From: a virus
Direction: 5' to 3' (one strand)
DNA: 64,000 bases
Virus record (IMG/VR): IMGVR_UViG_3300035698_014446
Span: 1-64,000 of that record
Shown: positions 1 through 64,000 of the stretch, in pieces
How positions within the stretch are numbered: the stretch's first letter is position 1
Layout: each line of letters begins with the position of its first letter
Notes under the pieces: generated by a model
What the model saw: the letters and a program-made list of their open reading frames with translations, nothing else
The model's database searches: none
Told to the model about the DNA's origin: nothing
Program-made: the position numbers and the translations under genes

Positions 1-1631
1 GAGAACATTGCATTAATCGATCTAAGTGCGTTCAAATCCTTTACTATCGGGTGTGATTCCTCAAAGGGTTCTAACGCTCTTTTATCAAATGAAAAACTCT
101 CTGATTTAACTCCATCTTTCCATTTGACCTTGGCTTTTATTGGTAGTTTTAATCCGTGAAGACACAATCGCTTCATTTGCGTTGGACTTTTTGGGTTAAA
201 TCTACTATTTTTTTTAAAGGACTTGATATTCTGTTGTTTTTTACCTTTCTTATCAAGTACTAATTCCCCCTTTTTCTTTTTATACGACCTGCACCATTTT
301 TCAACACTTTTAACTACTCGATCACTATATAACTTTTCTTCTGCTGCAATCCTATCAGCAGTTAATTTACTCCGAACTGTCGGTATTTCCATCTTATTGA
401 CATACATACCCTTCATTTCTACTTCGGCCAAGTGTTGTGCATAATCCTGTTTCATATGCAGTATCTTGACATGATTTTTGGTCATTCTTTCCAAGCCCTT
501 ATGGTATATACCATAACACAATAGTGCATCCAAGGCGTTGTATTCTAACAGTTCGTCCAGCGGTGTATCTATCGGAGCCTGTTGTATCCCGGACATTTCT
601 ACCTTATACCCAGACCACGTGTACCCAAAGTATCTACCGACAGCACCAAGATTACTTGGAGCTAATTCATTAATGACGTTCATTATCAACATTGTATCCT
701 GTAGATATTTGGTAAACCCAAATCTACTAAGGTTACATTTGTGTTCATACTTTGCATTATGGGATATTTGTACAGTTTTTCTCGTCTTTAAGATACGAGC
801 CCACCGCTTAGCTAATGTTTGTATCTGTGGTCCTGTAAAATGTTTCGGGTAATCAAGAGGAAAAGCCACACCCTTATTATTGTACCCCACCCCTATCGAC
901 AAAATCTTAAACTCTTTACATAACCCCGGTCTTAACGCGCTCTTGTCTCCCCATGTCTCGTAGTCATACGAGATTATTCCGTCATAATCAAATTGTAAAA
1001 AATTAAGGAATTGATTAACTCTACTGAACGTAGTAAGTATTTTCACTTCCGGTTTTTCCGATAATCCGTCTTTCAACACTTCTTGTGCTGTATCCCACCC
1101 GTCAAACCATAACTTTTCTGTTTTCTCCGCCTCCCCACCCTTTTTACCTGATAACTTAGCCACATGCTTAGGGTCATAATTAAATATTGTGGGTATCATT
1201 ATTCCGTCATAATCTACCTCAAGACTCTGACCCACAACATGTTCAAGCTTTACTTTCTTATTCAGCACCGCCTCAGCGGCATATTTTCCCAAAGCTACAA
1301 CCACTTTCGGTTCATGGTCCTTTACTATTTCCATCCAGTTTGGTCTGCAGGCATCTATAGCATTTATTGTGGGTACGCCGTTCGAAAAACATCGTACCAC
1401 CGTGTCAAGTATATAGTTATCAGATACTTCTTTGATCACCGTCCTTAGATATTTCACACCCACTTCATCGGAAAAATGTAGCCCCGTTTCGTCGTCGTTG
1501 AACGATGGAGCAGAACCGAGTATTAATAAATCCGGCCTACCTTCTCCCTTGAACATAGGCTGTACTACGCATTTCCGTAATCTATGACGGGAACACTTAG
1601 TGCATTCTGTTTTTCTTCTTTTAGGTGGCAT
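1..1631 (-). CDS. Family A DNA polymerase with N-terminal family-4 UDG-like domain (partial)
   Basis: Replicative DNA polymerase of the phage, cut by the window edge after 543 codons with no stop. Residues 1-170 resemble a family 4 uracil-DNA glycosylase: a GSAP motif at 39-42, a DDETG segment at 46-50, and four cysteines (10, 13, 81, 95) spaced like the 4Fe-4S ligands of that family. About residues 225-400 form a DEDD 3'-5' exonuclease: DYET (Exo I), SHNAKYEH (Exo II) and YNALDAL (Exo III). The polymerase palm lies outside the window, so the family A assignment rests on the exonuclease type and on known phage polymerases with N-terminal UDG-like domains. The ATG at 1631 is the first in frame and follows a purine-rich AGGGG. 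It is the last gene of the leftward replication block. Confidence 0.85.
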   Translation of the reverse strand, partial: MPPKRRKTECTKCSRHRLRKCVVQPMFKGEGRPDLLILGSAPSFNDDETGLHFSDEVGVKYLRTVIKEVSDNYILDTVVRCFSNGVPTINAIDACRPNWMEIVKDHEPKVVVALGKYAAEAVLNKKVKLEHVVGQSLEVDYDGIMIPTIFNYDPKHVAKLSGKKGGEAEKTEKLWFDGWDTAQEVLKDGLSEKPEVKILTTFSRVNQFLNFLQFDYDGIISYDYETWGDKSALRPGLCKEFKILSIGVGYNNKGVAFPLDYPKHFTGPQIQTLAKRWARILKTRKTVQISHNAKYEHKCNLSRFGFTKYLQDTMLIMNVINELAPSNLGAVGRYFGYTWSGYKVEMSGIQQAPIDTPLDELLEYNALDALLCYGIYHKGLERMTKNHVKILHMKQDYAQHLAEVEMKGMYVNKMEIPTVRSKLTADRIAAEEKLYSDRVVKSVEKWCRSYKKKKGELVLDKKGKKQQNIKSFKKNSRFNPKSPTQMKRLCLHGLKLPIKAKVKWKDGVKSESFSFDKRALEPFEESHPIVKDLNALRSINAMF

Positions 1632-1759
1632 AAATAAAGAACGCCCCTACCGCAGGAATGCGTATATTGATCGGTGAAAACAACCAATGGCGTGCATTTG
1701 TCCAACATAGTCCAAATAAGCACATCGTATCCTTTGATAGGAGCGTTGTCGGGTCCAAG

Positions 1760-2143
1760 TTATTTCTCATATAATTTTATCATCGTTAAATCATCGTACA
1801 CAGGTAAATTGTTTTCCTGTGCATATTTTATTTCTTTTATTGAACCTTCACTACCGATCAATTTCAGATGATTAAATGGTAACGTAGTCACACAAAAATC
1901 ACATCGCATCATTATAACTATGTCACCAATTAGTATATCTTCTATATCCACATAACCCCCCATATGTTTCGTGTTAGTGTGGGGGCATATGGCTGCGTAA
2001 CCCATCTTCCACAAAGTATACGTCAATTTTTGCGCAAGTTGTATATTAAGCATCTGTTCATAATCGGTTTCTGCTCTAAACGGACCAATTACGTACGCTA
2101 CCTTCTTAGAATCGCGGATTTTTTCCAAAATGAATCCCTTCAA
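1760..2143 (-). CDS. DUF4406/nucleoside deoxyribosyltransferase-like protein
   Basis: 127-residue protein opening its core with VAYVIGPFRA and continuing with a WKMGYAAICPHTNT segment, the signature of the DUF4406/DUF1937 group, which has the nucleoside 2-deoxyribosyltransferase fold. Family members are thought to act on nucleotides or sugar-linked bases; the substrate here is unknown. A later acidic segment with GSEGSIKEI matches the family's conserved Glu region. The start overlaps the upstream nuclease gene by 38 nt, so translation is probably coupled. The following 128 nt before the polymerase gene hold no gene I can support. Confidence 0.7.
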   Translation of the reverse strand: MKGFILEKIRDSKKVAYVIGPFRAETDYEQMLNIQLAQKLTYTLWKMGYAAICPHTNTKHMGGYVDIEDILIGDIVIMMRCDFCVTTLPFNHLKLIGSEGSIKEIKYAQENNLPVYDDLTMIKLYEK

Positions 2144-2621
2144 AATCTATAGGATGGTTACTTTCGTAGTCCTGTATTTTATACCATTTTGTATTTTTGT
2201 AACACCGTATACCCACAGCGTTATGTGTTAATTTAAATTTAATATTTATGACAACTCCCTTATTTGTCATCGGGGATGACATCCATATACCTGTTTCGTT
2301 TTTAATAATAAATATTATAAATTGATTATTGCTAATTTTACCGCAACACTCGTCAATCATATCCATAAAAGCCTTAGTTGGCTTTAACATTGCGTGTACT
2401 GAATACGCCTTCCTGTTTTTACACTCAATAATTAGTGATAAATACGGTTTCTCAACACAATACACATCACCGGACAAATCAGTTCTACCAGAATTGCGCG
2501 TACTCTCCCATTTTGTGTTAGTCCATGCTGTAAAATACCGAGCACAAAAACATTCAAAAGCTTTACCCTTCCTACGACTCATTTTTCCCGTCTGACTCGC
2601 TGTCTTCTTTTTACCCATCAA
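2106..2621 (-). CDS. PD-(D/E)XK nuclease, Holliday-junction-resolvase-like
   Basis: 171 residues. After a Lys-rich start, the order SRRKGKAFE ... [14 protein letters not shown] ... LIIECKNRK gives the Glu, Asp and Glu-X-Lys residues of a PD-(D/E)XK active site in the first 70 residues, as in archaeal-type Hjc resolvases and related phage nucleases. It probably cuts branched or replicating DNA. The second half (70-171) is not recognised. Two ATG codons are possible (2621 or 2618); both overlap the stop of the upstream HNH gene. A resolvase is expected in this neighbourhood next to the exonuclease and polymerase genes. Confidence 0.65.
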
Positions 2622-3172
2622 GCCACATCCTTAAATACTTTAGGTTTCCACCCCAACTTTGTACCTTTCTTGGTATTGCATGTACTACACGCAGGTACAA
2701 TATTCTCTGGTGAATGTTCACCACCCTTACTAATAGGTATAACATGATCTTTTGTAAGATTGTGTTTAGTACCACAATAAGCACACTTATAATTGTATCT
2801 TTTAAGAATTATTTTCCACTGTATATTAGTTAATCCTGTTCCATTTGTTCTTTTTAATAATCTACGATTATTTGCACGTTCCCTGTATGCTTCTTTGTTT
2901 TTATAATACTGAATTCTTAGTCTGGCTCTTACTTCACTTTGATGTTTTTCACGATATCTTCTATATCTTTCTAATCTTTTAACTTTACCATTTTCCTTTA
3001 CTTTTGGGTTTGCACGGTATACTCGTCTTTTTTCTTTTTCCTTAAGAGATTTTGATTTTTTACTTCTACATTTTTTACATTGGGCATTCAGTCCGTCTTT
3101 AGAATCAGACCGTTTACCAAATTTATTTATGTTTTTTATTCTTTTACATTTACTACATCTTTTTCTTCTCAT
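2618..3172 (-). CDS. HNH homing endonuclease
   Basis: 184 residues. The N-terminus has a CSKC...CKKC zinc-ribbon pair, residues 40-110 are a Lys/Arg-rich linker, and the C-terminus has the HNH nuclease: CAYCG, then [10 protein letters not shown], then the paired CSTCN with flanking basic residues. All zinc and catalytic positions seem intact. It overlaps both neighbours by 4 nt, with stop and start codons shared on each side, so it sits in the operon without disrupting it. One of a large family of related free-standing endonucleases in this window. Confidence 0.9.
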
Positions 3173-3921
3173 TCTTTCTGGCGCTTCCGCATTACAAACA
3201 ACATACCCATACTCAATAATAAAATCATAGCCGGTTCAGGAACAAGTATTAAAGAAATATTACTAAGACCCCCAAACTGTAAATGGTGATTAAATACTGT
3301 ACCATCAACAAGTGTACCAGTTAGCGTTCCATATGTCCGACCGGACACATAAAGTGGATTAATAGTCCCATAAACTGCTCTCCCATCAAGTGTAAAATTA
3401 CTACCATGGAAAGTAACAGTTGACCAATCATATAATGTTATTTGGCCTCCTATTGAACCTCCAAAAATATCTACCATACTATGATCTTTTATAGTCAAAT
3501 CTCCGGCTATACGACCCCCTGAAATATACACTTGACTATAATCTTCTATAAACGAAAAGTATCCCACGTCTCCGCCTGAAATAATTACCTGACTATTATC
3601 ATACGCACGTAATGCATTTATCTCACCACCCCAAGTGATGGTTATTTGACTGTTACCAAAAGCTCGTGCATAATCTATCTGGCCATAAATATTCAATAAA
3701 CTGGTTTCATAAACCCAAAAGTTGTAATCCGTATTCGCTCCACTTATAATATTAACAGTGGTTGGTTCACCCCAAAAATTATTATTTATATGACCATTTC
3801 GTTCACTCATAGAAAAAGAGGCTATATTATATATCTCACCATCATCAAAATATATTGTTGCTTCCACACTTGATATAATAAAACAACACACTAACACCAA
3901 TACTAACATTACCTTTTTCAT
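3169..3921 (-). CDS. PEP-CTERM-anchored extracellular beta-repeat protein
   Basis: 250 residues. Residues 1-21 are a signal peptide (Lys-Lys then a hydrophobic stretch ending near VEA). The middle (50-200) is built of imperfect repeats of the form NSQVxISGG / YSQVYISGG, expected to form a beta-solenoid. The tail is VPEP, then a hydrophobic helix, then RKRQKE: the tripartite PEP-CTERM sorting signal recognised by exosortase/archaeosortase enzymes of the host. The product should be exported, anchored and processed at the cell surface. A ribosome-binding AAAGGA lies 8 nt before ATG 3921. No exosortase is in the window, so the phage would rely on the host. Unusual cargo for a phage. Confidence 0.8.
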
Positions 3922-3945
3922 TCTACTATCCTTTCAGCCAGAGTA

Positions 3946-4050
3946 TCAACACATGTGTCGTTTTACATAATCATCAAATTTTTTCTTTTCTTCTACCTTT
4001 GCTTTGGATATACTACCACGCTTTTTCTTCTTCGTCTTTTTCTTAGCCAC
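3946..4050 (-). CDS. Small Lys-rich protein
   Basis: 34-residue ORF starting at GTG 4050, with AAAGGAC upstream. It begins VAKKKTKKKKRGS and is dominated by lysine, like the N-terminus of the nuclease at 6536-7480. Its start overlaps the stop of the DEDD exonuclease gene by 8 nt and it fills the gap before the PEP-CTERM gene. Function unknown; could be a nucleic-acid-binding peptide. Confidence 0.45.
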   Translation of the reverse strand: MAKKKTKKKKRGSISKAKVEEKKKFDDYVKRHMC

Positions 4051-4582
4051 TATCCACTGTCCTTTCGGTCAAAATATTAAAACATTTAGTAGCGTATCCT
4101 ACCTGATAAATACAGTCGTCCAGTGCATTGTGTTTATTTTCCTGATCAGTTCTGTCGTCGCTTTTCTTGTACGGAATCCCGGCCAAATCCACCAGTGTAC
4201 GTAAATCTCTACAATCGCGAAAACTGAAAGGTAAATTATAATTTATCTTGTTGTACGCATTCATAAGAATTGGGAAATCAAATGTAGCGTGTGCCCACAC
4301 ACATTTACATTTATTACAGAAATTGAATAAATAGTCAAATACTTCCTTTACATCATGTATCGGCTGTTGAAGAAACGATCTGTTTGTCTTATTAAGCCAC
4401 CACTCTACAGTCGATGCGTCCATAGTTAGACCTAAATCCATACAACTTTTCATACTAACATTCATGAGGAACTCACAGCCCGTTTTACCGCTTATCCTGT
4501 CAAAATAACACGCACCGATTTGTACAATAACAGAATTAGGTGTAGTGCCCATCGTCTCCAGATCGATCATGATGTCTTTCAT
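4043..4582 (-). CDS. DEDD-family 3'-5' exonuclease (DexA/Rv2179c-like)
   Basis: 179 residues. DLETMG near residue 7 (Exo I), WAHATFDFPIL near 95 (Exo II) and HNALDDC near 152 (Exo III, HxxxxD) give the four acidic residues and the His of a DnaQ-like exonuclease. Spacing and length fit the Rv2179c/T4 DexA group, which degrades single-stranded DNA or RNA from the 3' end. It lies in the leftward DNA-metabolism block. Ahead of it is a 350-nt region holding an inverted-repeat element (4775-4932). Confidence 0.8.
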   Translation of the reverse strand: MKDIMIDLETMGTTPNSVIVQIGACYFDRISGKTGCEFLMNVSMKSCMDLGLTMDASTVEWWLNKTNRSFLQQPIHDVKEVFDYLFNFCNKCKCVWAHATFDFPILMNAYNKINYNLPFSFRDCRDLRTLVDLAGIPYKKSDDRTDQENKHNALDDCIYQVGYATKCFNILTERTVDSG

Positions 4583-4774
4583 ATTTGCCTTCCTTTATTT
4601 ATATTTTTTAAAACAAAATAACAGCCTACCCTACTTACTGCCTACACCGGTTTGGCAATTTTCGTTCGCCCTTCCCTTCACTCATTAATTTTAAACAGGT
4701 ACAAGCCACAAACTCATATCCTAAATCAAAGTCGTATTACTCCTCGACTGCTTCATCTGTTTATTTTTTAAAAT
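4583..4774. other. Intergenic leader of the exonuclease gene
   Basis: AT-rich stretch between the exonuclease start and the inverted-repeat element. I see no ORF with a ribosome-binding site and no tRNA. It may be the 5' untranslated region of the exonuclease gene or carry a promoter not recognisable by eye. Confidence 0.3.
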
Positions 4775-4932
4775 ATTACAGGATAAAAGTACTCTCTCTC
4801 TAATACCTGTGCTTCTTTTAAGTCGCCACCGCATGATCAAAGATGGACCTGCGACTTCGTATCACGACCTTAAGGTTAATTCCTTTTATTGAAGGTCAAA
4901 TAATTCGACCTACACAATTTTTATCCTGTAAT
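4775..4932 (-). repeat. 158-bp element with 14-bp perfect terminal inverted repeats, probably a structured RNA
   Basis: ATTACAGGATAAAA at 4775-4788 is the exact reverse complement of 4919-4932, which includes the last base of the upstream stop codon. Inside are a 7-bp hairpin at 4820-4857 (AAGTCGC/GCGACTT with a 24-nt loop), a short hairpin at 4894-4910 (GGTCAAA/TTCGACC with one wobble in the RNA) and the palindrome CCTTAAGG at 4868-4875. As minus-strand RNA this folds as a closing stem enclosing at least two inner stems. Alternatives are a small non-autonomous transposable element or a regulatory RNA of the downstream exonuclease gene. Confidence 0.5.
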
Positions 4933-5516
4933 TAACGTATCGTCAATGACGTTTTTTGGTATATCCGCAGTCCTTTGATGTTTCGTGACCCATCCTTTAT
5001 CGCGGTGTTCACAGCAGCCGAATCTATAACCAGATACTCCACTGGAACCTTACTTATATCCGTTACTTCGAATGTCCACCGTTTCTGTGTGGTGGATTTA
5101 CCCTTCTCCGCTTCGACAACAGCAGGGGCATGTGTTTTATGTCCCTTTGCCGCGTGGGCCGCCTGCAATTTGTGTCGTTTATCCTCTTCTTTTTTGGCTG
5201 CTAACTCCTGTGCTGTATGAAATCCGAGTATCTTCTTCCGGATGATATCGTCTGCTGTCCTCAGAGGCTCAGTCAATTCCTTGAACAATTTATTTACTGC
5301 TCTAAGTGATTGGTTCAAAGGCACAGTTATAGCCGTGCGCTTCTCCTCAATTACCCCCAACCGTTCCTTAATGGCCTTCAATACTTCAAACGCCTTGTTC
5401 TCCCCCTTTACTGTTTCGATGGCCAATTCATTCGCGTTACTTACCATCGGAACGTTTTTTCTTTTAATCTTGGTTATTTCTTCCTTAGTCAGTAACTCCG
5501 CTTTTTTCTCTGCCAT
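4932..5516 (-). CDS. Conserved phage coiled-coil protein, function unknown
   Basis: 194 residues, largely helical. The middle (residues 60-100) contains [21 protein letters not shown] followed by a basic helix; the C-terminus ends with [13 protein letters not shown]. This arrangement is familiar from unassigned phage proteins encoded near recombination or replication genes, but I cannot name a function. A clear AGGAC precedes ATG 5516. It stands first in the leftward run to the exonuclease and polymerase, which hints at a role in DNA metabolism. Confidence 0.7.
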
Positions 5517-5552
5517 TGTTTTGTCCTTTAATAAATTTCTTCTCTTATTTCT

Positions 5553-5945
5553 TTATTTTACCTTTATAATAACTACCTTCTTAGCCACAAAGTCATAACT
5601 CACACACATTCCATTGCTGGTTAATTCCGCGTGAAAATCGGCAAATCCCTCTACCTCTTCCACCACCGTCTCCCAAGGGTCGTGTAATTCCTCTTTGGAA
5701 GCAATCATTAATGATCTTATCAGTTTGGTTATAACCCTATTCGTGTTTCTGTTACTTTGGAACATGGCTGCTATTTCATCACTAACTTTCAGCGGAAAAT
5801 CGTCAGCGGTTAATTTTTTAGTTCCCGACTTCCTTTGTTCAAATATACTACACGCCGCATGATCTTTTGAATTTCCCGGAAACGGGCAATCAGACACATC
5901 ATCACTGTTTTCAAACCCACTACACTGTCCACAAAAATTATTCAT
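5553..5945 (-). CDS. Hypothetical protein with Cys-rich N-terminus
   Basis: 130 residues. The first 33 residues carry four cysteines (CGQC, CPFP, ACSIF), arranged like a small zinc or Fe-S binding knuckle. The rest is helical and ends in an acidic/hydrophobic segment (DFVAKKVVIIKVK). It overlaps the next gene upstream by 8 nt. Not recognised. Confidence 0.6.
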   Translation of the reverse strand: MNNFCGQCSGFENSDDVSDCPFPGNSKDHAACSIFEQRKSGTKKLTADDFPLKVSDEIAAMFQSNRNTNRVITKLIRSLMIASKEELHDPWETVVEEVEGFADFHAELTSNGMCVSYDFVAKKVVIIKVK

Positions 5946-6219
5946 TATACTCCCCTATAAACATAAATCTCGGTTTACCACAACACATGTATTTTATCTT
6001 TTGAAAAAGTACTTCATCACCGTCAATCATACGGTGTATATCTTTCATTTTCGGTTCGACACACATTCTGTCGAGTGATACCCCATTTAGTATGAACATA
6101 TACTCATTTATATGCCTGATAATAAATTTCTTACACGTATGACCTATAGGACTCGGTTTACGGGCAAATCGCCTTGGGTCCTCGCATTTATCAAATAAGA
6201 AACAATCAATACATACCAT
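5938..6219 (-). CDS. Hypothetical Cys-rich protein
   Basis: 93 residues from ATG 6219, chosen because GGAG lies 7 nt upstream and because the longer reading from 6264 would run inside the previous gene. The N-terminus MVCIDCFLFDKCED and later cysteines (HTCKKF, CCGKPRF) suggest metal binding. Similar in style to its downstream neighbour at 5553-5945. Function unknown. Confidence 0.6.
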   Translation of the reverse strand: MVCIDCFLFDKCEDPRRFARKPSPIGHTCKKFIIRHINEYMFILNGVSLDRMCVEPKMKDIHRMIDGDEVLFQKIKYMCCGKPRFMFIGEYNE

Positions 6220-6221
6220 GA

Positions 6222-6575
6222 TTATCTCCACCTTCTCGCATAAAGATATACCCTTTTGTACCATGGAAGAGACTTCGCCCTTAGTCTGTACCGCATGTGT
6301 CCTTCAAAATGAGGCCAAGTTGTTCTATACCAAGTTCCCTCTTTATGGAGAATTTCCAGATTATCAAATCCTACTTCATCTGCCATTTTATACTGTTTAT
6401 GGCCCATCCTATCATATATAGCCTGATTGTTGTACAGACATTCTGTAATTGAGTAACGCCGATGAAATATCCACCATAAAAAGTGTTTCACCTGACGATA
6501 CCACGTGTTTGGCTTAAATCTCCACTGTTGTATTTTTATTTCTTTTCCTTCTTCCTTCCACATGCACCCATGCAT
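6222..6575 (-). CDS. Hypothetical basic protein
   Basis: 117 residues, very rich in Trp, Tyr and Arg (for example WYRQVKHFLWWIFHRR). It begins inside the end of the RecB-like gene; an internal ATG at 6563 (MWKEEGKE) is an alternative start. No known domain recognised. Confidence 0.55.
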   Translation of the reverse strand: MHGCMWKEEGKEIKIQQWRFKPNTWYRQVKHFLWWIFHRRYSITECLYNNQAIYDRMGHKQYKMADEVGFDNLEILHKEGTWYRTTWPHFEGHMRYRLRAKSLPWYKRVYLYARRWR

Positions 6576-7480
6576 TCATCCCAATAACCACACCATTTAG
6601 GACTACACAGGAAATTGTACACCGGGTTGCACACAGGAAATGAACCTTTACTTATTGAATCAGCTATAGATAGAGTAGTAATTATAAACCATTCTATCCT
6701 TCTCTGACTCATCATTCCAAACTGCCATTCCACCATAGGCACTTTTATTTTCTTGAACACACACATTCCCACTTTTGGGAACACATCTGTTACTCGTTCA
6801 GCCATATCACATATTCCATATGTGGTTAACTGGTATGAATCATCCAGTTCTGCTTCGGATTTGTTTTTACTTGCCGTCTTGTAATCACACACTACGTTTT
6901 CTTCTGGAGTTTTCCGGAGAATAGGGGTAAGTGTCCCAGCTACGTCCATATAACACAGTATTTTTACAGGACCTACTTGTAACACAAATTCCTGTTCGAT
7001 AAGGCGTGGTTTAAGTCGTGGTGCAAAATTGTTGATGTATGCAGCTTGTAATTTCTTCCCCCGAAGTAACACGTCCCGCTCTTTTATTCCTTCCCAATCT
7101 CCTATCTCCTTCTGTTTATCGTGAAAAGTGTCACAAAAATGTTGAATTACCTGCTTTTCCTTTCTGTCCGTCCCTGTCTTCCGTTTCTTGATGTTGTTAA
7201 ATTCACATGTTCCGTGATGGCATGTACCTTCCATCATCGACACGCCCGGTGGTCGTTTCTTCCCTTCTATGTACCTTTTATAGTACTGTATTGGGCATCG
7301 CATATACATATTTATAGCCGACGGGGATAGATGTTCGTGTGGTAATTGCAATTTCGTGGTAAGATATTTATCCAACATCTCATCAGGCACTTTAACTGTA
7401 ACGGGTATGCCATTACCACTTATTCGTCCTTTTTCACTTTTAACCTTTTTCTTCTTAGTCTTTTTCTTTTTCGGCGGCAT
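6536..7480 (-). CDS. RecB/Cas4-like PD-(D/E)XK exonuclease
   Basis: 314 residues. The first 15 are a Lys-rich tail. SPSAINMYMRCPIQYYKRYI (about 52-71) is the typical entry motif of the PDDEXK_1 superfamily. The active-site region is YMDVAG around residue 178 and VVCDYKTASK around 197-206. The C-terminus has three spaced cysteines (LCSPKWCGYWDEC) which with the Cys at 61 match the iron-sulphur pattern of Cas4/AddB-type nucleases. Likely a 5'-3' exonuclease for recombination or host DNA breakdown. Confidence 0.8.
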   Translation of the reverse strand: MPPKKKKTKKKKVKSEKGRISGNGIPVTVKVPDEMLDKYLTTKLQLPHEHLSPSAINMYMRCPIQYYKRYIEGKKRPPGVSMMEGTCHHGTCEFNNIKKRKTGTDRKEKQVIQHFCDTFHDKQKEIGDWEGIKERDVLLRGKKLQAAYINNFAPRLKPRLIEQEFVLQVGPVKILCYMDVAGTLTPILRKTPEENVVCDYKTASKNKSEAELDDSYQLTTYGICDMAERVTDVFPKVGMCVFKKIKVPMVEWQFGMMSQRRIEWFIITTLSIADSISKGSFPVCNPVYNFLCSPKWCGYWDECMGACGRKKEKK

Positions 7481-7826
7481 CCAGTATCCTTTCCACGTCC
7501 TTGATTATCGCGTCAATTGCATCCATTGTATAGATTCTGTATGCGTCCATTTCCGTCAATGGCCTTGTTATGTTGTGCGTACATAAAGCTATTTTTTCAA
7601 CGATAAGATGATCATTTTCCATTAGTACTTTAATCAAATTTTTGTCATACAAATCGGATGGTGATCTACACACAACAATTACTATTCCGTATTCTATACT
7701 ATAATCACCAATGTTGTGTCTGTCCACATCTATATCTATATCACGTAATTTAGCGGAGATAACATTCAATAATACCCCTACTACTTCCTCATCACACGCT
7801 GAATGCACCAAAAAATTAAGAACCAT
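7455..7826 (-). CDS. Hypothetical protein
   Basis: 123 residues, alternating hydrophobic strands and helices (IEYGIVIVVCRSP), with an acidic C-terminus. It overlaps the start of the RecB-like gene by 26 nt and is preceded by the HNH gene at 7829. No family recognised. Confidence 0.6.
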   Translation of the reverse strand: MVLNFLVHSACDEEVVGVLLNVISAKLRDIDIDVDRHNIGDYSIEYGIVIVVCRSPSDLYDKNLIKVLMENDHLIVEKIALCTHNITRPLTEMDAYRIYTMDAIDAIIKDVERILDAAEKEKD

Positions 7827-7828
7827 CG

Positions 7829-8323
7829 TTATATTCTTCGCTTATGCGGACAAATCCCTTTGTTAATCATCTTACCACAATTACAGTTCCAACAAAGCAC
7901 TTGATATTCCTTTGGAAAATTATTATTTCTTAACCAACGATAAAAAGCCGGTCCTGACAAGCTTGATTTATGTTGTGATTTATGTTTTCGTCTGTGTTCT
8001 GCTCCATCGTTATTTACATGATCTATAGTCAAAAAATCAAGTAAAGTTTCACCACAACACGAACATTTACCACCATAATGATTAACTATAGACGCTTTTA
8101 GTTTCCTATTATGTTCATTTGCACGTTCATTTATTTGTGTACGATTCTTTTCACAATACCTTATAGCAGCAGCTTTTCCCATTTCACTCTGTTTATACTT
8201 TTTAGTACTAATTTTTCCCTTAGTACTTTGCTTGTATTTTTTCCTACTAAGTTTTCCTTTTTTACTCTTCGCATACTTTTTTCTACCCTCTATCTCTTTA
8301 ACACTTCTTCTACGAACCATCAT
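7829..8323 (-). CDS. HNH-type endonuclease, second family
   Basis: 164 residues. The first 75 are Lys-rich with three tandem KxKKGKxSxKKYKQS-like repeats. Then come CSCCGE (zinc pair), LTIDHVNNDGAEHRR (HNH core) and, after an insertion, YQVLCWNCNCGK with ICPH. This arrangement, with the NYPKEYQVLCWNCN-like closing motif, differs from the DHVIPxxKGG endonucleases elsewhere here, so it is an independent invader. Its start overlaps the end of the upstream gene. Confidence 0.8.
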   Translation of the reverse strand: MMVRRRSVKEIEGRKKYAKSKKGKLSRKKYKQSTKGKISTKKYKQSEMGKAAAIRYCEKNRTQINERANEHNRKLKASIVNHYGGKCSCCGETLLDFLTIDHVNNDGAEHRRKHKSQHKSSLSGPAFYRWLRNNNFPKEYQVLCWNCNCGKMINKGICPHKRRI

Positions 8324-8624
8324 CTATCCCCCGTTCCAAATATTTTCTATATCTTTCCATAGATAATATTGAAAACACGACATTAGGTGGCGGATAAGGT
8401 CTATTAAAGTGTACTCGACAAAAGGGCGTGGGCATAGCACGAAACTGAGCCCGGACAAATAATCTCGCGAACTTCGGATGGTCTAACTCATGTGCTACAT
8501 CATTGGTTATACCATCAGGTATAGTAATCCACGTAGGTTTTTTACATCTATTCTTTACAGCCGACTGGTACGCCATACGTAGCAAGGCTGCTATAATTAC
8601 ATCATTATTTTTCAGTATTATCAC
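8310..8624 (-). CDS. Hypothetical protein with start codon inside a hairpin
   Basis: Up to 104 residues from GTG 8624; an internal ATG at 8576 would give 88 residues. Neither start has a strong ribosome-binding site. The GTG lies in one arm of a perfect 11-bp hairpin (8622-8652), so initiation there would depend on melting the stem. It ends with TAG 14 nt inside the next gene. No domain recognised. Confidence 0.5.
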   Translation of the reverse strand: MIILKNNDVIIAALLRMAYQSAVKNRCKKPTWITIPDGITNDVAHELDHPKFARLFVRAQFRAMPTPFCRVHFNRPYPPPNVVFSILSMERYRKYLERGIDDGS

Positions 8625-8652
8625 TATTTGTTACCCGATGAAACAAATAGTG
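8622..8652 (-). promoter_or_regulatory. 11-bp perfect hairpin over the start of the 8310-8624 gene
   Basis: CACTATTTGTT (8622-8632) pairs perfectly with AACAAATAGTG (8642-8652) around a 9-nt loop. No T-run follows on the minus strand, so it is not a standard terminator. It could hide the GTG start of the downstream gene or mark the 3' border of the structured RNA region. Confidence 0.5.
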
Positions 8653-8693
8653 CCCGCGCCGAACTATCCTGTCGACGCGGGCGGTTAGATAGT
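8652..8693 (-). ncRNA. H-type pseudoknot-forming RNA segment
   Basis: Two perfect helices interleave: GCCCGCG (8652-8658) with CGCGGGC (8676-8682), and ACTATC (8663-8668) with GATAGT (8688-8693). The order is that of an H-type pseudoknot. It is GC-rich in an AT-rich genome and lies between the permuted tRNA candidates and the 8622 hairpin. Function unknown. Confidence 0.45.
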
Positions 8694-8756
8694 CATGCAT
8701 TTATAATGCATTATATCACGATGGAACAATTCGCTTTGCCGGTTTTCTCCGTTTAA

Positions 8757-8859
8757 GTTGTTCGTGAATTTAAAATCGCCCGCTTTGCCATTAAGCTATC
8801 CGGCGATCAATAACGCCGGAGTGAGACTCGAACTCACATCGCACGATCAAGCGAACAAC
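8757..8859 (-). tRNA. Candidate circularly permuted tRNA B (3' half before 5' half)
   Basis: On the minus strand the T arm (8837 to 8821, GTGAG/CTCAC with loop TTCGAGT) and acceptor 3' strand TCCGGCG (8820-8814) come first. After an 8-nt linker come the exactly complementary acceptor 5' strand CGCCGGA (8805-8799) and a D arm with GCTT/AAGC stem and GG-containing loop. The outer ends also pair (GTTGTTCG, 8852-8859, with CGAACAAC, 8757-8764), closing an extended anticodon arm as in known permuted pre-tRNAs. The anticodon region reads TTTTAAA or TTTAAAT, so identity is uncertain (UUA or UAA anticodon). No CCA is encoded. A degenerate tRNA remnant is the alternative. Confidence 0.55.
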
Positions 8860-8914
8860 ACTCGACCCGACAAACATCGTAAAATAAGCTTAGAGCAATA
8901 GTCTCGTACTAATA

Positions 8915-9016
8915 GTTGCCACCGACTTTCCATTCCGAGCCGATGCGTCTGCCAATTCCGCCACCCTGCGGGGTATAATACTTAATCGCAGGGGCAGGAT
9001 TCGAACCTGCAAGCAA
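8915..9016 (-). tRNA. Candidate circularly permuted tRNA A (Leu-like D arm)
   Basis: Minus-strand order: a variable-arm 3' strand GTTGCT (9016-9011... read leftward), T arm at 9010-8994 (GCAGG/CCTGC, loop TTCGAAT), acceptor CCCTGCG (8993-8987), a 16-nt linker, then the perfectly complementary acceptor CGCAGGG (8970-8964), TG, and a tRNA-Leu-type D arm (8961-8945). Next is an anticodon stem TCGGC/GTCGG, a 12-nt loop instead of 7 (8927-8938) and a variable-arm strand GGCAAC (8920-8915) that pairs with GTTGCT. All cloverleaf spacings except the anticodon loop are canonical once the halves are swapped. Identity cannot be fixed; a 7-nt reading with GGA is possible. Confidence 0.6.
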
Positions 9017-9019
9017 CAC

Positions 9020-9067
9020 ATAAGACTTAACTTTAGCTTAATCTTATCCGGGGGCATTCGTCCCCGG
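9020..9067 (-). other. Two hairpins between the DUF7873-like gene and tRNA A
   Basis: CCGGGG/CCCCGG stem at 9048-9067 directly follows the stop codon at 9075-9077; a second stem at 9020-9047 pairs ATAAGA with TCTTAT and an inner TTAA/TTAA around a 7-nt loop. No T-run, so weak as terminators; they may protect the mRNA 3' end or guide processing of the tRNA region. Confidence 0.4.
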
Positions 9068-9074
9068 CTGCTCC

Positions 9075-9806
9075 CTATTTACTTGGAAAAATATGACTGA
9101 ATAATTCCGTTCCCACAGAAACGAAAGAAATTTCCACGCTATTTGCTTCTTCTCTCGCGACCTTTACCGCCTCTTGCAACTTCTCGATGCGTTTGATAAT
9201 CGCGGCTTTTTCCGACTCCGGCATGGCCCCAGACATATGAATTGTGGTCCAGTGTCCCACCATCTTGTCGATGTTAATTATTTCCGCCTGTCCCGGCTGA
9301 TGTTCGGTCGGTTCGAACATTACGTGCGTCGTCGGGATTTTTTGAGTTTTGACGGTCTGTTCCTCTTTCGTCACCCAACAATTTTTCGCCTCATCCATCG
9401 TCCACACCCTATCCGGTGGTAACGTCGGAATGTTGTAGGCAAATGTTCGCAAATCGACCAACTGTTTTTCCATAAAGAGTAAAGTGGTAACAGGAATCGA
9501 TTTAAACACGATTTTGTTGTCCACTTTTACATCGGCTCTGGCCGAAGTATTCGCGGAATCCTGCGTGGCTACACAATCAAGAAAATTAACATACTCGTCT
9601 TTCATTTCTTGAATTGCGTCAGGAACCCGAAGTTGTACCCTACGAGATTCAGGTGGAAAAATCTCACCCTCTACATCCGTCGGTTCGTACGTACGGTTAA
9701 TACCACCAATACGATCATTATGCCACCCCCTGTGTATTTCTGTAAGAAGTTTTTGGGTTCTCGTTTTCTTACCCTGTACAATTGCAATTAACTGGTTTAA
9801 CTTCAT
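9075..9806 (-). CDS. DUF7873-like conserved protein
   Basis: 243 residues from ATG 9806, selected because GGAGAG lies 6 nt upstream; the open frame extends to 9869 without a ribosome site. It begins MKLNQLIAIVQGKKTRTQK and has PPESRRVQLRV, a Val-Thr-x-Leu-Leu-Phe-Met-Glu-Lys-Gln-Leu-x-Asp-Leu-Arg segment near 120, and a helical REEAN-containing tail. I recognise this as the protein family seen in many bacterial and phage genomes as DUF7873; its function is unknown. It stands alone between a control region upstream and the structured RNA region downstream. Confidence 0.7.
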   Translation of the reverse strand: MKLNQLIAIVQGKKTRTQKLLTEIHRGWHNDRIGGINRTYEPTDVEGEIFPPESRRVQLRVPDAIQEMKDEYVNFLDCVATQDSANTSARADVKVDNKIVFKSIPVTTLLFMEKQLVDLRTFAYNIPTLPPDRVWTMDEAKNCWVTKEEQTVKTQKIPTTHVMFEPTEHQPGQAEIINIDKMVGHWTTIHMSGAMPESEKAAIIKRIEKLQEAVKVAREEANSVEISFVSVGTELFSHIFPSK

Positions 9807-10026
9807 AACTCTCTCTCCAATAAATAATAAATCGTGGAGCAAACCGCACGACCGTCGCGCGATGGACATATTTCGCCGAACACCCTATGCCGCGTATTAC
9901 GTATCTCGCGGCCACGGGTCGTGGGCATCCACTTAGTCGATTCTTAAGCTAAACCTACTGCAGATAGTGCTGACAGCGGCCTACTCCACAACCAAGTTAT
10001 CCGACATTTATCGGGCGTCTACTTCT

Positions 10027-10056
10027 ATAACGTCCGGGACGTTGATTCGGTTTCAT
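10027..10056 (-). repeat. MKPNQ-type 30-bp motif, copy 1
   Basis: Reads ATGAAACCGAATCAA then CGTCCCGGACGTTATA on the minus strand; it would encode MKPNQRPGRY. Two more copies are at 10132-10161 (plus) and 53171-53200 (plus). Confidence 0.6.
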
Positions 10057-10131
10057 ACTACAGTTAAATATACCACCCGTAGTATATTCGCTTGAGTTAA
10101 ATACACTACCCGTTGTGTCCGGATATATTTC

Positions 10132-10161
10132 GTGAAACTGAGTCAATGCGCCGGACGTTAT
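10132..10161 (+). repeat. MKPNQ-type 30-bp motif, copy 2
   Basis: Plus-strand copy beginning with GTG; would encode VKLSQCAGRY. It faces copy 1 across 75 bp, forming a divergent pair in the control region. Confidence 0.6.
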
Positions 10162-10451
10162 AAGATCGAAGATCGAACACCGTCCTTTCTCCAACCCCCC
10201 GGAGACTTAACATTAACACTCTTCCTTCCGAACGTTGAAATATATTAGAAAGGTATTTTCAGCTACCGGAACATTGTTTCTTTCAATGTAGACATACTTC
10301 TCGGATATATACACATACCCCCGCCGAATATATTATAGAAATATTTCGAATACACGGGACATTGAAGGAAATACATTTCTCACACCTCCGAAGAATGAGA
10401 GAGGTGAGCCCGGTGGACAAGGCCGAACTCAACCTCAATCATCTGAGAAAA

Positions 10452-10468
10452 GAGATATTCAATATCTC
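10452..10468. promoter_or_regulatory. 17-bp operator-like palindrome
   Basis: GAGATATT, one central C, AATATCTC: perfect 8-bp arms. Size and AT-rich symmetric form suit a dimeric repressor site. No repressor gene is recognised in the window. Confidence 0.35.
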
Positions 10469-10517
10469 AATCCTCCGAACAAGAAACAACGACAATTACC
10501 AAAAACACACACGCCAC

Positions 10518-10811
10518 CTAATGAAAAACAATCGGAACAATAAATTCATCCTCCTTGTGCTTTTGCACTGATGATATGTATTCAACAAAAGTGTTGACTA
10601 CTTCACTCGTTTCACTACCAAAATTTTCAAGTGTAAAAATCCCGGTTTCAATGTTGTACGATAACGATTTGAAACCTTTGTCTTGGAGTAGATATGATAT
10701 ATCTGCCTCAATTACTACCCCATCACGTTCAACACGGAGTTTACCTTTCGTACAACCAGCGAAAAACAGTAACATAATTATTATTACAAATACAATTATG
10801 GACCACTTCAT
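10518..10811 (-). CDS. Small lipoprotein
   Basis: 97 residues. A hydrophobic signal with lipobox LLFFAGC places the modified Cys at 19, followed by a 78-residue periplasmic domain with no recognised fold. AAAGGAGG lies at ideal distance before ATG 10811. It follows the tail genes, a common place for lysis accessory proteins, so an outer-membrane spanin or superinfection-exclusion lipoprotein is possible but unproven. Confidence 0.65.
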   Translation of the reverse strand: MKWSIIVFVIIIMLLFFAGCTKGKLRVERDGVVIEADISYLLQDKGFKSLSYNIETGIFTLENFGSETSEVVNTFVEYISSVQKHKEDEFIVPIVFH

Positions 10812-10832
10812 AACTATACCTCCTTTAACAAA

Positions 10833-11240
10833 TTATACGTCCCACTCATAACCAAACGTGTCCATAGTACATGTACACGCACCACCAGCAGCGGTAGTTA
10901 TTTCCACGCCGAACTCTTGTCCTGCAATAATTATATCCTGCACAACCGGGGTCATGTTGGGAACAGGCATAATGACGCCAGCCTTATCTGTACTATCAAA
11001 TCCAGCTAAGGTTACATCACTAAGCCACTGGTCCATATTACCGGCAACACCATACAAACCAAATGTTACCACAGCGAGAGCAGCATCAGCAGATAAATCT
11101 CTCACACCAATCATAGTAGGTATTCCTGCTTTGTTGAGAGGACATGTCCACAATGACATTTCCGATAGTGCTGCTGCATTGAGATTGACGAGCAACCTAC
11201 TCGCTAACCTCATAATTCCTCTGTCTTTAGCATCCGCCAT
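10833..11240 (-). CDS. Hypothetical virion-associated protein
   Basis: 135 residues, Ala/Val-rich, no signal peptide. The C-terminal half has beta-rich segments (VVQDIIIAGQEFGVEITTAAGG) suggesting a structural protein. AGGAG precedes ATG 11240. Its position directly after the tail tip and a tiny tail protein suggests a tail or fibre component. Family not recognised. Confidence 0.6.
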   Translation of the reverse strand: MADAKDRGIMRLASRLLVNLNAAALSEMSLWTCPLNKAGIPTMIGVRDLSADAALAVVTFGLYGVAGNMDQWLSDVTLAGFDSTDKAGVIMPVPNMTPVVQDIIIAGQEFGVEITTAAGGACTCTMDTFGYEWDV

Positions 11241-11265
11241 GTTGTTCTCCTTCTAAATAAAAATA

Positions 11266-11466
11266 TTAATCAGCATTTATCATTAATACATCACCTTCGT
11301 GTACTAATATTTCGTTTTCATGTGTCATTATATCAAACACATCTATATTTGCGTTACCCAACAGTGTGTCAACATCAGTCATAAATCCGTTCAAAACTGC
11401 TCCCCAACTTTTTCCACCATCATCTAATAACGGAAAATTATAATTGGTTGTGTATTGTACAGCCAT
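11266..11466 (-). CDS. Short tail-fibre-like N-terminal domain protein
   Basis: 66 residues. YTTNYNFPLLDDGGKSWGAVLNG resembles the first segment of phage tail fibres and tail tip attachment domains (NYxxPLxDxxxxWGxxLN), but here the gene stops soon after. AGGAG precedes ATG 11466. Could be an adaptor between tail tip and fibre. Confidence 0.6.
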   Translation of the reverse strand: MAVQYTTNYNFPLLDDGGKSWGAVLNGFMTDVDTLLGNANIDVFDIMTHENEILVHEGDVLMINAD

Positions 11467-11468
11467 AA

Positions 11469-14400
11469 TTACTCTCCTATAATAATTATATCGTTAGTCC
11501 GTAATGTAAATAATGACCGTTTTGGTGTAACAGTAACAACAAACGTATCACTACTACCCACATCGGATGTATCTATATCGTGCGTTTCAACAACACCTAA
11601 ATCACTATCATAAACAAGAGTACCACCCACCCTTAATTGAAAATTAACCCCAAGTAATTCTGGGTCAACCACATAAGACCCGTATAATATACCATTACCA
11701 GATTTGAGTAATGCTTCATCATCACCATATCGCCATATACCAGTAGTTATATCACTGTGTATATCATACCCACCTCTGTTAAATCCTGTATCTTTACTAT
11801 TCAATGACCAATACACATCGAATTCTGTGCCACTAAATCTTTCATTAATTCTATCACTTATATCACTTGTGAGTCTTAACATTGAAGCAGGTCCGGGGCG
11901 ACTACCCATACCTTTAATCACATCAGATATACCAACAACATCATCTATCTCCATCGCCTTATCACCGTAAAACGTTAATGCCTTAATCCAAACTTTTCTA
12001 CCTATATCCACATCATCAAATTCTAACATTGCGTTTGAATCAAGTGTAACAAACACCTCACTGGCCGAATGGGCAACTGCCTTAGTACCATACATACCCC
12101 TCATTAAATTATTTAATTTCCATCTATTAACTACTGCTGGAGATACTATTACATCATCACCCGGTATACCCGGTCCAGCTTCCAAAACATTAACTACTCT
12201 TACTTCGTAAAAATATGTATCTCTTGCAGTACCGGTCCACGGGGCAGGCATACCATCAACATAAGCACCATCTTTGTACGCTCTATCAGCACCAAAACTT
12301 ACTGTTCTACCTAACTCTGTAGCAGATGCCATATTCCATGCAATGAATATTACTTGTCCATTGGTAACATCTAACGGCGTAATCAATTCAAATCTTTGAA
12401 GGTTATAACCTTGAACCCACACCCCTGCTGCAGTAACTGCTAATCTTGTGGAAGGAGCACCAGCTACTCCATCATCATCATAAATACCAGCAATTACAGC
12501 AGCTGCACTACCAACTAAATGATGGATTTCAATATGAGTAATAGTCAAATCTTTTGTCATAGTCCATTCTTGGGCGTATCGTTTATTACCAGTTGTATTT
12601 CCAGTATTAACTGCGGGATAACCATCACTGGTAATAGTATCACCAGTAGTTGTGTCACCAATTAATGTTATATTATACCAACTACCAGATGTTGCTGAAA
12701 CACCGAATGGGTCTGGTAAACCACCCGCCCAATTAGAACCAGCAACAACAGCACGTCCAGTTTGTACATGAGCTTTATAATAATTAGTATTACCCGGAGA
12801 TGCGTCTTGCACAAAAGCTATCCAGTATGTAGTTCCAGCAGTAACGGCAACTGGTGTAATAAAATCAATTGTTTGAAAATGTCTACCAGTTGCTTCTTGA
12901 ACAGTAGAAGCACTAACTGCTAACCTGTTACCGGGAGTATTAGCAGCACCCGTGTTGTCATACAGAGCAACCATAATATTGTTGGTGTTTACGCCAAGAT
13001 GTTCAACGGAAACACCAGTAGCAGTATAATCTTCTATAGGAGATACTGCTATAGCTATTCTATTAGTATTAACCCACGGGGAAGTACCATAAATATAACC
13101 TTCATCATAATTTCTAATTTCACCACCACCAATAAGAGGACCAGCTACGGTTATTGCTGCGTGGGATAAATCTTCCGCATCTTTAAAGGCAATTATTTCA
13201 TTACCTAATCTACATAACTTTTTTTCACCAAAAAATTCAATATCAGTTATTGCTTGATCTGGTTCACCAACTGAATCACCAAGAGATACAGTTATTTCAT
13301 CGCTTTGACGAAGAATAACTGATGGGTATTCTTCATCAACATCATAAACTAAAGTACCAGCTACATTCCACCCCTCAAGTACTGTACCGCTACCAACTGT
13401 ATCAACTAAATCATACGATACATCATCCCAACTTCTGTACCAATGCCATCCATTAACTTCACTAGCCATAGGTGCAAATGAAAGAGCTACCTTATTACTT
13501 AATCTACTCTGTAAAAAACTTATTTGTGGAGCAACCAAATCAGACACTTGAATAACTGGTGTTTCTTCATGGTCCGTGTCTTCCGAATCATAATCGTCTT
13601 TGACTATAGAATACATATAACTTGCGTCTTCTACAGCTTTTATTGCCAAACCTCGTCCGTCTTTGTCTTCATCAATTGATACAATTCTAATTAATGCATC
13701 ACTAACTGCATACTCATCATTCAATGTTCCTACATCACCAGTCTCCAACAACATATTCTTATATGATAAAATAAAAGTGTACGCCGAAAATCTATACATT
13801 GATTCAGCAAGATACCTATACGCCATTAACTGTGCAAGACCGATATTGGTTATACCTTGTAAATTAATCGTCTTAATCCTAACATTACCAGATATTCTCT
13901 GGTCTACTTCATCATTTGCCAAGGCGACAGACGTATCGTATTCTTTGGCTCTGTTAGTCCAAGTTATCTCCACCCTGTTATTCGTTTCACTATATTTTCT
14001 TTTAGTGATTTTGACAGGAGGTTCCGGATTTTCCGTATCATCCACAACCAAATTATCCCGGTCTATATTAAACGTGGGTGGTTGTTCTTTATAAATACCG
14101 ATATTTATCTTACCCTCGGACATAAATAAATATCCTTGGAAGTGAGATAACACATAATCTATGTGGTCAAGTACTGGTTTTCTGCTCTTAAATACAAAAC
14201 TACAGAATATATCCTGATCACTACAATATACTCTTGCCATAATAAACGAATCAAGATCGATGTACGATGCAGCATCTATTTTTGCACCATATCTTTGATT
14301 GGTTAATAAAGCGTATATTACATCGACAGGATTAACGTCCATAATTCCTGTCAAAAGAACGTATGATGGAAGTATAAAGGATTCGGAGGCATACAATCCT

Positions 14401-16034
14401 TTTTGTAATCTGAATGTTGCGTCTGCGTTATAACCTTGAACGAATACTAAGTCTTTATCATATTTTATAATTGAGTAATTAGTACTTGTTTCCCCAGAAC
14501 CGACCTGTAAAATTACGTTTTTCTCTTTATCAAAACACAATGAAGATAACCAACCTCCGAGATTTGGAGTAACTTCTACTTCAGCTTCTTGTCCATCTAA
14601 CAATAAGTCCCACTTTTTTAGTTTATCACCTTGAATAAAGTAGACTCCATTTTCATTAGCTATAATATTGTATATAGCATCAATACCATCACCAGAAGTA
14701 CTGACGGATTTAATTAAACCTTGAGCGGGGTCAGCACCTTGTGATAAAGGTATACCACATCTCCATAAGCTAGTAAATGGTGCTATCGTACCCCAACCTC
14801 CAAAGTATATAGAATCACCATATACTGCAGCATCAAAAACTACATTAATATTGGCATGAGTTTCAACACCCTCGTATTCGTAAAATAATGATCCATCACT
14901 ACCGTTTATAATTCCAGGTTGATAATTAGGTGCATCTCCCAAATCTCTAAGATAAATATTTTCGTATTGATCTATTCTAAGAAAAAATATGGCTGTACGA
15001 AAAATAGTAGCCATTTCATATTCCCATATCAATGCACCAGTAGTGGCATTCCACTTCATTATCCATGAACTACCTGCATTTGCTTGCATTGCACAATATA
15101 CGAAATTACTATCTTTTGAGAATTTAGCACCAGTAGTAATACCTGTTTGTCCAGCAACAACACTTCCCCATGTAAATGGTATTGCCAAATCTTCGTTATT
15201 AACATCAAAAATGAATAAAGGAAGATCATTTGTAGCTTCGTTCCAGCCTTGTGAAATTATATACCGACCACTACGGTCGGGAGCTATGTCTGTAGCTAAA
15301 CCACCTGATATGCTGGTTTTATTAAATACTGGTGCAAAACTTCGATTAAGTATATAATGGGCGGCGTTCAACTGCCAATGTCCTATCGCATACTCTACCG
15401 GGTCACTCGTCATTTCAAAGGTAAAATTTGGTAAATTGCTGGCTGTTCCTAATTCGTACTCATTGAAAAAAGCACAGGTTATATATCTATACGTACCATA
15501 TGTTTCCCCGGTTACGGCAAGTATATCATTTTCATTATCTGAACCATCAAATTCAGTAAGTGCAGTAATGGCTATTTCTTCTTTACCAGCCCATACTCGT
15601 CTTATGTGAGCTTCCCCGTGACATATAGCAATAAGGAATGATCTCCTGTATTGTACTGTTTTTGTTTCTGTACCACCACCGCCGCCTCCTTTACCTCCTC
15701 CACCACCACTTTTTATAACGTACGGGTGTAATTCACCTATCCATATTACATTACCTGCTACCTTGCGTGTACCCATTACTATCTGTACGGGCGTACCTTT
15801 ATCGCTTCTTTGTATGGGATAAGTTGCTATCTCAGGCATTTGTGTATTATTATCCGTGGGAAATAACATGTATCCTAAAGACATACCCACGAGAAATGCT
15901 GCTTCGTAACCTATGTACGAACCTAATATGTAGGCAGTACCAATACCAACTAATATTGGTGCAGCAGCTTTACCACTACGATTACCTGCAAACTTGCGTC
16001 TGTTTCTACGTGTATTGTGCCATTTTTTCTTCAT
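11469..16034 (-). CDS. Tail tip/host-specificity protein (J-like)
   Basis: 1521 residues. The N-terminus is basic, then a Gly/Ala-rich hydrophobic stretch (25-60), a GGGGGKGGGGGG linker near 110-121 and a region matching the phage tail hub family. Around 390-560 repeats with aromatic/Gly pattern suggest a propeller-like insert. Around 570-700 is the receptor-binding core typical of J/GTA tail proteins (NPVDVIYALLTNQRYGAKID and a following PVLDHIDYVLSHFQGYLF). The C-terminal 700 residues are beta-rich, with two related jelly-roll-like segments near 1000-1230. It forms the tail tip and probably contacts the host. Confidence 0.85.
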   Translation of the reverse strand: MKKKWHNTRRNRRKFAGNRSGKAAAPILVGIGTAYILGSYIGYEAAFLVGMSLGYMLFPTDNNTQMPEIATYPIQRSDKGTPVQIVMGTRKVAGNVIWIGELHPYVIKSGGGGGKGGGGGGTETKTVQYRRSFLIAICHGEAHIRRVWAGKEEIAITALTEFDGSDNENDILAVTGETYGTYRYITCAFFNEYELGTASNLPNFTFEMTSDPVEYAIGHWQLNAAHYILNRSFAPVFNKTSISGGLATDIAPDRSGRYIISQGWNEATNDLPLFIFDVNNEDLAIPFTWGSVVAGQTGITTGAKFSKDSNFVYCAMQANAGSSWIMKWNATTGALIWEYEMATIFRTAIFFLRIDQYENIYLRDLGDAPNYQPGIINGSDGSLFYEYEGVETHANINVVFDAAVYGDSIYFGGWGTIAPFTSLWRCGIPLSQGADPAQGLIKSVSTSGDGIDAIYNIIANENGVYFIQGDKLKKWDLLLDGQEAEVEVTPNLGGWLSSLCFDKEKNVILQVGSGETSTNYSIIKYDKDLVFVQGYNADATFRLQKGLYASESFILPSYVLLTGIMDVNPVDVIYALLTNQRYGAKIDAASYIDLDSFIMARVYCSDQDIFCSFVFKSRKPVLDHIDYVLSHFQGYLFMSEGKINIGIYKEQPPTFNIDRDNLVVDDTENPEPPVKITKRKYSETNNRVEITWTNRAKEYDTSVALANDEVDQRISGNVRIKTINLQGITNIGLAQLMAYRYLAESMYRFSAYTFILSYKNMLLETGDVGTLNDEYAVSDALIRIVSIDEDKDGRGLAIKAVEDASYMYSIVKDDYDSEDTDHEETPVIQVSDLVAPQISFLQSRLSNKVALSFAPMASEVNGWHWYRSWDDVSYDLVDTVGSGTVLEGWNVAGTLVYDVDEEYPSVILRQSDEITVSLGDSVGEPDQAITDIEFFGEKKLCRLGNEIIAFKDAEDLSHAAITVAGPLIGGGEIRNYDEGYIYGTSPWVNTNRIAIAVSPIEDYTATGVSVEHLGVNTNNIMVALYDNTGAANTPGNRLAVSASTVQEATGRHFQTIDFITPVAVTAGTTYWIAFVQDASPGNTNYYKAHVQTGRAVVAGSNWAGGLPDPFGVSATSGSWYNITLIGDTTTGDTITSDGYPAVNTGNTTGNKRYAQEWTMTKDLTITHIEIHHLVGSAAAVIAGIYDDDGVAGAPSTRLAVTAAGVWVQGYNLQRFELITPLDVTNGQVIFIAWNMASATELGRTVSFGADRAYKDGAYVDGMPAPWTGTARDTYFYEVRVVNVLEAGPGIPGDDVIVSPAVVNRWKLNNLMRGMYGTKAVAHSASEVFVTLDSNAMLEFDDVDIGRKVWIKALTFYGDKAMEIDDVVGISDVIKGMGSRPGPASMLRLTSDISDRINERFSGTEFDVYWSLNSKDTGFNRGGYDIHSDITTGIWRYGDDEALLKSGNGILYGSYVVDPELLGVNFQLRVGGTLVYDSDLGVVETHDIDTSDVGSSDTFVVTVTPKRSLFTLRTNDIIIIGE

Positions 16035-16455
16035 TTAGCCTTATCACTCCAGTCAGTCTTTTGTGCCACATCGAGTTTTTTACTATCCCTATTTGACAGT
16101 AGCGAGCGTGTGATACTGAATGAGCAAATTGATAACCACCAAGAAATACTCCTACATGTGAATTACATTTTCCAAATCTGAACACGAATAAATCGCCTAT
16201 TTTTCTGTCAAAGACAAAATCACCTATCTTCAACAATTCCTCAGTTATTATATCACTTGCCCCACTATGTATATTCCAGTCAAATTTATACTTTTTGAGT
16301 TTGTACTTTTTTATTTTTCCTAATTTATTAAGTACACCTATTATTAATCCCGTACAATCACACCCTTTTTCAGTAGTACCCATATGGCGATACGGAATCT
16401 TTTTGACAGCCCATCTACGTGCTTCATTAGCAAATAGTATATTAAAATCACTCAC
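16006..16455 (-). CDS. NlpC/P60 cysteine peptidase, tail assembly (K-like)
   Basis: 149 residues. GCDCTGLI supplies the catalytic Cys and SHVGVFLGG the catalytic His of an NlpC/P60 peptidoglycan endopeptidase. In lambda-like and GTA-like tails this gene lies just before the tip protein and helps tail assembly and wall penetration; the order is the same here. Its 3' end overlaps the tip gene by 29 nt and ends with TAG. Confidence 0.85.
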   Translation of the reverse strand: MSDFNILFANEARRWAVKKIPYRHMGTTEKGCDCTGLIIGVLNKLGKIKKYKLKKYKFDWNIHSGASDIITEELLKIGDFVFDRKIGDLFVFRFGKCNSHVGVFLGGYQFAHSVSHARYCQIGIVKNSMWHKRLTGVIRLNEEKMAQYT

Positions 16456-17516
16456 AGTGTTTCCTGAACCTTTGGTATGTGAATAAACCCTAAAAAATTC
16501 TGTTTGTTATCGTACACACCATCACAGGTTTCAGCTACTCTTTTATCACAACCCGGATACAAATTATATGTAGTGCCATTCGCTATATTCCTTGGAAAAG
16601 CAACAAGTGTAGTTAATACTCCACTAACAAGAGTCCGAATCATTCTTCTTTGGCCCTCATTATCACCATTCGTTAATTGTATTTCTCCCATTTCAAATAA
16701 TTTTAAGTTTTCGATTGGAGTACCGTTAACAACCACATCACTCACACCAGCCGGACCAGATATCACTTCATCATCAACAAATTGTGTACCCAACTTATTA
16801 TACCATACTTGTCCATCACTCGGTGATGTGTAATGTATATTGGCTACAGTAGCCACTCCCGCTATATCACCGGTCATTGCATCACCAATACTAAACGGAT
16901 TTACACTATCACCCGCGTCAAACGGAACCTTAAATAATTGCAAGTCCGAATCCATAACAGAGAACCTGTCCGAAGCTACACCGTTAACTGTCCCAGTGAA
17001 CAAATAATCTGATTGGGTAAGGGCGCATCCGCTATCAAAAAGTACGTGATTACACGGTTCCTGATATAGAGGACGTGGTATTTGTACATTAAGAGAATTA
17101 AGTATTGATTTACATATTAGTGTAAGAGTTTGTCTGTCAAACTCCACATCGGCAGTACCTACAAACATAACCGTTTCTAAGTCTGCAGCATACGAATCAG
17201 TCCAATTAATTCTTGTAATTGTGATTTTAACAGCGTCCAAAACGTTTTTGTTTACCAACTCGTACAGATCACCAGTTATGTTTTGTAAAGATACGGTTAC
17301 TGTATCCATTTCAAGATTGATGTTATGAGCAATCGTTTCTCTGTTTATTGGTAATGATACATACATAACACTTGGACTACCCCACTTTATATCTTCACTG
17401 TGGGACGTAAAATAATAAATACCCCCATCAGATAGTTCTATTTTGAACAATTCAGCGAGTTTTAAAGTGTTATTTTTTATCGCTGTTTCAAAAGTGGCGT
17501 TTACTTCTAACGTCAT
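16452..17516 (-). CDS. DUF2163/BR0599-family tail protein
   Basis: 354 residues. The N-terminal half is the DUF2163 domain; the centre has PLYQEPCNHVLFDSGCALTQ, the paired-Cys motif of the phage BR0599 family. Members lie between DUF2460 and NlpC/P60 genes in GTA-like tail modules and form the distal tail baseplate. The order and the 4-nt overlaps on both sides match that module. Confidence 0.85.
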   Translation of the reverse strand: MTLEVNATFETAIKNNTLKLAELFKIELSDGGIYYFTSHSEDIKWGSPSVMYVSLPINRETIAHNINLEMDTVTVSLQNITGDLYELVNKNVLDAVKITITRINWTDSYAADLETVMFVGTADVEFDRQTLTLICKSILNSLNVQIPRPLYQEPCNHVLFDSGCALTQSDYLFTGTVNGVASDRFSVMDSDLQLFKVPFDAGDSVNPFSIGDAMTGDIAGVATVANIHYTSPSDGQVWYNKLGTQFVDDEVISGPAGVSDVVVNGTPIENLKLFEMGEIQLTNGDNEGQRRMIRTLVSGVLTTLVAFPRNIANGTTYNLYPGCDKRVAETCDGVYDNKQNFLGFIHIPKVQETL

Positions 17517-18544
17517 GGCTTAACCTCCACAATTTCCACTCCTTGAAATTCCCACTTGTTATGGGCAAATTCAATTATCGGCATAAAATCAGAGTTAAAT
17601 CTAACTCTGTAGTTGTATTTATATGTAGCAGTAACATCTACTCCCCCAACCGGTGCTTTATTAGTTAAAAATTCTATCGTACCGGCGTGTTCATCCACTT
17701 CGTAATCAACCCCCGGTGTCATTTCTACGGCGTTGGATTCCACATTGAGTATGACTATCGTTCCATCAGCTACAGCATTAGTTATGTTACCGGTTACGGT
17801 AACTACTGTGTTTCCTCCCGATCTTACCACCGAGTCGACCACCCAATTTTTATCGTTTCCGGTAGAATCGGTAACAATAAACAGTACTCCTGCTTCAAGC
17901 TGATCTGTGTGAGCGCCAGTAACTGTGAATGTTTCATCAACAGTACTAACCGCAGTAATCGAGAAATGCTGTAATTCCATCCTGTTTTCTGTGTAAGACT
18001 CTGCTTCTCCATCATAATAGGTGTGATTCATGAAATATGTTTGTAGGCGAACAGGTGCATCAACAGCCGTAGTAACCGGAGCAATAGTAACAGTAACAGT
18101 TATGTTTGTCCCATCACTAACTGGAGTACCACTACACGTCCACGAACCGTCGTTTACACCAGCCGTTATATCGAATTTTACCCCATCCTTAAATATTTCG
18201 GGCACATCACTGGTTATAACGAAGGTTTTAGTATCATTATCTGCAGACGTGGCTGTGTATCCAGTTGTTGGTTGTGCAGAAATACCATCTTCTTCTTGTG
18301 GGTCACGGAACTGGAATGTGTTAAATCTGCCCTTAGCTCTGCCGTACAGTTCTATAGCCTGATTTCTTTGTGCTGTAGTCATAATACTCCAGCCCAATTC
18401 CCACATTTTCGTGGGTGATTCGCGGACTTGATTTCTTTGTTCCTTTCCGCTATCATACCTAACCAAGTCTGTGTGCCAGTTAAGTGTCTTGGACACGGGG
18501 TGCGTTGCCGCTATTGCTATAAAATCATTAATCACTGCATGCAT
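17513..18544 (-). CDS. DUF2460-family distal tail protein
   Basis: 343 residues. RGRFNTF-type motif (GRFNTFQFRDP near 75-85) and a C-terminal FMPIIEFAHNKWEFQGVEIVEV define DUF2460. A 110-residue insertion of two Ig-like, Thr/Val-rich repeats (about 120-270) makes it longer than the usual roughly 210 residues. It probably forms the distal tail ring. Overlaps the following gene by 4 nt. Confidence 0.85.
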   Translation of the reverse strand: MHAVINDFIAIAATHPVSKTLNWHTDLVRYDSGKEQRNQVRESPTKMWELGWSIMTTAQRNQAIELYGRAKGRFNTFQFRDPQEEDGISAQPTTGYTATSADNDTKTFVITSDVPEIFKDGVKFDITAGVNDGSWTCSGTPVSDGTNITVTVTIAPVTTAVDAPVRLQTYFMNHTYYDGEAESYTENRMELQHFSITAVSTVDETFTVTGAHTDQLEAGVLFIVTDSTGNDKNWVVDSVVRSGGNTVVTVTGNITNAVADGTIVILNVESNAVEMTPGVDYEVDEHAGTIEFLTNKAPVGGVDVTATYKYNYRVRFNSDFMPIIEFAHNKWEFQGVEIVEVKP

Positions 18545-18546
18545 AA

Positions 18547-21546
18547 CTAACTCCGTCTTATACTATGATTATCTCTACTTGCGCTTTGAACGAGACTGGT
18601 TATTTCTTTTTTCAGCGGTTTAAGTGCTTTAAACACCGACCTACTATCCATAGCCGTTATGTTAACTTGTACCGTTGTTCCACCTTCACCTCTGGGATTA
18701 CCAGCCCTTTGTCCTCGGCGTAACACCCGTTCACCACTTTCAAGAACAGCCGGAAATTCATCTGGGTGTAACGGTTTTTGACCTCTTCCGGACCCAGCCA
18801 TACCACCACTATGCATTTTTGATTCACCGCCGGGGTCAAAACCTCTGCTACCAACGTTCCCACCACCACCCCCACCAAATAACGAGGCCAACGCTCCGAC
18901 CCAACCGGTTCCAGCACTACCACCTCTACCGGAAGTACTACCACCGAATGCTTGTATTGCTACTTGTTGAGCAGCCATATTAATTAGTGCATTCTCAATC
19001 GTTCTTATGGCAGATGTCCATACATCTCTCCAATTACGTACGTCTTTTGTCATATCACCTAACGCTGTGGCAAATGCGTTCCTAATTATTGTGGCTGACT
19101 CACCACCCACTGTCCCAAGAGATTTTGTTTCTATTGCATGCTGAGCCATTTGTGCCTTAAATCCTTCCTTAAGAGACTGACCCCTTAACGCTTTTTCTAA
19201 CTCAAATTGCTCTATTTGTGATATTTTATGTGCTGCCTGAATTATTTGGAAATTCCGAATTTGTTCCTCTTTTAACGCACCACTATAAATTTCTCTTTGT
19301 TTGAAATCTTTTAATTGTTGCTTTTGCTCTATCTCCAACAGATTCATTTTCACACTAAACAATTCCTCGGCGTAACCCTGCATACCTGAGTACATGGTTC
19401 TTGCATCCTCAAGTGATTCTTCAAACCATATAGCACTGGCATCTTTTGTCTTTGCTAAATTATCCAACCCTTGTTGATACGCTTTTTCGTCCGCCTCTAT
19501 CAAGGCTTGAATTGTAGCTTTTGATCGTCTTATCTTTTCTTGTTCAAACGCAACTATATCCTTCATTGCTCGTCTTTTATCTATTCCCTGTTCACGTACT
19601 CCTGCCACACCGAATGAACCAAAACCACCGGGTTGTACAGGTTTACTTACTTCTGTCATAGGTACTGTTAAATTACGTCTTTTCAATTGACGCCTTAAAA
19701 AATCTTCTTTAACAGTGCCTGGGCTCTCCATCAATTGGTGCATAATACCAAGTGTTTCATTCAACTTCCTAATCTTTTCCTGCATTGCTATTGTGTGTTC
19801 TTGGATTCTTCTTAATTTTTGGGTAGGTTCTAATCTACCATAAGAATCATACCAGTCTTTATTAGCTTTGGTTGCTTGTTTTAAATACTCAGTATTCCTA
19901 CTTATTTCACTACCTAATAATCGATGTTCTTCTCTAACTTGTCCTGCTTTAAACGCAATAAGTACAAATAATGCTACTAAAGCTGTAATAATTACTAACA
20001 AAGGAGCTATCGTAAGAATTAATGCCCCCAAGGTCGTATCTAACCCCATTGCCACAAGTGATAAACTTGCAAGAGTAGTTAAACCAGCACCCGTCATAGT
20101 AAGCAATCCACCCATAGCTAATCCAGTACCCACTACTGTTCCAGCAAGAGTATCATTTGCCTCCGCTGCTTTCTTAAGAGAAGTAGTAAGTCTTTGCACC
20201 CAACCCACAATTAATCTTAGTGTTGGGGCGAATTTGGCAGCCATAAACCTCGATAAATCAGCTACTCCCATTTTCATTTTACCGACTTCTTCACTAAAGG
20301 CAGCTAATTGTTTTTCAGCTATTTCTTCGTGAGTATCCCCAACAAGTTCTAATTCTCTAACCATTCTACGTAATGCTGGTGCACCAGCAGCAAATAACTC
20401 AATTTGACCAGCAATAGCCCTTGCACCAAATAACGTCTTAAATGCCATTTGTTTCTGACCTTCGGTAGCGTCCCTTAACGCTTCACTTATTTCACCGATT
20501 AACACAATATATGGTTTTATAGTTCCGGATTGAGTTTCTATTTCGATATTTAATTGACTGAATAATCTATTAATTTTCTCAGACGGAGCCGACAAATTTA
20601 ACATCGACCGTCTAAGGGTTGTACCTGCCCTCGTACCCTTAATACCAACATTAGCCATTAACTGAATCATGGCTGCTGTTTGCTCAAGAGTATTATTCGT
20701 TGTCCGGGCAACACCAGCTACAAGGGATAAGGTTTCACCTAACTGTAAAAAGTTCATGTTTGATGATATAACAGATTTAGCCAATACCGCCGCTACATGT
20801 GCTGTTTCTGTGAAAGGTATTTTAAATCCTTTCATTGTGTCAACCATGATTTCTGCAGCTTGACCTGCATCGATTACTGCAGCTTTAGCCAGTGTTACCA
20901 CCGGGATAAACGCCTTCATTTGGTCCTCAGCGGATAAACCAGCAGAACCGAGAAAGTAGAATGCATCGGCTGTATTGGTAGCGGCTACATTTAATTTTAT
21001 AGACGCATTCTCAGCCATTTTTGACATTTGTGTGTATTGGCTGAGATTAAACGTTGTTACAGCAGTAGCCTTCCTCATTGATCTGTCAAATTGAGAAAAT
21101 TCATCAAGCATCTTCTTGAAGGTAACAGAAATTATTGCACCGAGTATAGTAACCTGTACTCCAAGCATCCGGAATGCAGAGGACATGCGCCCTATTCTAT
21201 CTCTTGCCATCTTTGATTGGGTGGCTATTGCACGTGCCATTTTTTGGTTTGCAACCGCTTCCTTCTTTTTGTCGGCCTGCATACTACGGTTATTTTGTAT
21301 TAACTGCTTGTTGGCATCAATTTTTGCCTTAATACCACGTACAGTAGCCTGCTCCTCCATTTTTGCTTCACGTAGATTAGCCTTTGTTCTATTCTTCATA
21401 CCCGCAATGGAGATTCTGGTCATTGCATCTGTGGTTTTTTGTACCTGCTGTTTTGCTTTTACTAAATCTCTTTTTAACGTGGCTTCTTTAACGCGTAATT
21501 CTATAGAAGCTACTAATAGTGGGTCGTTGCTTGAAAATTCCGCCAT
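18547..21546 (-). CDS. Tail tape measure protein
   Basis: 999 residues. Residues 1-110 form a coiled coil, 110-420 match the conserved TIGR01760-type tape measure domain (ATAVTTFNLSQYTQMSKMAE and LAGVARTTNNTLEQTAAMIQ segments), and 465-535 form hydrophobic helices typical of the membrane-inserting part. The C-terminus is Gly-rich with a basic end. Tail length is set by this protein. It directly follows the frameshifted chaperone gene. Confidence 0.9.
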   Translation of the reverse strand: MAEFSSNDPLLVASIELRVKEATLKRDLVKAKQQVQKTTDAMTRISIAGMKNRTKANLREAKMEEQATVRGIKAKIDANKQLIQNNRSMQADKKKEAVANQKMARAIATQSKMARDRIGRMSSAFRMLGVQVTILGAIISVTFKKMLDEFSQFDRSMRKATAVTTFNLSQYTQMSKMAENASIKLNVAATNTADAFYFLGSAGLSAEDQMKAFIPVVTLAKAAVIDAGQAAEIMVDTMKGFKIPFTETAHVAAVLAKSVISSNMNFLQLGETLSLVAGVARTTNNTLEQTAAMIQLMANVGIKGTRAGTTLRRSMLNLSAPSEKINRLFSQLNIEIETQSGTIKPYIVLIGEISEALRDATEGQKQMAFKTLFGARAIAGQIELFAAGAPALRRMVRELELVGDTHEEIAEKQLAAFSEEVGKMKMGVADLSRFMAAKFAPTLRLIVGWVQRLTTSLKKAAEANDTLAGTVVGTGLAMGGLLTMTGAGLTTLASLSLVAMGLDTTLGALILTIAPLLVIITALVALFVLIAFKAGQVREEHRLLGSEISRNTEYLKQATKANKDWYDSYGRLEPTQKLRRIQEHTIAMQEKIRKLNETLGIMHQLMESPGTVKEDFLRRQLKRRNLTVPMTEVSKPVQPGGFGSFGVAGVREQGIDKRRAMKDIVAFEQEKIRRSKATIQALIEADEKAYQQGLDNLAKTKDASAIWFEESLEDARTMYSGMQGYAEELFSVKMNLLEIEQKQQLKDFKQREIYSGALKEEQIRNFQIIQAAHKISQIEQFELEKALRGQSLKEGFKAQMAQHAIETKSLGTVGGESATIIRNAFATALGDMTKDVRNWRDVWTSAIRTIENALINMAAQQVAIQAFGGSTSGRGGSAGTGWVGALASLFGGGGGGNVGSRGFDPGGESKMHSGGMAGSGRGQKPLHPDEFPAVLESGERVLRRGQRAGNPRGEGGTTVQVNITAMDSRSVFKALKPLKKEITSLVQSASRDNHSIRRS

Positions 21547-21548
21547 TT

Positions 21549-22252
21549 TTACCCATCTTCTTTCTTGTCCTTTTCAATCTGAATATCAAGAGATATTCCA
21601 AAACATACGATCAAAGCATCAAATGCTATTCGTTTGCATTCCACATCATACAAATCGAGTAAATTAATGATTGCCACTAAATCTGGCGCACCATTCTCTC
21701 TTATCTGTCCTCTCAGAATGCTGTATAACTTTATTGTCTCTTCGTTCTCTGGCAGTAATTCAACAAAACAGGTTTCACACGGTGCTTGTCCACCGCGTGA
21801 ACCGTCGTGCGTCTCTAAACATCTTTCGCACTTGGGCTTTGTTTCTTGCCATCGGACGAACTCTCTAAGTTTTTTACTTTAGCTTTTTCGATCGTTTCGT
21901 TCGTTTCGGACAACGACAAAACTCCATCAACGACGAATCGGGCAAAATCAGTAATTTCCATCATGGACATCTTGTTCTCGATGTTGCATGATACACTTTT
22001 ACCATCACGACTAATATTTTTCCAGTCGACAATCCACGCGTCGTATGTGAGACGATTCTTCATCTTCTCGTCGACGGTCCTTGTTTCCATCATCATACCG
22101 CGCACTGGTTTTTGTTTCTTCTTGACCGTCAACCTCTCGATTCTCTCTTCCTCAACCGGTGATAACAACCGTATCTGTATACCACCTAAACTCTCATTAT
22201 CCATATCAAAAAAGAACCAAGTTCCTTGTTTTTTACTACTAAAATCAGCCAT
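21549..22252 (-). CDS. Tail assembly chaperone, -1 frameshift fusion (GT-like)
   Basis: The 145-codon chaperone frame contains A AAA AAC at 21875-21869, in phase with codons AAA AAC (the AAC is codon 128). A -1 slip there enters a second frame (CTT AGA GAG ...) open to TAA at 21549-21551, giving a fusion of about 234 residues. The second part has CERCLE...PCETC cysteines, like a small zinc site, and an acidic helical tail. No start codon with a ribosome site serves the second frame. This is the lambda G/GT arrangement, placed as expected between tail tube and tape measure. Confidence 0.8.
21815..22252 (-). CDS. Tail assembly chaperone, short form (G-like)
   Basis: 145 residues ending at TAG 21815-21817. 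Acidic and helical, with no known enzymatic motif. This is the unshifted product of the frameshifting gene and should be the major product. It is expected to coat the tape measure during tail assembly. Confidence 0.75.
   Translation of the reverse strand: MADFSSKKQGTWFFFDMDNESLGGIQIRLLSPVEEERIERLTVKKKQKPVRGMMMETRTVDEKMKNRLTYDAWIVDWKNISRDGKSVSCNIENKMSMMEITDFARFVVDGVLSLSETNETIEKAKVKNLESSSDGKKQSPSAKDV
21869..21875 (-). promoter_or_regulatory. -1 ribosomal frameshift slippery heptamer
   Basis: A AAA AAC on the minus strand, in the correct reading phase of the 21815-22252 gene. This is a canonical X XXY YYZ site. Downstream sequence up to 21815 would carry the stimulator; I could not define one by eye. 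Confidence 0.75.
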
Positions 22253-22324
22253 CTTGTCTCCAATATCTTCTCTCAGTTAAAAATTTAGGGTGACCCAACA
22301 TAGGGCCACCCCAAAGGTTACGGG

Positions 22325-23101
22325 TTAAGTAGAATGGAACGCATCACTTATGATCGCTCCAACACCGACCTTCGTTCCGTCATCGACTCCAGTAGCCACC
22401 GCCTGATAATAAAGCACGGCTTTGGCTGCTGTCAGATCAGATTGCCAGATACCGACAACACCTAGATCACTGATGTTTCTTGTCTCAGTTTCACTGTTGA
22501 GTACATTCTTGTCAGTACCATATCTGAATTTGAAGCTGACATCGGAATTATCACTCGCACTACCCATCGAGGTCAAATCACCGATAAACATCGCATCAGA
22601 CAATCTTGGGTCTTCGACTCTGCCAAGGGTTTTGATAGTAATGTTGGCGGCAGCATTGATCAAAGTCAATCTACCTGTCACCTTGGCGGTAAATTCCATA
22701 GTACCTACTCCCGCTGTGTCGAACGTAGCGGTACTCGGAGCCTTAGTGATTGTAACATAACTTCCCACGACAGTAGCGGTAGCAAACAAAGATGAGTCAG
22801 GGATGTAGTAGCTTGTTTGGTCTACGTACAATCTGAAATCTCTCAGTTCAGTACCGTTTTGGAACGCAGTATCGATAGCGTCACGCCCGGCAGCATCTGC
22901 CAGCCTGAAATCACCAGAAACAGTGATCTCACCGCCCGCAATCATCAGTGGAGTATCAATCTTATAACCGGTTGTGTCAAAGTGAGTTGACTCGTGAATG
23001 TCACGATTTTCACCGGTATAAGACCAAGTACCTGCACCGAGAACCTGATTGCCGCTGGAAATCTCTACTTTTGCGAGATAACCGGCTTTAACGTCACTCA
23101 T
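22325..23101 (-). CDS. Major tail tube protein
   Basis: 258 residues, beta-rich, with an N-terminal tube-fold domain (1-140) and a second beta domain. Position between the head-tail joining genes and the frameshifted chaperone, and higher GC than its neighbours as for other abundant virion proteins here, support the call. No Cys residues. Confidence 0.75.
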   Translation of the reverse strand: MSDVKAGYLAKVEISSGNQVLGAGTWSYTGENRDIHESTHFDTTGYKIDTPLMIAGGEITVSGDFRLADAAGRDAIDTAFQNGTELRDFRLYVDQTSYYIPDSSLFATATVVGSYVTITKAPSTATFDTAGVGTMEFTAKVTGRLTLINAAANITIKTLGRVEDPRLSDAMFIGDLTSMGSASDNSDVSFKFRYGTDKNVLNSETETRNISDLGVVGIWQSDLTAAKAVLYYQAVATGVDDGTKVGVGAIISDAFHST

Positions 23102-23210
23102 AATCGATTCTCCTGCTTAAAACTAAATTGCCGTGATACCCTGCCGGTTTATCACATTGAACCTGTCGGTTTACGAATAGTAACGTCGTTGATGTCTCAA
23201 CGGTATAAGA

Positions 23211-23660
23211 TTATCGAACTTTAAATACCCAGTCTGTTTTATCACTTTTACTATCATTACATCTCCTACATGCGGGGAGGATATTTTCAATAAAGTTACT
23301 ACCACCATTATTTAATGCTATAACATGGTCCCTACTTATACCATTCGGGTTGTACTCAAATTGTGTATTTTCTTCTAATTTTACTCCACAGTGGGCACAA
23401 CACCCGTCAAATTCCAGTACTTTGTCATTCCATTCGTCAACAGTAAATGAACCCTTAGCACCCCTTTTAAGCGATCTATATTTAGCAATTTTTACTTTAA
23501 ATTTTTCAGGATTATTTTTATAATAATTTTTGTTTCTTGTTTTTATTTTTTCAGGATTATCACTACGGTATTTTTTACTATACGTGTTAATTTTATCCTT
23601 ATTTTTGTTGCGCCACTTTTTATTGTACACTCTATACTTTTTAAGTTTTGCGCTGTCCAT
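23211..23660 (-). CDS. HNH homing endonuclease
   Basis: 149 residues. Lys-rich N-terminal half with KNNPEK repeats, then CCAHCGVKLEE, GISRDHVIALNNGG and the closing CRRCNDSK: a full HNH core. It lacks the N-terminal zinc ribbon of longer copies. Inserted between the tail terminator and tail tube genes. Confidence 0.85.
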   Translation of the reverse strand: MDSAKLKKYRVYNKKWRNKNKDKINTYSKKYRSDNPEKIKTRNKNYYKNNPEKFKVKIAKYRSLKRGAKGSFTVDEWNDKVLEFDGCCAHCGVKLEENTQFEYNPNGISRDHVIALNNGGSNFIENILPACRRCNDSKSDKTDWVFKVR

Positions 23661-23661
23661 G

Positions 23662-24063
23662 CTACCTTACCGACACATTCTTTTCGATTAATATCATATA
23701 AGATACGGTGTATTGCCATACATCCTTTACCTTAGACTTTATAGCACCTACTCTCTTTAATGATACGCTTGTGTAATCTGTCATAATAAGAACTTTATAA
23801 TCAAATGCATTTTTTAATGCACTAAACATTCTGTTTAGCTCCGAAGGAGATTTCTTCTTGCTGAATAATTTTATTTGGAGAAGAATACTCTCTCCGTCTT
23901 CGGTAAACGTATTTCTTGGCACATCACTTATTAATTGAAAAACACCGAATGGCATAACTGCGCTTTCTTCTGCTTCGGTGTTATGAAATCCGCCGGTTAA
24001 TTGAAGCTTTAAAGCTGCATTATTATTATACTGACTCCATACGCCTTCTTCAAATTCGGTCAT
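23662..24063 (-). CDS. Tail terminator-like protein
   Basis: 133 residues. Small alpha/beta protein with MPFGVFQLISD and a central ILLQIKLFSKKKSPSEL segment, reminiscent of DUF3168-type tail completion proteins. Overlaps the gp10-like gene by 4 nt. Order (closure protein, gp10-like, this gene, tube) matches HK97-type connectors. Exact family by analogy only. Confidence 0.6.
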   Translation of the reverse strand: MTEFEEGVWSQYNNNAALKLQLTGGFHNTEAEESAVMPFGVFQLISDVPRNTFTEDGESILLQIKLFSKKKSPSELNRMFSALKNAFDYKVLIMTDYTSVSLKRVGAIKSKVKDVWQYTVSYMILIEKNVSVR

Positions 24064-24368
24064 GATGAGAAAATCCTTTCTATGTCGTCCAGACTACTAT
24101 GAAGGGCAGGACGTAAATATGGTTGTGCTGGGCCTGTCCCTTCGCCAGTCTCTACATACCACGCGTATGATAATGGCCCACTTGAAGCCGGTGTTTTTCT
24201 TAGCGCATCGGCTACTACTCTGGCTATCAGTTTGTCTTCGTCTATTTCAACATGTATACTCTTCTTTAATTCACCAGTGTCTACGGGCACATTGACTCTA
24301 GCCCTACTGGCTACAAGTTCAGCTGCTTCTTTAAGTCTTTCTAAAGCTACTCTTCTTACTCTACCCAT
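24060..24368 (-). CDS. HK97 gp10-like neck protein
   Basis: 102 residues. VPVDTGELKKSI and the later SYAWYVETGEG ... AQPYLRPAL are the hallmarks of the HK97 gp10/minor tail component family. Functions at the head-tail joint. Followed in the operon by the tail terminator gene. Confidence 0.8.
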   Translation of the reverse strand: MGRVRRVALERLKEAAELVASRARVNVPVDTGELKKSIHVEIDEDKLIARVVADALRKTPASSGPLSYAWYVETGEGTGPAQPYLRPALHSSLDDIERIFSS

Positions 24369-24403
24369 AAATCGAACTGTATGATCGGCTACAATTGTGA
24401 TAA

Positions 24404-24742
24404 TTAATCCTCGATATACAAATCTATGTGCATTTGTCTTTTGTGACCAGTACTTAAATCTCTGCGCTGATCGACATTCTCAATTTCGTACTCCACCCGT
24501 GTTGTGTCTCCATATTGACGTATTTGTAACATGTCTGATATAGTTACATCTATATCACTACAGTACAGTTTATGAGTAGTACGTTTATTCTTTTGGGCAA
24601 AGATTACTATTTCTTCACCAGATAATTGTCTTAAATAACCACTAACTCCCGAACGACCGACGACAAGCGTTTCAGAATAACCACCCATGCCGTCAGACAC
24701 ATTACTACTTTTTAAAACACTAAATGTATCACGAAGTCTCAT
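24404..24742 (-). CDS. Head closure protein
   Basis: 112 residues from ATG 24742 (a TTG codon precedes it). Beta-barrel type sequence with NVSDGMGGYSE early and a central GYLRQLSGEE segment, matching SPP1 gp16/HK97 head-closure (phage head-tail joining) proteins. Seals the portal and joins the tail. A vestigial HNH tail lies just upstream. Confidence 0.75.
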   Translation of the reverse strand: MRLRDTFSVLKSSNVSDGMGGYSETLVVGRSGVSGYLRQLSGEEIVIFAQKNKRTTHKLYCSDIDVTISDMLQIRQYGDTTRVEYEIENVDQRRDLSTGHKRQMHIDLYIED

Positions 24743-24745
24743 CAA

Positions 24746-24822
24746 TTATGCCTTTCTTAACCAATTGAGTTTATTACTTTTTTCGGTATTGCACTTACTA
24801 CAACATGGCACTATATTTTTTC
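24746..24822 (-). pseudogene. Vestigial C-terminus of an HNH endonuclease
   Basis: Minus-strand frame reads IVPCCSKCNTEKSNKLNWLRKA then TAA at 24746-24748, nearly the same as the ends of the HNH proteins at 25230 and 34244. No HNH core or start is left upstream; the next 60 bp are AT-rich debris. This is the remnant of a deleted homing endonuclease. Confidence 0.75.
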
Positions 24823-24888
24823 TCTTTTAGCACTAATTATGTTTACTGTTTCTTAAATTTTTGCGTTAATTTTACTCATTATTATTTA

Positions 24889-25068
24889 TTACCTTCTCGA
24901 ACGGCCACCACGAGTCTGTGATGCGCGAATAGCCCTACCCTGTGTTTCCGCCTTATTTCTTGCCCGATTTCTACTCGATGCATTACCAGCAGTATAGGTA
25001 TAACATTTACCACTACTACCCCACTTAAGTCCGGGTTTATTATTTAATCTACACGATTGTACCGGCAT
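24889..25068 (-). CDS. Small conserved phage protein
   Basis: 59 residues starting at ATG 25068 with AAGGAT upstream. The sequence MPVQSCRLNNKPGLKWGSSG, then KCYTYTAGN and an Arg/Ala-rich tail, follows a pattern I know from small phage proteins lying among structural genes (KPGxKxGxSGKCYTY). Function unknown; possibly a virion component. Overlooked easily because of its size. Confidence 0.7.
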   Translation of the reverse strand: MPVQSCRLNNKPGLKWGSSGKCYTYTAGNASSRNRARNKAETQGRAIRASQTRGGRSRR

Positions 25069-25069
25069 T

Positions 25070-25225
25070 TTAGTTATCCTTCAATACGAGCGTTTGTATG
25101 TTTTGCCTTTTGACAATTACTGCCAATGCGGCTTTATGTAGAACTTTGTTCTTTTTTACTTCTTTTGCTTCTAACAACGTGTCAGCCGCCCGTTCTGCTT
25201 CGAATTGTTTTTCAGTCTTCGCCAT
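25070..25225 (-). CDS. Small helical protein
   Basis: 51 residues from ATG 25225: one charged helix followed by VKKNKVLHKAALAVIVKRQN. Its end supplies the ribosome site for the next gene, so the two are probably co-translated. Function unknown. Confidence 0.55.
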   Translation of the reverse strand: MAKTEKQFEAERAADTLLEAKEVKKNKVLHKAALAVIVKRQNIQTLVLKDN

Positions 25226-25229
25226 AATA

Positions 25230-25919
25230 CTATCCTCTTCTTTCTTTTAACCATTCATCAAACTCTATGCCTTTTTTATTGCTTTTCTTAGTATTACAAT
25301 CACGACAACAAGGTACTAAATTTTCTATTTCGTGTTTACCACCTTTGGTTACTGGAATAACATGGTCTTCACTTATACCATTAGGATTATAAATATTAGA
25401 TATATTTTCTTCAAGTACTACATTACAATAGGCACATTTTCCGTCGTATTCTTTTATTTTGTTAGCCCATTCTATAGATGTTATAGCAGTACCATTGACC
25501 AATTTTAACACTCTACGATTTCTATTATTAGCAGCTACCATATCTTTATTTTTATCACGGTACTTTTTAGTACGTTTATTTATCTTTTCTTTGTTGTTTT
25601 TGTGATATTTTTGTTTTTGTATGCTTATAACTTTTTTGTTTTTTATACTATATTTATGATTATATTTTTTCTTCGCTTCTTTATTTTCATCACGATATTT
25701 TTGACAATTTCTTGTTATTGCCTTTTTGTTCTTCTTATAATAATTTCTAATATAGACTTCACATTCTTTTTTGTGATTATCACGGTATTTTTTCCGGTAA
25801 TCACTACGACAAATTTTACATTGAGTATCTAACCCATTACCATGTTTATAAAAATACTCAAGTGTTGCATGGAGTTCATCACCACACTTAGTACATATTC
25901 TTTCTTCTACTTTAATCAT
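25230..25919 (-). CDS. HNH homing endonuclease
   Basis: 229 residues, the full-length form. N-terminal zinc ribbon (CTKCGDEL...CKIC), a long Lys/Asn-rich linker (45-135) with YRKKYRDNHKK-like repeats, then CAYCNVVLEE, GISEDHVIPVTKGG and CRDCNTKK. Intact zinc and HNH residues. Flanked by connector and small structural genes. Confidence 0.9.
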   Translation of the reverse strand: MIKVEERICTKCGDELHATLEYFYKHGNGLDTQCKICRSDYRKKYRDNHKKECEVYIRNYYKKNKKAITRNCQKYRDENKEAKKKYNHKYSIKNKKVISIQKQKYHKNNKEKINKRTKKYRDKNKDMVAANNRNRRVLKLVNGTAITSIEWANKIKEYDGKCAYCNVVLEENISNIYNPNGISEDHVIPVTKGGKHEIENLVPCCRDCNTKKSNKKGIEFDEWLKERRG

Positions 25920-25924
25920 ATTTA

Positions 25925-26302
25925 TTACCCGTTTGGGATACCTAAGTTCGTGTTGATAGACTCCAAATTGAAGAATTGTGCCCGCTTGGCCGACGTTTCA
26001 TCGGACTTAAGGGAATCAAGACCAGCAAATATGTCGTCGAGATTAATGCCCCTGAACTCCTTCTCATCGTCGCCTACTTCTTCTCTCCACAGAACACCGG
26101 GATTGTCCATAAGTTGCTTAATGAGGATAACAGCCGGTCGTTTGAGAGAGACAGGGTAAGCAGACGAAGCCCATGTGGAGTTATCAAAGTACGCGTCTAT
26201 TGTACCTTGAATGATGGGTATCGCGTCAGAAATAAATGAATACTTATCGTCAATTTGTAACAACGTTTGTACTTCCGATGGTGAAATTACGACTGCTGGC
26301 AT
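25925..26302 (-). CDS. Head-tail connector (gp6-like)
   Basis: 125 residues, helical, with AVILIKQLMDNPGVL in the middle, resembling the HK97 gp6/phi-like head-tail connector family (helical adaptor ring). It is the first gene of the connector set downstream of the accessory cassette. AGGAG-like sequence precedes ATG 26302. Confidence 0.65.
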   Translation of the reverse strand: MPAVVISPSEVQTLLQIDDKYSFISDAIPIIQGTIDAYFDNSTWASSAYPVSLKRPAVILIKQLMDNPGVLWREEVGDDEKEFRGINLDDIFAGLDSLKSDETSAKRAQFFNLESINTNLGIPNG

Positions 26303-26321
26303 AAAATGTCTCCTTTATTTA

Positions 26322-26894
26322 TTATTCTATTTTTAGCCAATTAGATTTATCACTTTTTCTGGTATTACAATAACTACAACACGGTACTATATTTTTTATT
26401 TCATGCTTACCACCTTTATTTAAAGGGATAATATGGTCTTCGGTAATTCTGTTCGGATTGTAAATATTAGCTACATTTTCTTCTAACTTCACATCACAAT
26501 AAGCACAACACCCATCATACTCTAATATTTTATTAGCTCATTCTTTAGCGGTTATGCCTTTACTGTTCACAAGTTTTAACAAACGGCGATTTTTGTACCT
26601 GTATACTAATTTTTTTTTTTTATTCTTTTTATATTTTTCTTTTCTTAAAAAATTAATTCTTTCTTTGTTTCTTCCATTTTCCCATTTTTTCACTTTTTCA
26701 GGATTATTTTTATGATATTCTTTTGATTTTACAGTTAATTTTTCTTTATTGGTTTTAGAATATTTCCTATGTGCTTCATTACGACAAATTTTACACCATG
26801 ATGATAATTTATCATTACGTTTATGAAAATATTCAAGTGTTGACGGAAATTCATCACCACACTGAGTACAAATTTTTGTTTCAATTTTGTTCAT
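26322..26894 (-). pseudogene. HNH homing endonuclease with in-frame TGA
   Basis: 191-codon frame. Codons 1-118 give the zinc ribbon (CTQCGDEF...CKIC) and Lys-rich linker and end ...GITAKE; the next codon is TGA (26537-26535) where relatives have Trp (EWANKI). After it the frame continues with CAYCDVKLEE, a DH-I-IP-NKGG core and CSYCNTRK to TAA 26322. So a single G-to-A change separates the two parts. TGA is used as a normal stop elsewhere here, so this is a recent nonsense mutation or a sequence error. Confidence 0.85.
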
Positions 26895-26902
26895 TGTAGT
26901 CT

Positions 26903-27865
26903 TTATACGTTTTTCTTGGCGTGATTATACAAAGCCTTTGAAAAATGTACATTGGTGAAATTATTTAATATTAATTCTCTACCAGCATCGGCTATAGGCT
27001 GGTATTCTTCCACGTTTTCCACAAAATGTGACATGTACCCATCAAAATTTCTCTCGTTTACTTCTATATAATTTCTTTTTGGAATAAATCCCATTAAATA
27101 GTAATCTACATGACGTTGTGCAAAACACACACAACCAGCCATAGGTATTTCAAGATATTTAGGTACTACGTACCAGTCGGTAAGGGCAAGCCCTGCCTGC
27201 CACTTAGATAAAAATTCAAGAAACATATTCCCACACGGAACTCTATCATCGTTCAGGAAATGCTTCACGTAATCAACATGATCTCTACGGTAGGCCCAAT
27301 TTCTAAACTTGTACGGCCTAAACCCCTCTATGCCTCTCCATAAGTGTCCACTACCAAGTATTCCTTGTTTACGTTTTACCAAAGGAACATGATCAAATTC
27401 CTGAACTTTTGGTGCAACCGGGAACCAAAAATGCATGTGGTCCCCGTTGATTCCTAAGTGCGGACGGAGAAACTTTTCAAATCCCTCAGTATAAGGACAG
27501 ATAATAAAGTCTACACCGCGCTGTATAGCGCGTTCACACCTATTTTTTGCCCCAAGTTTACTAAATGCTGTTCCGTCCCTGTACGTTCCCTTCATATCTT
27601 CTTGGTGAGGATCGTTGAAGTATGAGTATTTGGTTGCTTTATGTTCTGAAAGGTTAGGGAACTCTGCGTGATACAGACTGTGAATATCATATATAACTAT
27701 TACATCCACATCATCATCAATATCACACCCCTCGGCCACAATCTGTATAGAATCCCAATCCGGGGATTCAAGTAGTGCATCAAGCATGTGCTTGTATGTT
27801 TGTGAGTAACTATTACCACTTAGTTTGTGATCATTCGGATTGTATATGACTGCTAATTTCATCAC
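26903..27865 (-). CDS. CgeB-like glycosyltransferase
   Basis: 320 residues. GT-B type fold: VIVIYDIHS and YFNDPH in the N-terminal half, then VVPKYLEIPMAGCVCF near 235 and a C-terminal segment typical of the Glyco_trans_1_2 (CgeB/YkvP) family. Probably transfers a sugar to a virion or surface glycan. First-named member of the cassette when read from the connector side; its start is overlapped by a truncated HNH gene. Confidence 0.75.
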   Translation of the reverse strand: MMKLAVIYNPNDHKLSGNSYSQTYKHMLDALLESPDWDSIQIVAEGCDIDDDVDVIVIYDIHSLYHAEFPNLSEHKATKYSYFNDPHQEDMKGTYRDGTAFSKLGAKNRCERAIQRGVDFIICPYTEGFEKFLRPHLGINGDHMHFWFPVAPKVQEFDHVPLVKRKQGILGSGHLWRGIEGFRPYKFRNWAYRRDHVDYVKHFLNDDRVPCGNMFLEFLSKWQAGLALTDWYVVPKYLEIPMAGCVCFAQRHVDYYLMGFIPKRNYIEVNERNFDGYMSHFVENVEEYQPIADAGRELILNNFTNVHFSKALYNHAKKNV

Positions 27866-28073
27866 GCAATCTTCCTAAATATCTTCGGTTCAGGCCAGTC
27901 CAACTAACATTAGACCTATTTCTATACTTAATACTTTGTAAATGTCGTTTTTCTTTAGTTTTAAACTTTTGTCTATACCTGTCACGACGTATTTTCGCTT
28001 TTGCCTTACCCTCTGGGGTACTATAAAGCTTTTTTGCGTTTTCTGCTTTTTTCTTTTTATCTAAATATGGCAT
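27831..28073 (-). pseudogene. Truncated homing endonuclease N-terminus
   Basis: 80 residues. Residues 1-55 are the Lys/Arg-rich YLDKKKKAENAKK ... linker seen in the HNH proteins, but no zinc pair or HNH core follows; the last 25 residues run out of frame into the CgeB-like gene. Likely a remnant of an endonuclease, although expression as a small basic protein cannot be excluded. Confidence 0.55.
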
Positions 28074-28074
28074 A

Positions 28075-28737
28075 CTAATTAATCTCTTTTAGCATGAAGC
28101 CAATACTTGGGCCATAGCCTTTATAACGATCACTGCAATATTTATCGTGTTTTTTAAAAGGACTACCGTCATTTTCCACATCGAGATAACCAAAATCTTT
28201 AACAAAATCATCATCATCCGTAATGAATTTGTTTACCTTAAGACCATCGAATACCGTCCTGTCTTGTTTTATTTTACCGTATAAACTCCTAAATAGATCA
28301 TGTATTCCAACGACCTTTACGTTGTCATTCTTAAAGCATTTACCAGCTAACGATACTGCAGGAACTCCCTTAGGACCGTCAATCAGTACCGCTATTCGCT
28401 TATCGGAAAATACATCTATTATCTGGGATAATAGTGTATGCGCATCACCATTTATTATGGTTATGTTATGAAAAATGGATGTTCTTACTATAGCTTCCAT
28501 TTTCGTTTTCAAATCCATACTTATTAACGGTATCTTAGTAAAGTACTTACCAAGTATGGTGGTGGAACCACCATTACATATACCGGATTCGACAATAAGT
28601 TCAACATCATAATAGTCTGCCAATGCACAAAAGGCAAACCCCTCACTGTTAAGTATACCTTTCGATAACTTAACGTTAGGCATAACTCTCAAGTTAAACC
28701 TCTGTATTCTTTCGTTCATTATGTCCATTACATTCAT
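28075..28737 (-). CDS. SAM methyltransferase-fold protein (cephalosporin hydroxylase-like)
   Basis: 220 residues. VESGICNGGSTTILG is a modified motif I, ITIINGDAH a motif II/III and AVLIDGPKG an acidic strand like the DGxH region of CmcI-type proteins. These are Rossmann methyltransferases, some acting on sugars. A 4-nt overlap with the aldolase gene couples them. Confidence 0.6.
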   Translation of the reverse strand: MNVMDIMNERIQRFNLRVMPNVKLSKGILNSEGFAFCALADYYDVELIVESGICNGGSTTILGKYFTKIPLISMDLKTKMEAIVRTSIFHNITIINGDAHTLLSQIIDVFSDKRIAVLIDGPKGVPAVSLAGKCFKNDNVKVVGIHDLFRSLYGKIKQDRTVFDGLKVNKFITDDDDFVKDFGYLDVENDGSPFKKHDKYCSDRYKGYGPSIGFMLKEIN

Positions 28738-29462
28738 AATACACTGTCCATTCCTAATCTTAATAATACTGCATCTGTCCCAACAGCTATCATTCTGTAA
28801 CCTTCGACTACAGCCGCTTGCAAAAGGATTTTGTTTGGTTCGACTATGTGTATTCCTGCGGGGCTACCGGCATCTTTACACATGTCTAAATACCTACGCA
28901 TATATTTGTCAAACAACATATCATCCATATTTATGTCTATCGAACCTTTAAGATCAAGAGGTCCAATAAACGAGCCATCAACACCGTCTACCCTGAGTAT
29001 CGAATAGAGATTATCCATAGCTATACTATGTTCTATCTGGACAACTAATGATATGTTGTTATTAGCATTTTTTATGTAGTCTTTAAATGTCCGCCCGTAT
29101 CCATTACAGTGTGAGTAACCGAATCCTCGCATACCCTTAGGTGGGTATTTTGTGTATCTAACAGCGGATTCCGCTTGTTCCACATTATTAACCATCGGCA
29201 CGATTATACCTTGTGCGCCAGCATCTAATGATCTACCTATCCATTTGTAGTCATTTTCCGGCACTCTAACAATCGGGGCTACACAGTGTGATGATATAAC
29301 AGTAACCAAGTTTGCTACCGACTCTATACTTATAGGTCCGTGTTCCAAATCGATACATATCCAATCGAAACAGTTGGAACCGGCCATTATGTCGGCAATA
29401 ATAACTGAGCCTGTTTGAATCCAACCACCAACAGTCGTTTTGTCTGATTTAAGAATGTTCAC
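28734..29462 (-). CDS. HpcH/HpaI-family aldolase
   Basis: 242 residues. CIDLEHGP near 35, RVPENDYKWIGRSLDAGAQGIIVPMV (split core motif with metal-site neighbours) near 65-90 and GSFIGPLDL near 160 define the HpcH/HpaI class II pyruvate aldolases. Reaction: reversible aldol addition of pyruvate (or a related 2-oxoacid) to an aldehyde, metal dependent. It is translationally coupled to the 2-hydroxyacid dehydrogenase upstream, suggesting that the two make or consume a 2-oxo/2-hydroxy acid for the cassette. Confidence 0.85.
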   Translation of the reverse strand: MNILKSDKTTVGGWIQTGSVIIADIMAGSNCFDWICIDLEHGPISIESVANLVTVISSHCVAPIVRVPENDYKWIGRSLDAGAQGIIVPMVNNVEQAESAVRYTKYPPKGMRGFGYSHCNGYGRTFKDYIKNANNNISLVVQIEHSIAMDNLYSILRVDGVDGSFIGPLDLKGSIDINMDDMLFDKYMRRYLDMCKDAGSPAGIHIVEPNKILLQAAVVEGYRMIAVGTDAVLLRLGMDSVL

Positions 29463-30420
29463 AGATGTCTCCTCTTTCGAAAGGAACTAAGTTGCCCGGC
29501 GCAGGTGGGTGACCATTTAATACACTCATACAATCCCTTGCCGCCTGTGTTTCCATATCAATTCTCGTACTAAGAGTCATGGACCCGACGTGTGAGGATA
29601 ACAATACTTTGTCGTGAAGAATTAAATCACCTTCGTACGGTTCGTCACTGAACACGTCAATTGCTACACCGGCCAATTTCTCCGAATTGATTAACCAGTA
29701 TAGTAATGCTTCTTCATCGAGTATTTCACCACGCGATGTATTAATTAGATACGACCCTTGTTTCATCTTACCGATGAAACCGTGGTCTACCATGTTATGG
29801 TTATGTTTACTCATTGGTACACTAACTGATATTATATCACTTTCGGCCAACACCTTGTCCAGACTTATTGATGGTACAAAAGCATAGTTTGATTCGCCCC
29901 ACCACGAAGTAACCATGGCATCATTTGTATCGTATGCCAGTATGTCTTTTGGGCTGAATGGCTGTAATCTTTTAATTACCCTTTTACCAATTCTACCCAC
30001 GCCTACCACACCAATTACTAACTCAGATATTTTTCTACCAAGAGGTCTATCCCACCGTCTGTGATGGATGGAATTGTTCATTGTGTGTAGTTGTCTTGTC
30101 ATATTAAATATTTGGGCAATAATCAATTCGGCTACGCTACCGGCTGGGGCATCCGGGGTGTAGGTTACAACTATTCTATGTTTCTCACAGTACTTTAGGT
30201 CCACATTATCGAATCCCACACCCATTCGTGAAATTACTTTTAGTTTAGTTGCCGTAGATAATACTTCGGAATTATACGATTCTGTTCCAGCTATTACTCC
30301 TTCCGCGTCCTGTAAACAACTAACTTCTTCCATCCCCGCATCTGCAAGAAGATATCTCGCCGTAAGGTCGAAAGTACCAAACGTGTTGTCTCCCACAAAT
30401 ATTTTCATTTCATCAGTCAT
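29449..30420 (-). CDS. D-2-hydroxyacid dehydrogenase (SerA-like)
   Basis: 323 residues from ATG 30420, which overlaps the FkbM stop as ATGA; the frame is open to 30438. VGVGRIGKRV is the NAD-binding motif, RMGVGFDNVD and INTSRGEILDEEAL are family signatures, and the Arg, Glu and His of the catalytic triad are seen (STSRGE region, DVFSDEPYE, SSHVGS). It reduces a 2-oxoacid to a D-2-hydroxyacid with NADH. Coupled to the aldolase gene by a 14-nt overlap. Confidence 0.9.
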   Translation of the reverse strand: MTDEMKIFVGDNTFGTFDLTARYLLADAGMEEVSCLQDAEGVIAGTESYNSEVLSTATKLKVISRMGVGFDNVDLKYCEKHRIVVTYTPDAPAGSVAELIIAQIFNMTRQLHTMNNSIHHRRWDRPLGRKISELVIGVVGVGRIGKRVIKRLQPFSPKDILAYDTNDAMVTSWWGESNYAFVPSISLDKVLAESDIISVSVPMSKHNHNMVDHGFIGKMKQGSYLINTSRGEILDEEALLYWLINSEKLAGVAIDVFSDEPYEGDLILHDKVLLSSHVGSMTLSTRIDMETQAARDCMSVLNGHPPAPGNLVPFERGDICEHS

Positions 30421-31067
30421 GCCAATAAGGCCTCGCACTTGTAAATCCTTCCAACAATGTCCATGAACTCTCTCGGAGCAAACTCATTTATAAACACAAA
30501 ATCACCAAAAGACGAGTTTGGCTTACGCGCATTTCCAAGAAATCGAAAAGTACCGTTTGTTACGATATATTTACACACTTCGTCAACCAGTGGTGCATCC
30601 TTATAAAAAGGAGCAAAGAATACTTCTACCTGAATACACCATATAGTATTCAAGTATTTACCCAAACTTTTGATAACTTTTAAATCATATCCTTGTGTAT
30701 CCACTTTCAAAAAATTAAAATGTGGCTCCATCGAATCGAGTATCGTGTCCAACCTGATTCTGTTTACCTTAATAACCTGCTTTATATCAAGGTCCGTTGG
30801 GCTTTGTGGCCTCATAGACGCAGCCGTATCTTCTACCTCAAAAAAGGATGAGCAATCCTGTTTTTTTAACACGTTAAAATCGGTTATTCCTTCCTCGTCC
30901 GAGATAGCAAGTCGTAAATGACAATGATTCGTAGTATTGAACGAATTGTACAACGGATTAAAGGATAATATATATCCCATTTTATCCAGTTCTTTTTTCC
31001 ACTGGTTATTCATGTCACCAGTAAATCCAACATCGATCAAATTGAGCTTAATATTATTAGTGCCCAT
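30417..31067 (-). CDS. FkbM-family methyltransferase
   Basis: 216 residues. RLDTILDS and FLKVDTQGYDLKVIKSL are the FkbM signature; the N-terminus has NLIDVGFTG as motif I. FkbM enzymes O-methylate sugars and other small molecules. Likely modifies the cassette's glycan. Confidence 0.85.
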   Translation of the reverse strand: MGTNNIKLNLIDVGFTGDMNNQWKKELDKMGYILSFNPLYNSFNTTNHCHLRLAISDEEGITDFNVLKKQDCSSFFEVEDTAASMRPQSPTDLDIKQVIKVNRIRLDTILDSMEPHFNFLKVDTQGYDLKVIKSLGKYLNTIWCIQVEVFFAPFYKDAPLVDEVCKYIVTNGTFRFLGNARKPNSSFGDFVFINEFAPREFMDIVGRIYKCEALLA

Positions 31068-31113
31068 ATTATATAACTTTCTTTATTCTTTCACTAAATA
31101 CTTTAGGTATTAA

Positions 31114-31776
31114 CTAATTAAGTTTATCACCTTTTTTACAATTACAACTAACACAGGTAGGTACTACATTTTCTGGGGAATGTTCACCATTTTTATTAAG
31201 CGGTATTACGTGATCTTGGGTTAGATATCCCTGTTTTGTTTCTATATCACTAATACTACAATACGCACATCTGTAATTATATTTTATTAAAATTTCTTCC
31301 CATTGTTCCGCATCAACACCAGTTCCGTTAGTTCGTTTTAGTACTTTATGATTTTTAGCATATGCCTTACATTTATCTTTGTTATTTTTACGCCATAAAC
31401 TATATGTTATACTTAATCTATCCTTATTATTTTGATAATATTTTTTATGTTTAATACGTACTTTTTTCTTATTTTTATTATACCATTTCTTTTTTCTATC
31501 TGATTCTTTTTCAGGGTTAACTTCACGGCGTCTTTTAACTTTTACTGCTATTTCTTTTTTATTATCACTATAATATTTTTTCTTTCGTGTAAGCAATTCT
31601 TTATTGTTCCTACGGTATTTCTTTGTTCGTTTACTAACACATACTTTACATTCCGAATTAAGTCCCGAACATTTACTGCTTTTTACATGAAAATACTCGG
31701 TAGTCGCCGGTAACTCATCACCACAACCCGTGCATTCTACAGTTAAATTAATTACTTTATTTTCCTTGCTACACAT
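31114..31776 (-). CDS. HNH homing endonuclease
   Basis: 220 residues. Zinc ribbon CTGCGDEL...CKVC, Lys-rich linker with NNKELLTRKKK-type repeats, then CAYCSISDIE, LTQDHVIPLNKNG and CVSCNCKKGD. Intact. Its 5' end overlaps the upstream methyltransferase stop by 25 nt. Confidence 0.9.
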   Translation of the reverse strand: MCSKENKVINLTVECTGCGDELPATTEYFHVKSSKCSGLNSECKVCVSKRTKKYRRNNKELLTRKKKYYSDNKKEIAVKVKRRREVNPEKESDRKKKWYNKNKKKVRIKHKKYYQNNKDRLSITYSLWRKNNKDKCKAYAKNHKVLKRTNGTGVDAEQWEEILIKYNYRCAYCSISDIETKQGYLTQDHVIPLNKNGEHSPENVVPTCVSCNCKKGDKLN

Positions 31777-32336
31777 AGTCCGGCCCTTGTTGCACTTTTA
31801 TATATTAGTTCCCATTCATGTCTACTGTCCAATATTTCCTCATACGCCCGGTGATTCTTTATGCTTTTCGGAAAGTGTATATCATGAAGGGCTATAAAAC
31901 CACCAACCGGTAACATATCCTTCATTATCAACCATTCCGAGTATCCACAATATTCACCAGTGTCACAGAAGAAGAATTGTGGAAGACCATACGTTTTTAT
32001 AGTCTCTCTTATAAGATCGGTTCTACCTTCCATTTTACACTTACCAAGAGCCACATCTTCATCCGGTGTATTTTTGTATCTTGATTCCTCAAAATACTTG
32101 TGTTCAGGACCTATTACATCTCCCGGTGCTATAGACCAACCTGTTATGTATGTCTCAAGCCCCATTACTGGTTTATGATCGAGTTTTGGTTTAATTAAAT
32201 CGATAGACATTACCCTGACAAGACTTCTGGCAAAACACCGCGTAGAATAACCACTACCTGTTTCCAATACATAATTACAGTTCTTAGCAAGACTTATCAA
32301 TACTGTTAATTCACTATCAGTCGGACTACCCATCAC
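31752..32336 (-). CDS. Class I SAM methyltransferase (Methyltransf_24-like)
   Basis: 194 residues. VLETGSGYSTRCFA is motif I and QFFFCDTGEYCGYSEWL plus ALHDIHFP are the acidic and DxH segments of the Methyltransf_24 group. Substrate unknown, probably sugar. Overlaps the next methyltransferase gene by 11 nt. Confidence 0.75.
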   Translation of the reverse strand: MMGSPTDSELTVLISLAKNCNYVLETGSGYSTRCFARSLVRVMSIDLIKPKLDHKPVMGLETYITGWSIAPGDVIGPEHKYFEESRYKNTPDEDVALGKCKMEGRTDLIRETIKTYGLPQFFFCDTGEYCGYSEWLIMKDMLPVGGFIALHDIHFPKSIKNHRAYEEILDSRHEWELIYKSATRAGLCVARKIK

Positions 32337-32916
32337 TTCTCCTCTTACTCGTAACTATCCAATGTTTATTGTTAAGAAAACGAATATCTGATATATCTAA
32401 CAGACCATCGTATCTGTCATGAATTTCATCTTTATTCCCAAAATGTCTAACATGACATTTCGCTGGTTTATTTGGCACTGAAAAGAATACCCAAGTCCCT
32501 GCTTCTATTTCCTTAACAAATTCCAAATCCCATATTATATGTTCAAATATTTCTTGTGCAATCACACAATCATACTTGTTGAGATCAGCTGAATACCTAA
32601 ATGTATAATTGATTAGATCAATTGTACAATCTTCGTTATTAACACCCTGTAGCATAACCTCAGCGTAATCAAAAGAATCAGAAAATTCGTAACCAGTATA
32701 CGTCTTTGGTCTAATCTCGTCCACAACCATAGCAATCATGTGCCCAAAACCAAATCCTACTTCCAGTACATGTTTCGGTTCGCAAGTAGCCTTTATTATT
32801 TCAAGCATTGGCCTCATGTACGGAAGTATTTCTCCGTATTTTGGATTTCTCGACCAAAATTCACTGTAGTAAACATGGTCTTTTTCGTTTTTGTCTATGT
32901 CAGGTCTACGTATCAT
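32326..32916 (-). CDS. Class I SAM methyltransferase
   Basis: 196 residues. HVLEVGFGFGHMIAM (motif I), YTGYEFSD (motif II) and DCVIAQEIFEH (motif IV) are clear. Similar to Methyltransf_11/23 enzymes in sugar clusters. Confidence 0.8.
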   Translation of the reverse strand: MIRRPDIDKNEKDHVYYSEFWSRNPKYGEILPYMRPMLEIIKATCEPKHVLEVGFGFGHMIAMVVDEIRPKTYTGYEFSDSFDYAEVMLQGVNNEDCTIDLINYTFRYSADLNKYDCVIAQEIFEHIIWDLEFVKEIEAGTWVFFSVPNKPAKCHVRHFGNKDEIHDRYDGLLDISDIRFLNNKHWIVTSKRRSDG

Positions 32917-32928
32917 ATTTTGTCCCTG

Positions 32929-33558
32929 TCAAGCAATTACCCAGTTTACTTTATTACCTTTTTTAGTGTTACATAGTATACAACACAGTACAATGTTATT
33001 TATTTCGTGCCTACCATCTCTGTCCAATGAAATAACGTGATCTTTACTTATACCATTCGGATTATATTTAAATTGTACATTTTCCTCAAGCACCACATTA
33101 CAATACACACAACGACCATTATACTCAGTTATTTTATCAGCCCATTCTTGTGCAGTTATACCTTCATCGCCTACTAATTTTAGTAATCTACGATTGTCGT
33201 TATGAATTTTTAATGACTCTTTATTGTTCTTACGCCATTTCTTTTGTTGTAATTTTATTTTCCTACAATTCACCTCTCTGTATTCTTTTTGTTGTATGGC
33301 TATTTTATTTTTATTATTATCGTACCACACTTTTTTCCGTTTTACTTCTTTTTCTTTATTTTTATTACGCCACTTTTTACCATAAATTTTCATTTTATTT
33401 TTATTTTTACTACGCCACTCTTTACTATGGACAGCAGCACATTTTTTACATCGTTGTTGAAAACCAAATTTTCCCTTTTTATTTTTATAAAAATGTTCAG
33501 AAATAGCTAAAAACTTTATATTACAATCAGAACATATTATAAAATTATATGTAGTCAC
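32929..33558 (-). CDS. HNH homing endonuclease
   Basis: 209 residues. N-terminal CSDCNIKF...CKKC zinc ribbon, Asn/Lys-rich linker, then CVYCNVVLEE, GISKDHVISLDRDG and CILCNTKK. Complete. The stop lies 12 nt before the start of the methyltransferase gene at 32916. Confidence 0.9.
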   Translation of the reverse strand: MTTYNFIICSDCNIKFLAISEHFYKNKKGKFGFQQRCKKCAAVHSKEWRSKNKNKMKIYGKKWRNKNKEKEVKRKKVWYDNNKNKIAIQQKEYREVNCRKIKLQQKKWRKNNKESLKIHNDNRRLLKLVGDEGITAQEWADKITEYNGRCVYCNVVLEENVQFKYNPNGISKDHVISLDRDGRHEINNIVLCCILCNTKKGNKVNWVIA

Positions 33559-34236
33559 TTATAACCGTACTCCTGTAATAATAAGTCTGTGTCCACGTAT
33601 TGAGTTTTGGAGAGGATTATTATTAGTGTAATATTTTACCCAATAATCATTGAATTCCATTACCTCACTAGTTTCCTTTATTAATACATGCGCTGAATCA
33701 ATGATAGCATGTCTCTTTATCTCGTTAATCAGTTTTATTATGTCAAAATTAGACGAAAAATACCTAATACCTTGTCTATCCTGACGAATAATAGAACGTA
33801 AGCTACCACCTACACTCCACTTAAACAAAGTAATATGAAATCGTCTAGCGCAAGTTGTTATGTTCTTTATCGCCGTTACTACAGGATACGTGTGTTCAAC
33901 CACATCACACACTCTCACCAGATCATACAAAATAACTGGTTCATTGACAAATCTCTCTATAACGCCTTTGATAATGTTAACGTCCGGATACATCTTAGCT
34001 ATGTAATCAATAAACGATTTTGACGTTTCCAACACGTTATACTTTATAGTTCTTATCTTTCTTATCTCCGGGTATTCTATTAATTGTCCGGGTCCTATTT
34101 CCAGAATTGATTTTATATTTTCATGTTTTCTAATATACTCTATATACATTTTATGATATAAATCTTTTCTGTTATGTTCGATAAACCCTACATCACCGGG
34201 CTTATATTGATCCCACTTTTTAAGTAATTCCGTCAT
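33559..34236 (-). CDS. Class I SAM methyltransferase-like protein
   Basis: 225 residues. SILEIGPGQLIEYPEIRKI (motif I), NVLETSKSF (motif II) and YDLV-RVCDVVEHT (motif IV) fit a Rossmann methyltransferase. Third methyltransferase in 3 kb, separated from the others by an HNH gene. Confidence 0.7.
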   Translation of the reverse strand: MTELLKKWDQYKPGDVGFIEHNRKDLYHKMYIEYIRKHENIKSILEIGPGQLIEYPEIRKIRTIKYNVLETSKSFIDYIAKMYPDVNIIKGVIERFVNEPVILYDLVRVCDVVEHTYPVVTAIKNITTCARRFHITLFKWSVGGSLRSIIRQDRQGIRYFSSNFDIIKLINEIKRHAIIDSAHVLIKETSEVMEFNDYWVKYYTNNNPLQNSIRGHRLIITGVRL

Positions 34237-34243
34237 TTGGTTC

Positions 34244-34801
34244 CTATGCCAATTTTAATTCTTTACCAAATATTTTTAGTTTTTTCCAATCTAATTTATT
34301 TTTCTTTTTTGTATTATAATCTCTACAACATGGAACAACATTATCTATTTCATGTTTACCACCCTTATCTAAAGGAATAACGTGATCTTGACTAATACCA
34401 TTTGGGTTATAAATATTAGGTAAATTTTCTTCCAACCTAATACCACAATAAGCACACCTACCATTATACTCAAGTATTTTGTGTGCCCATTCCTTAACAG
34501 TTGTCCCTTTGCCAGATAATTTTTTAAGAATTTTACGATTTCTTGTTTTTATTCTTATTGTGTCTTTGTTAATTTTATAGTATTTTTTATAGCGTTTTCT
34601 ATTACGTTTATTCGCCACTTCTTTGTTTTCCTCATACCATTTTTTATTACGTTTGTTTATTGATTTTTTATTTTTCTTGTATTGTATTCTATAGCGTTTT
34701 CTCGTGCATACCTTACAGTCTAATCTTAATTCGTTACCTCTTCTGTGAAAATATTCCGGCGTATCCGGAAATTCATCACCACATTTTATGCACTCTTTCA
34801 T
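34244..34801 (-). CDS. HNH homing endonuclease with a lost zinc Cys
   Basis: 185 residues from ATG 34801 (a GTG at 34807 is less likely). Zinc ribbon CIKCGDEF...CKVC, linker, CAYCGIRLEE and GISQDHVIPLDKGG are intact, but the closing pair reads CCRDYNTKK where relatives have CRDCNTKK. The Cys-to-Tyr change should disturb the structural zinc site, so the enzyme may be inactive while the reading frame is still open. Confidence 0.85.
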   Translation of the reverse strand: MKECIKCGDEFPDTPEYFHRRGNELRLDCKVCTRKRYRIQYKKNKKSINKRNKKWYEENKEVANKRNRKRYKKYYKINKDTIRIKTRNRKILKKLSGKGTTVKEWAHKILEYNGRCAYCGIRLEENLPNIYNPNGISQDHVIPLDKGGKHEIDNVVPCCRDYNTKKKNKLDWKKLKIFGKELKLA

Positions 34802-34803
34802 TA

Positions 34804-35493
34804 TCACTCAAGTATTCCCATCACATCTTTAAAGAACTTACTATGCACAGTCGGGGTTATAATATTAAAGTTTACACCAGCTACCCTTAGTAATTGCATC
34901 CCTTCACGAGTTAATTTATCTTTAACAATACACTGTTCATAAGTAGCATCATCTGTAAAGCCATTACCATAGCAATGTTGATTTCCTTCACCATTAATTA
35001 AATCTTTTCGTGTATGAAGACAAAAACCGTCAAACCCTACTGCGTAAATCCTTTTTGCACCAAGTACTTTAGCAATGGCTATCGCGAGAACCCCGGCTAT
35101 CCTGAAATGTCCATACAGAATACCACCTATATACCTGTATGGTACACCCGGTTCACTTTTGTAATTCACCTGAATATAATCACCACCTACCGCTGCTCTC
35201 AAACTTTCAACGATTCCTATACCAAGCATCAGTTTGGATTGAGAACGTATGCAGTTTCTTTGATCATGTAATCTCTGATTATTAGTCCATAAATGATAAT
35301 CAGGGATGAAAAAATCAGTCATTTTATTTATACCAATGGTTACCAATCTTTCATCCTTTATAAAGTGACGAATTTTTTGATAATACTTCCTTGTACCATC
35401 ACCAGCACCAACAATCACAAAATCTCTGTCTTGTTCCGTGTTTTCATACCAACTTAGGCGGTTCACGAAGCATCCTTTCAAATCCCCACTCAC
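34804..35493 (-). CDS. DUF115/sialyltransferase-like protein (tentative)
   Basis: 229 residues. DFVIVGAGDGTR at the start, DYHLWTNNQRL near 77 and VLGAKRIYAVGFDGF near 150 resemble the Rossmann-like layout of DUF115/MptE-like and GT42 sialyltransferase proteins that use nucleotide-activated sugars. Not certain. Its start lies 50 nt inside the radical SAM gene. Confidence 0.45.
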   Translation of the reverse strand: MSGDLKGCFVNRLSWYENTEQDRDFVIVGAGDGTRKYYQKIRHFIKDERLVTIGINKMTDFFIPDYHLWTNNQRLHDQRNCIRSQSKLMLGIGIVESLRAAVGGDYIQVNYKSEPGVPYRYIGGILYGHFRIAGVLAIAIAKVLGAKRIYAVGFDGFCLHTRKDLINGEGNQHCYGNGFTDDATYEQCIVKDKLTREGMQLLRVAGVNFNIITPTVHSKFFKDVMGILE

Positions 35494-36394
35494 GAGTTAA
35501 TTTGCGATAATTAATAGAAGATAATCCAAGTCTCGGACATCTTTGGCACTCTACTGGTAATTCTGATACTTTGGTTGAATTGTAAAATTTATTCTTAAAT
35601 TCAGACATAATGGGATTTTGATTATTATAAGTCCCATATTTTTTGTTGGAATGAATGTGACAACACGGAGTAACATATCCGTTTAAACCAATAGTAATTC
35701 TATGGTTTATTATTTGAACACATAAACATCTTTCATGGTACTGACCCGGTAAATTCAACTTTATGTTAATGTTAAAATCGTTTCGAGCAGTTAATTCGCT
35801 AATAAAGTTTAAAAAATTAGAGTCTGGTTTTATTGTTTTGTACTTATCTACTACAGGATTATACTGGTGAAATCTGATTGTGTTGACACCCAATTCTTCA
35901 CAAAATTTAATCACATCAATTACATCCTCGTGATCGCCTGACATGAGTATGTAATTAATGGTTATCTTCTTTCTGTCAGGAGTAGACACAGCCAGTTTTA
36001 TATTCTTAATTACTCTGTCAAATTGTTTTTGTGTTCCACCACGACGTACGGCATACTTGTATGCTGTGTACCCGTCAAGACTAATTACCATGTGCATATA
36101 CTTAATCATATCAACAAATTTATCGAGCAATTGACCATTAGTTATTACTTTGTTAACAATTACTCCGTTTTCGTTGGCATAACTAACCATTTCCCTGTAC
36201 CGGGAATGCATCAGTACTTCACCCTCGCTTTGTAGTAACAATTTATTGTAACCACAACCCTTCAAATAATCAATTATTCTCTGATATTCAGACATCGGCA
36301 TTTCGGAATCAGTCTTCTCGTTATGTACCCATAAACAATGAGGACATTTGAGATTACATTTATCCGTAATATGTATGACCGCTACTTTATTCAT
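35444..36394 (-). CDS. Radical SAM/SPASM enzyme
   Basis: 316 residues. CNLKCPHC gives the CxxxCxxC 4Fe-4S motif at 13-20; QSEGEVLMH and VISLDGYTA follow as expected for the barrel; the C-terminus has clustered cysteines (CCHIH ... CQRCP) of a SPASM auxiliary cluster domain. Such enzymes modify peptides, sugars or cofactors by radical chemistry. Coupled by a shared base with the APS-kinase-like gene at 36394. Confidence 0.85.
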   Translation of the reverse strand: MNKVAVIHITDKCNLKCPHCLWVHNEKTDSEMPMSEYQRIIDYLKGCGYNKLLLQSEGEVLMHSRYREMVSYANENGVIVNKVITNGQLLDKFVDMIKYMHMVISLDGYTAYKYAVRRGGTQKQFDRVIKNIKLAVSTPDRKKITINYILMSGDHEDVIDVIKFCEELGVNTIRFHQYNPVVDKYKTIKPDSNFLNFISELTARNDFNINIKLNLPGQYHERCLCVQIINHRITIGLNGYVTPCCHIHSNKKYGTYNNQNPIMSEFKNKFYNSTKVSELPVECQRCPRLGLSSINYRKLTREWGFERMLREPPKLV

Positions 36395-36819
36395 TATATT
36401 ACGTAATCGCCCTCTGGTACTTTGGTTTTGTTATTCACGGAGTCAATTATCTCCCTAAGTCTGTCAACACTTTTTTCTATTGATAATGTATCAGTATCAA
36501 TAGTTAGATAATCATATAATTCCTCATAAAAGTGACCTTCTCTGTACGGCATCATTTTTCTGATATAAACAAAACTTATCATCGGGTAATTGGCACTTAT
36601 CGTTCTTCTCGTGTATATCACCGGAGCAATTACTGATACAATTACATTAATTTGTTTAACGAGTTCCCTCACCAACCGAGCTACTCTATAGTTATGTTCT
36701 GATCTTTCATCAAGGGAGAATCCAGCGCCCAATAATATACTGTCCCTCATTTCGTCCCCATCAACTATAACAGTAATTGATGTCCCACAAGTTTTAAGTA
36801 TGTGCGTGTAAAGTAGCAT
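36394..36819 (-). CDS. APS-kinase-like protein lacking the P-loop
   Basis: 141 residues. VIVDGDEMRDSILLGAGFS, then DERSEHNYRVARLV and IVSVIAP follow the order of adenylylsulfate kinase after its Walker A segment. The normal GxxGxGKS/T loop, expected about 25 residues before DGD, is absent because the gene begins there. Either truncated, non-catalytic, or the ATP site is supplied otherwise. Overlaps the ParB-like gene by 26 nt. Confidence 0.65.
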   Translation of the reverse strand: MLLYTHILKTCGTSITVIVDGDEMRDSILLGAGFSLDERSEHNYRVARLVRELVKQINVIVSVIAPVIYTRRTISANYPMISFVYIRKMMPYREGHFYEELYDYLTIDTDTLSIEKSVDRLREIIDSVNNKTKVPEGDYVI

Positions 36820-37276
36820 TATTATTCCTCATAACTTGACATACTACCTGTTTATTTCCTAAAATAGCCCAGCATACTATTCTGTGGTGTCCATCTTTAA
36901 TACTAAATGATCTTCCCTCTTGAGCAATAACTACTGGTGGTTTAGTAATTCCCTTAATTCTTATGTTATTGAATAACTTCATAAAATTTGCAGCTTTAAA
37001 TACGGCCACAGGATGCGATTTACCATACAATCTTTGCATCCTATAATAATCAGTATCCACGTAATCAAACTTAGTACCTGTAGTAGCACACTTTACGTAC
37101 TCAAGGATGAATCGGTACATAGGTGATATTTTTAAACCGAGTACGTCGTCACATTTTGCCGGGAACAATGATTTATACAACTCATACCTTTTGGGGTTAT
37201 ACTCAACAGTAAGACTATCGATATCTACCATGTTAAGTGATGACATTTTTCCGTTTGGTATTACAAATTCAACCAT
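36794..37276 (-). CDS. ParB-like nuclease domain protein
   Basis: 160 residues. PPVVIAQEGRSFSIKDGHHRIVCWAILG near 120-147 is the ParB/sulfiredoxin-type core (DGHHR). Free-standing ParB-like domains occur in phage and sugar-modification clusters as CTP/ATP-binding switches or nucleases. Role here unknown. Overlaps the triple-domain protein by 8 nt. Confidence 0.65.
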   Translation of the reverse strand: MVEFVIPNGKMSSLNMVDIDSLTVEYNPKRYELYKSLFPAKCDDVLGLKISPMYRFILEYVKCATTGTKFDYVDTDYYRMQRLYGKSHPVAVFKAANFMKLFNNIRIKGITKPPVVIAQEGRSFSIKDGHHRIVCWAILGNKQVVCQVMRNNNATLHAHT

Positions 37277-39878
37277 CAGTGTCCGATAATTTAGATATTA
37301 AGTTAGCTACGTTGCTCGGTACTCTCTTTTTCGGGTCGTTCTTACCAAAGATAACACACATTTCTTTGTGTTTACTCGGTACGTTTTTCATGATATTTTC
37401 TATCACTTTTTTCTCAACGACAAATAAACCTTTACTCACAAACAATTCAATTATCTCCTCTTCTGTTTTGATAACTGTATGTCCGTTCTTTGGTTTATCA
37501 TTAAGCGGATGATTAAAAAATAGTAATCCACCCGGTGTCATTATTCTGCAGATTTCGTTAACACCCGCCTCAAAATGATTGTGTGTTAACGCGTGATCAA
37601 GGACTTCCCAAGCAAAAACAATGTTTGTGGAACTGGTATTAATTGGTATATTGGAAAAATCACCCTTTAAACAATTGATTTTATATGGTAACTTATCCAT
37701 TTCCAAGAATTTGTCCATCAGTATATCAATTGAGTATTTTTCCGCCTTAAACGGGAAAAATCTTAGCGCACCACCATACGCTCCCCCACCTATCTCAACT
37801 ACTGTTTCTATAATTTCGAGGTCCATATTATCAGTAATCACCTGATCAACATTAAACTGGTTATATACTCTCTTGATGTCCTCTATATAATACTCATCCT
37901 TATTGCCCTCCCAATACTTCATTTCGAAGTCTGGCGACCATTTACCTAATATTTTGTGTCTTCTCTCCCGCCACATTTCAAGCACTTTGTTGTTTAACTT
38001 GTACAAAACTCCGCAAAGAGCCTTTGGTCTTCTTTTGGAATAGACACCCAATCTTAATAAACTTTGCCAAGACTCGCCCTTATAATGAATTATGTGAGTT
38101 TTAGTTGTTGGAACAATTCCCCTTGATTCATTAAAAAACTTCATCGGGAAACCTTGAAATTTTAAACCACTCACAACCATACCTTTTGTGAACTGATTCG
38201 GGTCGCGCGTATTAAGTATGAATCCAAATGATACCTGATCACCACCACCCCACAAAATATAACCATTCTTTTTTGCTGATTTATCAGCTTTCTGTGTTTT
38301 TATGGTTAATCTTGACCATTCCTTAAGAAAACTCCTAACTAACTCGGAATTTTTGGCCAACACTATGCCACAATTTATCGGCCAACTTATATTTTCATCA
38401 TCACGTTCCTTATAACAAAAACCGACGTCAAAATCAGTAGTAAAGAACTTACCCATTTTCCTGACAACCATCATGTCTGCGTCCATTAATACTACATTCT
38501 GTAAATCTTTGTTATCCTCAAGTATTTCATGCCATATTAATGATTTCTGCGCCGTTTTGTATTCTTTGTCACCAGCCTCACACCCTCCGTGTTTCGATTC
38601 CTTTAGTACCACGTATGGTAATATCTTTTTTATTTCATCAATGTACTCCGGGTCGATGTTATGGTAATAAAATATAACATTTGCCTTACCATCATACACC
38701 TTATCAATGCTCTGTAACAGAACGAACACGTTATCGATAAACTTATCGCCATAAGCGGAAAAGGCAAAAGTTATTTTGTTATCTTCTACATTCGCCAATT
38801 CTTCTTTCGCTACTGCCGTATCAATAATCTTATGAAAAACGTTGACCATGGAAGTACCAGCATCCTCCATACCAAAACATTCTTCGGCCTTAGACCTACA
38901 ATCAGCGGATATCTTCTCCCTGTTCTTTTTGATTTCTTCCCACGCTATGTGTATCGTATCAGCAAACATTTCCGTATTACGTGGGTTACTACTGAATAGT
39001 GCATATGGATTACCACTACCACCTATAATAGGTAACCCACAAGCCAATGCTTCCCTGATTATTCGCGTAGCTATTATATGCGGAGTAACTAATAAATCAG
39101 CCGCTCTATACTGTTCCCCCATATTAGGCATTAAAGTACACACATCGCCTAATAATCCCCTTTTACTCAACTGATTAATTATTATGTATATTGGGTCTTT
39201 TTTGTTGGAAGGAACACCATACATATGTATTCTTCCAGTTTGGCAATACTTTTCAATAAATCGTACAGCCGCAAATAAAATATTAAACGGTGTTGTATCT
39301 TCCCTCCACATATCGGCAATCATTATGTTGGGATTACCCCTACGTGTATCATAGTTACGTTTTTTCCCAACCGGTTTGTACTCATTCATATCAACCATTG
39401 ATGGAACAAATGCCATCGGTTTTTCTGGTATTAAATGTTGAAAATAGAATATATGTTCTTTCCAGAACGTAACCACGGCCTTGTATAGATCGTTATTAGC
39501 CACTTCTCTTATGAACGAATACACAGGTATTTGCCCATATTTTTCCAACAGGAATGAGTTTTCCGGTCTACCGTGGAGACACAGAATTATCGGTTTCCCC
39601 ATACCTTCTAATTCTATTGGTATAACCGAATGTCGTACGAATATGTCAGCATTTGCAGCCCAATCCATGGACTGTGTGACTATATCGTTGTCCTCTTTGT
39701 CCTCACACCCCTCGTTTTTCAAACACTTGGGACATACTGCACAATCAATGAACTGAGCATCTACCCCAAACATCCGTTCTGCGCGAATCAAGTCCCTTAC
39801 TGTGGCATACTGTCCCGATCTTCCGGGTCCGAATGCCGCAAAATGTGCTACTTTTAGTCCATTTAGATCAGTCGCCAT
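37269..39878 (-). CDS. Three-domain glycosyltransferase (GT4)-glycosyltransferase (GT8-like)-methyltransferase
   Basis: 869 residues. Residues 1-350: GT-B glycosyltransferase, with AADLLVTPHIIATRIIREALACGLP as the donor-site helix. Residues 365-640: GT-A fold with NVVLMDADMMVV (DxD) and WGGGDQ, resembling GT8 enzymes. Residues 690-830: methyltransferase with VVEIGGGAYGG and IVFAWEVLDHAL. The protein could build two linkages and methylate the product. First gene of the cassette, downstream of the capsid terminator, with GGGACAAGAAAC before ATG 39878. Confidence 0.85.
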   Translation of the reverse strand: MATDLNGLKVAHFAAFGPGRSGQYATVRDLIRAERMFGVDAQFIDCAVCPKCLKNEGCEDKEDNDIVTQSMDWAANADIFVRHSVIPIELEGMGKPIILCLHGRPENSFLLEKYGQIPVYSFIREVANNDLYKAVVTFWKEHIFYFQHLIPEKPMAFVPSMVDMNEYKPVGKKRNYDTRRGNPNIMIADMWREDTTPFNILFAAVRFIEKYCQTGRIHMYGVPSNKKDPIYIIINQLSKRGLLGDVCTLMPNMGEQYRAADLLVTPHIIATRIIREALACGLPIIGGSGNPYALFSSNPRNTEMFADTIHIAWEEIKKNREKISADCRSKAEECFGMEDAGTSMVNVFHKIIDTAVAKEELANVEDNKITFAFSAYGDKFIDNVFVLLQSIDKVYDGKANVIFYYHNIDPEYIDEIKKILPYVVLKESKHGGCEAGDKEYKTAQKSLIWHEILEDNKDLQNVVLMDADMMVVRKMGKFFTTDFDVGFCYKERDDENISWPINCGIVLAKNSELVRSFLKEWSRLTIKTQKADKSAKKNGYILWGGGDQVSFGFILNTRDPNQFTKGMVVSGLKFQGFPMKFFNESRGIVPTTKTHIIHYKGESWQSLLRLGVYSKRRPKALCGVLYKLNNKVLEMWRERRHKILGKWSPDFEMKYWEGNKDEYYIEDIKRVYNQFNVDQVITDNMDLEIIETVVEIGGGAYGGALRFFPFKAEKYSIDILMDKFLEMDKLPYKINCLKGDFSNIPINTSSTNIVFAWEVLDHALTHNHFEAGVNEICRIMTPGGLLFFNHPLNDKPKNGHTVIKTEEEIIELFVSKGLFVVEKKVIENIMKNVPSKHKEMCVIFGKNDPKKRVPSNVANLISKLSDTDG

Positions 39879-39909
39879 GTTTCTTGTCCCTTAATTTTGT
39901 CTCGTTCTT

Positions 39910-39940
39910 AAAAAAGCGGACCCCCCACGGGGGGTCCGCT
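39910..39940 (-). terminator. Rho-independent terminator after the major capsid gene
   Basis: Minus-strand RNA has AGCGGACCCCCC/GGGGGGTCCGCT, a 12-bp perfect stem with a very tight loop, followed by TTTTT. It lies 35-65 nt after the capsid stop and should sharply reduce readthrough into the glycan cassette. Confidence 0.9.
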
Positions 39941-39973
39941 CGCACTCATACTAATCGCAGTTGTCGAAGCAAT

Positions 39974-41005
39974 TTACGCAATGGCTGAAACCCTCTGCCA
40001 CTGGGTTTCATTCAGGTACGCACCGTAACGACCCCACCCGGCAACAGTCTCGGCAAAGGCCAGAATGTCTGTCTCTGCGAGCAGAGTCAGGTCCATTCTG
40101 TTACCGATCTTGTTTTTGCGACCCGGAATCGTCAGATAGCCAAGAGGCTTGGACGAACCAGCATCACCGGTCCACTTCGTTGCTCCATCGTCATTGACGG
40201 TGGTCCAATCGAGGTAGGAGGTGTAAATCGGCGTGATGTTGTAGCTAAGCCCAACACCAGAAACGGTAAGAGTCCTTGCGGGATTCAATGCCATTTCGAC
40301 ACGATGCTTCATCGACAGGTCAGTGTACAGAATCAGCGGCGTACCAGCGGTAACGCCAAGGCCTGTATCCCGGTGACGATTGATCAGCGTGTACGCTGCG
40401 TCATTAATGGTGTACCGGTCTTTGTCAGTGGTCGTAGTGGCCAGCGACGTATACACGGTATTGTACGTTTGGGATAAGGACTGAATCATATCATAGAACA
40501 ACACGGCCTTTTCCTCAAACCATTTGCGTCTGAACTCAAGGGCGTTGTCCTCGATGGTCCACCATTCGCCATCGTCAAACCACGTTTTGAGCCATTGCAA
40601 GGCACCACCGTAAAGATTCAACGAAACGGTAACCTCTCCACCAGAAACGCTGTAAATCCGGGCTTTGTCGCCATCGCGGACCTTTTTGAAGGTCAGGCCG
40701 GACTGAGAACTTCTGACGGTGAAACTTCCCGTCTTAACGTTGGTCAGATCGATCGAGTCGAAAGCTGCTTCGTACCCGGTATCCAACTCAGCGATATCGA
40801 TGTGAAACTTGTCAACGATTTCAAGGACGGAATCAGGGAAATTCTGAGAACTTGTGAACTCCGTGATACCAGCCTTCCGAAGTAGCTGTCCAGCCCGCAT
40901 AGCCTGCGAGAAATTATGCTGGATAGCACCAATAAAGGCATTACGGCCTTTCTTGGTTCCGACATTGATCATGTCGTAATTGTGAAAAATCTTACCAGTC
41001 TTCAT
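39974..41005 (-). CDS. Major capsid protein
   Basis: 343 residues, beta-rich, GC-richer than neighbours as expected for a highly expressed gene. N-arm helix (about 20-60) with FIGAIQHNFSQAMR, then an E-loop-like region and a C-terminal LGYLTIPGRKNKIGNRMDLTLLAETDILAFAET segment (split axial-domain). Follows decoration and scaffold genes and precedes a strong terminator. HK97-fold capsid by context. Confidence 0.8.
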   Translation of the reverse strand: MKTGKIFHNYDMINVGTKKGRNAFIGAIQHNFSQAMRAGQLLRKAGITEFTSSQNFPDSVLEIVDKFHIDIAELDTGYEAAFDSIDLTNVKTGSFTVRSSQSGLTFKKVRDGDKARIYSVSGGEVTVSLNLYGGALQWLKTWFDDGEWWTIEDNALEFRRKWFEEKAVLFYDMIQSLSQTYNTVYTSLATTTTDKDRYTINDAAYTLINRHRDTGLGVTAGTPLILYTDLSMKHRVEMALNPARTLTVSGVGLSYNITPIYTSYLDWTTVNDDGATKWTGDAGSSKPLGYLTIPGRKNKIGNRMDLTLLAETDILAFAETVAGWGRYGAYLNETQWQRVSAIA

Positions 41006-41049
41006 TGCTAAATCTCCATAACAGAAAATTGTGAACTCACTTCAACACG

Positions 41050-41072
41050 AATATTGCTTGTTAGGCAATATT
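41050..41072 (-). other. Hairpin between decoration and capsid genes
   Basis: AATATTGC/GCAATATT with a 7-nt loop, overlapping the decoration-gene stop codon. No T-run. Could mark an RNA processing point that sets the capsid to decoration ratio. Confidence 0.4.
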
Positions 41073-41493
41073 AAGTAATAGTCAAGGCATCACTCGGAGA
41101 CTTATCATCTTCGAAGCCGTAACCATTGAAGTGAACCATCAGTTCCGAAACACCAACGGCTTTTGCCTCAAGAGCAATAGCCGTGGCCTTAACCTCGGAA
41201 CCCTGAGTCTCGAATTTCCCAGTACTCATTCGGAGACAAAGCTTCTCCCCTGCGTAAATCGCAGAAGCGGGGAATGCAGTAACCTGCAGCTTTGGAACCT
41301 CGTAAGCAGCGACGATAACACCGCTCGTTACAGTCTGCAACGGGAGGATGATCGCATCACTCCGTACTGCAAACGTACCGGCGGTAAAACCTTGTACATC
41401 CGAAACCTCATAAACCTTAGCCTCGCCCACCGGGCATCGGAATCCGAGGACATCCGAACCAGTGGTCGTACTAACATCACCAATACTTCCCAT
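41071..41493 (-). CDS. Head decoration protein (DUF2190-like)
   Basis: 140 residues, all-beta and Ala/Val/Thr-rich, with FRCPVGEAKVYEVSDVQGFTAG resembling small capsid decoration proteins. Position directly upstream of the major capsid gene fits. Preceded by AAGGATAACATC before ATG 41493. Confidence 0.65.
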   Translation of the reverse strand: MGSIGDVSTTTGSDVLGFRCPVGEAKVYEVSDVQGFTAGTFAVRSDAIILPLQTVTSGVIVAAYEVPKLQVTAFPASAIYAGEKLCLRMSTGKFETQGSEVKATAIALEAKAVGVSELMVHFNGYGFEDDKSPSDALTIT

Positions 41494-41602
41494 GATGTTA
41501 TCCTTCCGTATTTAAACACTTATCAACATTATTGACTGTCGTCAAACGAAAACATCAACTGCCGTTGACAAATATCCTATGCCGCTGACGCGACGTTACT
41601 AA

Positions 41603-42214
41603 TTAATCATCCTTCTTACTATCACCACCCCCGATTAAGGGGTTGTTCTTCGGGTCCGTCATGTCCACGTCTTCATCACCCACTTTATCCTTGAACAAGT
41701 CCGGGTTATCCTCTGGTTTCTTGTCGTCTTCCTTTACTTTTAGTTCGATACCGTGTTTTTCGATCAGTTCAAGTTCTTCCTTGACGGCATCGTTAACTTT
41801 TTCCTGACGCTGATCATTTGTGAGATCGCCTGACAAATCAACACCACGACCGGTAGATAGTCTGTCCTTGATATAATTGACTACCTGTGAAGACTTGTCA
41901 GCCAATTCCTTCGAACCGTCAACGAGAGAAGTTGTCTCCGCCTTGTCGCGAAACTTTTGGAGTTCCACACACCGTTGTTTGAGGACGACAATTTCCTTCT
42001 CAAGTTTTGTTTTGATCTTTGTCTCGGCGTCATGAGCAAGTTCAATGACGGTTCTATTCGTCGATATATCCTGCTTGTTGTACAACTCACTCATAGGAAT
42101 GTCCTGCTTAGCGATAGCTGCCTTGATATCTAGTAAAGACAACTCATCCTCTTCACCCTCTTCGCTAATGAATGCTCTTCTCAATTCTAACTCTTTTCTG
42201 TCCTTCATGTCCAT
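41603..42214 (-). CDS. Scaffold protein
   Basis: 203 residues, highly charged and helical (coiled coil about 60-110), with an acidic, Asp/Gly-rich C-terminus (DLFKDKVGDEDVDMTDPKN). Composition and position between the putative protease and the decoration/capsid genes fit a capsid scaffold. Confidence 0.7.
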   Translation of the reverse strand: MDMKDRKELELRRAFISEEGEEDELSLLDIKAAIAKQDIPMSELYNKQDISTNRTVIELAHDAETKIKTKLEKEIVVLKQRCVELQKFRDKAETTSLVDGSKELADKSSQVVNYIKDRLSTGRGVDLSGDLTNDQRQEKVNDAVKEELELIEKHGIELKVKEDDKKPEDNPDLFKDKVGDEDVDMTDPKNNPLIGGGDSKKDD

Positions 42215-43002
42215 TACTCCTTATTCATTTCTTGAATTGTTGCTAACACACCAGCCCCGGAGAATCCCGGATTATTAACAGAAGAACTGCCAATGGCCAG
42301 ATTAGTAATTTTGTCTACATCCTTCACAAACCAAGTACTAAACTTATCTTCTCTCGCCAGTAATACATTCCCTTCAATAGAACATATGTTAAGTTTACCA
42401 CTCTTAATATCATCAATTATGTCCGAATCGGTGATATGTGCTACAGCAAGAGCGTGTAAACTGTCTTTTATAGTTTTGGTGAAAGAATGAATTACTCTTC
42501 CCACCTTACGTTTTATATCTTCGCCCGGAGCATTATGTCCGTGTATAATCCCTACTGCTCCTTCTTTGATTCTTCTTGACAATTCTTTTATAGCACGAAA
42601 AGACCATATTTTTCTTTCCTTCTTATGGTCAATCTTTCCACTGGAAACACCTTCACCACCGACATCGTATACAACTAAAAATGGATGTGGGTCTGTTCTT
42701 TTTATCTGTTGAAGGAGTTCTGAGGATATACAGTCAGATGCACTCATTTCTGAAATATGCGCAAATATTCTTACATCCATAGACTTGTTAACAAGTGCAT
42801 TACCGCGCCTTTTAGATACAGCCACTTTTTTCCTATTTACATACTGTATTCTTAGTAATAGCTTATCGGCAGCGTTTTTCGCACACAGCACATCACCAGT
42901 TAGGTCCTCAACCCTTTCAAACTCACGTACATAAGCTTTTTGAACATGAGCAGGTTCGTGCCTAACCGCTTTCGGAGGTACTGTAGAGTATACTATAGCC
43001 AT
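42214..43002 (-). CDS. Putative capsid maturation protease
   Basis: 262 residues. VGIIHGHNAPGEDIKRKVGRVIHSFT in the middle and ALAVAHITD followed by NICSIEGNVLL could provide the His and Ser of a phage prohead protease. The position just before the scaffold gene is the usual place. The motif match is weak, so the call leans on context. Confidence 0.5.
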   Translation of the reverse strand: MAIVYSTVPPKAVRHEPAHVQKAYVREFERVEDLTGDVLCAKNAADKLLLRIQYVNRKKVAVSKRRGNALVNKSMDVRIFAHISEMSASDCISSELLQQIKRTDPHPFLVVYDVGGEGVSSGKIDHKKERKIWSFRAIKELSRRIKEGAVGIIHGHNAPGEDIKRKVGRVIHSFTKTIKDSLHALAVAHITDSDIIDDIKSGKLNICSIEGNVLLAREDKFSTWFVKDVDKITNLAIGSSSVNNPGFSGAGVLATIQEMNKE

Positions 43003-43015
43003 AATATTCCAGTCT

Positions 43016-43606
43016 TTATATTGCAGTAATTATCATTCCAACGCCGGGGCACTCACCACCCACACCCCCATCAGCTTCCCATACGTAAGGATAAAGGTAT
43101 CTAATACCGTTTGCGTCGAACCGCATCCACAGCATCTTGTTGTCACCATCAGCAAACACATTTACACCGCCAGGCCATTCATCATTAGTTAAGGTAAGTG
43201 TATCCAACCATCTACCTGTTTCCGTAGCCCCACCATCGCCAGACGCTCGTGCCGTACCTACTTGAGCAGCCTTAGTGGCGGCACTACATATTCGCATAGG
43301 CGGATTAAACCCGTTTGCAGACCCGGCCCAACCGCCTCTATTGGGTGATCTGTACCCAATCAAATCAAAAGCAAACGTATCATCGTCAGCACATACTTGA
43401 CCACCAAAACTCTGACCGAACATGGCAATAATCAGGTTTGAAAACTTGAACTCAAATAATGAAAACAAATCGATACAGTTTGCCTTTTGCTGGTGAAACG
43501 TAAAGCCAGTCAATACATTAGCTGCAGCCGCATCGTTTTCTGCCGCAACCGCCCTCAGGATTTCCTAAGGATGCATCGGCGTCATTAAAATATTTTCATC
43601 CGACAT
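43016..43606 (-). pseudogene. Virion-associated gene with in-frame amber at codon 14
   Basis: 197-codon frame from ATG 43606, which has AGGAG 9 nt upstream. Codons 1-13 read MSDENILMTPMHP, codon 14 is TAG (43567-43565), and the frame continues EILRAVAAENDAA and on for 180 residues to 43016. Without the amber the start and ribosome site make a normal gene; with it only a TTG at 43513 with no ribosome site remains. The protein has no recognised domain; beta-rich, with WPGGVNVFADGDN. Probably structural. Either a nonsense mutation, sequence error or programmed readthrough. Confidence 0.65.
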
Positions 43607-43646
43607 GTTAATAACTCCTACTAAAAATAGAATTTATTACCGATTA

Positions 43647-44435
43647 TTACGGAGCAGCCCAAGTATAAGCTGCACCAAGATCAAGATACGTGATTATTAT
43701 TGCATACCGACCAGCGGTAAGAGTAGTCCAATTGTCTTCGGGCTGCATATTAATCCAGATCGCTTTCGGGGATTGGGTTGAAGCAATAATAGGGGACCCA
43801 GCAGCAGCAGTTGTTATAAAATTATCCAAATCGTCAATAGTGTCCGTTGCGAGAACATCACCTGCACCACTTGATATACCTATATCAAGTGATATAATAT
43901 CATCGGGGTCAGCCTCGGAAGATACTACAGCCTCTATACATCGTACTTGCGCACTTATAAGTTCACCCCAACCCGGTACTAGTTGACCGAGATTGATAAA
44001 TTGTTCATTATTATTGGCTTGAGTATCATCAAACTGAAAATCATCCGCTGATGCGGCAACCACTATTGATATCGTTTTTACAACAGTTTTCAGACCCCAT
44101 ATTTGATCGACGGCTACTATTTCCCCAGATGAAATGACTACGTTACCAGAAGAAGCAACGATATCGCCTAATACTGCTTGAACATCACCCGCACTCGCAA
44201 CTATATTCCCGGTAGTGGCGGTTATGTCACCGGATGAAACCGTATGGCCGCCAGAAGCAGTAAAAGTACCATTTGTTACTTCTACATTTCCGCGCGAATA
44301 CCGAAGAAGGCCGCCGCCTCTTACCACCCACGGTCCGCTTCTTCTGCCTCTCTGACCAGCGGCGAATAAATACACTATCGACATAAAGCACAGTACGAAC
44401 AACAGACTTATTTGTTTTTTCCTTCTTTTCGACAT
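43647..44435 (-). CDS. Exported beta-repeat protein, fibre-like
   Basis: 262 residues. KRRKK then a hydrophobic segment (10-26) gives a signal or anchor helix. Residues 50-110 contain short repeats of the type GDITATTGNIVAS / GDIVASSGNVVIS, likely a beta-helix; the C-terminal half is a beta domain. May be a fibre or surface adhesin. AAGGAA precedes ATG 44435. Confidence 0.6.
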   Translation of the reverse strand: MSKRRKKQISLLFVLCFMSIVYLFAAGQRGRRSGPWVVRGGGLLRYSRGNVEVTNGTFTASGGHTVSSGDITATTGNIVASAGDVQAVLGDIVASSGNVVISSGEIVAVDQIWGLKTVVKTISIVVAASADDFQFDDTQANNNEQFINLGQLVPGWGELISAQVRCIEAVVSSEADPDDIISLDIGISSGAGDVLATDTIDDLDNFITTAAAGSPIIASTQSPKAIWINMQPEDNWTTLTAGRYAIIITYLDLGAAYTWAAP

Positions 44436-44473
44436 CGTTAATTCCTTTTTTTTTTTTAGTTACGGACCGATTC

Positions 44474-44677
44474 TTAACTCTGTGGACCGACATCAACAGA
44501 GTTAGGTGATACTGCGCCACCCGGACCCAATATAACTGCCACTTGCTTTGGGCTGGTTCCACCTGCTGCTTCTGGGTTTATTAAAGGTTTTGATTCCGGT
44601 GTTACATGACCTATTGTATCAGCCGTTCTTGCACCTTCACCAGCACCTAAGTTCCTACTTCTCTGTCTGTTAGCCAT
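44474..44677 (-). CDS. Small Pro/Gly-rich protein
   Basis: 67 residues, low complexity (RSRNLGAGEGAR, VILGPGGAVSPNS). Overlaps the upstream gene by 8 nt. Probably a small virion component; not recognised. Confidence 0.5.
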   Translation of the reverse strand: MANRQRSRNLGAGEGARTADTIGHVTPESKPLINPEAAGGTSPKQVAVILGPGGAVSPNSVDVGPQS

Positions 44678-44990
44678 TACTATCTCCCTTATCTAAATTA
44701 TCAAGAATATCCCAAACTACTCCAACTATTGTGGCTCCGTGTACTTCACCCACATAATCACGTAGTTTTTTAAGATCGTTTATAGATATATCCGGTTCAT
44801 CAGAGCAATTAACAAGTGTTGCTAACTCGTACCTCTTGTATTTTAATTCGCCGGTTTCTCTCTGTGACTGAGGAGTATTCGCTAATATAGCATTGGTAAG
44901 TACGGTCCTAAGAATTATATTCTTTTTCTTATTGTCCTTTAGTGTGTCGTTGTTAAAATTTTTTAACTCTTGGGTTACGTCCAATTTCAT
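44670..44990 (-). CDS. Hypothetical protein
   Basis: 106 residues, helical, with ILRTVLTNAILANTPQSQRETGELKYKRYELA, a pattern seen in small phage proteins of unknown role near fibre genes. AGGTGAT precedes ATG 44990. Confidence 0.6.
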   Translation of the reverse strand: MKLDVTQELKNFNNDTLKDNKKKNIILRTVLTNAILANTPQSQRETGELKYKRYELATLVNCSDEPDISINDLKKLRDYVGEVHGATIVGVVWDILDNLDKGDSNG

Positions 44991-45007
44991 ATCATCACCT
45001 TTTTTAC

Positions 45008-45340
45008 TTAGTCCGGGGTCGGTGCATCTGTTCCAGTTATAATATTATCAGGAATACTATGTTTAGGGGGATTAATAATACTTATTTCATCATTAAACCT
45101 AACCTTATCCTCGTGCAGTTTAGAAAGACGAACTAAAGCACGTATTGTTTTAGAGAATACTCTTTTAACAAATTCAGGATTTGTTTCTAACGCCGATTTA
45201 TTTGCAAAAGAAAATTTTTGTGATGTCCTGTACACATCACCTTTTATTCTAATATCAAGTTGATTATTAACAAGTAACTTTATAGCCTGTAATACTACAA
45301 TATCATATTGATCTGGAATTTCTATACTTATTACAGACAC
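45008..45340 (-). CDS. Hypothetical protein
   Basis: 110 residues with an alternating hydrophobic start (ISIEIPDQYDIVVLQAIKLLV) and a basic middle. AGGAGAATAACG precedes ATG 45340. Not recognised. Confidence 0.55.
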   Translation of the reverse strand: MSVISIEIPDQYDIVVLQAIKLLVNNQLDIRIKGDVYRTSQKFSFANKSALETNPEFVKRVFSKTIRALVRLSKLHEDKVRFNDEISIINPPKHSIPDNIITGTDAPTPD

Positions 45341-45350
45341 GTTATTCTCC

Positions 45351-45464
45351 TATTTATCTTTTACCTTTACCTTTTGATCTTGTTTTTTTACATCCACCTC
45401 GACCACGATTAGCCCTTACACCCTTACCACTACCATTTCTTTTTGGTGTCCCTTTTTTATTCAT
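45351..45464 (-). CDS. Small Arg/Lys/Gly-rich protein
   Basis: 37 residues from ATG 45464 with AAGGTG upstream. NGSGKGVRANRGRGGCKK and a GKGKDK tail: nearly all basic or glycine. Likely nucleic-acid binding or a virion filler; no known family. Confidence 0.5.
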
Positions 45465-45481
45465 AATCACCTTTTTAATTC

Positions 45482-48241
45482 TTATGGTGCATTAAGTTGT
45501 ACTATCCAATCTACATCATCACTATCAGTATACATAAATATTGTTGGATCATCATCCTTAACCCACAATTGACCGTATCCCGCAACTACGGCAGGAGAAG
45601 CAGCCATTTTTGGCATATAATATGAGTACGCGTACATCGCAGTAAATGATGTACCAGCTAAACCCACGCTACCTTCATCATCATTATACGGAATAATTTG
45701 ATCAACATTAATTAAATTGTTTTCATTCATGTCAATATTACCACTACCCATAGTTATAGTATCACATATAACTAAAGTATCAATAGTAGCGGTATCCAGA
45801 ACATGTAAATTACCCGCGAACACTGATCTACTGGCTATAGATGTTTCGTAATAACCAACATCAAGAGATGTCATTGCATTAAGGCAACCAAGCTCATGAA
45901 TTTGTAGTATTTGACTTATAGATAATACAACATCATAAATTCTTACCTCATCAAGCCAGCCATCAAAATCGTTTCCATCAGGAGTATCGACATCTTCACC
46001 CAAACTTATGTCTGTATCTGTAGTATTTATTGTTATACCTGCTGCTGACGGGCCCCCATCAACAACACCATCTATATAAAATATTATTCCATCAGAACCA
46101 GCACCACTGGAAGTCACAGCTATAGAATGCCATTTACCATCCCTTAAATCTACTGCCCCAGCCCTACCTCCTCCAGCAAGCTCTACTGTTTGTACACCGG
46201 CTGCACTTATAACCCAAGAGAATCGTTTTCCTGCACCAGTAGCAAATACTCCGTATTCGATAATATATTGATAACCAGAACCTATTGGAACTTTGATTCT
46301 CGCAACATAAGTTCTGGCATCAGCACCATTAGGTATATTTGATGGTCCACCTATTGTGTGACTATGAACACCCCCGCCATAATAGAAACATTGACCAATT
46401 ATACCAGTCGCTTTTGTTGGTGGCCCGGTAACAACAGTACAATGATTACCATTACCAGATAAATCTTGAATAAATGAAGCTCCGTCAGTAGTATCCATAT
46501 CCCACCACGCAACGAGTCCTGCGTCAAGTGCGAAGCCATGGTCTATGTGTTCGGTAGTTATAAAATCAGTAAATGCATCGTGACCTGTGCCAGGATTAAC
46601 TATATTATTACTACCCATGTCAAGAGCGCCAGTCATTGCCCTTATACCATCTACTAAAACGTATTGTGCATGATCATCATCAGATAAACCCGATAATGCT
46701 CCATGATTATTAGCTATAGCCGTAACTCCAGTAATTGATGAACCACGAAAATCAGTAACATCTACTATCTTTGCATTATAAGTACCACCATAACTATCTT
46801 TAGTCTGCATTACAAAACGATATAAAAAGATAATTTCAGCAGCAGGCAATGAACCGAAACTTAGTATTTCGTTTTGTGCATCCTCGATAGCTGTAGCTTT
46901 AGTAGTATATTCTGACTGACCAACTATCATTTTAATAGGATACTGCCAATCATTAGTAGCCATTAATGTGTATCCAACCCACTGACCATCAGTAACTTCC
47001 GTTAATGTTCCAGCATTATCATATGCTAATCTATCCTCACCACCCGCACCTGTTTTAACCCACGGTAACACAGATGCAGCTTGTTCTACCCAATTTAATG
47101 AACCGTCACGGTATAGCACAGGTATTTCAGCAATACCCGTTGCTCCACCACTTGATAATATTTGCTCATATTGTCCAGCAGCAGTTACTGCATCAGATAT
47201 TTTTATATTTATATCTTCATCAAAAAACTCACCATCTTCAATATCCATTTGTAATGCAGCATCTGTTTCCGTATTTTTAATATATTTACTTGCTGCAAAA
47301 CCAGATTTATAACTTGCACCTAAATTAAAATGTATCCAAGAATGAGTTTCACCAGACATTTGTAAATCATGAATTTCGTTTGCAAGTAAAAGAGCAGCAT
47401 TAATTAAAGTGTTCCAATATACAATAATTACTAATGCTTTAGATATAAAAATCTCACTAAGTAATTCATCCGAAGGATTAATTATTTCAGAAATTACTGC
47501 CCCATCATAATATATATAGTGTAGTCCAGTAGTATCAGCTATAGTAATTGTTTCCGTTCCACTGTCTGTATACCGAATTCCATCAGACCACCACGCAACA
47601 GTACCAGTAAATGTAAGAGTAATAGTTGGAGGATTACCACTATCAGTAGATAGTGCTATAGAACTGGCATCTTCAAATCCATTTAAATTATGTACTCTAC
47701 GTTCTAATCCTGCTTCCTGTAATGATGCTTCTACAGTAGTACTAACATAATAATTACCTACGTCTTCCACACCTACTAATGAAGCACCAGAAGGGGCTAC
47801 TATAGCACCAGTTTCTATTTCAGTATAATATCTTCCATCATGATCAGCAACGACTGCAGATGGCATATCAACTAAATCTACATGATTAATCGAACCAATA
47901 CCACCATAAGGACCGGGGTCACCCTTCGGACCACGACGACCTTTAGTATGTGATTCTTTAAGATAATCTTCTATTTTTTCCTTCATCCCCAAATCTAAAT
48001 GAATTGATTCATCAAGAACATGTGCAGTACCTAACTTAATTTGGGTAAGTATGTCCTCATTTATATGTATTATTGTACTGAAAGTGTGTTCACGTAAATC
48101 TTTCAGTTCAAACTCGTGCTTAATCAATTCTTGTTTTTCTTCGACACTTAAATATAGTTTACCTCCACCTTCCGGAATATCGGAAGTAATAAGATTCACA
48201 AAACCTTGCTTACCTTGTACTGCATCAACTGACAATTGCAT
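45482..48241 (-). CDS. Tail/head fibre with collagen-like and LamG-like domains
   Basis: 919 residues. A coiled-coil start, a short collagen-like GPKGDPGPYGG run near 105-115, a beta-rich shaft, and around 575-800 a LamG/concanavalin-like domain (LVAWWDMDTTDG, DLSGNGNH, then DGKWHSIAV and a DEVRIYD closing strand), a carbohydrate-binding fold. The C-terminus has SVGLAGTSFTAMYAYSY, as in fibre chaperone-region proteins. Probable receptor-binding fibre. Encoded far from the tail tip genes, near the portal side. Confidence 0.75.
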   Translation of the reverse strand: MQLSVDAVQGKQGFVNLITSDIPEGGGKLYLSVEEKQELIKHEFELKDLREHTFSTIIHINEDILTQIKLGTAHVLDESIHLDLGMKEKIEDYLKESHTKGRRGPKGDPGPYGGIGSINHVDLVDMPSAVVADHDGRYYTEIETGAIVAPSGASLVGVEDVGNYYVSTTVEASLQEAGLERRVHNLNGFEDASSIALSTDSGNPPTITLTFTGTVAWWSDGIRYTDSGTETITIADTTGLHYIYYDGAVISEIINPSDELLSEIFISKALVIIVYWNTLINAALLLANEIHDLQMSGETHSWIHFNLGASYKSGFAASKYIKNTETDAALQMDIEDGEFFDEDINIKISDAVTAAGQYEQILSSGGATGIAEIPVLYRDGSLNWVEQAASVLPWVKTGAGGEDRLAYDNAGTLTEVTDGQWVGYTLMATNDWQYPIKMIVGQSEYTTKATAIEDAQNEILSFGSLPAAEIIFLYRFVMQTKDSYGGTYNAKIVDVTDFRGSSITGVTAIANNHGALSGLSDDDHAQYVLVDGIRAMTGALDMGSNNIVNPGTGHDAFTDFITTEHIDHGFALDAGLVAWWDMDTTDGASFIQDLSGNGNHCTVVTGPPTKATGIIGQCFYYGGGVHSHTIGGPSNIPNGADARTYVARIKVPIGSGYQYIIEYGVFATGAGKRFSWVISAAGVQTVELAGGGRAGAVDLRDGKWHSIAVTSSGAGSDGIIFYIDGVVDGGPSAAGITINTTDTDISLGEDVDTPDGNDFDGWLDEVRIYDVVLSISQILQIHELGCLNAMTSLDVGYYETSIASRSVFAGNLHVLDTATIDTLVICDTITMGSGNIDMNENNLINVDQIIPYNDDEGSVGLAGTSFTAMYAYSYYMPKMAASPAVVAGYGQLWVKDDDPTIFMYTDSDDVDWIVQLNAP

Positions 48242-48770
48242 CCTCCGGTTCTTCTTCCAATTTTTCTTTTAATGTCCTATTTTTTACTAAATTCAGTAAA
48301 AAATCAGCTTCCAAATCATCCTTTACTGTCCTACTACCGATGATACGTTTCTTCATACCCAACATTTTAGTAAGTATTTTTATGTACATTGTGTAGATGT
48401 TGGATACTATAACTATTTCCTCAACTTCATCCTTTTTCCATTTCTCTACAGACGCACCTACGTCAAGACCAGTAGTAGCAAGCTTCGCAGCCATGCACTT
48501 CGTAGGTGATGTAATAAAATCTCTGCAAGCCTGAGGCCGTGTCTCGTAGATTCCACAGCCATCCATAACATGATAAAAAGGACACGCTGAAATAACATTC
48601 CCAACCATCTTATTAATAAACCCGTCTTTTTCCACCTCAGTAAGTCGTGGTTCATTAATTAAGTCCTCATCAGTAACTGGTATTTTCCACGCTATACAAC
48701 ATGTGCCACATTTACGACAATCATACTCGTCATTCATTGCGGCTATAAATTTGTCCGGGTCCATGTTCAT
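48225..48770 (-). CDS. YkgJ-family cysteine cluster protein
   Basis: 181 residues. CRKCGTCC (18-25), ACPFY and CGIYETRPQACRDF are the metal-binding cysteines of the YkgJ/CxxCxxCC zinc/iron chelating family. Function in phage unknown. Overlaps the fibre gene by 17 nt and the spanin-like gene by 4 nt. Confidence 0.8.
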   Translation of the reverse strand: MNMDPDKFIAAMNDEYDCRKCGTCCIAWKIPVTDEDLINEPRLTEVEKDGFINKMVGNVISACPFYHVMDGCGIYETRPQACRDFITSPTKCMAAKLATTGLDVGASVEKWKKDEVEEIVIVSNIYTMYIKILTKMLGMKKRIIGSRTVKDDLEADFLLNLVKNRTLKEKLEEEPEDAIVS

Positions 48771-49045
48771 TTTTTCTCAATAGTCTCCAATCTTTTGTCA
48801 ATTCTGTCAAAACCTTCTTTTACCGTTTCAACAAAAGTATCTGTTTGCTGTTTTTGAGCCTCAAGATGCATTTCAAACACCTCTTTATCAACTTTATTGA
48901 TCTTAACTTCATCTATTTGCTTACACTGGTTTACTTGTTCGTTCCTCATTACCCCCCACGCGACACCAACTAATAAGGTAGCCACCATTATCGTCCATAA
49001 CAAATGGATTAGTTTCAAATCCCTTGATTTTTCTTCCTTAGCCAT
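48767..49045 (-). CDS. Membrane-anchored coiled-coil protein (spanin/XhlA-like)
   Basis: 92 residues. One N-terminal membrane helix (about 12-30) and a C-terminal coiled coil (40-92). Layout resembles inner-membrane spanins or hemolysin XhlA-type lysis proteins. Location beside the portal gene is unusual for lysis, so a membrane/virion role is also possible. Confidence 0.55.
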   Translation of the reverse strand: MAKEEKSRDLKLIHLLWTIMVATLLVGVAWGVMRNEQVNQCKQIDEVKINKVDKEVFEMHLEAQKQQTDTFVETVKEGFDRIDKRLETIEKK

Positions 49046-49066
49046 CGGTCTACCTTTCGTAGTTGT

Positions 49067-50530
49067 TTATCCTTGAGTTTCATTAAATCTTGTACTACCC
49101 GTGTTTGGCTGGTCAATATCATCACGTGCGTTAGGACTTATGTTAGTTTGTTTCGTTTTTTCTACGGCTACATTCCTTGCATCGTCCTCTTTTTGTTGCG
49201 CTGCTAATCTTTCCCTTTCCTCGGCAGGATTAAATCCTGGTATCTTATCCCAGAAACCTTCTCTGGAAATTATCTTGTTTTCAGCGGCTACCATCCAGAA
49301 TCTCGTTAACTGTTGCCAGATTCTGTCACTCATAGGTTTAAGTCGAGGCTTAATAATACCTGTTTTTAATTGAGTACCGTTAGGGCCTATGTTGAAATTT
49401 CTTATGGTAATTACATTATCAAACATCTGCTCATAAAACGACTTCCACGAAGCAATATCGTTCGCGGCCACTATCTCTAATGGTTCCCCAAGACTATCGG
49501 CTACAGCCCTGTTACTCATCAAATCCGGAAATCCCAGCCAACTCACGGCTAACCCGGTAGCCCCAGAGACAAGCTGTAAGTTAAGTAATATTGCTTCCTT
49601 AATTGTTTCATAAAAATTGTCCGGAACAACCATTTTTAATTCACCCGATGAAACCATCATCTGCCCTAAAGTCCATCCCGAAGCAGTAATTTTATTAGTA
49701 AGTGACTCAGCTTCATCGGCGTCAGCTATTTGTACAGCCGGTGTCGGGTGTGCATACAGTTTGTTCGATTTTCGCCAATAGATAAGATCATTACCTATAT
49801 CGTCAAGACGAGACAAAACATTAGCAAGTGATGGACTACCTTCTATAGTATCATCATCGTTTAATATTTTATTAAAGGCCACAAATGCTATATTTTCATT
49901 AACTAAAGCACCAGCCGGGATTGTGTAACCTGTTTTCTCACCAGTTTCATCAGCAACTTCTACTTCTTCCCAGCTAACAGCGTACGGCGAAGTCATGTTG
50001 TTAAGACCCACTGGATAAACAAAATACTTGTATTTATTCCATGACATATATTTAACTTTAACCATATTATCAGTGGAGTCCCAAGGAAGATTAACAAGAC
50101 ACTGACCTTGTTTTTCCGCCTCTTTACTCAACTCAGTACACATTCCCTCGTTAAGTTGGTTTTTGTCTATAAAGCTTTGTATGTACTCCCTCTCTGGGGA
50201 ATTTTTATTACCACCTTCGATTTCTAAACCATTCGGTATTTTCAAAGCAGCAGATACATTAATTATTCTCTTGACAAGATCACCTCCTATACCAGTGTTA
50301 GCGCGATACATACTCATTATTTCTTGTATCTGCAACCCACGAGTCTGGTATTCATTACTACCAAGATTACCGCTGCTATCGTCTTGAAGCCGAAGCATAA
50401 GGTTTGCATTGGTTATCTGAATCGCTTCGATAATTATAGCATACTTAAGTTCCATCGCAGCAACTTCCTCAGTATGCATTTTCTTAAGCGTCCTTTTGCT
50501 AACCCTCTTGGTTCTTTTTATACCAAACAT
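49067..50530 (-). CDS. Portal protein
   Basis: 487 residues. Follows the terminase set and has the layout of phage portals: helical N-terminus, mixed alpha/beta middle, ISREGFWDKIPGFNPAEERERLAAQQ in the C-terminal crown. Forms the dodecameric DNA channel at the capsid vertex. Confidence 0.8.
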   Translation of the reverse strand: MFGIKRTKRVSKRTLKKMHTEEVAAMELKYAIIIEAIQITNANLMLRLQDDSSGNLGSNEYQTRGLQIQEIMSMYRANTGIGGDLVKRIINVSAALKIPNGLEIEGGNKNSPEREYIQSFIDKNQLNEGMCTELSKEAEKQGQCLVNLPWDSTDNMVKVKYMSWNKYKYFVYPVGLNNMTSPYAVSWEEVEVADETGEKTGYTIPAGALVNENIAFVAFNKILNDDDTIEGSPSLANVLSRLDDIGNDLIYWRKSNKLYAHPTPAVQIADADEAESLTNKITASGWTLGQMMVSSGELKMVVPDNFYETIKEAILLNLQLVSGATGLAVSWLGFPDLMSNRAVADSLGEPLEIVAANDIASWKSFYEQMFDNVITIRNFNIGPNGTQLKTGIIKPRLKPMSDRIWQQLTRFWMVAAENKIISREGFWDKIPGFNPAEERERLAAQQKEDDARNVAVEKTKQTNISPNARDDIDQPNTGSTRFNETQG

Positions 50531-50542
50531 CTTTGCTCCGAT

Positions 50543-50932
50543 TTAGGATTTCGTACTATCGGTTTTAACTTCGCCGTCCTCATTGGCTTTGCGATTTATA
50601 GGGTCACCCAACGCAAGTCCGCCTTTACAAGGTCGATGCATTCTTATATCACCTTCCTCATTCTTCATTTCGACGGGATAATCTACCTTCTCGTCGTTTT
50701 TTGCCTCCTGTTTCTCAGCTACCCTGTCAGCGTTCTTCTGTCTTTGCTTAGTCTCGGCAGCTTTCGATTCCTCTTGTGATTTCATGTCAGCAATGTGGTC
50801 CTTTTCTGCCTTTTTAAACTTTTTGACCACCTGCGGTCTACTATTCTTTCGGTTGATGGTTACTCCGAAATTGGCAAGAGCATAATCAGCCAGTCCCGCT
50901 TTTGTGTAATCTTCTACATTAATCTTAGTCAT
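50543..50932 (-). CDS. Hypothetical protein with LEM/HeH-like N-terminus
   Basis: 129 residues. Residues 8-40 (KAGLADYALANFGVTINRKNSRPQVVKKF) resemble the small HeH/LEM-like helix-extension-helix found in phage head genes; the rest is charged, low complexity. Between portal and terminase large subunit. Confidence 0.55.
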   Translation of the reverse strand: MTKINVEDYTKAGLADYALANFGVTINRKNSRPQVVKKFKKAEKDHIADMKSQEESKAAETKQRQKNADRVAEKQEAKNDEKVDYPVEMKNEEGDIRMHRPCKGGLALGDPINRKANEDGEVKTDSTKS

Positions 50933-50947
50933 GTCCTTGTCCTTTCA

Positions 50948-52303
50948 CTATGCAGGGTATCGGTTACCCATATTATAAGCAAAATTTGCCACTTTATGTG
51001 ACAACCAATTATCAACTACGTATCTCTCTCCGTCAAGTAAATGGTTCCACGTATCAACTGGTTCATTCATGTACTCACCGTCTTTGTCTTCCATCCATTT
51101 GTAATTACGCTTCTCTTTGATCAAGTTATCAGAATCACCATAAACGTGAACGTGATAGTCTTTCACCAACGATATTCCGTTCCGAATGGAATCCGGGCCT
51201 TTTCTACACTCGATAATTTTAAACCCAGCCCGTCGTATTTCTTCAATGGACTTAGGCTCAGCACAGTCGGCGATTATTTTATTTTTCTTAGTAATTCCAA
51301 GTTTTACAAGTTCTCTCGCTATGTCCTGATTGGTTAATTTTAGTTCAAATAACCGCTCTCTCTCCCATATTTCATCCCCTATCATACCCATTTCAATAAC
51401 GCCGGTCGGGGCATTACTATAACCAAAGTCAAGACCAAAAGCATGTTTCTCAAACGATTGTCTGGCTGGCCATTCGTTACACACGCTCCAATTAAGGTCT
51501 TCCTGATAAACCAATCCCTTAGGAGAACCCCATTGACCAAGTGCATAAATCCGATAAGCAGTTATATCCTTTCGCTTTAAATCCTCAAGAATTACCTTAT
51601 ATAAATCATCAAGGAACCGGTTATCTTCGTAAGTAGTCAATAAAGAAGTACCGTAAACTTCACGTAGTTCCCCTTTAACAAGAGAAACTTTTTTGAATCT
51701 ACGATATCTGTCGGTCGCTTTACTCGTTACATCGATTAACCCGGTCCCGTTTTCTTCCGTTTTAAACTCAAAAAATTCTTCCCGTAACCACTTTACCTCA
51801 ATTGGGTTAAAGGTAATAACTATTTGTAAAAAAGTACTGGATAAACCCCTAATACGTCTGTCAAGTTCTCTGAAATCTGCCTCAGTAAACTCGGTTGCTT
51901 CCTCCATCCACGCCCCGGTAAGACCTTCGATCGATTTGATTTTTTCCGGGTCGTCCAGTCCACAACATAAAATCATTGACCCGTCAGTAAAAGTAAAAGT
52001 CATGTCCTTTCTATTAATATGAACTATATTTTTGAGATTCCACAAATCGACGTATTTGTTAAATAACGAAAAAACAGATCGTCTTACCGCCGGTTGAGTC
52101 TTTCGAAGGGCTAATAGTTTATGGCGTATTCCTCTTTTCATTCCAACAAGGATGCGAAGAAGCCACCGTCTGGCGACTTCTTCGCTCTTCCCAGAACCCG
52201 CACCACCGAACATAACCAAATACCGATCTCTAATACTCAACGCCGGTATATAAACTTCGTTGGAAGTTTCACAATACTGAGATAAGTTACAATTTATAGG
52301 CAT
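50948..52303 (-). CDS. Terminase large subunit
   Basis: 451 residues. Walker A GGAGSGKS near 33-40, Walker B and catalytic Glu in LTGAWMEEATEF near 129, and the nuclease with FGLDFGYSN near 285 and IIADCAEPKS near 340: ATPase plus RNase H-like nuclease of the PBSX/Terminase_3 type. Translocates and cuts DNA. Overlaps the small subunit gene by one base. Confidence 0.92.
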   Translation of the reverse strand: MPINCNLSQYCETSNEVYIPALSIRDRYLVMFGGAGSGKSEEVARRWLLRILVGMKRGIRHKLLALRKTQPAVRRSVFSLFNKYVDLWNLKNIVHINRKDMTFTFTDGSMILCCGLDDPEKIKSIEGLTGAWMEEATEFTEADFRELDRRIRGLSSTFLQIVITFNPIEVKWLREEFFEFKTEENGTGLIDVTSKATDRYRRFKKVSLVKGELREVYGTSLLTTYEDNRFLDDLYKVILEDLKRKDITAYRIYALGQWGSPKGLVYQEDLNWSVCNEWPARQSFEKHAFGLDFGYSNAPTGVIEMGMIGDEIWERERLFELKLTNQDIARELVKLGITKKNKIIADCAEPKSIEEIRRAGFKIIECRKGPDSIRNGISLVKDYHVHVYGDSDNLIKEKRNYKWMEDKDGEYMNEPVDTWNHLLDGERYVVDNWLSHKVANFAYNMGNRYPA

Positions 52304-52860
52304 TAGTTGATTATAGCCTCCGTTAATTCCGCCGGTAATTGCACTTTTACCTCAACCTTGCCCACATTAATCAAATTCTCGCTCAAAAGACCAAGATGTC
52401 GCATCGTCAACTCGATACCCTTTAATTTATCATGAAGCTTAAACTCAAAGCTTTCGGTTATTGAGTCTTCATCAGTGCTGACGATGCGACGTTTGATAGA
52501 CTTAATTCCTCTGGTGTCTATATCTTTGCTCGGTAGTAATACTACATTGCCATCTTTGTCATATTTCGCAAAGTCACTGAACTTCATCATTGCGATTGAC
52601 TTAAGTTCGGCTAATACAGCGTCAGCAGTAAGGTCCAATCTTTCAGCCCGTAAATCCATTAATCTTTTAACTTCAATACGGATTAGCTTTTGTTTCATCA
52701 ATTCAACGGAACGTTTTCGAGCTGTCTCCCTCTTCATACCCGGAGTAGCCATCGTGTCGAGATAAGTTTGAGTTTGATTCATCTTAATATCGGCTATAAG
52801 AGTTCTACAGAACATCCGATGCATATGATTCAATTTTCTCAACTCAGTTTTTCTTGGCAT
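52303..52860 (-). CDS. Terminase small subunit
   Basis: 185 residues. Helical N-terminus (HMHRMFCRTLIADIKMNQTQTYL), central RLDLTADAVLAELKSIAMMKFSDFAKYD, and a C-terminal EFKLHDKLKGIELTMRHLGLL, the Terminase_2-type layout. Recognises the packaging site, which may lie immediately upstream (52.87-53.1 kb). First gene of the leftward late operon. Confidence 0.85.
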   Translation of the reverse strand: MPRKTELRKLNHMHRMFCRTLIADIKMNQTQTYLDTMATPGMKRETARKRSVELMKQKLIRIEVKRLMDLRAERLDLTADAVLAELKSIAMMKFSDFAKYDKDGNVVLLPSKDIDTRGIKSIKRRIVSTDEDSITESFEFKLHDKLKGIELTMRHLGLLSENLINVGKVEVKVQLPAELTEAIIN

Positions 52861-53220
52861 ATCTTCAACTCAACTTCTCGCGTACGCGCGCGCCCGCGCG
52901 ATGCGCTGCGCTTTCCCGTGCTCCCTAAGACCTCGTTTCGGTCCCACTCTTCCCCGGTCTTTTCCATCGGATATATCCAGTGGGTTTCGACACGGTATCG
53001 AGTATGGCTGCGGGATAACCCGCTACCATATCCCCTTAACAGCGCAAGTATATTATATATATTATAAATACCCCGAAGGGGGTAGTCCGGAAACCCCCCG
53101 AAAACCCCATAGAAAATTTTTCCTGAAAGGGAAGGTATACAGACGTACCCGGATGGTGTACGGACACCACATGAAACCGAATCAATGCGCCGGTCGTTAT
53201 ATTTTATGAAAGGATTCTAT
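52861..53220. promoter_or_regulatory. Divergent control and possible packaging/origin region
   Basis: Between the leftward terminase operon and the rightward early genes. It holds an alternating GC tract with palindrome CGCGTACGCG (52879-52888), hairpin GCGGG-ATAA-CCCGC (53010-53023), an AT run (53050-53070), hairpin CCCC-GAA-GGGG (53071-53081), and a 30-bp MKPNQ-type motif (53171-53200). No gene supported. Such contrasts of composition next to the small terminase suit a cos/pac site, an origin, or divergent promoters. Confidence 0.5.
53171..53200 (+). repeat. MKPNQ-type 30-bp motif, copy 3
   Basis: ATGAAACCGAATCAA then TGCGCCGGTCGTTATA; would encode MKPNQCAGRYIL with a TGA soon after. It sits 20 nt before the first rightward gene, so it may be a leader peptide or promoter-linked motif. 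Confidence 0.6.
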
Positions 53221-53664
53221 ATGAATGAGAAAAAGTTTCGCGAGACGCGGAAGAAAATTACGTATCGATATCGAAAAAATAATGCTGAAAAAATTAGAAA
53301 ACAAGACCGGGAACGGAAGCGAAAAGCCCGGTTAAAAAGGCAATTGATTGCCTCCTGTGAAAAAAGTATGGACGAAACATTCCAGACTATGAGGCCCGCA
53401 TTATTTAAGTGGGCACAATTTTTTGCGCATTGGGATAAAAATTTTGAAATAAATGAGTTGGTAAATGTTGCTTTCGCTAATGGTAGTCTTCGGAGGATAA
53501 AAAATCCCAAACTCTTATCTAAAAAAGTAAAATGGACAATGCAAAATTATATGTGTAAAATTAGACGAGAACACGACCCTGATAAACTTGTACAAATGTA
53601 TGTTGATATGTACGGGAGATTACCTGCTAACGTTGAGGAAAAATCAGATAATGATAATGATTGA
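53221..53664 (+). CDS. Sigma-factor-like protein (tentative)
   Basis: 147 residues from ATG 53221, which has AAAGGA 7 nt upstream; the frame is open to 53185 but without a ribosome site. Basic N-terminus (1-45), then ELVNVAFANGSLRRIKNPKLLSKKVKWTMQNYMCKIRRE, a helix pair like region 2 of sigma-70 proteins. First rightward gene, so a transcription role would fit. Weak similarity only. Confidence 0.5.
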   Translation: MNEKKFRETRKKITYRYRKNNAEKIRKQDRERKRKARLKRQLIASCEKSMDETFQTMRPALFKWAQFFAHWDKNFEINELVNVAFANGSLRRIKNPKLLSKKVKWTMQNYMCKIRREHDPDKLVQMYVDMYGRLPANVEEKSDNDND

Positions 53665-54118
53665 TGAACTCACTAAACAAGTACAAATAAACGAGACAGA
53701 GTATATTTATTATATAGGTGGTTCTGATATATATGGGGAAATGATTGTAGCATTAAAGGAATGTGATATTTCTAACGAAGCAATGCTTGATCTTGAACGT
53801 AAAATTAGACAAGCGGAAGCAGGACCACGTATTAAAAAGTGGAGACAAAGAAATCCTGATAAATGTCGTAACTACACAAGAAATTATAATATATTAAAAC
53901 GAGCAAATGGTATTGGCCTTAATACTGAACAATGGAAGAATATTCTCGAAAAGTACAATTTCAGATGTGCTTATTGTGGTGTTAAAAATAACCTTACCAG
54001 AGATCATGTGATACCTATTAACAAAGGTGGTGAACATTCTCTAGTGGATGGGTTCCTCATATTTATGGAAAAATATAGATGGCAAGATGTGATCAAATGT
54101 CAATATTCGACGCGTTGA
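53651..54118 (+). CDS. Hybrid: phage N-terminus fused to a truncated HNH endonuclease
   Basis: 155 residues from ATG 53651, overlapping the upstream gene. Residues 1-60 look like an ordinary acidic phage protein; from about 65 it is HNH-type (RNPDKCRNYTRN linker, CAYCGVKN, LTRDHVIPINKGGEHS). After GGEHS the sequence changes to LVDGFLIFMEKYRWQD with no final zinc Cys pair. The endonuclease seems to have landed in a gene and lost both its zinc ribbon and its C-terminus. Confidence 0.65.
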   Translation: MIMIDELTKQVQINETEYIYYIGGSDIYGEMIVALKECDISNEAMLDLERKIRQAEAGPRIKKWRQRNPDKCRNYTRNYNILKRANGIGLNTEQWKNILEKYNFRCAYCGVKNNLTRDHVIPINKGGEHSLVDGFLIFMEKYRWQDVIKCQYSTR

Positions 54119-54429
54119 ATGTTCTGGAAATGCCAGTTGGTTCAACGATGGAGAATATAAAGAAGAAATATTACGAGTTAGCGATGGTATTTCACCCGGA
54201 TAAAAATCCTGATAATAAGGAAGCAGAAAAAAGGATGAAATTAATTAATGTTGCTTATGAAGTGTGTTGTAAATATGTAGCGTCTAAATTAAAACCAAAA
54301 CCAAAACCAAAACCAAGGCCACAACCGACAAGAAGATCGGGAATACATCCCATTAGATACGTAACATTTACAGTAATGGGTTGTAATGTTAGAAGTAACA
54401 TCAGTGGAGTAACGATTACTTTCGTATAA
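54097..54429 (+). CDS. J-domain protein
   Basis: 110 residues from ATG 54097 (an ATG at 54079 is also in frame). FDALNVLEMPVG, IKKKYYELAMVFHPDKNPDN is a complete J domain with HPD. A KPKPKPKPRPQP linker follows, then a short beta tail. J domains activate Hsp70 (DnaK) ATPase; a phage version could redirect host DnaK to replication or assembly. Confidence 0.8.
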   Translation: MSIFDALNVLEMPVGSTMENIKKKYYELAMVFHPDKNPDNKEAEKRMKLINVAYEVCCKYVASKLKPKPKPKPRPQPTRRSGIHPIRYVTFTVMGCNVRSNISGVTITFV

Positions 54430-54451
54430 TGGACAAGTTAGAAAGTAGTAA

Positions 54452-54790
54452 ATGGATTACGATTTTCCGGACGATATTGTTAAGACCCGTACAGGGAGAA
54501 GGGCGTTTTTAGAATTGGGTGTAATAGGACTAAGAGTTAGGGCTCCTGACAGATTAACTATCGAACAACATCAGGAAAGGATAAGTGACGAAATGGGTGG
54601 AATGACAGATAAGGAAAGGGCAGCAACATTCGACCCACAAGTGCTTGTTGAACATATAGACGCATTTGGCAAAGGGCTATCCCCTTGGGAAATAAAGTTT
54701 ATTAATGGAAATATTGATTATCCCCCGGTAAGGTATACTAAACTACAAGTAGACGTAATTCATCGTATATACTTGGAGAAGTGCGGTTAA
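54452..54790 (+). CDS. Hypothetical protein
   Basis: 112 residues, charged, with HQERISDEMGGMTDKERAATFDPQVLVEHIDAFGKGLSP; helical. Ends in the TAATG that starts the next gene. Not recognised. Confidence 0.6.
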   Translation: MDYDFPDDIVKTRTGRRAFLELGVIGLRVRAPDRLTIEQHQERISDEMGGMTDKERAATFDPQVLVEHIDAFGKGLSPWEIKFINGNIDYPPVRYTKLQVDVIHRIYLEKCG

Positions 54791-55155
54791 TGAAAACGAA
54801 TCTTATCATAGTTTGTGAGACATGCGGTGAGGAATTAAATGTTACGGACACAGTATGTGATATAACTAATCGGATAAAGTTTACTGTTCAACCATGTGCT
54901 AACAAAAAGTGTAATAAGGATTTTTGTGCGAATTGTGAGGATGTACAGAATCTTAGTGATAAATTAAGCATACTGGAACAGAGGATAAGAGACGCAAATT
55001 TAATTATGATACCCATTAAAAGGAAGTTGAAGTTAGTGGAACTCCCTGATTGCTTCGGCGAGCGGGATGCTGAAAAGGCGAAAAAAGAAGATTGTCAATG
55101 TAAAGATGAATGTGGATATGTTGAGGAATGTATCGAAAAAACGGCTGTTAGTTGA
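54790..55155 (+). CDS. Zinc-ribbon-type Cys-rich protein
   Basis: 121 residues from ATG 54790, overlapping the previous stop; GGAG lies 12 nt upstream. CETCGEEL, CANKKCNKDFCANCED and a C-terminal CQCKDECGYVEEC cluster suggest two or three zinc sites separated by a helix. Function unknown. Confidence 0.65.
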   Translation: MKTNLIIVCETCGEELNVTDTVCDITNRIKFTVQPCANKKCNKDFCANCEDVQNLSDKLSILEQRIRDANLIMIPIKRKLKLVELPDCFGERDAEKAKKEDCQCKDECGYVEECIEKTAVS

Positions 55156-55466
55156 GAATATGTTATGAAACTTACAACATTACAACATTACAAGATTTTC
55201 AGGACGCATTGTTAGCCTCAGAACTGGAATTAGCTAATCTTAAAGATGCTAATCGAGAACACCAGTATGGGGGAGCTATTTTTCACGCGAATTGTCCGTA
55301 TTGTAATTCTAAATTAAGTATGCCTCAAAAAATGAGTGTTAATAATTTTATGGATGATATAATGCGTATAGTTCCATCAATAATGGCTACCTGTAAAAAA
55401 TGTGGTCCTGTAAAAATAGGGCTTAAAAGAATGGAGATACTCAGTGAGGAAAAAAGCACCAGTTAA
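55152..55466 (+). CDS. Zinc-ribbon protein with an 8-nt duplication at its start
   Basis: 104 residues from TTG 55152, with CPYCNSK and CKKCGPVK zinc pairs. A better start, ATG 55165, is out of frame because AACATTAC is tandemly duplicated (55176-55191). Removing one copy gives MKLTTLQDFQDALLAS in frame with the rest. So the intact ancestor began at ATG 55165, and the present gene depends on a poor TTG start or is off. Confidence 0.6.
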   Translation: MRICYETYNITTLQDFQDALLASELELANLKDANREHQYGGAIFHANCPYCNSKLSMPQKMSVNNFMDDIMRIVPSIMATCKKCGPVKIGLKRMEILSEEKSTS

Positions 55467-55848
55467 GAAGAAAAAAGTGAAAAAGCGACCTAATTTCGGT
55501 CAAATATACATAAAACTGTTCAAGACTAATATATACTATGTATGTTGTAGTAGAAGAGACTACGATATTTTAATAAATCATGTCTTCAACGCTGTAATAC
55601 CGGAGGATAAAGAGGGATTTGGTGGTACTACCGAAGGGTATGAGAAAGACAATCAAATAATTGATGTAATATGGATTAACAAAAAATGTGGCAAAGATTC
55701 CACAGTTATAGCACATGAGTCATTTCATGTGGTATTCAATATATTACAACGTAAGGGAATATGGCTTACCCAATCGTCGGAAGAATTGTATGCTTATCTT
55801 ATGCAATCAATAATGATAGATATACTGAATGATTGGAAAAAGAAGTAG
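55444..55848 (+). CDS. Putative zincin (HExxH) protein
   Basis: 134 residues from GTG 55444. KKAPVKKKKVKKR tail, then a helical domain with AHESFHVVFN, an HExxH zinc-binding helix, and SSEELYAYL downstream that could supply the third ligand Glu. Similar small metallopeptidase-like proteins occur in phage early regions. Activity unproven. Confidence 0.6.
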   Translation: MRKKAPVKKKKVKKRPNFGQIYIKLFKTNIYYVCCSRRDYDILINHVFNAVIPEDKEGFGGTTEGYEKDNQIIDVIWINKKCGKDSTVIAHESFHVVFNILQRKGIWLTQSSEELYAYLMQSIMIDILNDWKKK

Positions 55849-56084
55849 TGGAAGACGCTAAGGAAATATTCTACAAATTTATTGACAAAACTGGTTTTTG
55901 TTTTGACGCATTTGCCGAGGTTAAAGACGATACTGATTATCACAGAATGGTAGCAGCAATGCTTAAGGCAAGTGAAGGTGGAGATCATAAATTTAGTGTA
56001 GGCGACATGCTTGCCTTTCGTGATGAACTGTTTGAAGCAGGATTTAAGTGGAATATTGATTTTTATATGAGGAAGATTGAATAA
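55848..56084 (+). CDS. Hypothetical protein
   Basis: 78 residues from GTG 55848 (TTG 55833 is also possible). Helical, acidic: FYKFIDKTGFCFDAFAEVKDD. Ends as the next gene begins (TAATG). Not recognised. Confidence 0.5.
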   Translation: MEDAKEIFYKFIDKTGFCFDAFAEVKDDTDYHRMVAAMLKASEGGDHKFSVGDMLAFRDELFEAGFKWNIDFYMRKIE

Positions 56085-56284
56085 TGGGACATAAACTTAT
56101 AATTACTGCTCGCGTAACAGTCGACGAAGAAGAATACAAAGAAGCAATAGTCAAAGGTTGGGCGGATAAATTCCACGGAGAGGTATTGGACCCAGACACA
56201 ATTCAGTCGTTAGATAACGCAGAGGATTTCATATGGGCCGTACCTTATTTAGATAAGGATGATTTTGACATAGGAGTTGTATGA
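56084..56284 (+). CDS. Hypothetical protein
   Basis: 66 residues, acidic, with a beta-strand start (LIITARVTVDEEEY). Overlaps the next gene by 4 nt. Not recognised. Confidence 0.55.
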   Translation: MGHKLIITARVTVDEEEYKEAIVKGWADKFHGEVLDPDTIQSLDNAEDFIWAVPYLDKDDFDIGVV

Positions 56285-56472
56285 TGACTGAATTAAAAAT
56301 GATGATTGTTATATGGTTGGTGTGTGGTTTGATTCAATGTATAATTACCACAAAACATATCAGCAAATACGACGGTGATTATCTTGGTTGGGATGGAGTA
56401 TTTGTGAATTTTGTGTGTGGTCCAATAAAATTATGTTGTTGTATAATTGCACAATTGTTAAGGAATATATAA
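56281..56472 (+). CDS. Small membrane protein
   Basis: 63 residues with two hydrophobic segments (about 7-23 and 41-60), the second Cys-rich (GPIKLCCCIIAQLL). AGGAG precedes ATG 56281. Possible membrane or lysis/exclusion role; unproven. Confidence 0.6.
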   Translation: MMTELKMMIVIWLVCGLIQCIITTKHISKYDGDYLGWDGVFVNFVCGPIKLCCCIIAQLLRNI

Positions 56473-56675
56473 TGACTGGATTAAACATGAGAGTTGGCGA
56501 CGAAGGTCAAAAATACGAGGTAAGATGTACTGACAGTGATGGGAAACCAATGGTTATGGGGTGGGCAGGAACTATGAAAGGTACAGGTGGTTTTGTTGAT
56601 TCGGTAAAGCTACACCCGGTATTACATAGTCCGAAAATAACAGATAGAGAAACTGGAGAAGTAACAGATGGGTGA
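56472..56675 (+). CDS. Hypothetical protein
   Basis: 67 residues from ATG 56472, overlapping the previous stop. MRVGDEGQKYEVRCTDSDGKPMVMGWAG and a His/Pro-rich end. Not recognised. Confidence 0.55.
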   Translation: MTGLNMRVGDEGQKYEVRCTDSDGKPMVMGWAGTMKGTGGFVDSVKLHPVLHSPKITDRETGEVTDG

Positions 56676-56870
56676 GAAAAAATTTGAGTATGTATGTATC
56701 AACACTTGGAAGTTGATCAGGCATTATTCGTTGATTGTAGAACCATAGTAATATGGCTTAATGAGTTGGGTGAACAGGGTTGGCAAGCAGTTGGTAATAT
56801 GAGATAAAGTGACACTGACCACGGAAAGATAAAATATACTATGCTACTAATGAGAGAAATAAATGGATAA
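56668..56870 (+). pseudogene. Broken small gene (DUF4177-like)
   Basis: ATG 56668 starts MGEKKFEYVCIN; after a -1 frame change near 56700 the reading continues ...LFVDCRTIVIWLNELGEQGWQAVGNMR, then an in-frame TAA, then a last strand YTMLLMREING. The order (strand, helix with LNELGEQGWQxVG, strand) resembles DUF4177-type proteins. One frameshift plus one stop make it a pseudogene unless the sequence is wrong. Confidence 0.55.
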
Positions 56871-57354
56871 ACTAATTCCTCCCGATCTTGAGTTTATATT
56901 ATATCTACGATTTAAACGTGGGCTTTTGGCATGTACCCAAGTAAGTGTAGGTGGTGGTATAGCTGATGTAATTGCTATCGACAAAAATAAGAAAATGGTG
57001 CTTGAGTTCGAATTTAAGAAAACCAGCCATGATCTAAAAGTACTTGAGAAAAAGAAAAGGAAACACGATTCTCCGTACAGAAAACCGCATAAATTTTACT
57101 ATGTAGTACCCACTAAACTTTGGAAAAGAGAAGAAGCATATCTCCGAGAACAGAAATGTGGGGTAGTAGTGTATAACATTCCGCATAACAGTCTTCATGG
57201 TAAGCGGGAATTTATTACTGAAATCAATTGTCGACCAAATAAAAATATACCTATTGATTATGATTATGTATATCGTCAATTAATGATCAGGTGTACAAGC
57301 GCGTACGCAAACATGATTATGGATTGTTATGGCCGTAAAAGGAGTTGGTATTGA
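56863..57354 (+). CDS. PD-(D/E)XK nuclease-like protein (MmcB-like)
   Basis: 163 residues. GGGIADVIAIDKNKKMVLEFEFKKT gives D, E and the ExK of a PD-(D/E)XK site near 29-54, followed by KPHKFYYVVP, a layout seen in MmcB-like and VRR-type nucleases. May act in DNA repair or host DNA degradation. Confidence 0.6.
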   Translation: MDKLIPPDLEFILYLRFKRGLLACTQVSVGGGIADVIAIDKNKKMVLEFEFKKTSHDLKVLEKKKRKHDSPYRKPHKFYYVVPTKLWKREEAYLREQKCGVVVYNIPHNSLHGKREFITEINCRPNKNIPIDYDYVYRQLMIRCTSAYANMIMDCYGRKRSWY

Positions 57355-57467
57355 AAAAGAAACAAAGTAATAAAGAAAAGAAAAAGGTTAAAAAGAGAAA
57401 ACAAAAAAGTGCTAAAAGAATAAAAGAAGAATATTTAGCTGCACGTGATGCTCTAATTAATTATTAG
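57351..57467 (+). CDS. Small Lys-rich protein
   Basis: 38 residues from TTG 57351, coupled to the end of the nuclease gene. KKKQSNKEKKKVKKRKQKS then an acidic helix. Similar in style to the 3946-4050 peptide. Uncertain. Confidence 0.4.
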   Translation: MKKKQSNKEKKKVKKRKQKSAKRIKEEYLAARDALINY

Positions 57468-57477
57468 AACAATTTTT

Positions 57478-57723
57478 GTGGAAAAAATCATGGTATTAAA
57501 AGAAATATGGAAATTTCTTGATCTCTGGAATTATTTTAAGTATTTAGTTACTCTTAATGAAAAATATACATTTGATGATTTACCTGACGAAGGACACAAA
57601 TGCCGGTTCTTAATTCCTTATGGTGAAACAGGTTATGTGGATAAAAAAAAAAAAAGAAAATCACATGAATTGTCGGTAGTATACCAATGTAAATGTGGTG
57701 AGTTAGCGGAGATTAATAAATAA
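57478..57723 (+). CDS. Hypothetical protein with CKCG motif
   Basis: 81 residues from GTG 57478. Helical start, KKKKRK basic patch, VVYQCKCGEL near the end. Overlaps the next gene by one base. Not recognised. Confidence 0.5.
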   Translation: MEKIMVLKEIWKFLDLWNYFKYLVTLNEKYTFDDLPDEGHKCRFLIPYGETGYVDKKKKRKSHELSVVYQCKCGELAEINK

Positions 57724-57983
57724 TGACTGTGGATGATGTAAAAACAGAACTGTCGAGGTTGTTTCCCAACCGGGCTAAATATTTTGATGTGAGAGAACAC
57801 AGGTTTGAAGTTGGGCAAAAACCAAAAATTAAAATAACACTGAGAATCGCTGGTGATCTTATTATTGGAGATCACGATGATTGTGGAATACTTTTTAGGC
57901 ACGAACTGAAAGGTTTGATGGTATCGGCGCAAGCTGCTATTATTAACGAACTCGGTTCAATGATAAGGGATATTGATGCATAA
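57723..57983 (+). CDS. Paralogue 1 of a small MTVDxVK protein family
   Basis: 86 residues: MTVDDVKTELSRLFPN, then beta strands and a C-terminal helix. It is a diverged duplicate of the gene at 58255-58545 (MTVDEVKGELVKLLPN). Function unknown. Confidence 0.6.
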   Translation: MTVDDVKTELSRLFPNRAKYFDVREHRFEVGQKPKIKITLRIAGDLIIGDHDDCGILFRHELKGLMVSAQAAIINELGSMIRDIDA

Positions 57984-58242
57984 TCTACCACAGTGTAAAA
58001 CGTGTATTTTTTATGAAACGAATACCGGTGATCTGGAAGAATACGAGGCTCACTGTTGTCGTTCGCCAAAACATGAGTGGACCGAATTGGACCTTAGGGA
58101 ATGGAGAGATAAAAATCCTGACAGAAATGAGTTTACATTAAGGAATACGATACCTCCATTTAGAGTAGAGAGACATTGCGATTATATAGAGGGTGCAGGT
58201 ATAGGTATGGGAACCGACCCAAGAATTAATCAGTATTGTTGA
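57976..58242 (+). CDS. Cys-rich hypothetical protein
   Basis: 88 residues from ATG 57976. CKTCIFYE, AHCCRSP, HCDYIEG and a C-terminal Cys give a pattern common in small phage or bacterial CxxC(12-20)CC proteins of unknown function. Overlaps the previous gene by 8 nt and lies between the two MTVDxVK paralogues. Confidence 0.6.
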   Translation: MHNLPQCKTCIFYETNTGDLEEYEAHCCRSPKHEWTELDLREWRDKNPDRNEFTLRNTIPPFRVERHCDYIEGAGIGMGTDPRINQYC

Positions 58243-58254
58243 AAGAAATATATT

Positions 58255-58545
58255 ATGACTGTAGATGAAGTGAAAGGTGAATTAGTAAAATTGTTACCTA
58301 ACCATCATAAATTATTTGAAGTGGATGAACATGAAACTATGGCTGGTAATGGTACTATGGAGATAACAGTACGTATGCGGTTTGGTAGCGGATTTGTCAA
58401 GAGAGAAGATATACATCTTGATGTAGAACTATCAATGTTGATTGCAGAATTTCAGGGTTTTGTATATCTTAAGTTACGGGAAATGATTGATAAACTTAAT
58501 TTGGAAAGGGAAAGTAATGGCCAAGAAGAAAAAGACAACAAATAA
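58255..58545 (+). CDS. Paralogue 2 of the MTVDxVK family
   Basis: 96 residues. Same N-terminal half as 57723-57983 with a longer charged tail. The region between and including both copies looks like a local duplication. Confidence 0.6.
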   Translation: MTVDEVKGELVKLLPNHHKLFEVDEHETMAGNGTMEITVRMRFGSGFVKREDIHLDVELSMLIAEFQGFVYLKLREMIDKLNLERESNGQEEKDNK

Positions 58546-58855
58546 AAAAGCAACAAAGAAAGCGACGAAGAAAGCAACGTCTGAGAAGATAGCGCCGAAG
58601 GAAAAAGTAACGCCGAAAAAGACGGGGCCGTTGAGAAATGTAACCATGCGGGGTGTTGGTTCAAGCAATGCTCAGGCGGCAGGTTATGACGCATTAAGAA
58701 AGGAACTGTTCGTCACTTTCAGAGGCGGAGCCACGTATAAATACAGCAACATTCCGGACTCCATCTATAAAGGGTTGTTGCAGGCCGAATCCTTCGGGAA
58801 ATACCTTAATGATAAGATCAAAGGGGTGTATTCCTTCGAAAAAGTCATAAGTTAG
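58517..58855 (+). CDS. KTSC-domain protein with histone-H1-like tail
   Basis: 112 residues from ATG 58517, with GGAAAGGGAAAG upstream. Residues 1-40 are KKATKKATKKATSEK-type repeats as in histone H1-like proteins; residues 48-112 are a KTSC domain (SNAQAAGYD, LFVTFRGGATYKYSNIP, SFGKYLNDKIKG). KTSC domains occur with RNA/DNA-handling proteins. Possibly nucleic-acid binding. Confidence 0.75.
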   Translation: MAKKKKTTNKKATKKATKKATSEKIAPKEKVTPKKTGPLRNVTMRGVGSSNAQAAGYDALRKELFVTFRGGATYKYSNIPDSIYKGLLQAESFGKYLNDKIKGVYSFEKVIS

Positions 58856-58889
58856 GTGAAACGCAAAATAGATTAGTCGTGTGTAGTAG

Positions 58890-58937
58890 ACACAATAATT
58901 ACCTATATGGCGGCGGCTATTATTGTAATTATTGTGT
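58890..58937 (+). repeat. 13-bp perfect inverted repeat with GGCGGCGG loop
   Basis: ACACAATAATTAC (58890-58902) pairs with GTAATTATTGTGT (58925-58937) around a 22-nt loop. A 16-residue hydrophobic ORF (58907-58957, MAAAIIVIIVWLW) is embedded but has no ribosome site, so I favour an RNA hairpin or protein-binding site. Confidence 0.5.
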
Positions 58938-58966
58938 GGTTGTGGGTTTTGTTATAGGAGAGAGAT

Positions 58967-59125
58967 ATGGCGAGGGCGACTAACTGTGATAGAACGTGTA
59001 CAGCTTACGATGTATGTGATGAAGAAGGATGCTTGGATATGTTCATCCCTAATATTACGTGTACTGACAAAAACGTGGAAGAAGACGATGAGGAGGACGA
59101 AGAAGAACTTGCCCGTGTACGTTGA
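58967..59125 (+). CDS. Small Cys-rich protein, MARxTNC family
   Basis: 52 residues from ATG 58967 with AGGAG upstream. MARATNCDRTCTAYDVCDEEGC and an acidic tail. Paralogue of the gene at 60023-60112. Function unknown. Confidence 0.6.
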   Translation: MARATNCDRTCTAYDVCDEEGCLDMFIPNITCTDKNVEEDDEEDEEELARVR

Positions 59126-59129
59126 TAAA

Positions 59130-59270
59130 ATGAGGAAATGTGTACCGAATAGTAAATGGAGATATACACAGTGTTGTCATTTAATAGCTGACACTGTTGA
59201 CGAACTCCATCGTATGGATATTGGTACAGGAACAGTTATTTGGAGTATTGGTGAGCAAACTCGACCCTAA
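59130..59270 (+). CDS. Small hypothetical protein
   Basis: 46 residues from ATG 59130: MRKCVPNSKWRYTQCCHLI then a helix and a short strand end. Lies between two other small Cys-rich genes. Not recognised. Confidence 0.5.
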   Translation: MRKCVPNSKWRYTQCCHLIADTVDELHRMDIGTGTVIWSIGEQTRP

Positions 59271-59403
59271 AAAGAGAGCAATATGTATTTGTTGTAGTCA
59301 CGATAGAGATATACCTATGTGTGTACACACAGATTGTCCACATTTTAAAGGCGGACAGAGTTGGAAACACGATAATGATGGAAAGAATAAGAAAGATAAA
59401 TAA
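59251..59403 (+). CDS. Small Cys-rich protein
   Basis: 50 residues from GTG 59251 (GGAG 7 nt upstream), overlapping the previous gene. CICCSHDRDIPMCVHTDC is a probable metal site. Not recognised. Confidence 0.5.
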   Translation: MSKLDPKKRAICICCSHDRDIPMCVHTDCPHFKGGQSWKHDNDGKNKKDK

Positions 59404-59416
59404 AACATAAATTAAA

Positions 59417-59608
59417 ATGTTTTGGAGAATACGTGATTTAATGGCTTTACTGTTTGCTGTATGGTTGGTATTTGTATCTATAGTTGTAATTATATCCGTA
59501 ATTGACTGGTTATTATCACTTTCATTGTGGTTGATGGTTGTTATTATATCGGGACTGGTTATACCAATGATGTTACTTTGTTATTATAGAGATGAAATTG
59601 ATGGATAA
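59417..59608 (+). CDS. Small two-helix membrane protein
   Basis: 63 residues with two membrane helices (about 8-29 and 31-55) and a charged end. Could be a holin-like or superinfection protein; no proof. Confidence 0.6.
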   Translation: MFWRIRDLMALLFAVWLVFVSIVVIISVIDWLLSLSLWLMVVIISGLVIPMMLLCYYRDEIDG

Positions 59609-59831
59609 TAATACATTTGTTAAGCAGTTAGCTGATGAAGCTGAGAAGGAATATTATGATATTCAGAATGTTATATATAAACTCGCCCAAGAGACAGAAA
59701 AATACAAACATTAGGCTTTCAATTATGTATTGAAATCACTACATGAGAGAATGAATGTTCTTGGTAGGGATATAGGACATATAGTACATATTATTAAGAA
59801 ACAAGACAAAAATGGAGATAGTGATGATTGA
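59601..59831 (+). pseudogene. Small helical protein gene with in-frame amber
   Basis: 76-codon frame from ATG 59601: acidic helix ...LAQETEKYKH, then TAG at 59712-59714, then AFNYVLKSLHERMNVLGRDIGHIVHI to TGA 59829-59831, where the next gene begins. The overlap with both neighbours and the uniform helical character on both sides of the TAG suggest one gene interrupted by a nonsense codon, or readthrough. Confidence 0.5.
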
Positions 59832-60012
59832 TAATTTTGACAGACTCAAAAAATTAGCTGGTGGTGGTTATACATGTAATTGTGACAGCGTTACACATAT
59901 GGTATGTGTTGGGTGTATGGCTAATAATGCTTTACGTGATTTGTCCATTAAGGCTTCTGAAAAGTTGGCTGAGATTAAAGAATGTCATCCGGATGTAATT
60001 ATACCCATGTAA
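59824..60012 (+). CDS. Small Cys-rich protein
   Basis: 62 residues from ATG 59824, chosen because GGAG lies 7 nt upstream. CNCDSVTHMVCVGC is a probable zinc site, followed by a helix. Not recognised. Confidence 0.55.
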   Translation: MIDNFDRLKKLAGGGYTCNCDSVTHMVCVGCMANNALRDLSIKASEKLAEIKECHPDVIIPM

Positions 60013-60022
60013 CGGAGAAAAA

Positions 60023-60112
60023 ATGGCAAGGGTAACTAACTGTTCCACAAAATGTATATATCGTTTAGTTTGTGAGGTGGACGGGTATATAGATAAATTG
60101 GTTACTGGTTAA
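60023..60112 (+). CDS. Small Cys-rich protein, MARxTNC paralogue
   Basis: 29 residues from ATG 60023 with GGAG upstream: MARVTNCSTKCIYRLVCEVDG. A shorter copy of the 58967-59125 protein, lacking the acidic tail. Last gene of the rightward AT-rich block. Confidence 0.5.
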   Translation: MARVTNCSTKCIYRLVCEVDGYIDKLVTG

Positions 60113-60390
60113 GATGGAAGTAATCAATGGTTAGTACATATAGTATTTCGGAATAATTGTGTAGCAATTCGAGAATCTGCTTTGTTTCGTTAGAAAATAA
60201 AGTATGATTCGAGAATATTTTCAACCTTAAAAGGTGTATTTTACGTTCTATAAGGTATATTTTTATATCTCATATACGTTCTAATATATCTTTATACCCA
60301 TTTATGTTGAAAATATTTGTACTCCAGTTATAGTTTTATTATTGCCTACATATATATATACTCAATGTTGACCCGGTATTTGTCAATATT
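60113..60390. other. AT-rich intergenic region before the GC-rich segment
   Basis: About 280 bp, AT-rich, with two ATTCGAGAAT copies (near 60167 and 60210), two ACGTTCTA copies (60253 and 60286), and TTGACC...TATTCA near 60367-60393 as a possible promoter. No gene supported. Marks a sharp composition boundary. Confidence 0.35.
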
Positions 60391-60840
60391 CAGCACCGTC
60401 CGTTCTCTTACCCCGGTCCCGGCATCTGCGCGGCTGAGTCTGCGCCGCCGCCCGGCTTCCCGCCCGCGCGCTCCCCGTCCGGCGCGCGCCCGCGCTGCTC
60501 TGTGCGCATACGTCTAGCGCGCCTCGGTGCGATGCACGACTCGGCGCGCTGGTCTTCCCCCGCACCTGTCCGGCGCGCCTCGGTGTGGGGTCTGGCTGGG
60601 CGCGCCGGTCCGCCGTCGCCGCCCGTCCGGCGCGCCCGCCTTCCGTGCGCGCTTGGGCGCGCCGGTCACTTGTTCAAGGTGTCTCCTCGCGCGCTCCGGG
60701 TTGGCGCTCCAATCCGTGTCTCGCGCGCCGCCCTGCCAATGCCGCCTGCGCCAGCCGGGTAGCCCTGCCGTCCCCACCAGCTGAGCACCGCTAACCTGAA
60801 CGCACCAACCGGACCCCCGCCAATCGGGCGCGCTCTGTTG
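60391..60840 (-). other. GC-rich segment, plus strand A-depleted, with recurring GCGCGC motifs
   Basis: Very GC-rich. 60601-60660 has no A on the plus strand and 60541-60600 has one, so the minus strand is T-poor. GTCCGGCGCGC occurs three times and GGGCGCGCCGGTC twice. One minus-strand frame shows GAP every 9-10 residues (GAPKRARKA, GAPDGRRRR, GAPSQTPHR, GAPDRC), produced by the GGCGCGCC repeats. Whether it is coding is open. Confidence 0.4.
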
Positions 60841-61747
60841 GGAAAAACCAGCCAAGCCGAAAAAAGGCGGGTTGGCAAAACAAAAAGCCAAGCCAAGCCA
60901 AACCATACCCCCGCTCTCCACCAACCACGCACCCCCCGCCAGCGCAAGCGGGCACGAGGAAATGCTACACGCCAAGGCGAAAAACCAGCCCCCACCGGGA
61001 AAAGCTAGCCGGGAAAAGCCACACCCGGTTACGCAAAGCCAGCCGTTGGGACGAAAAGCCAGCCTTTGCCAGCAAAGCCCCCGCTGAGGAAACGCGCCAA
61101 CCGAGGCAGAGAGCCACTAAACCGGGTGAAGCCCCACGGAAAAGGGGCCGCCGCACCCACACCCATAGGGCCGCCGCACCGACGCAAACACCCCCGCCGC
61201 ACCAACACCATCGCCCCCCGCCGCAACCCCGCCCAACAGACCGAGAAGCACCCACCCGCGCCAACAACGCCCGGCAAAGCGAAACGGAAACACAAAACCC
61301 GAGAGCCGAGGCCGAGCGATAAGGCCGAGCAACAAGGCTGAACCGCCAAAGCGGGTTAAGTTGTGTGGCGTCCGCACCACGCCGCTCCACCGCACGGGAA
61401 GCCGCGCCCGGGGCCAAGAATCACCGGGGCGTCGCCCCCACCTCGACCGCGCCAACGTAGACGGGAAGCCAAAGGAAGGGCCACGCCGAGGTCGAGGACA
61501 GGGCAACACACCAAGACGGGCGCAGAAATGTGGTCCGCTCGACACATCGCGTAGTCCCGACACTACGCCACCGGACCGCGCACCCCCTCTCCTGGCCTCC
61601 CGTGAAGGGTACGCGCTCTGGCACGCGGGTTGCTCTTTTTTAGGTGGGGGCCGCCCACCGGGCGGCTCCCGCCGCCCCCCTGTCGGGGGCGGACCACGAA
61701 TCGGGGCCACCCGTCCCCACGAGTCGGGCAGAATAGGAGCACCAACC
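60841..61747 (+). other. T-depleted GC-rich segment, no clear gene, purine/C-rich repeats
   Basis: Plus strand nearly without T (3 T in 180 nt at 61141-61320). Irregular repeats of AAAAGCCAGCC/AAAACCAGCC occur at 60840-61080, with short GC hairpins near 61640-61690. Long ORFs exist in several frames on both strands, but this is expected in T-poor, stop-poor DNA; no start with a ribosome site is seen before 61748. Confidence 0.35.
61710..61747 (+). promoter_or_regulatory. Shared leader element 1
   Basis: CCCG...CGGG hairpin containing CCCACGA, followed by CAGAATAGGAGC and the start codon at 61748. Same architecture before the genes at 62391, 63233 and 63650. Confidence 0.6.
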
Positions 61748-62221
61748 ATGACCACAAAACAAACGAACGAAGAAAGGGCCGCCGCACACCGTGCCGCCGC
61801 CACCGAACACGAAGCCCGTGCTGCCGGACCCGCCACAGGAGGCCGGACCGACAACCACGAAGCCCGCGCCGCCGAACACCGGGCCGCCGCCCAAACACAC
61901 ACAGCAGCCGCCGCCGCACAACGAACAGCAGCCGCACCGGCAACCAGCACCGAGAAAAAGTGCACCGACGCCAACGCCGCCGACGTCACAACGACACACG
62001 CCACCGACGCCACGCTCGCCGCCGCCGACGCCCGCAACGGCGTACCGGCAACCAGCACCGAACAAGCCGCCGCCGGAGCCGCCGCCGAAGCCGCAGCGGC
62101 GCAGAACGAAGCCGAGCGCCAGACGGACCGGGGTCGCCCCGACCATGCCGCTCGCGCCCGGACCGAAGCCGCCGAAGCGCACGATGCAGCAGCAGCACAT
62201 CACCGCACCGCCGCCGAGTAG
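61748..62221 (+). CDS. Ala/His-rich repeat protein
   Basis: 157 residues from ATG 61748 behind AGGAG. About 40% Ala, with repeated ERAAAHRAAATEHEARA / EARAAEHRAAAQTH units of 7-11 residues, predicted as a long helix or coiled coil. The codons are nearly T-free (61861-61920 has none). Its HxxAA units recur in the gene at 63650, so the two are related despite different GC content. Function unknown; low complexity leaves some doubt. Confidence 0.5.
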   Translation: MTTKQTNEERAAAHRAAATEHEARAAGPATGGRTDNHEARAAEHRAAAQTHTAAAAAQRTAAAPATSTEKKCTDANAADVTTTHATDATLAAADARNGVPATSTEQAAAGAAAEAAAAQNEAERQTDRGRPDHAARARTEAAEAHDAAAAHHRTAAE

Positions 62222-62356
62222 CACAACAGCCCCGCCCCTCGGCCAGCGAGCCGGGGGGCCGTCGGGCCAGCCCCCGCAACAGCGGGGGCGAGCCCGGCGC
62301 GACCGAGCGACCCGCACAAGCGGGAAGCCGACGACGCCAAACGGGACCAGTCCGGA
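62222..62356 (+). repeat. Short GC hairpin array between two leader-linked genes
   Basis: Successive small stems, for example CCCCCGC-AACA-GCGGGGG near 62265 and CCCGC-ACAA-GCGGG near 62310, between the stop of one gene and the next leader. The same type of array is at 62980-63190. Confidence 0.5.
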
Positions 62357-62390
62357 CCCGACCAAACCGGGCAGAACAGGAGCAACGATC
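62357..62390 (+). promoter_or_regulatory. Shared leader element 2
   Basis: CCCG-accaaa-CCGGG stem then GCAGAACAGGAGCAA and ATG 62391. Confidence 0.6.
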
Positions 62391-62960
62391 ATGGGAACCA
62401 GACAAAGCAAGAACAGCACAGGCCGCAAGGCCACAGAGGCCAAAACAGGAACCGCAACCCCCAACACGATCAGCAAGGCCACGCCGCCGAGCGCACCCGC
62501 GCCGACCCCCGCCGAAACCACCGTGCCCACCTCATCGGTCGTCGATGTCCGCGACCTCTCAGTTGCCGAGCTTCGACTACTGCTGACAGAGGCCAAAACA
62601 CGCGAAGCTCCCGCCAAGGCCGCAGCCAAAGGACAGGCTAAGCTCGCCAAACTCCGGACCTATGCGGTCCGGCAGCGGGCGTGGGCCGAGTCGCAGACTG
62701 CCAAAGCTAGCACGGCGTGCGACCGGGCCGACAAGGCCGAGGCCGCACTGGCGACCTACGAGGCCAAGTTGGGCATCGACCCCGCGACGGAGGCCGAAAT
62801 CGCCGCGACTCTCGCCGCGCTGATCGCCTCCGGGCGAGTCGTACAAGTCGATTCGTCCTCTCTCGTCGGGCCAGAGCCGGAGGGGACCGAGGCTGAGACC
62901 GCAGTCGCCGACGTCGAAACCGCCAAGACCGACGACAAGGCCGACTCCGCCGCCGCGTAG
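62391..62960 (+). CDS. Ala-rich helical protein
   Basis: 189 residues. A Thr/Pro/Ala-rich N-terminal 50, then a regular amphipathic region (LSVAELRLLLTEAKTRE, AKLRTYAVRQRAWAES, TACDRADKAEAALATYEAKL) typical of a coiled coil, and an acidic Ala/Val end. Real coding character (hydrophobic heptads) is clearer here than in the previous gene. Not recognised. Confidence 0.6.
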   Translation: MGTRQSKNSTGRKATEAKTGTATPNTISKATPPSAPAPTPAETTVPTSSVVDVRDLSVAELRLLLTEAKTREAPAKAAAKGQAKLAKLRTYAVRQRAWAESQTAKASTACDRADKAEAALATYEAKLGIDPATEAEIAATLAALIASGRVVQVDSSSLVGPEPEGTEAETAVADVETAKTDDKADSAAA

Positions 62961-63193
62961 TGCGGAACCAGCTCCACCGACGCCCCCGCCTCGTGCGGGG
63001 GCCATCGGGCCGACGCCCCGACCAACCGGGGGCGTCCGCCCGGTGACGGACCGCCAACGGGGACGGTGCACGTCCGCTGCGAGCGGACGCCGCCTCCGGG
63101 GGCCGACTGCGCCTCCGCTACGAGCGGGGAGCGTCGGGGGCCAGCGCGCGAGCGCGGGCCGCCCCGCCAAGGCGGGCGAACAGACACGGGCAC
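62961..63193 (+). repeat. GC hairpin array
   Basis: At least five small perfect or near-perfect stems in a row: CCCCCGC-ctcgt-GCGGGGG, GCCCC-gaccaacc-GGGGGC, GTCCGC-tgcga-GCGGAC, CTCCGC-tacga-GCGGGG, CCCGCC-aa-GGCGGG. Spacers often contain GCC. No gene. Could be transcription or RNA-stability elements, or recombination hot spots. Confidence 0.55.
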
Positions 63194-63232
63194 GGGTCCG
63201 CCCACGAACGGCCCAGAACAGGAGCAAGAACA
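63194..63232 (+). promoter_or_regulatory. Shared leader element 3
   Basis: GGGTCCG-cccacgaa-CGGCCC stem, then CAGAACAGGAGCAAG and ATG 63233. Confidence 0.6.
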
Positions 63233-63493
63233 ATGGAACACGAACAAGAACAGAAAAGAGCAATCGTTATCAGCTATCGCGAGCTGTACAAGCTTGGTAT
63301 GCCCAACGACGAGATACACGGTATTCTCGTTGTGGGACACGACAAGTGGGCAGCTATCGGGGCTACGGTTGACCTCTACATGGATCCCAACGAAAACACA
63401 GCGTATCTCGTCGTCCGGGGTGTTAGCGAAGCAATCATAGCGCTAGTACACGAAATGACTGACCAAATGATAGACATCAGCTACACTGACTAA
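63233..63493 (+). CDS. Hypothetical protein of the leader-linked locus
   Basis: 86 residues. EHEQEQKR, then a mixed alpha/beta domain: ISYRELYKLGMPNDEIHGILVVGHDKW and DLYMDPNENTAYLVVRG. Composition is normal (about 50% GC), so this gene is more credible than the Ala-rich ones and shows that the leader is used by ordinary genes. Not recognised. Confidence 0.65.
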   Translation: MEHEQEQKRAIVISYRELYKLGMPNDEIHGILVVGHDKWAAIGATVDLYMDPNENTAYLVVRGVSEAIIALVHEMTDQMIDISYTD

Positions 63494-63610
63494 GCAACAA
63501 CCGAATAATCAACAACTAACGTTTCCCCGGCTTGCCGGGGCCACCGGGTCATCATCCGCGTATGCGGGCATCCGCTCGGTGTGTAGGTGTACACCAAACC
63601 AAACGGGTAT
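63494..63610 (+). other. Intergenic hairpins
   Basis: CCCCGGC-tt-GCCGGGG (63525-63540) could end transcription of the previous gene; CATCCGCGTATGCGGGCATCCGC follows. No gene. Confidence 0.45.
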
Positions 63611-63649
63611 GGACCGGCCCACGAATGGTCCAGAACAGGAACAGGAACC
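63611..63649 (+). promoter_or_regulatory. Shared leader element 4
   Basis: GGACC-ggcccacgaat-GGTCC stem, then CAGAACAGGAACAGGAACC and ATG 63650. Confidence 0.6.
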
Positions 63650-64000
63650 ATGAGACACAAACAGAAACAGGCGCAAACAACCACCTCAATGCACATTGAT
63701 GCAGCACAGGCACTTGACGCGTTGGCTACTGCTACTGATGATGCAGAACAGACCGCATCATACGTCGCTGATGCCGCTGAACACCGCCGCGCTGCCAGTG
63801 TAGCTAATCAAGCCACAGTTGTTAACAACTTGGTTAAACAAGCACAAAAGCAAGATAACGCAACAAAGGCTGCAGGTGGTATCGGGCATATTGCAGTAGC
63901 AACCGAACATCGTGTCGCTGCTGCCGCACATGATCAGGCAATGAAAAATGAGTTGGTGGAGCACATTAACGGACCAGATATAACCATCGAAGAAGTAATT
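63650..64000 (+). CDS. Ala/His-rich repeat protein, partial
   Basis: 117 codons visible, open at the window edge. MHIDAAQALDALATATDDAEQTASYVADAAEHRRAAS and ATEHRVAAAAHDQAM carry the same HxxAA units as the 61748 gene but in DNA of normal base composition. Helical; probably a paralogue whose sequence escaped the GC and T bias. Function unknown. Confidence 0.6.
   Translation, partial: MRHKQKQAQTTTSMHIDAAQALDALATATDDAEQTASYVADAAEHRRAASVANQATVVNNLVKQAQKQDNATKAAGGIGHIAVATEHRVAAAAHDQAMKNELVEHINGPDITIEEVI

Follow-up and report, generated by a model that had tools for sequence, protein, structure and literature searches.

The window, that is the whole stretch of DNA analysed, covers 64 kb of an IMG/VR virus record of 92,205 bp from a tailed phage with terminase, tape-measure-like and tail genes. 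No DNA similarity between the window and annotated phages was found. The locus lies on the minus strand throughout and begins with a DUF7873 gene (PF25283, E 7e-83) at 9075..9806, which encodes 243 amino acids counted from the conserved start, within an open frame that extends to 9869. The stop codon (9077-9075) is directly followed by a conserved RNA of about 340 nt. Two elements form part of this RNA, A (about 8911-9017) and B (8757-8859), which have the same permuted order of tRNA parts, A lying about 170 nt upstream of B.

The 5' part of the RNA (9026..9066) consists of a hairpin, CGGGGACGAAUGCCCCCGG (9066-9048), and a region of hexamer-repeat motifs, GAUUAAGCUAAAGUUAAG (9043-9026), with the family motif YUNARAYUNA. 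Hexamer repeats of the AAGCTC/AAGCTG type occur upstream of A both here and in related loci, and the same motif is found in the middle hairpin and in the B trailer; it is possibly a protein-binding site. A coding reading of the AAG-CUN hexamers was dropped on direct reading because stops break the frames in several loci. The sequence ACUUAAACGGAGAAAAC was discarded as a marker of the family, since most of what it picks up are ribosome-binding leaders ahead of ATG in unrelated phages.

Element A opens with the 3' strand of a variable arm, GUUGCU (9012..9017), which pairs with GGCAAC (8920-8915) and has the counterpart AAAACAAU/AUUGUUUU in the related viral contig L002. The motif scan then places a T arm (8994..9010), the acceptor 3' strand CCCUGCG (8987..8993), a linker of 16 nt (8971..8986) and the acceptor 5' strand CGCAGGG with a Leu-type D arm (8945..8970). 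A hairpin, AUCGGCU...AGUCGGU (8921..8944), identified by direct reading and in relatives, stands where the anticodon arm would be, and the 5' strand of the variable arm (8915..8920), identified by a partner test described below, closes the element. Between A and B lies a hairpin-loop motif, GAYUAUYGCUCYA (8888..8906), that is conserved in relatives.

Element B is enclosed by two helices. The outer one, helix M, pairs UUUGUCGG (8867..8874) with CCGGCAAA (8742-8735) and corresponds to UUUGUUCG/CGAACAAA in L002. Two stretches conserved in relatives, a UCGA motif before B (8860..8867) and a UUAAAC stretch after it (together with the helix M 3' strand, 8735..8756), flank the inner helix L, which joins the B leader GUUGUUCG (8852..8859) to the B trailer CGAACAAC (8757..8764) and was identified by folding, RNAalifold and the partner test. 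Inside helix L follow the 3' strand of an anticodon-type stem, AUCGU (8843..8847), a five-base variable loop GCGAU (8842-8838), the T arm GUGAGUUCGAGUCUCAC (8821..8837), the acceptor 3' strand UCCGGCG (8814..8820), the 8-nt linker UUAUUGAU (8806..8813, from the scan), the acceptor 5' strand CGCCGGA (8799..8805) and the D arm GCUUAAUGGCAAAGC (8782..8796). Both arms and both acceptor strands were obtained by folding, scan and RNAalifold alike. The 5' strand of the anticodon-type stem, GCGAU (8775..8779), is placed by the fold and relatives and is followed by an internal loop in the trailer, UUUAAAUUCA (8765..8774), which contains the family motif YUNARAYUNA and is the stretch earlier read as an anticodon. 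A weak pattern match further downstream marks a G+C-rich hairpin (8652..8682) as a possible transcript end.

The original prediction described B as a T arm and TCCGGCG set 8 nt before CGCCGGA and a D arm, with complementary outer 8 nt, and as the second of two permuted tRNA-like folds in tandem. The unconstrained minimum free energy fold of 8750-8865 is exactly this structure (-39.1 kcal/mol, z -2.8), and none of 200 shuffles folded as well. A motif scan of the window matched elements A and B only, and relatives confirm the tandem arrangement. A better linear tRNA fold was looked for, in the fold of 8750-8865 and with ARAGORN, and none was found; ARAGORN reported 0 genes of ordinary linear tRNA in the window. 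An Rfam scan of the window gave nothing at gathering score, the tRNA model reaching 15.6 bits against a threshold of 29. The RNA thus escapes both ARAGORN and Rfam at its curated thresholds. The exact B pattern was not found in viral contigs. Ordinary tandem tRNAs were rejected: A and B each pair their acceptor internally, and so do the elements of relatives. Rfam gave no support for a group I intron or for a permuted intron-exon arrangement, and these were rejected too.

The element accompanies DUF7873 in phages of many hosts. At least one element was found by motif scan downstream of DUF7873 in 97 of 106 nonredundant IMG/VR viral loci, and two elements in 49; these loci were made nonredundant with a short key only, and the virus records may be fragments. 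The controls gave one match on the reverse strand, 0 and 0 upstream on the two strands and 0-1 in shuffles. Since the scan demands a paired acceptor, acceptor counts within the scanned loci are selected and the chance rate is given by the control loci; with 97 of 106 relatives against 0-1 in controls, the earlier argument that the permuted acceptor pairs are not due to chance is sustained. Both halves of the element are conserved in relatives, not one half only. In L002, where DUF7873 is 49% identical, the same tandem pair is present with different sequences and intact pairing. DUF7873 with a tandem pair was also found in the GenBank phages Mimi and Racecar (Arthrobacter), Phendrix and Keelan (Gordonia), NiceHouse (Rhodococcus), PA-SR01 and Pam2 (Pseudanabaena) and FBKp24 (Klebsiella). 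Gordonia phage Fryberger has B by scan and A by eye, and Rhizobium and Vibrio phages have one element each. A partial Microcoleus phage record (L043) has DUF7873 without a permuted element; a linear tRNA-like sequence follows the gene instead. Many of the phage copies sit within tRNA gene arrays.

Relatives of DUF7873 are encoded in 270 stretches of bacterial genomes, and among the best 80 of these 270 the motif scan found the element in 74, with two matches upstream and one in a shuffle as controls. DUF7873 is present in 6 of 198 actinobacterial genomes, a draw that includes the centre genome, and the chromosomal form is therefore patchy. A search from the RNA side, in which DUF7873 was not used, again found the RNA adjoining DUF7873 in stretches long enough to hold it; one short chance match lacked both.

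The fold is conserved through compensatory substitution. RNAalifold on a MAFFT alignment of 25 B elements recovered helix L, the T arm, the acceptor and the D arm unprompted, with two-sided changes in 21 of 23 pairs. A covariance model built from 25 phage-derived B sequences, with no bacterial chromosome sequence included, matched all 74 sources tested (72 bacterial loci, the window and L002) and gave at least two matches in 69 of them; in the bacterial loci, 137 of 142 matches start no more than 450 nt downstream of the DUF7873 stop. In the covariance-model alignment 97.0% of pair cells were kept, against 68.0% in shuffles, and two-sided changes were found in 807 cells, against 233. The covariation score was 0.581, compared with 0.159 for shuffles and at most 0.122 with partners slid by 1-3 columns. 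Because the structure was used to fit this alignment, a test of own against swapped partners serves as an independent check. It gave z -10.2 for helix L, so that the outer 8-nt complement, originally proposed to hold the split anticodon arm together, is a conserved helix, and z -5.8 for helix M, -5.2 for the B anticodon-type stem and -5.2 for the A leader and trailer; none of 2000 permutations did as well. The same test gave no clear support for the helices A_up x B_far, A_up x MIDhp, A_up x B_trail, A_trail x MIDend, MIDend x B_trail, A_lead x MIDend and A_up x A_lead. With the whole RNA in a single RNAalifold run, mainly the T arms, acceptors and D arms were recovered.

A decoding loop is missing. 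B had been read as a tRNA gene with the anticodon UUA or UAA, a reading that comparison with relatives does not support: neither U33 nor a 7-nt loop is conserved, in class II A elements a hairpin stands in for the anticodon arm, and no bulge-helix-bulge is seen. Among B elements whose anticodon-type stem is clear, U33 is found in only 23 of 46; the class I A elements have it in 5 of 23 cases. The three bases after this position in B vary and have no decoding pattern, and the bases following position 33 conform to YUNARAYUNA, not to an anticodon pattern. The class II A elements (18 of 49), to which the A of the window belongs (hairpin 8944-8921, variable arm GGCAAC/GUUGCU), have a Leu-type D arm and a variable arm formed by leader and trailer, and in most of them a separate short hairpin replaces the anticodon arm, capped by UACG in L051, GUAA in L110 and GUAU in L002. 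At the anticodon junction an asymmetric internal loop lies between the anticodon-type stem and helix L, where no bulge-helix-bulge was seen. Circularly permuted tRNA genes are known in algae and archaea (PMC3978253, PMC3218864) and share with this RNA a 3' half placed before the 5' half, a pairing acceptor and ends joined by a helix; the present elements differ in having no bulge-helix-bulge and no conserved anticodon loop, and in being hosted by phages and bacteria.

A covarying permuted tRNA-like fold without a decoding loop, linked to DUF7873 in phages and in bacteria, is most likely a tRNA look-alike and a previously undescribed noncoding RNA; a codon-reading tRNA is unlikely. Neither DUF7873 nor permuted phage tRNAs were found in the literature searched. 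Chen is said to have listed Y RNAs in mycobacteriophages in 2014, and some B elements may be among them. Our preferred explanation, which we regard as probable, is a conserved noncoding RNA with twin permuted tRNA-like domains, a tRNA mimic acting with DUF7873. The reading as a tRNA mimic is well supported, and we infer the transcription of the RNA, its mimicry in the cell, the partner and the purpose. B would be the second half of the RNA. In both domains the T arm comes first, then the acceptor and the D arm, and the domains are connected by helices or hairpins that stand where a tRNA has its anticodon arm. The RNA probably shares its transcript with the upstream DUF7873 gene, and together with the protein of that gene it most likely assembles into a ribonucleoprotein. 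It may imitate the elbow and the acceptor end of a tRNA and be recognised by tRNA-binding enzymes or by the DUF7873 complex; serving as a docking module or a decoy in the surveillance, damage or repair of tRNA would be one example, and this role is the least certain step.

The partnership of DUF7873 with the RNA is suggested by their linkage only, seen in both search directions. The AlphaFold2 model of DUF7873 is confident (pLDDT 93.5, pTM 0.70), and a fold search among solved structures gave no informative match and no recognisable RNA-binding fold. The best Foldseek E value was 0.11; the best VIA-align match, 3kdq_A, had Z 9.4 but an rmsd of 8.3 and is an uncharacterised Corynebacterium protein, from which no function follows. 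The pI of DUF7873 is near-neutral, about 6.2. An RtcB RNA ligase is encoded by the same phage outside the window (record G000, 86618-87703, minus strand, E 5e-106). Among bacteria an RtcB gene adjoins the module in a Nonomuraea genome (L222, 1-1044) and a Thg1 gene in an Anaerolineales genome (L258, 3384-4139); as a systematic neighbourhood neither was found, each occurring in 1 of 20 bacterial genomes. The phage RtcB, the location in tRNA arrays and the single RtcB and Thg1 neighbours hint at tRNA damage or repair, as a lead.

The linkers bear on an alternative in which RNase P of the host would cut before the acceptor 5' strands and the 3' ends would be processed to CCA, giving a split, nicked RNA that could be charged but would not decode. 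NCCA and a U at position -1 are known preferences of RNase P. Of the phage linkers, 46 of 98 (A 21/49, B 25/49) carry NCCA just after the acceptor 3' strand, and of the bacterial ones 27 of 90 (A 15/45, B 12/45), compared with about 2% for CCA elsewhere in the linkers, and a U precedes the acceptor 5' strand in 57 of 98 phage (B 35/49) and 51 of 90 bacterial cases (B 36/45). These sequence features suggest that some members of the family are recognised in an RNase P-like way, or that true tRNA pairs were the ancestors, and the NCCA carried by part of the family suggests that some copies may have tRNA-like ends produced by processing, for which a purely closed mimic would have no use. However, the A and B linkers of the window are without NCCA, many linkers of 4-7 nt have the appearance of plain loops, and the B linker of L002 self-pairs and extends the acceptor stem, unlike a tRNA end. 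The layout would be comparable to that of two-piece (permuted) tmRNA, with which the RNA shares a permuted gene order, a tRNA-like end and, in some copies, CCA, but here real D arms are present. The tmRNA model did not match at the element in the window or the related loci, where no conserved tag reading frame was seen either, and a tmRNA identity was rejected on the missing model match. We consider a split, chargeable RNA unlikely. An origin by tandem tRNA duplication with loss of the outer halves is speculation.

A second alternative is a divergent Y RNA, served by a host Ro60/Rsr protein and with DUF7873 as an accessory. YrlA (RF02553), a bacterial Y RNA that tethers Ro60, is a tRNA mimic (PMC8394870; PMC7790460), and it shares with B the order T arm, acceptor, D arm and a stem joining both RNA ends; it too is a mimic and not a decoder. 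In a permissive Rfam scan B matched YrlA end to end with 36.1 bits (E 3e-6), 7 of 12 relatives tested gave 33-38 bits, the B of L002 25.5 bits and A 17.7 bits, and TROVE (Ro60/Rsr) genes are present somewhere in 6 of 10 bacterial host genomes. Every match is nevertheless far below the gathering score of 69, at which YrlA had no match in 40 related loci. The RNA also differs from YrlA in its two tandem domains, the class II A with a hairpin of its own, the extra helix M, the conserved UCGA/UUAAAC and GAYUAUYGCUCYA motifs and the fixed linkage to DUF7873 in place of Ro60. No TROVE gene was found in this phage record, in that of L002 or in 4 of 10 bacterial genomes carrying the module; it was absent from 8 of 9 further phage records and present, elsewhere in the genome, in one. 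Because Ro60 is missing from this record, that of L002 and 8 of the 9 others, the RNA is taken to work like the mimic domain of a Y RNA and is not filed as one. A divergent Y RNA served by host Ro60/Rsr is considered quite improbable. Phage homologues of Ro60 with putative Y RNAs are known from Listeria phage CKA15 (PMC12282133) and from jumbo phages (PMC7824862). A phage-borne tRNA-mimic RNA was proposed there too, but those systems rest on a Ro60-like protein, and there is none in this record.

The constant position just past the DUF7873 stop codon could also indicate that the 3' end of the mRNA holds a cis-acting element by which the protein would control its own transcript. Two full domains with tRNA-type D and T arms exceed what an operator needs, the tRNA-array context is left unexplained, and this reading is very improbable. 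It is hardly credible that the RNA is a permuted pre-tRNA, cut and ligated in the anticodon loop to working tRNAs of which B reads UAA or UUA, since the permuted order, perfect acceptors, leader/trailer helix and phage-encoded RtcB in its favour are set against a U33 and a 7-nt loop that are not conserved, the class II A hairpins, internal loops that are not bulge-helix-bulge, and the absence of RtcB/RNA_ligase matches from several complete relatives.

For the twin-domain tRNA mimic, a broader proposal is made tentatively and at somewhat less than even chances: DUF7873 and the RNA may constitute a new ribonucleoprotein system, not of Y RNA descent, that senses or counters the state of the tRNA pool in phages of many hosts and in patchy chromosomal copies (Actinobacteria, Chloroflexi, Myxococcales and others). 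DUF7873, a conserved gene without assigned function, would gain a probable RNA partner, and tRNA mimicry by permutation would not be limited to the Y RNAs of Ro60.

In at least one phage the place of the element is annotated as a suppressor tRNA. The tRNA-Sup-TTA of Klebsiella phage FBKp24 (L044, 3048-3127) covers the 3' half of B and an encoded ACCA, and thus looks like a mis-annotated permuted RNA. A tmRNA of 89 bits lies in the tRNA array of Gordonia phage Phendrix (L030, 1078-1606) and is not listed as such in the record. One DUF7873 open frame (L096, 1801-2583) contains a single in-frame TAG, possibly in a stop-recoding phage. At 26900-37300 the window carries a cluster of sugar-nucleotide, radical SAM and methyltransferase-like genes.
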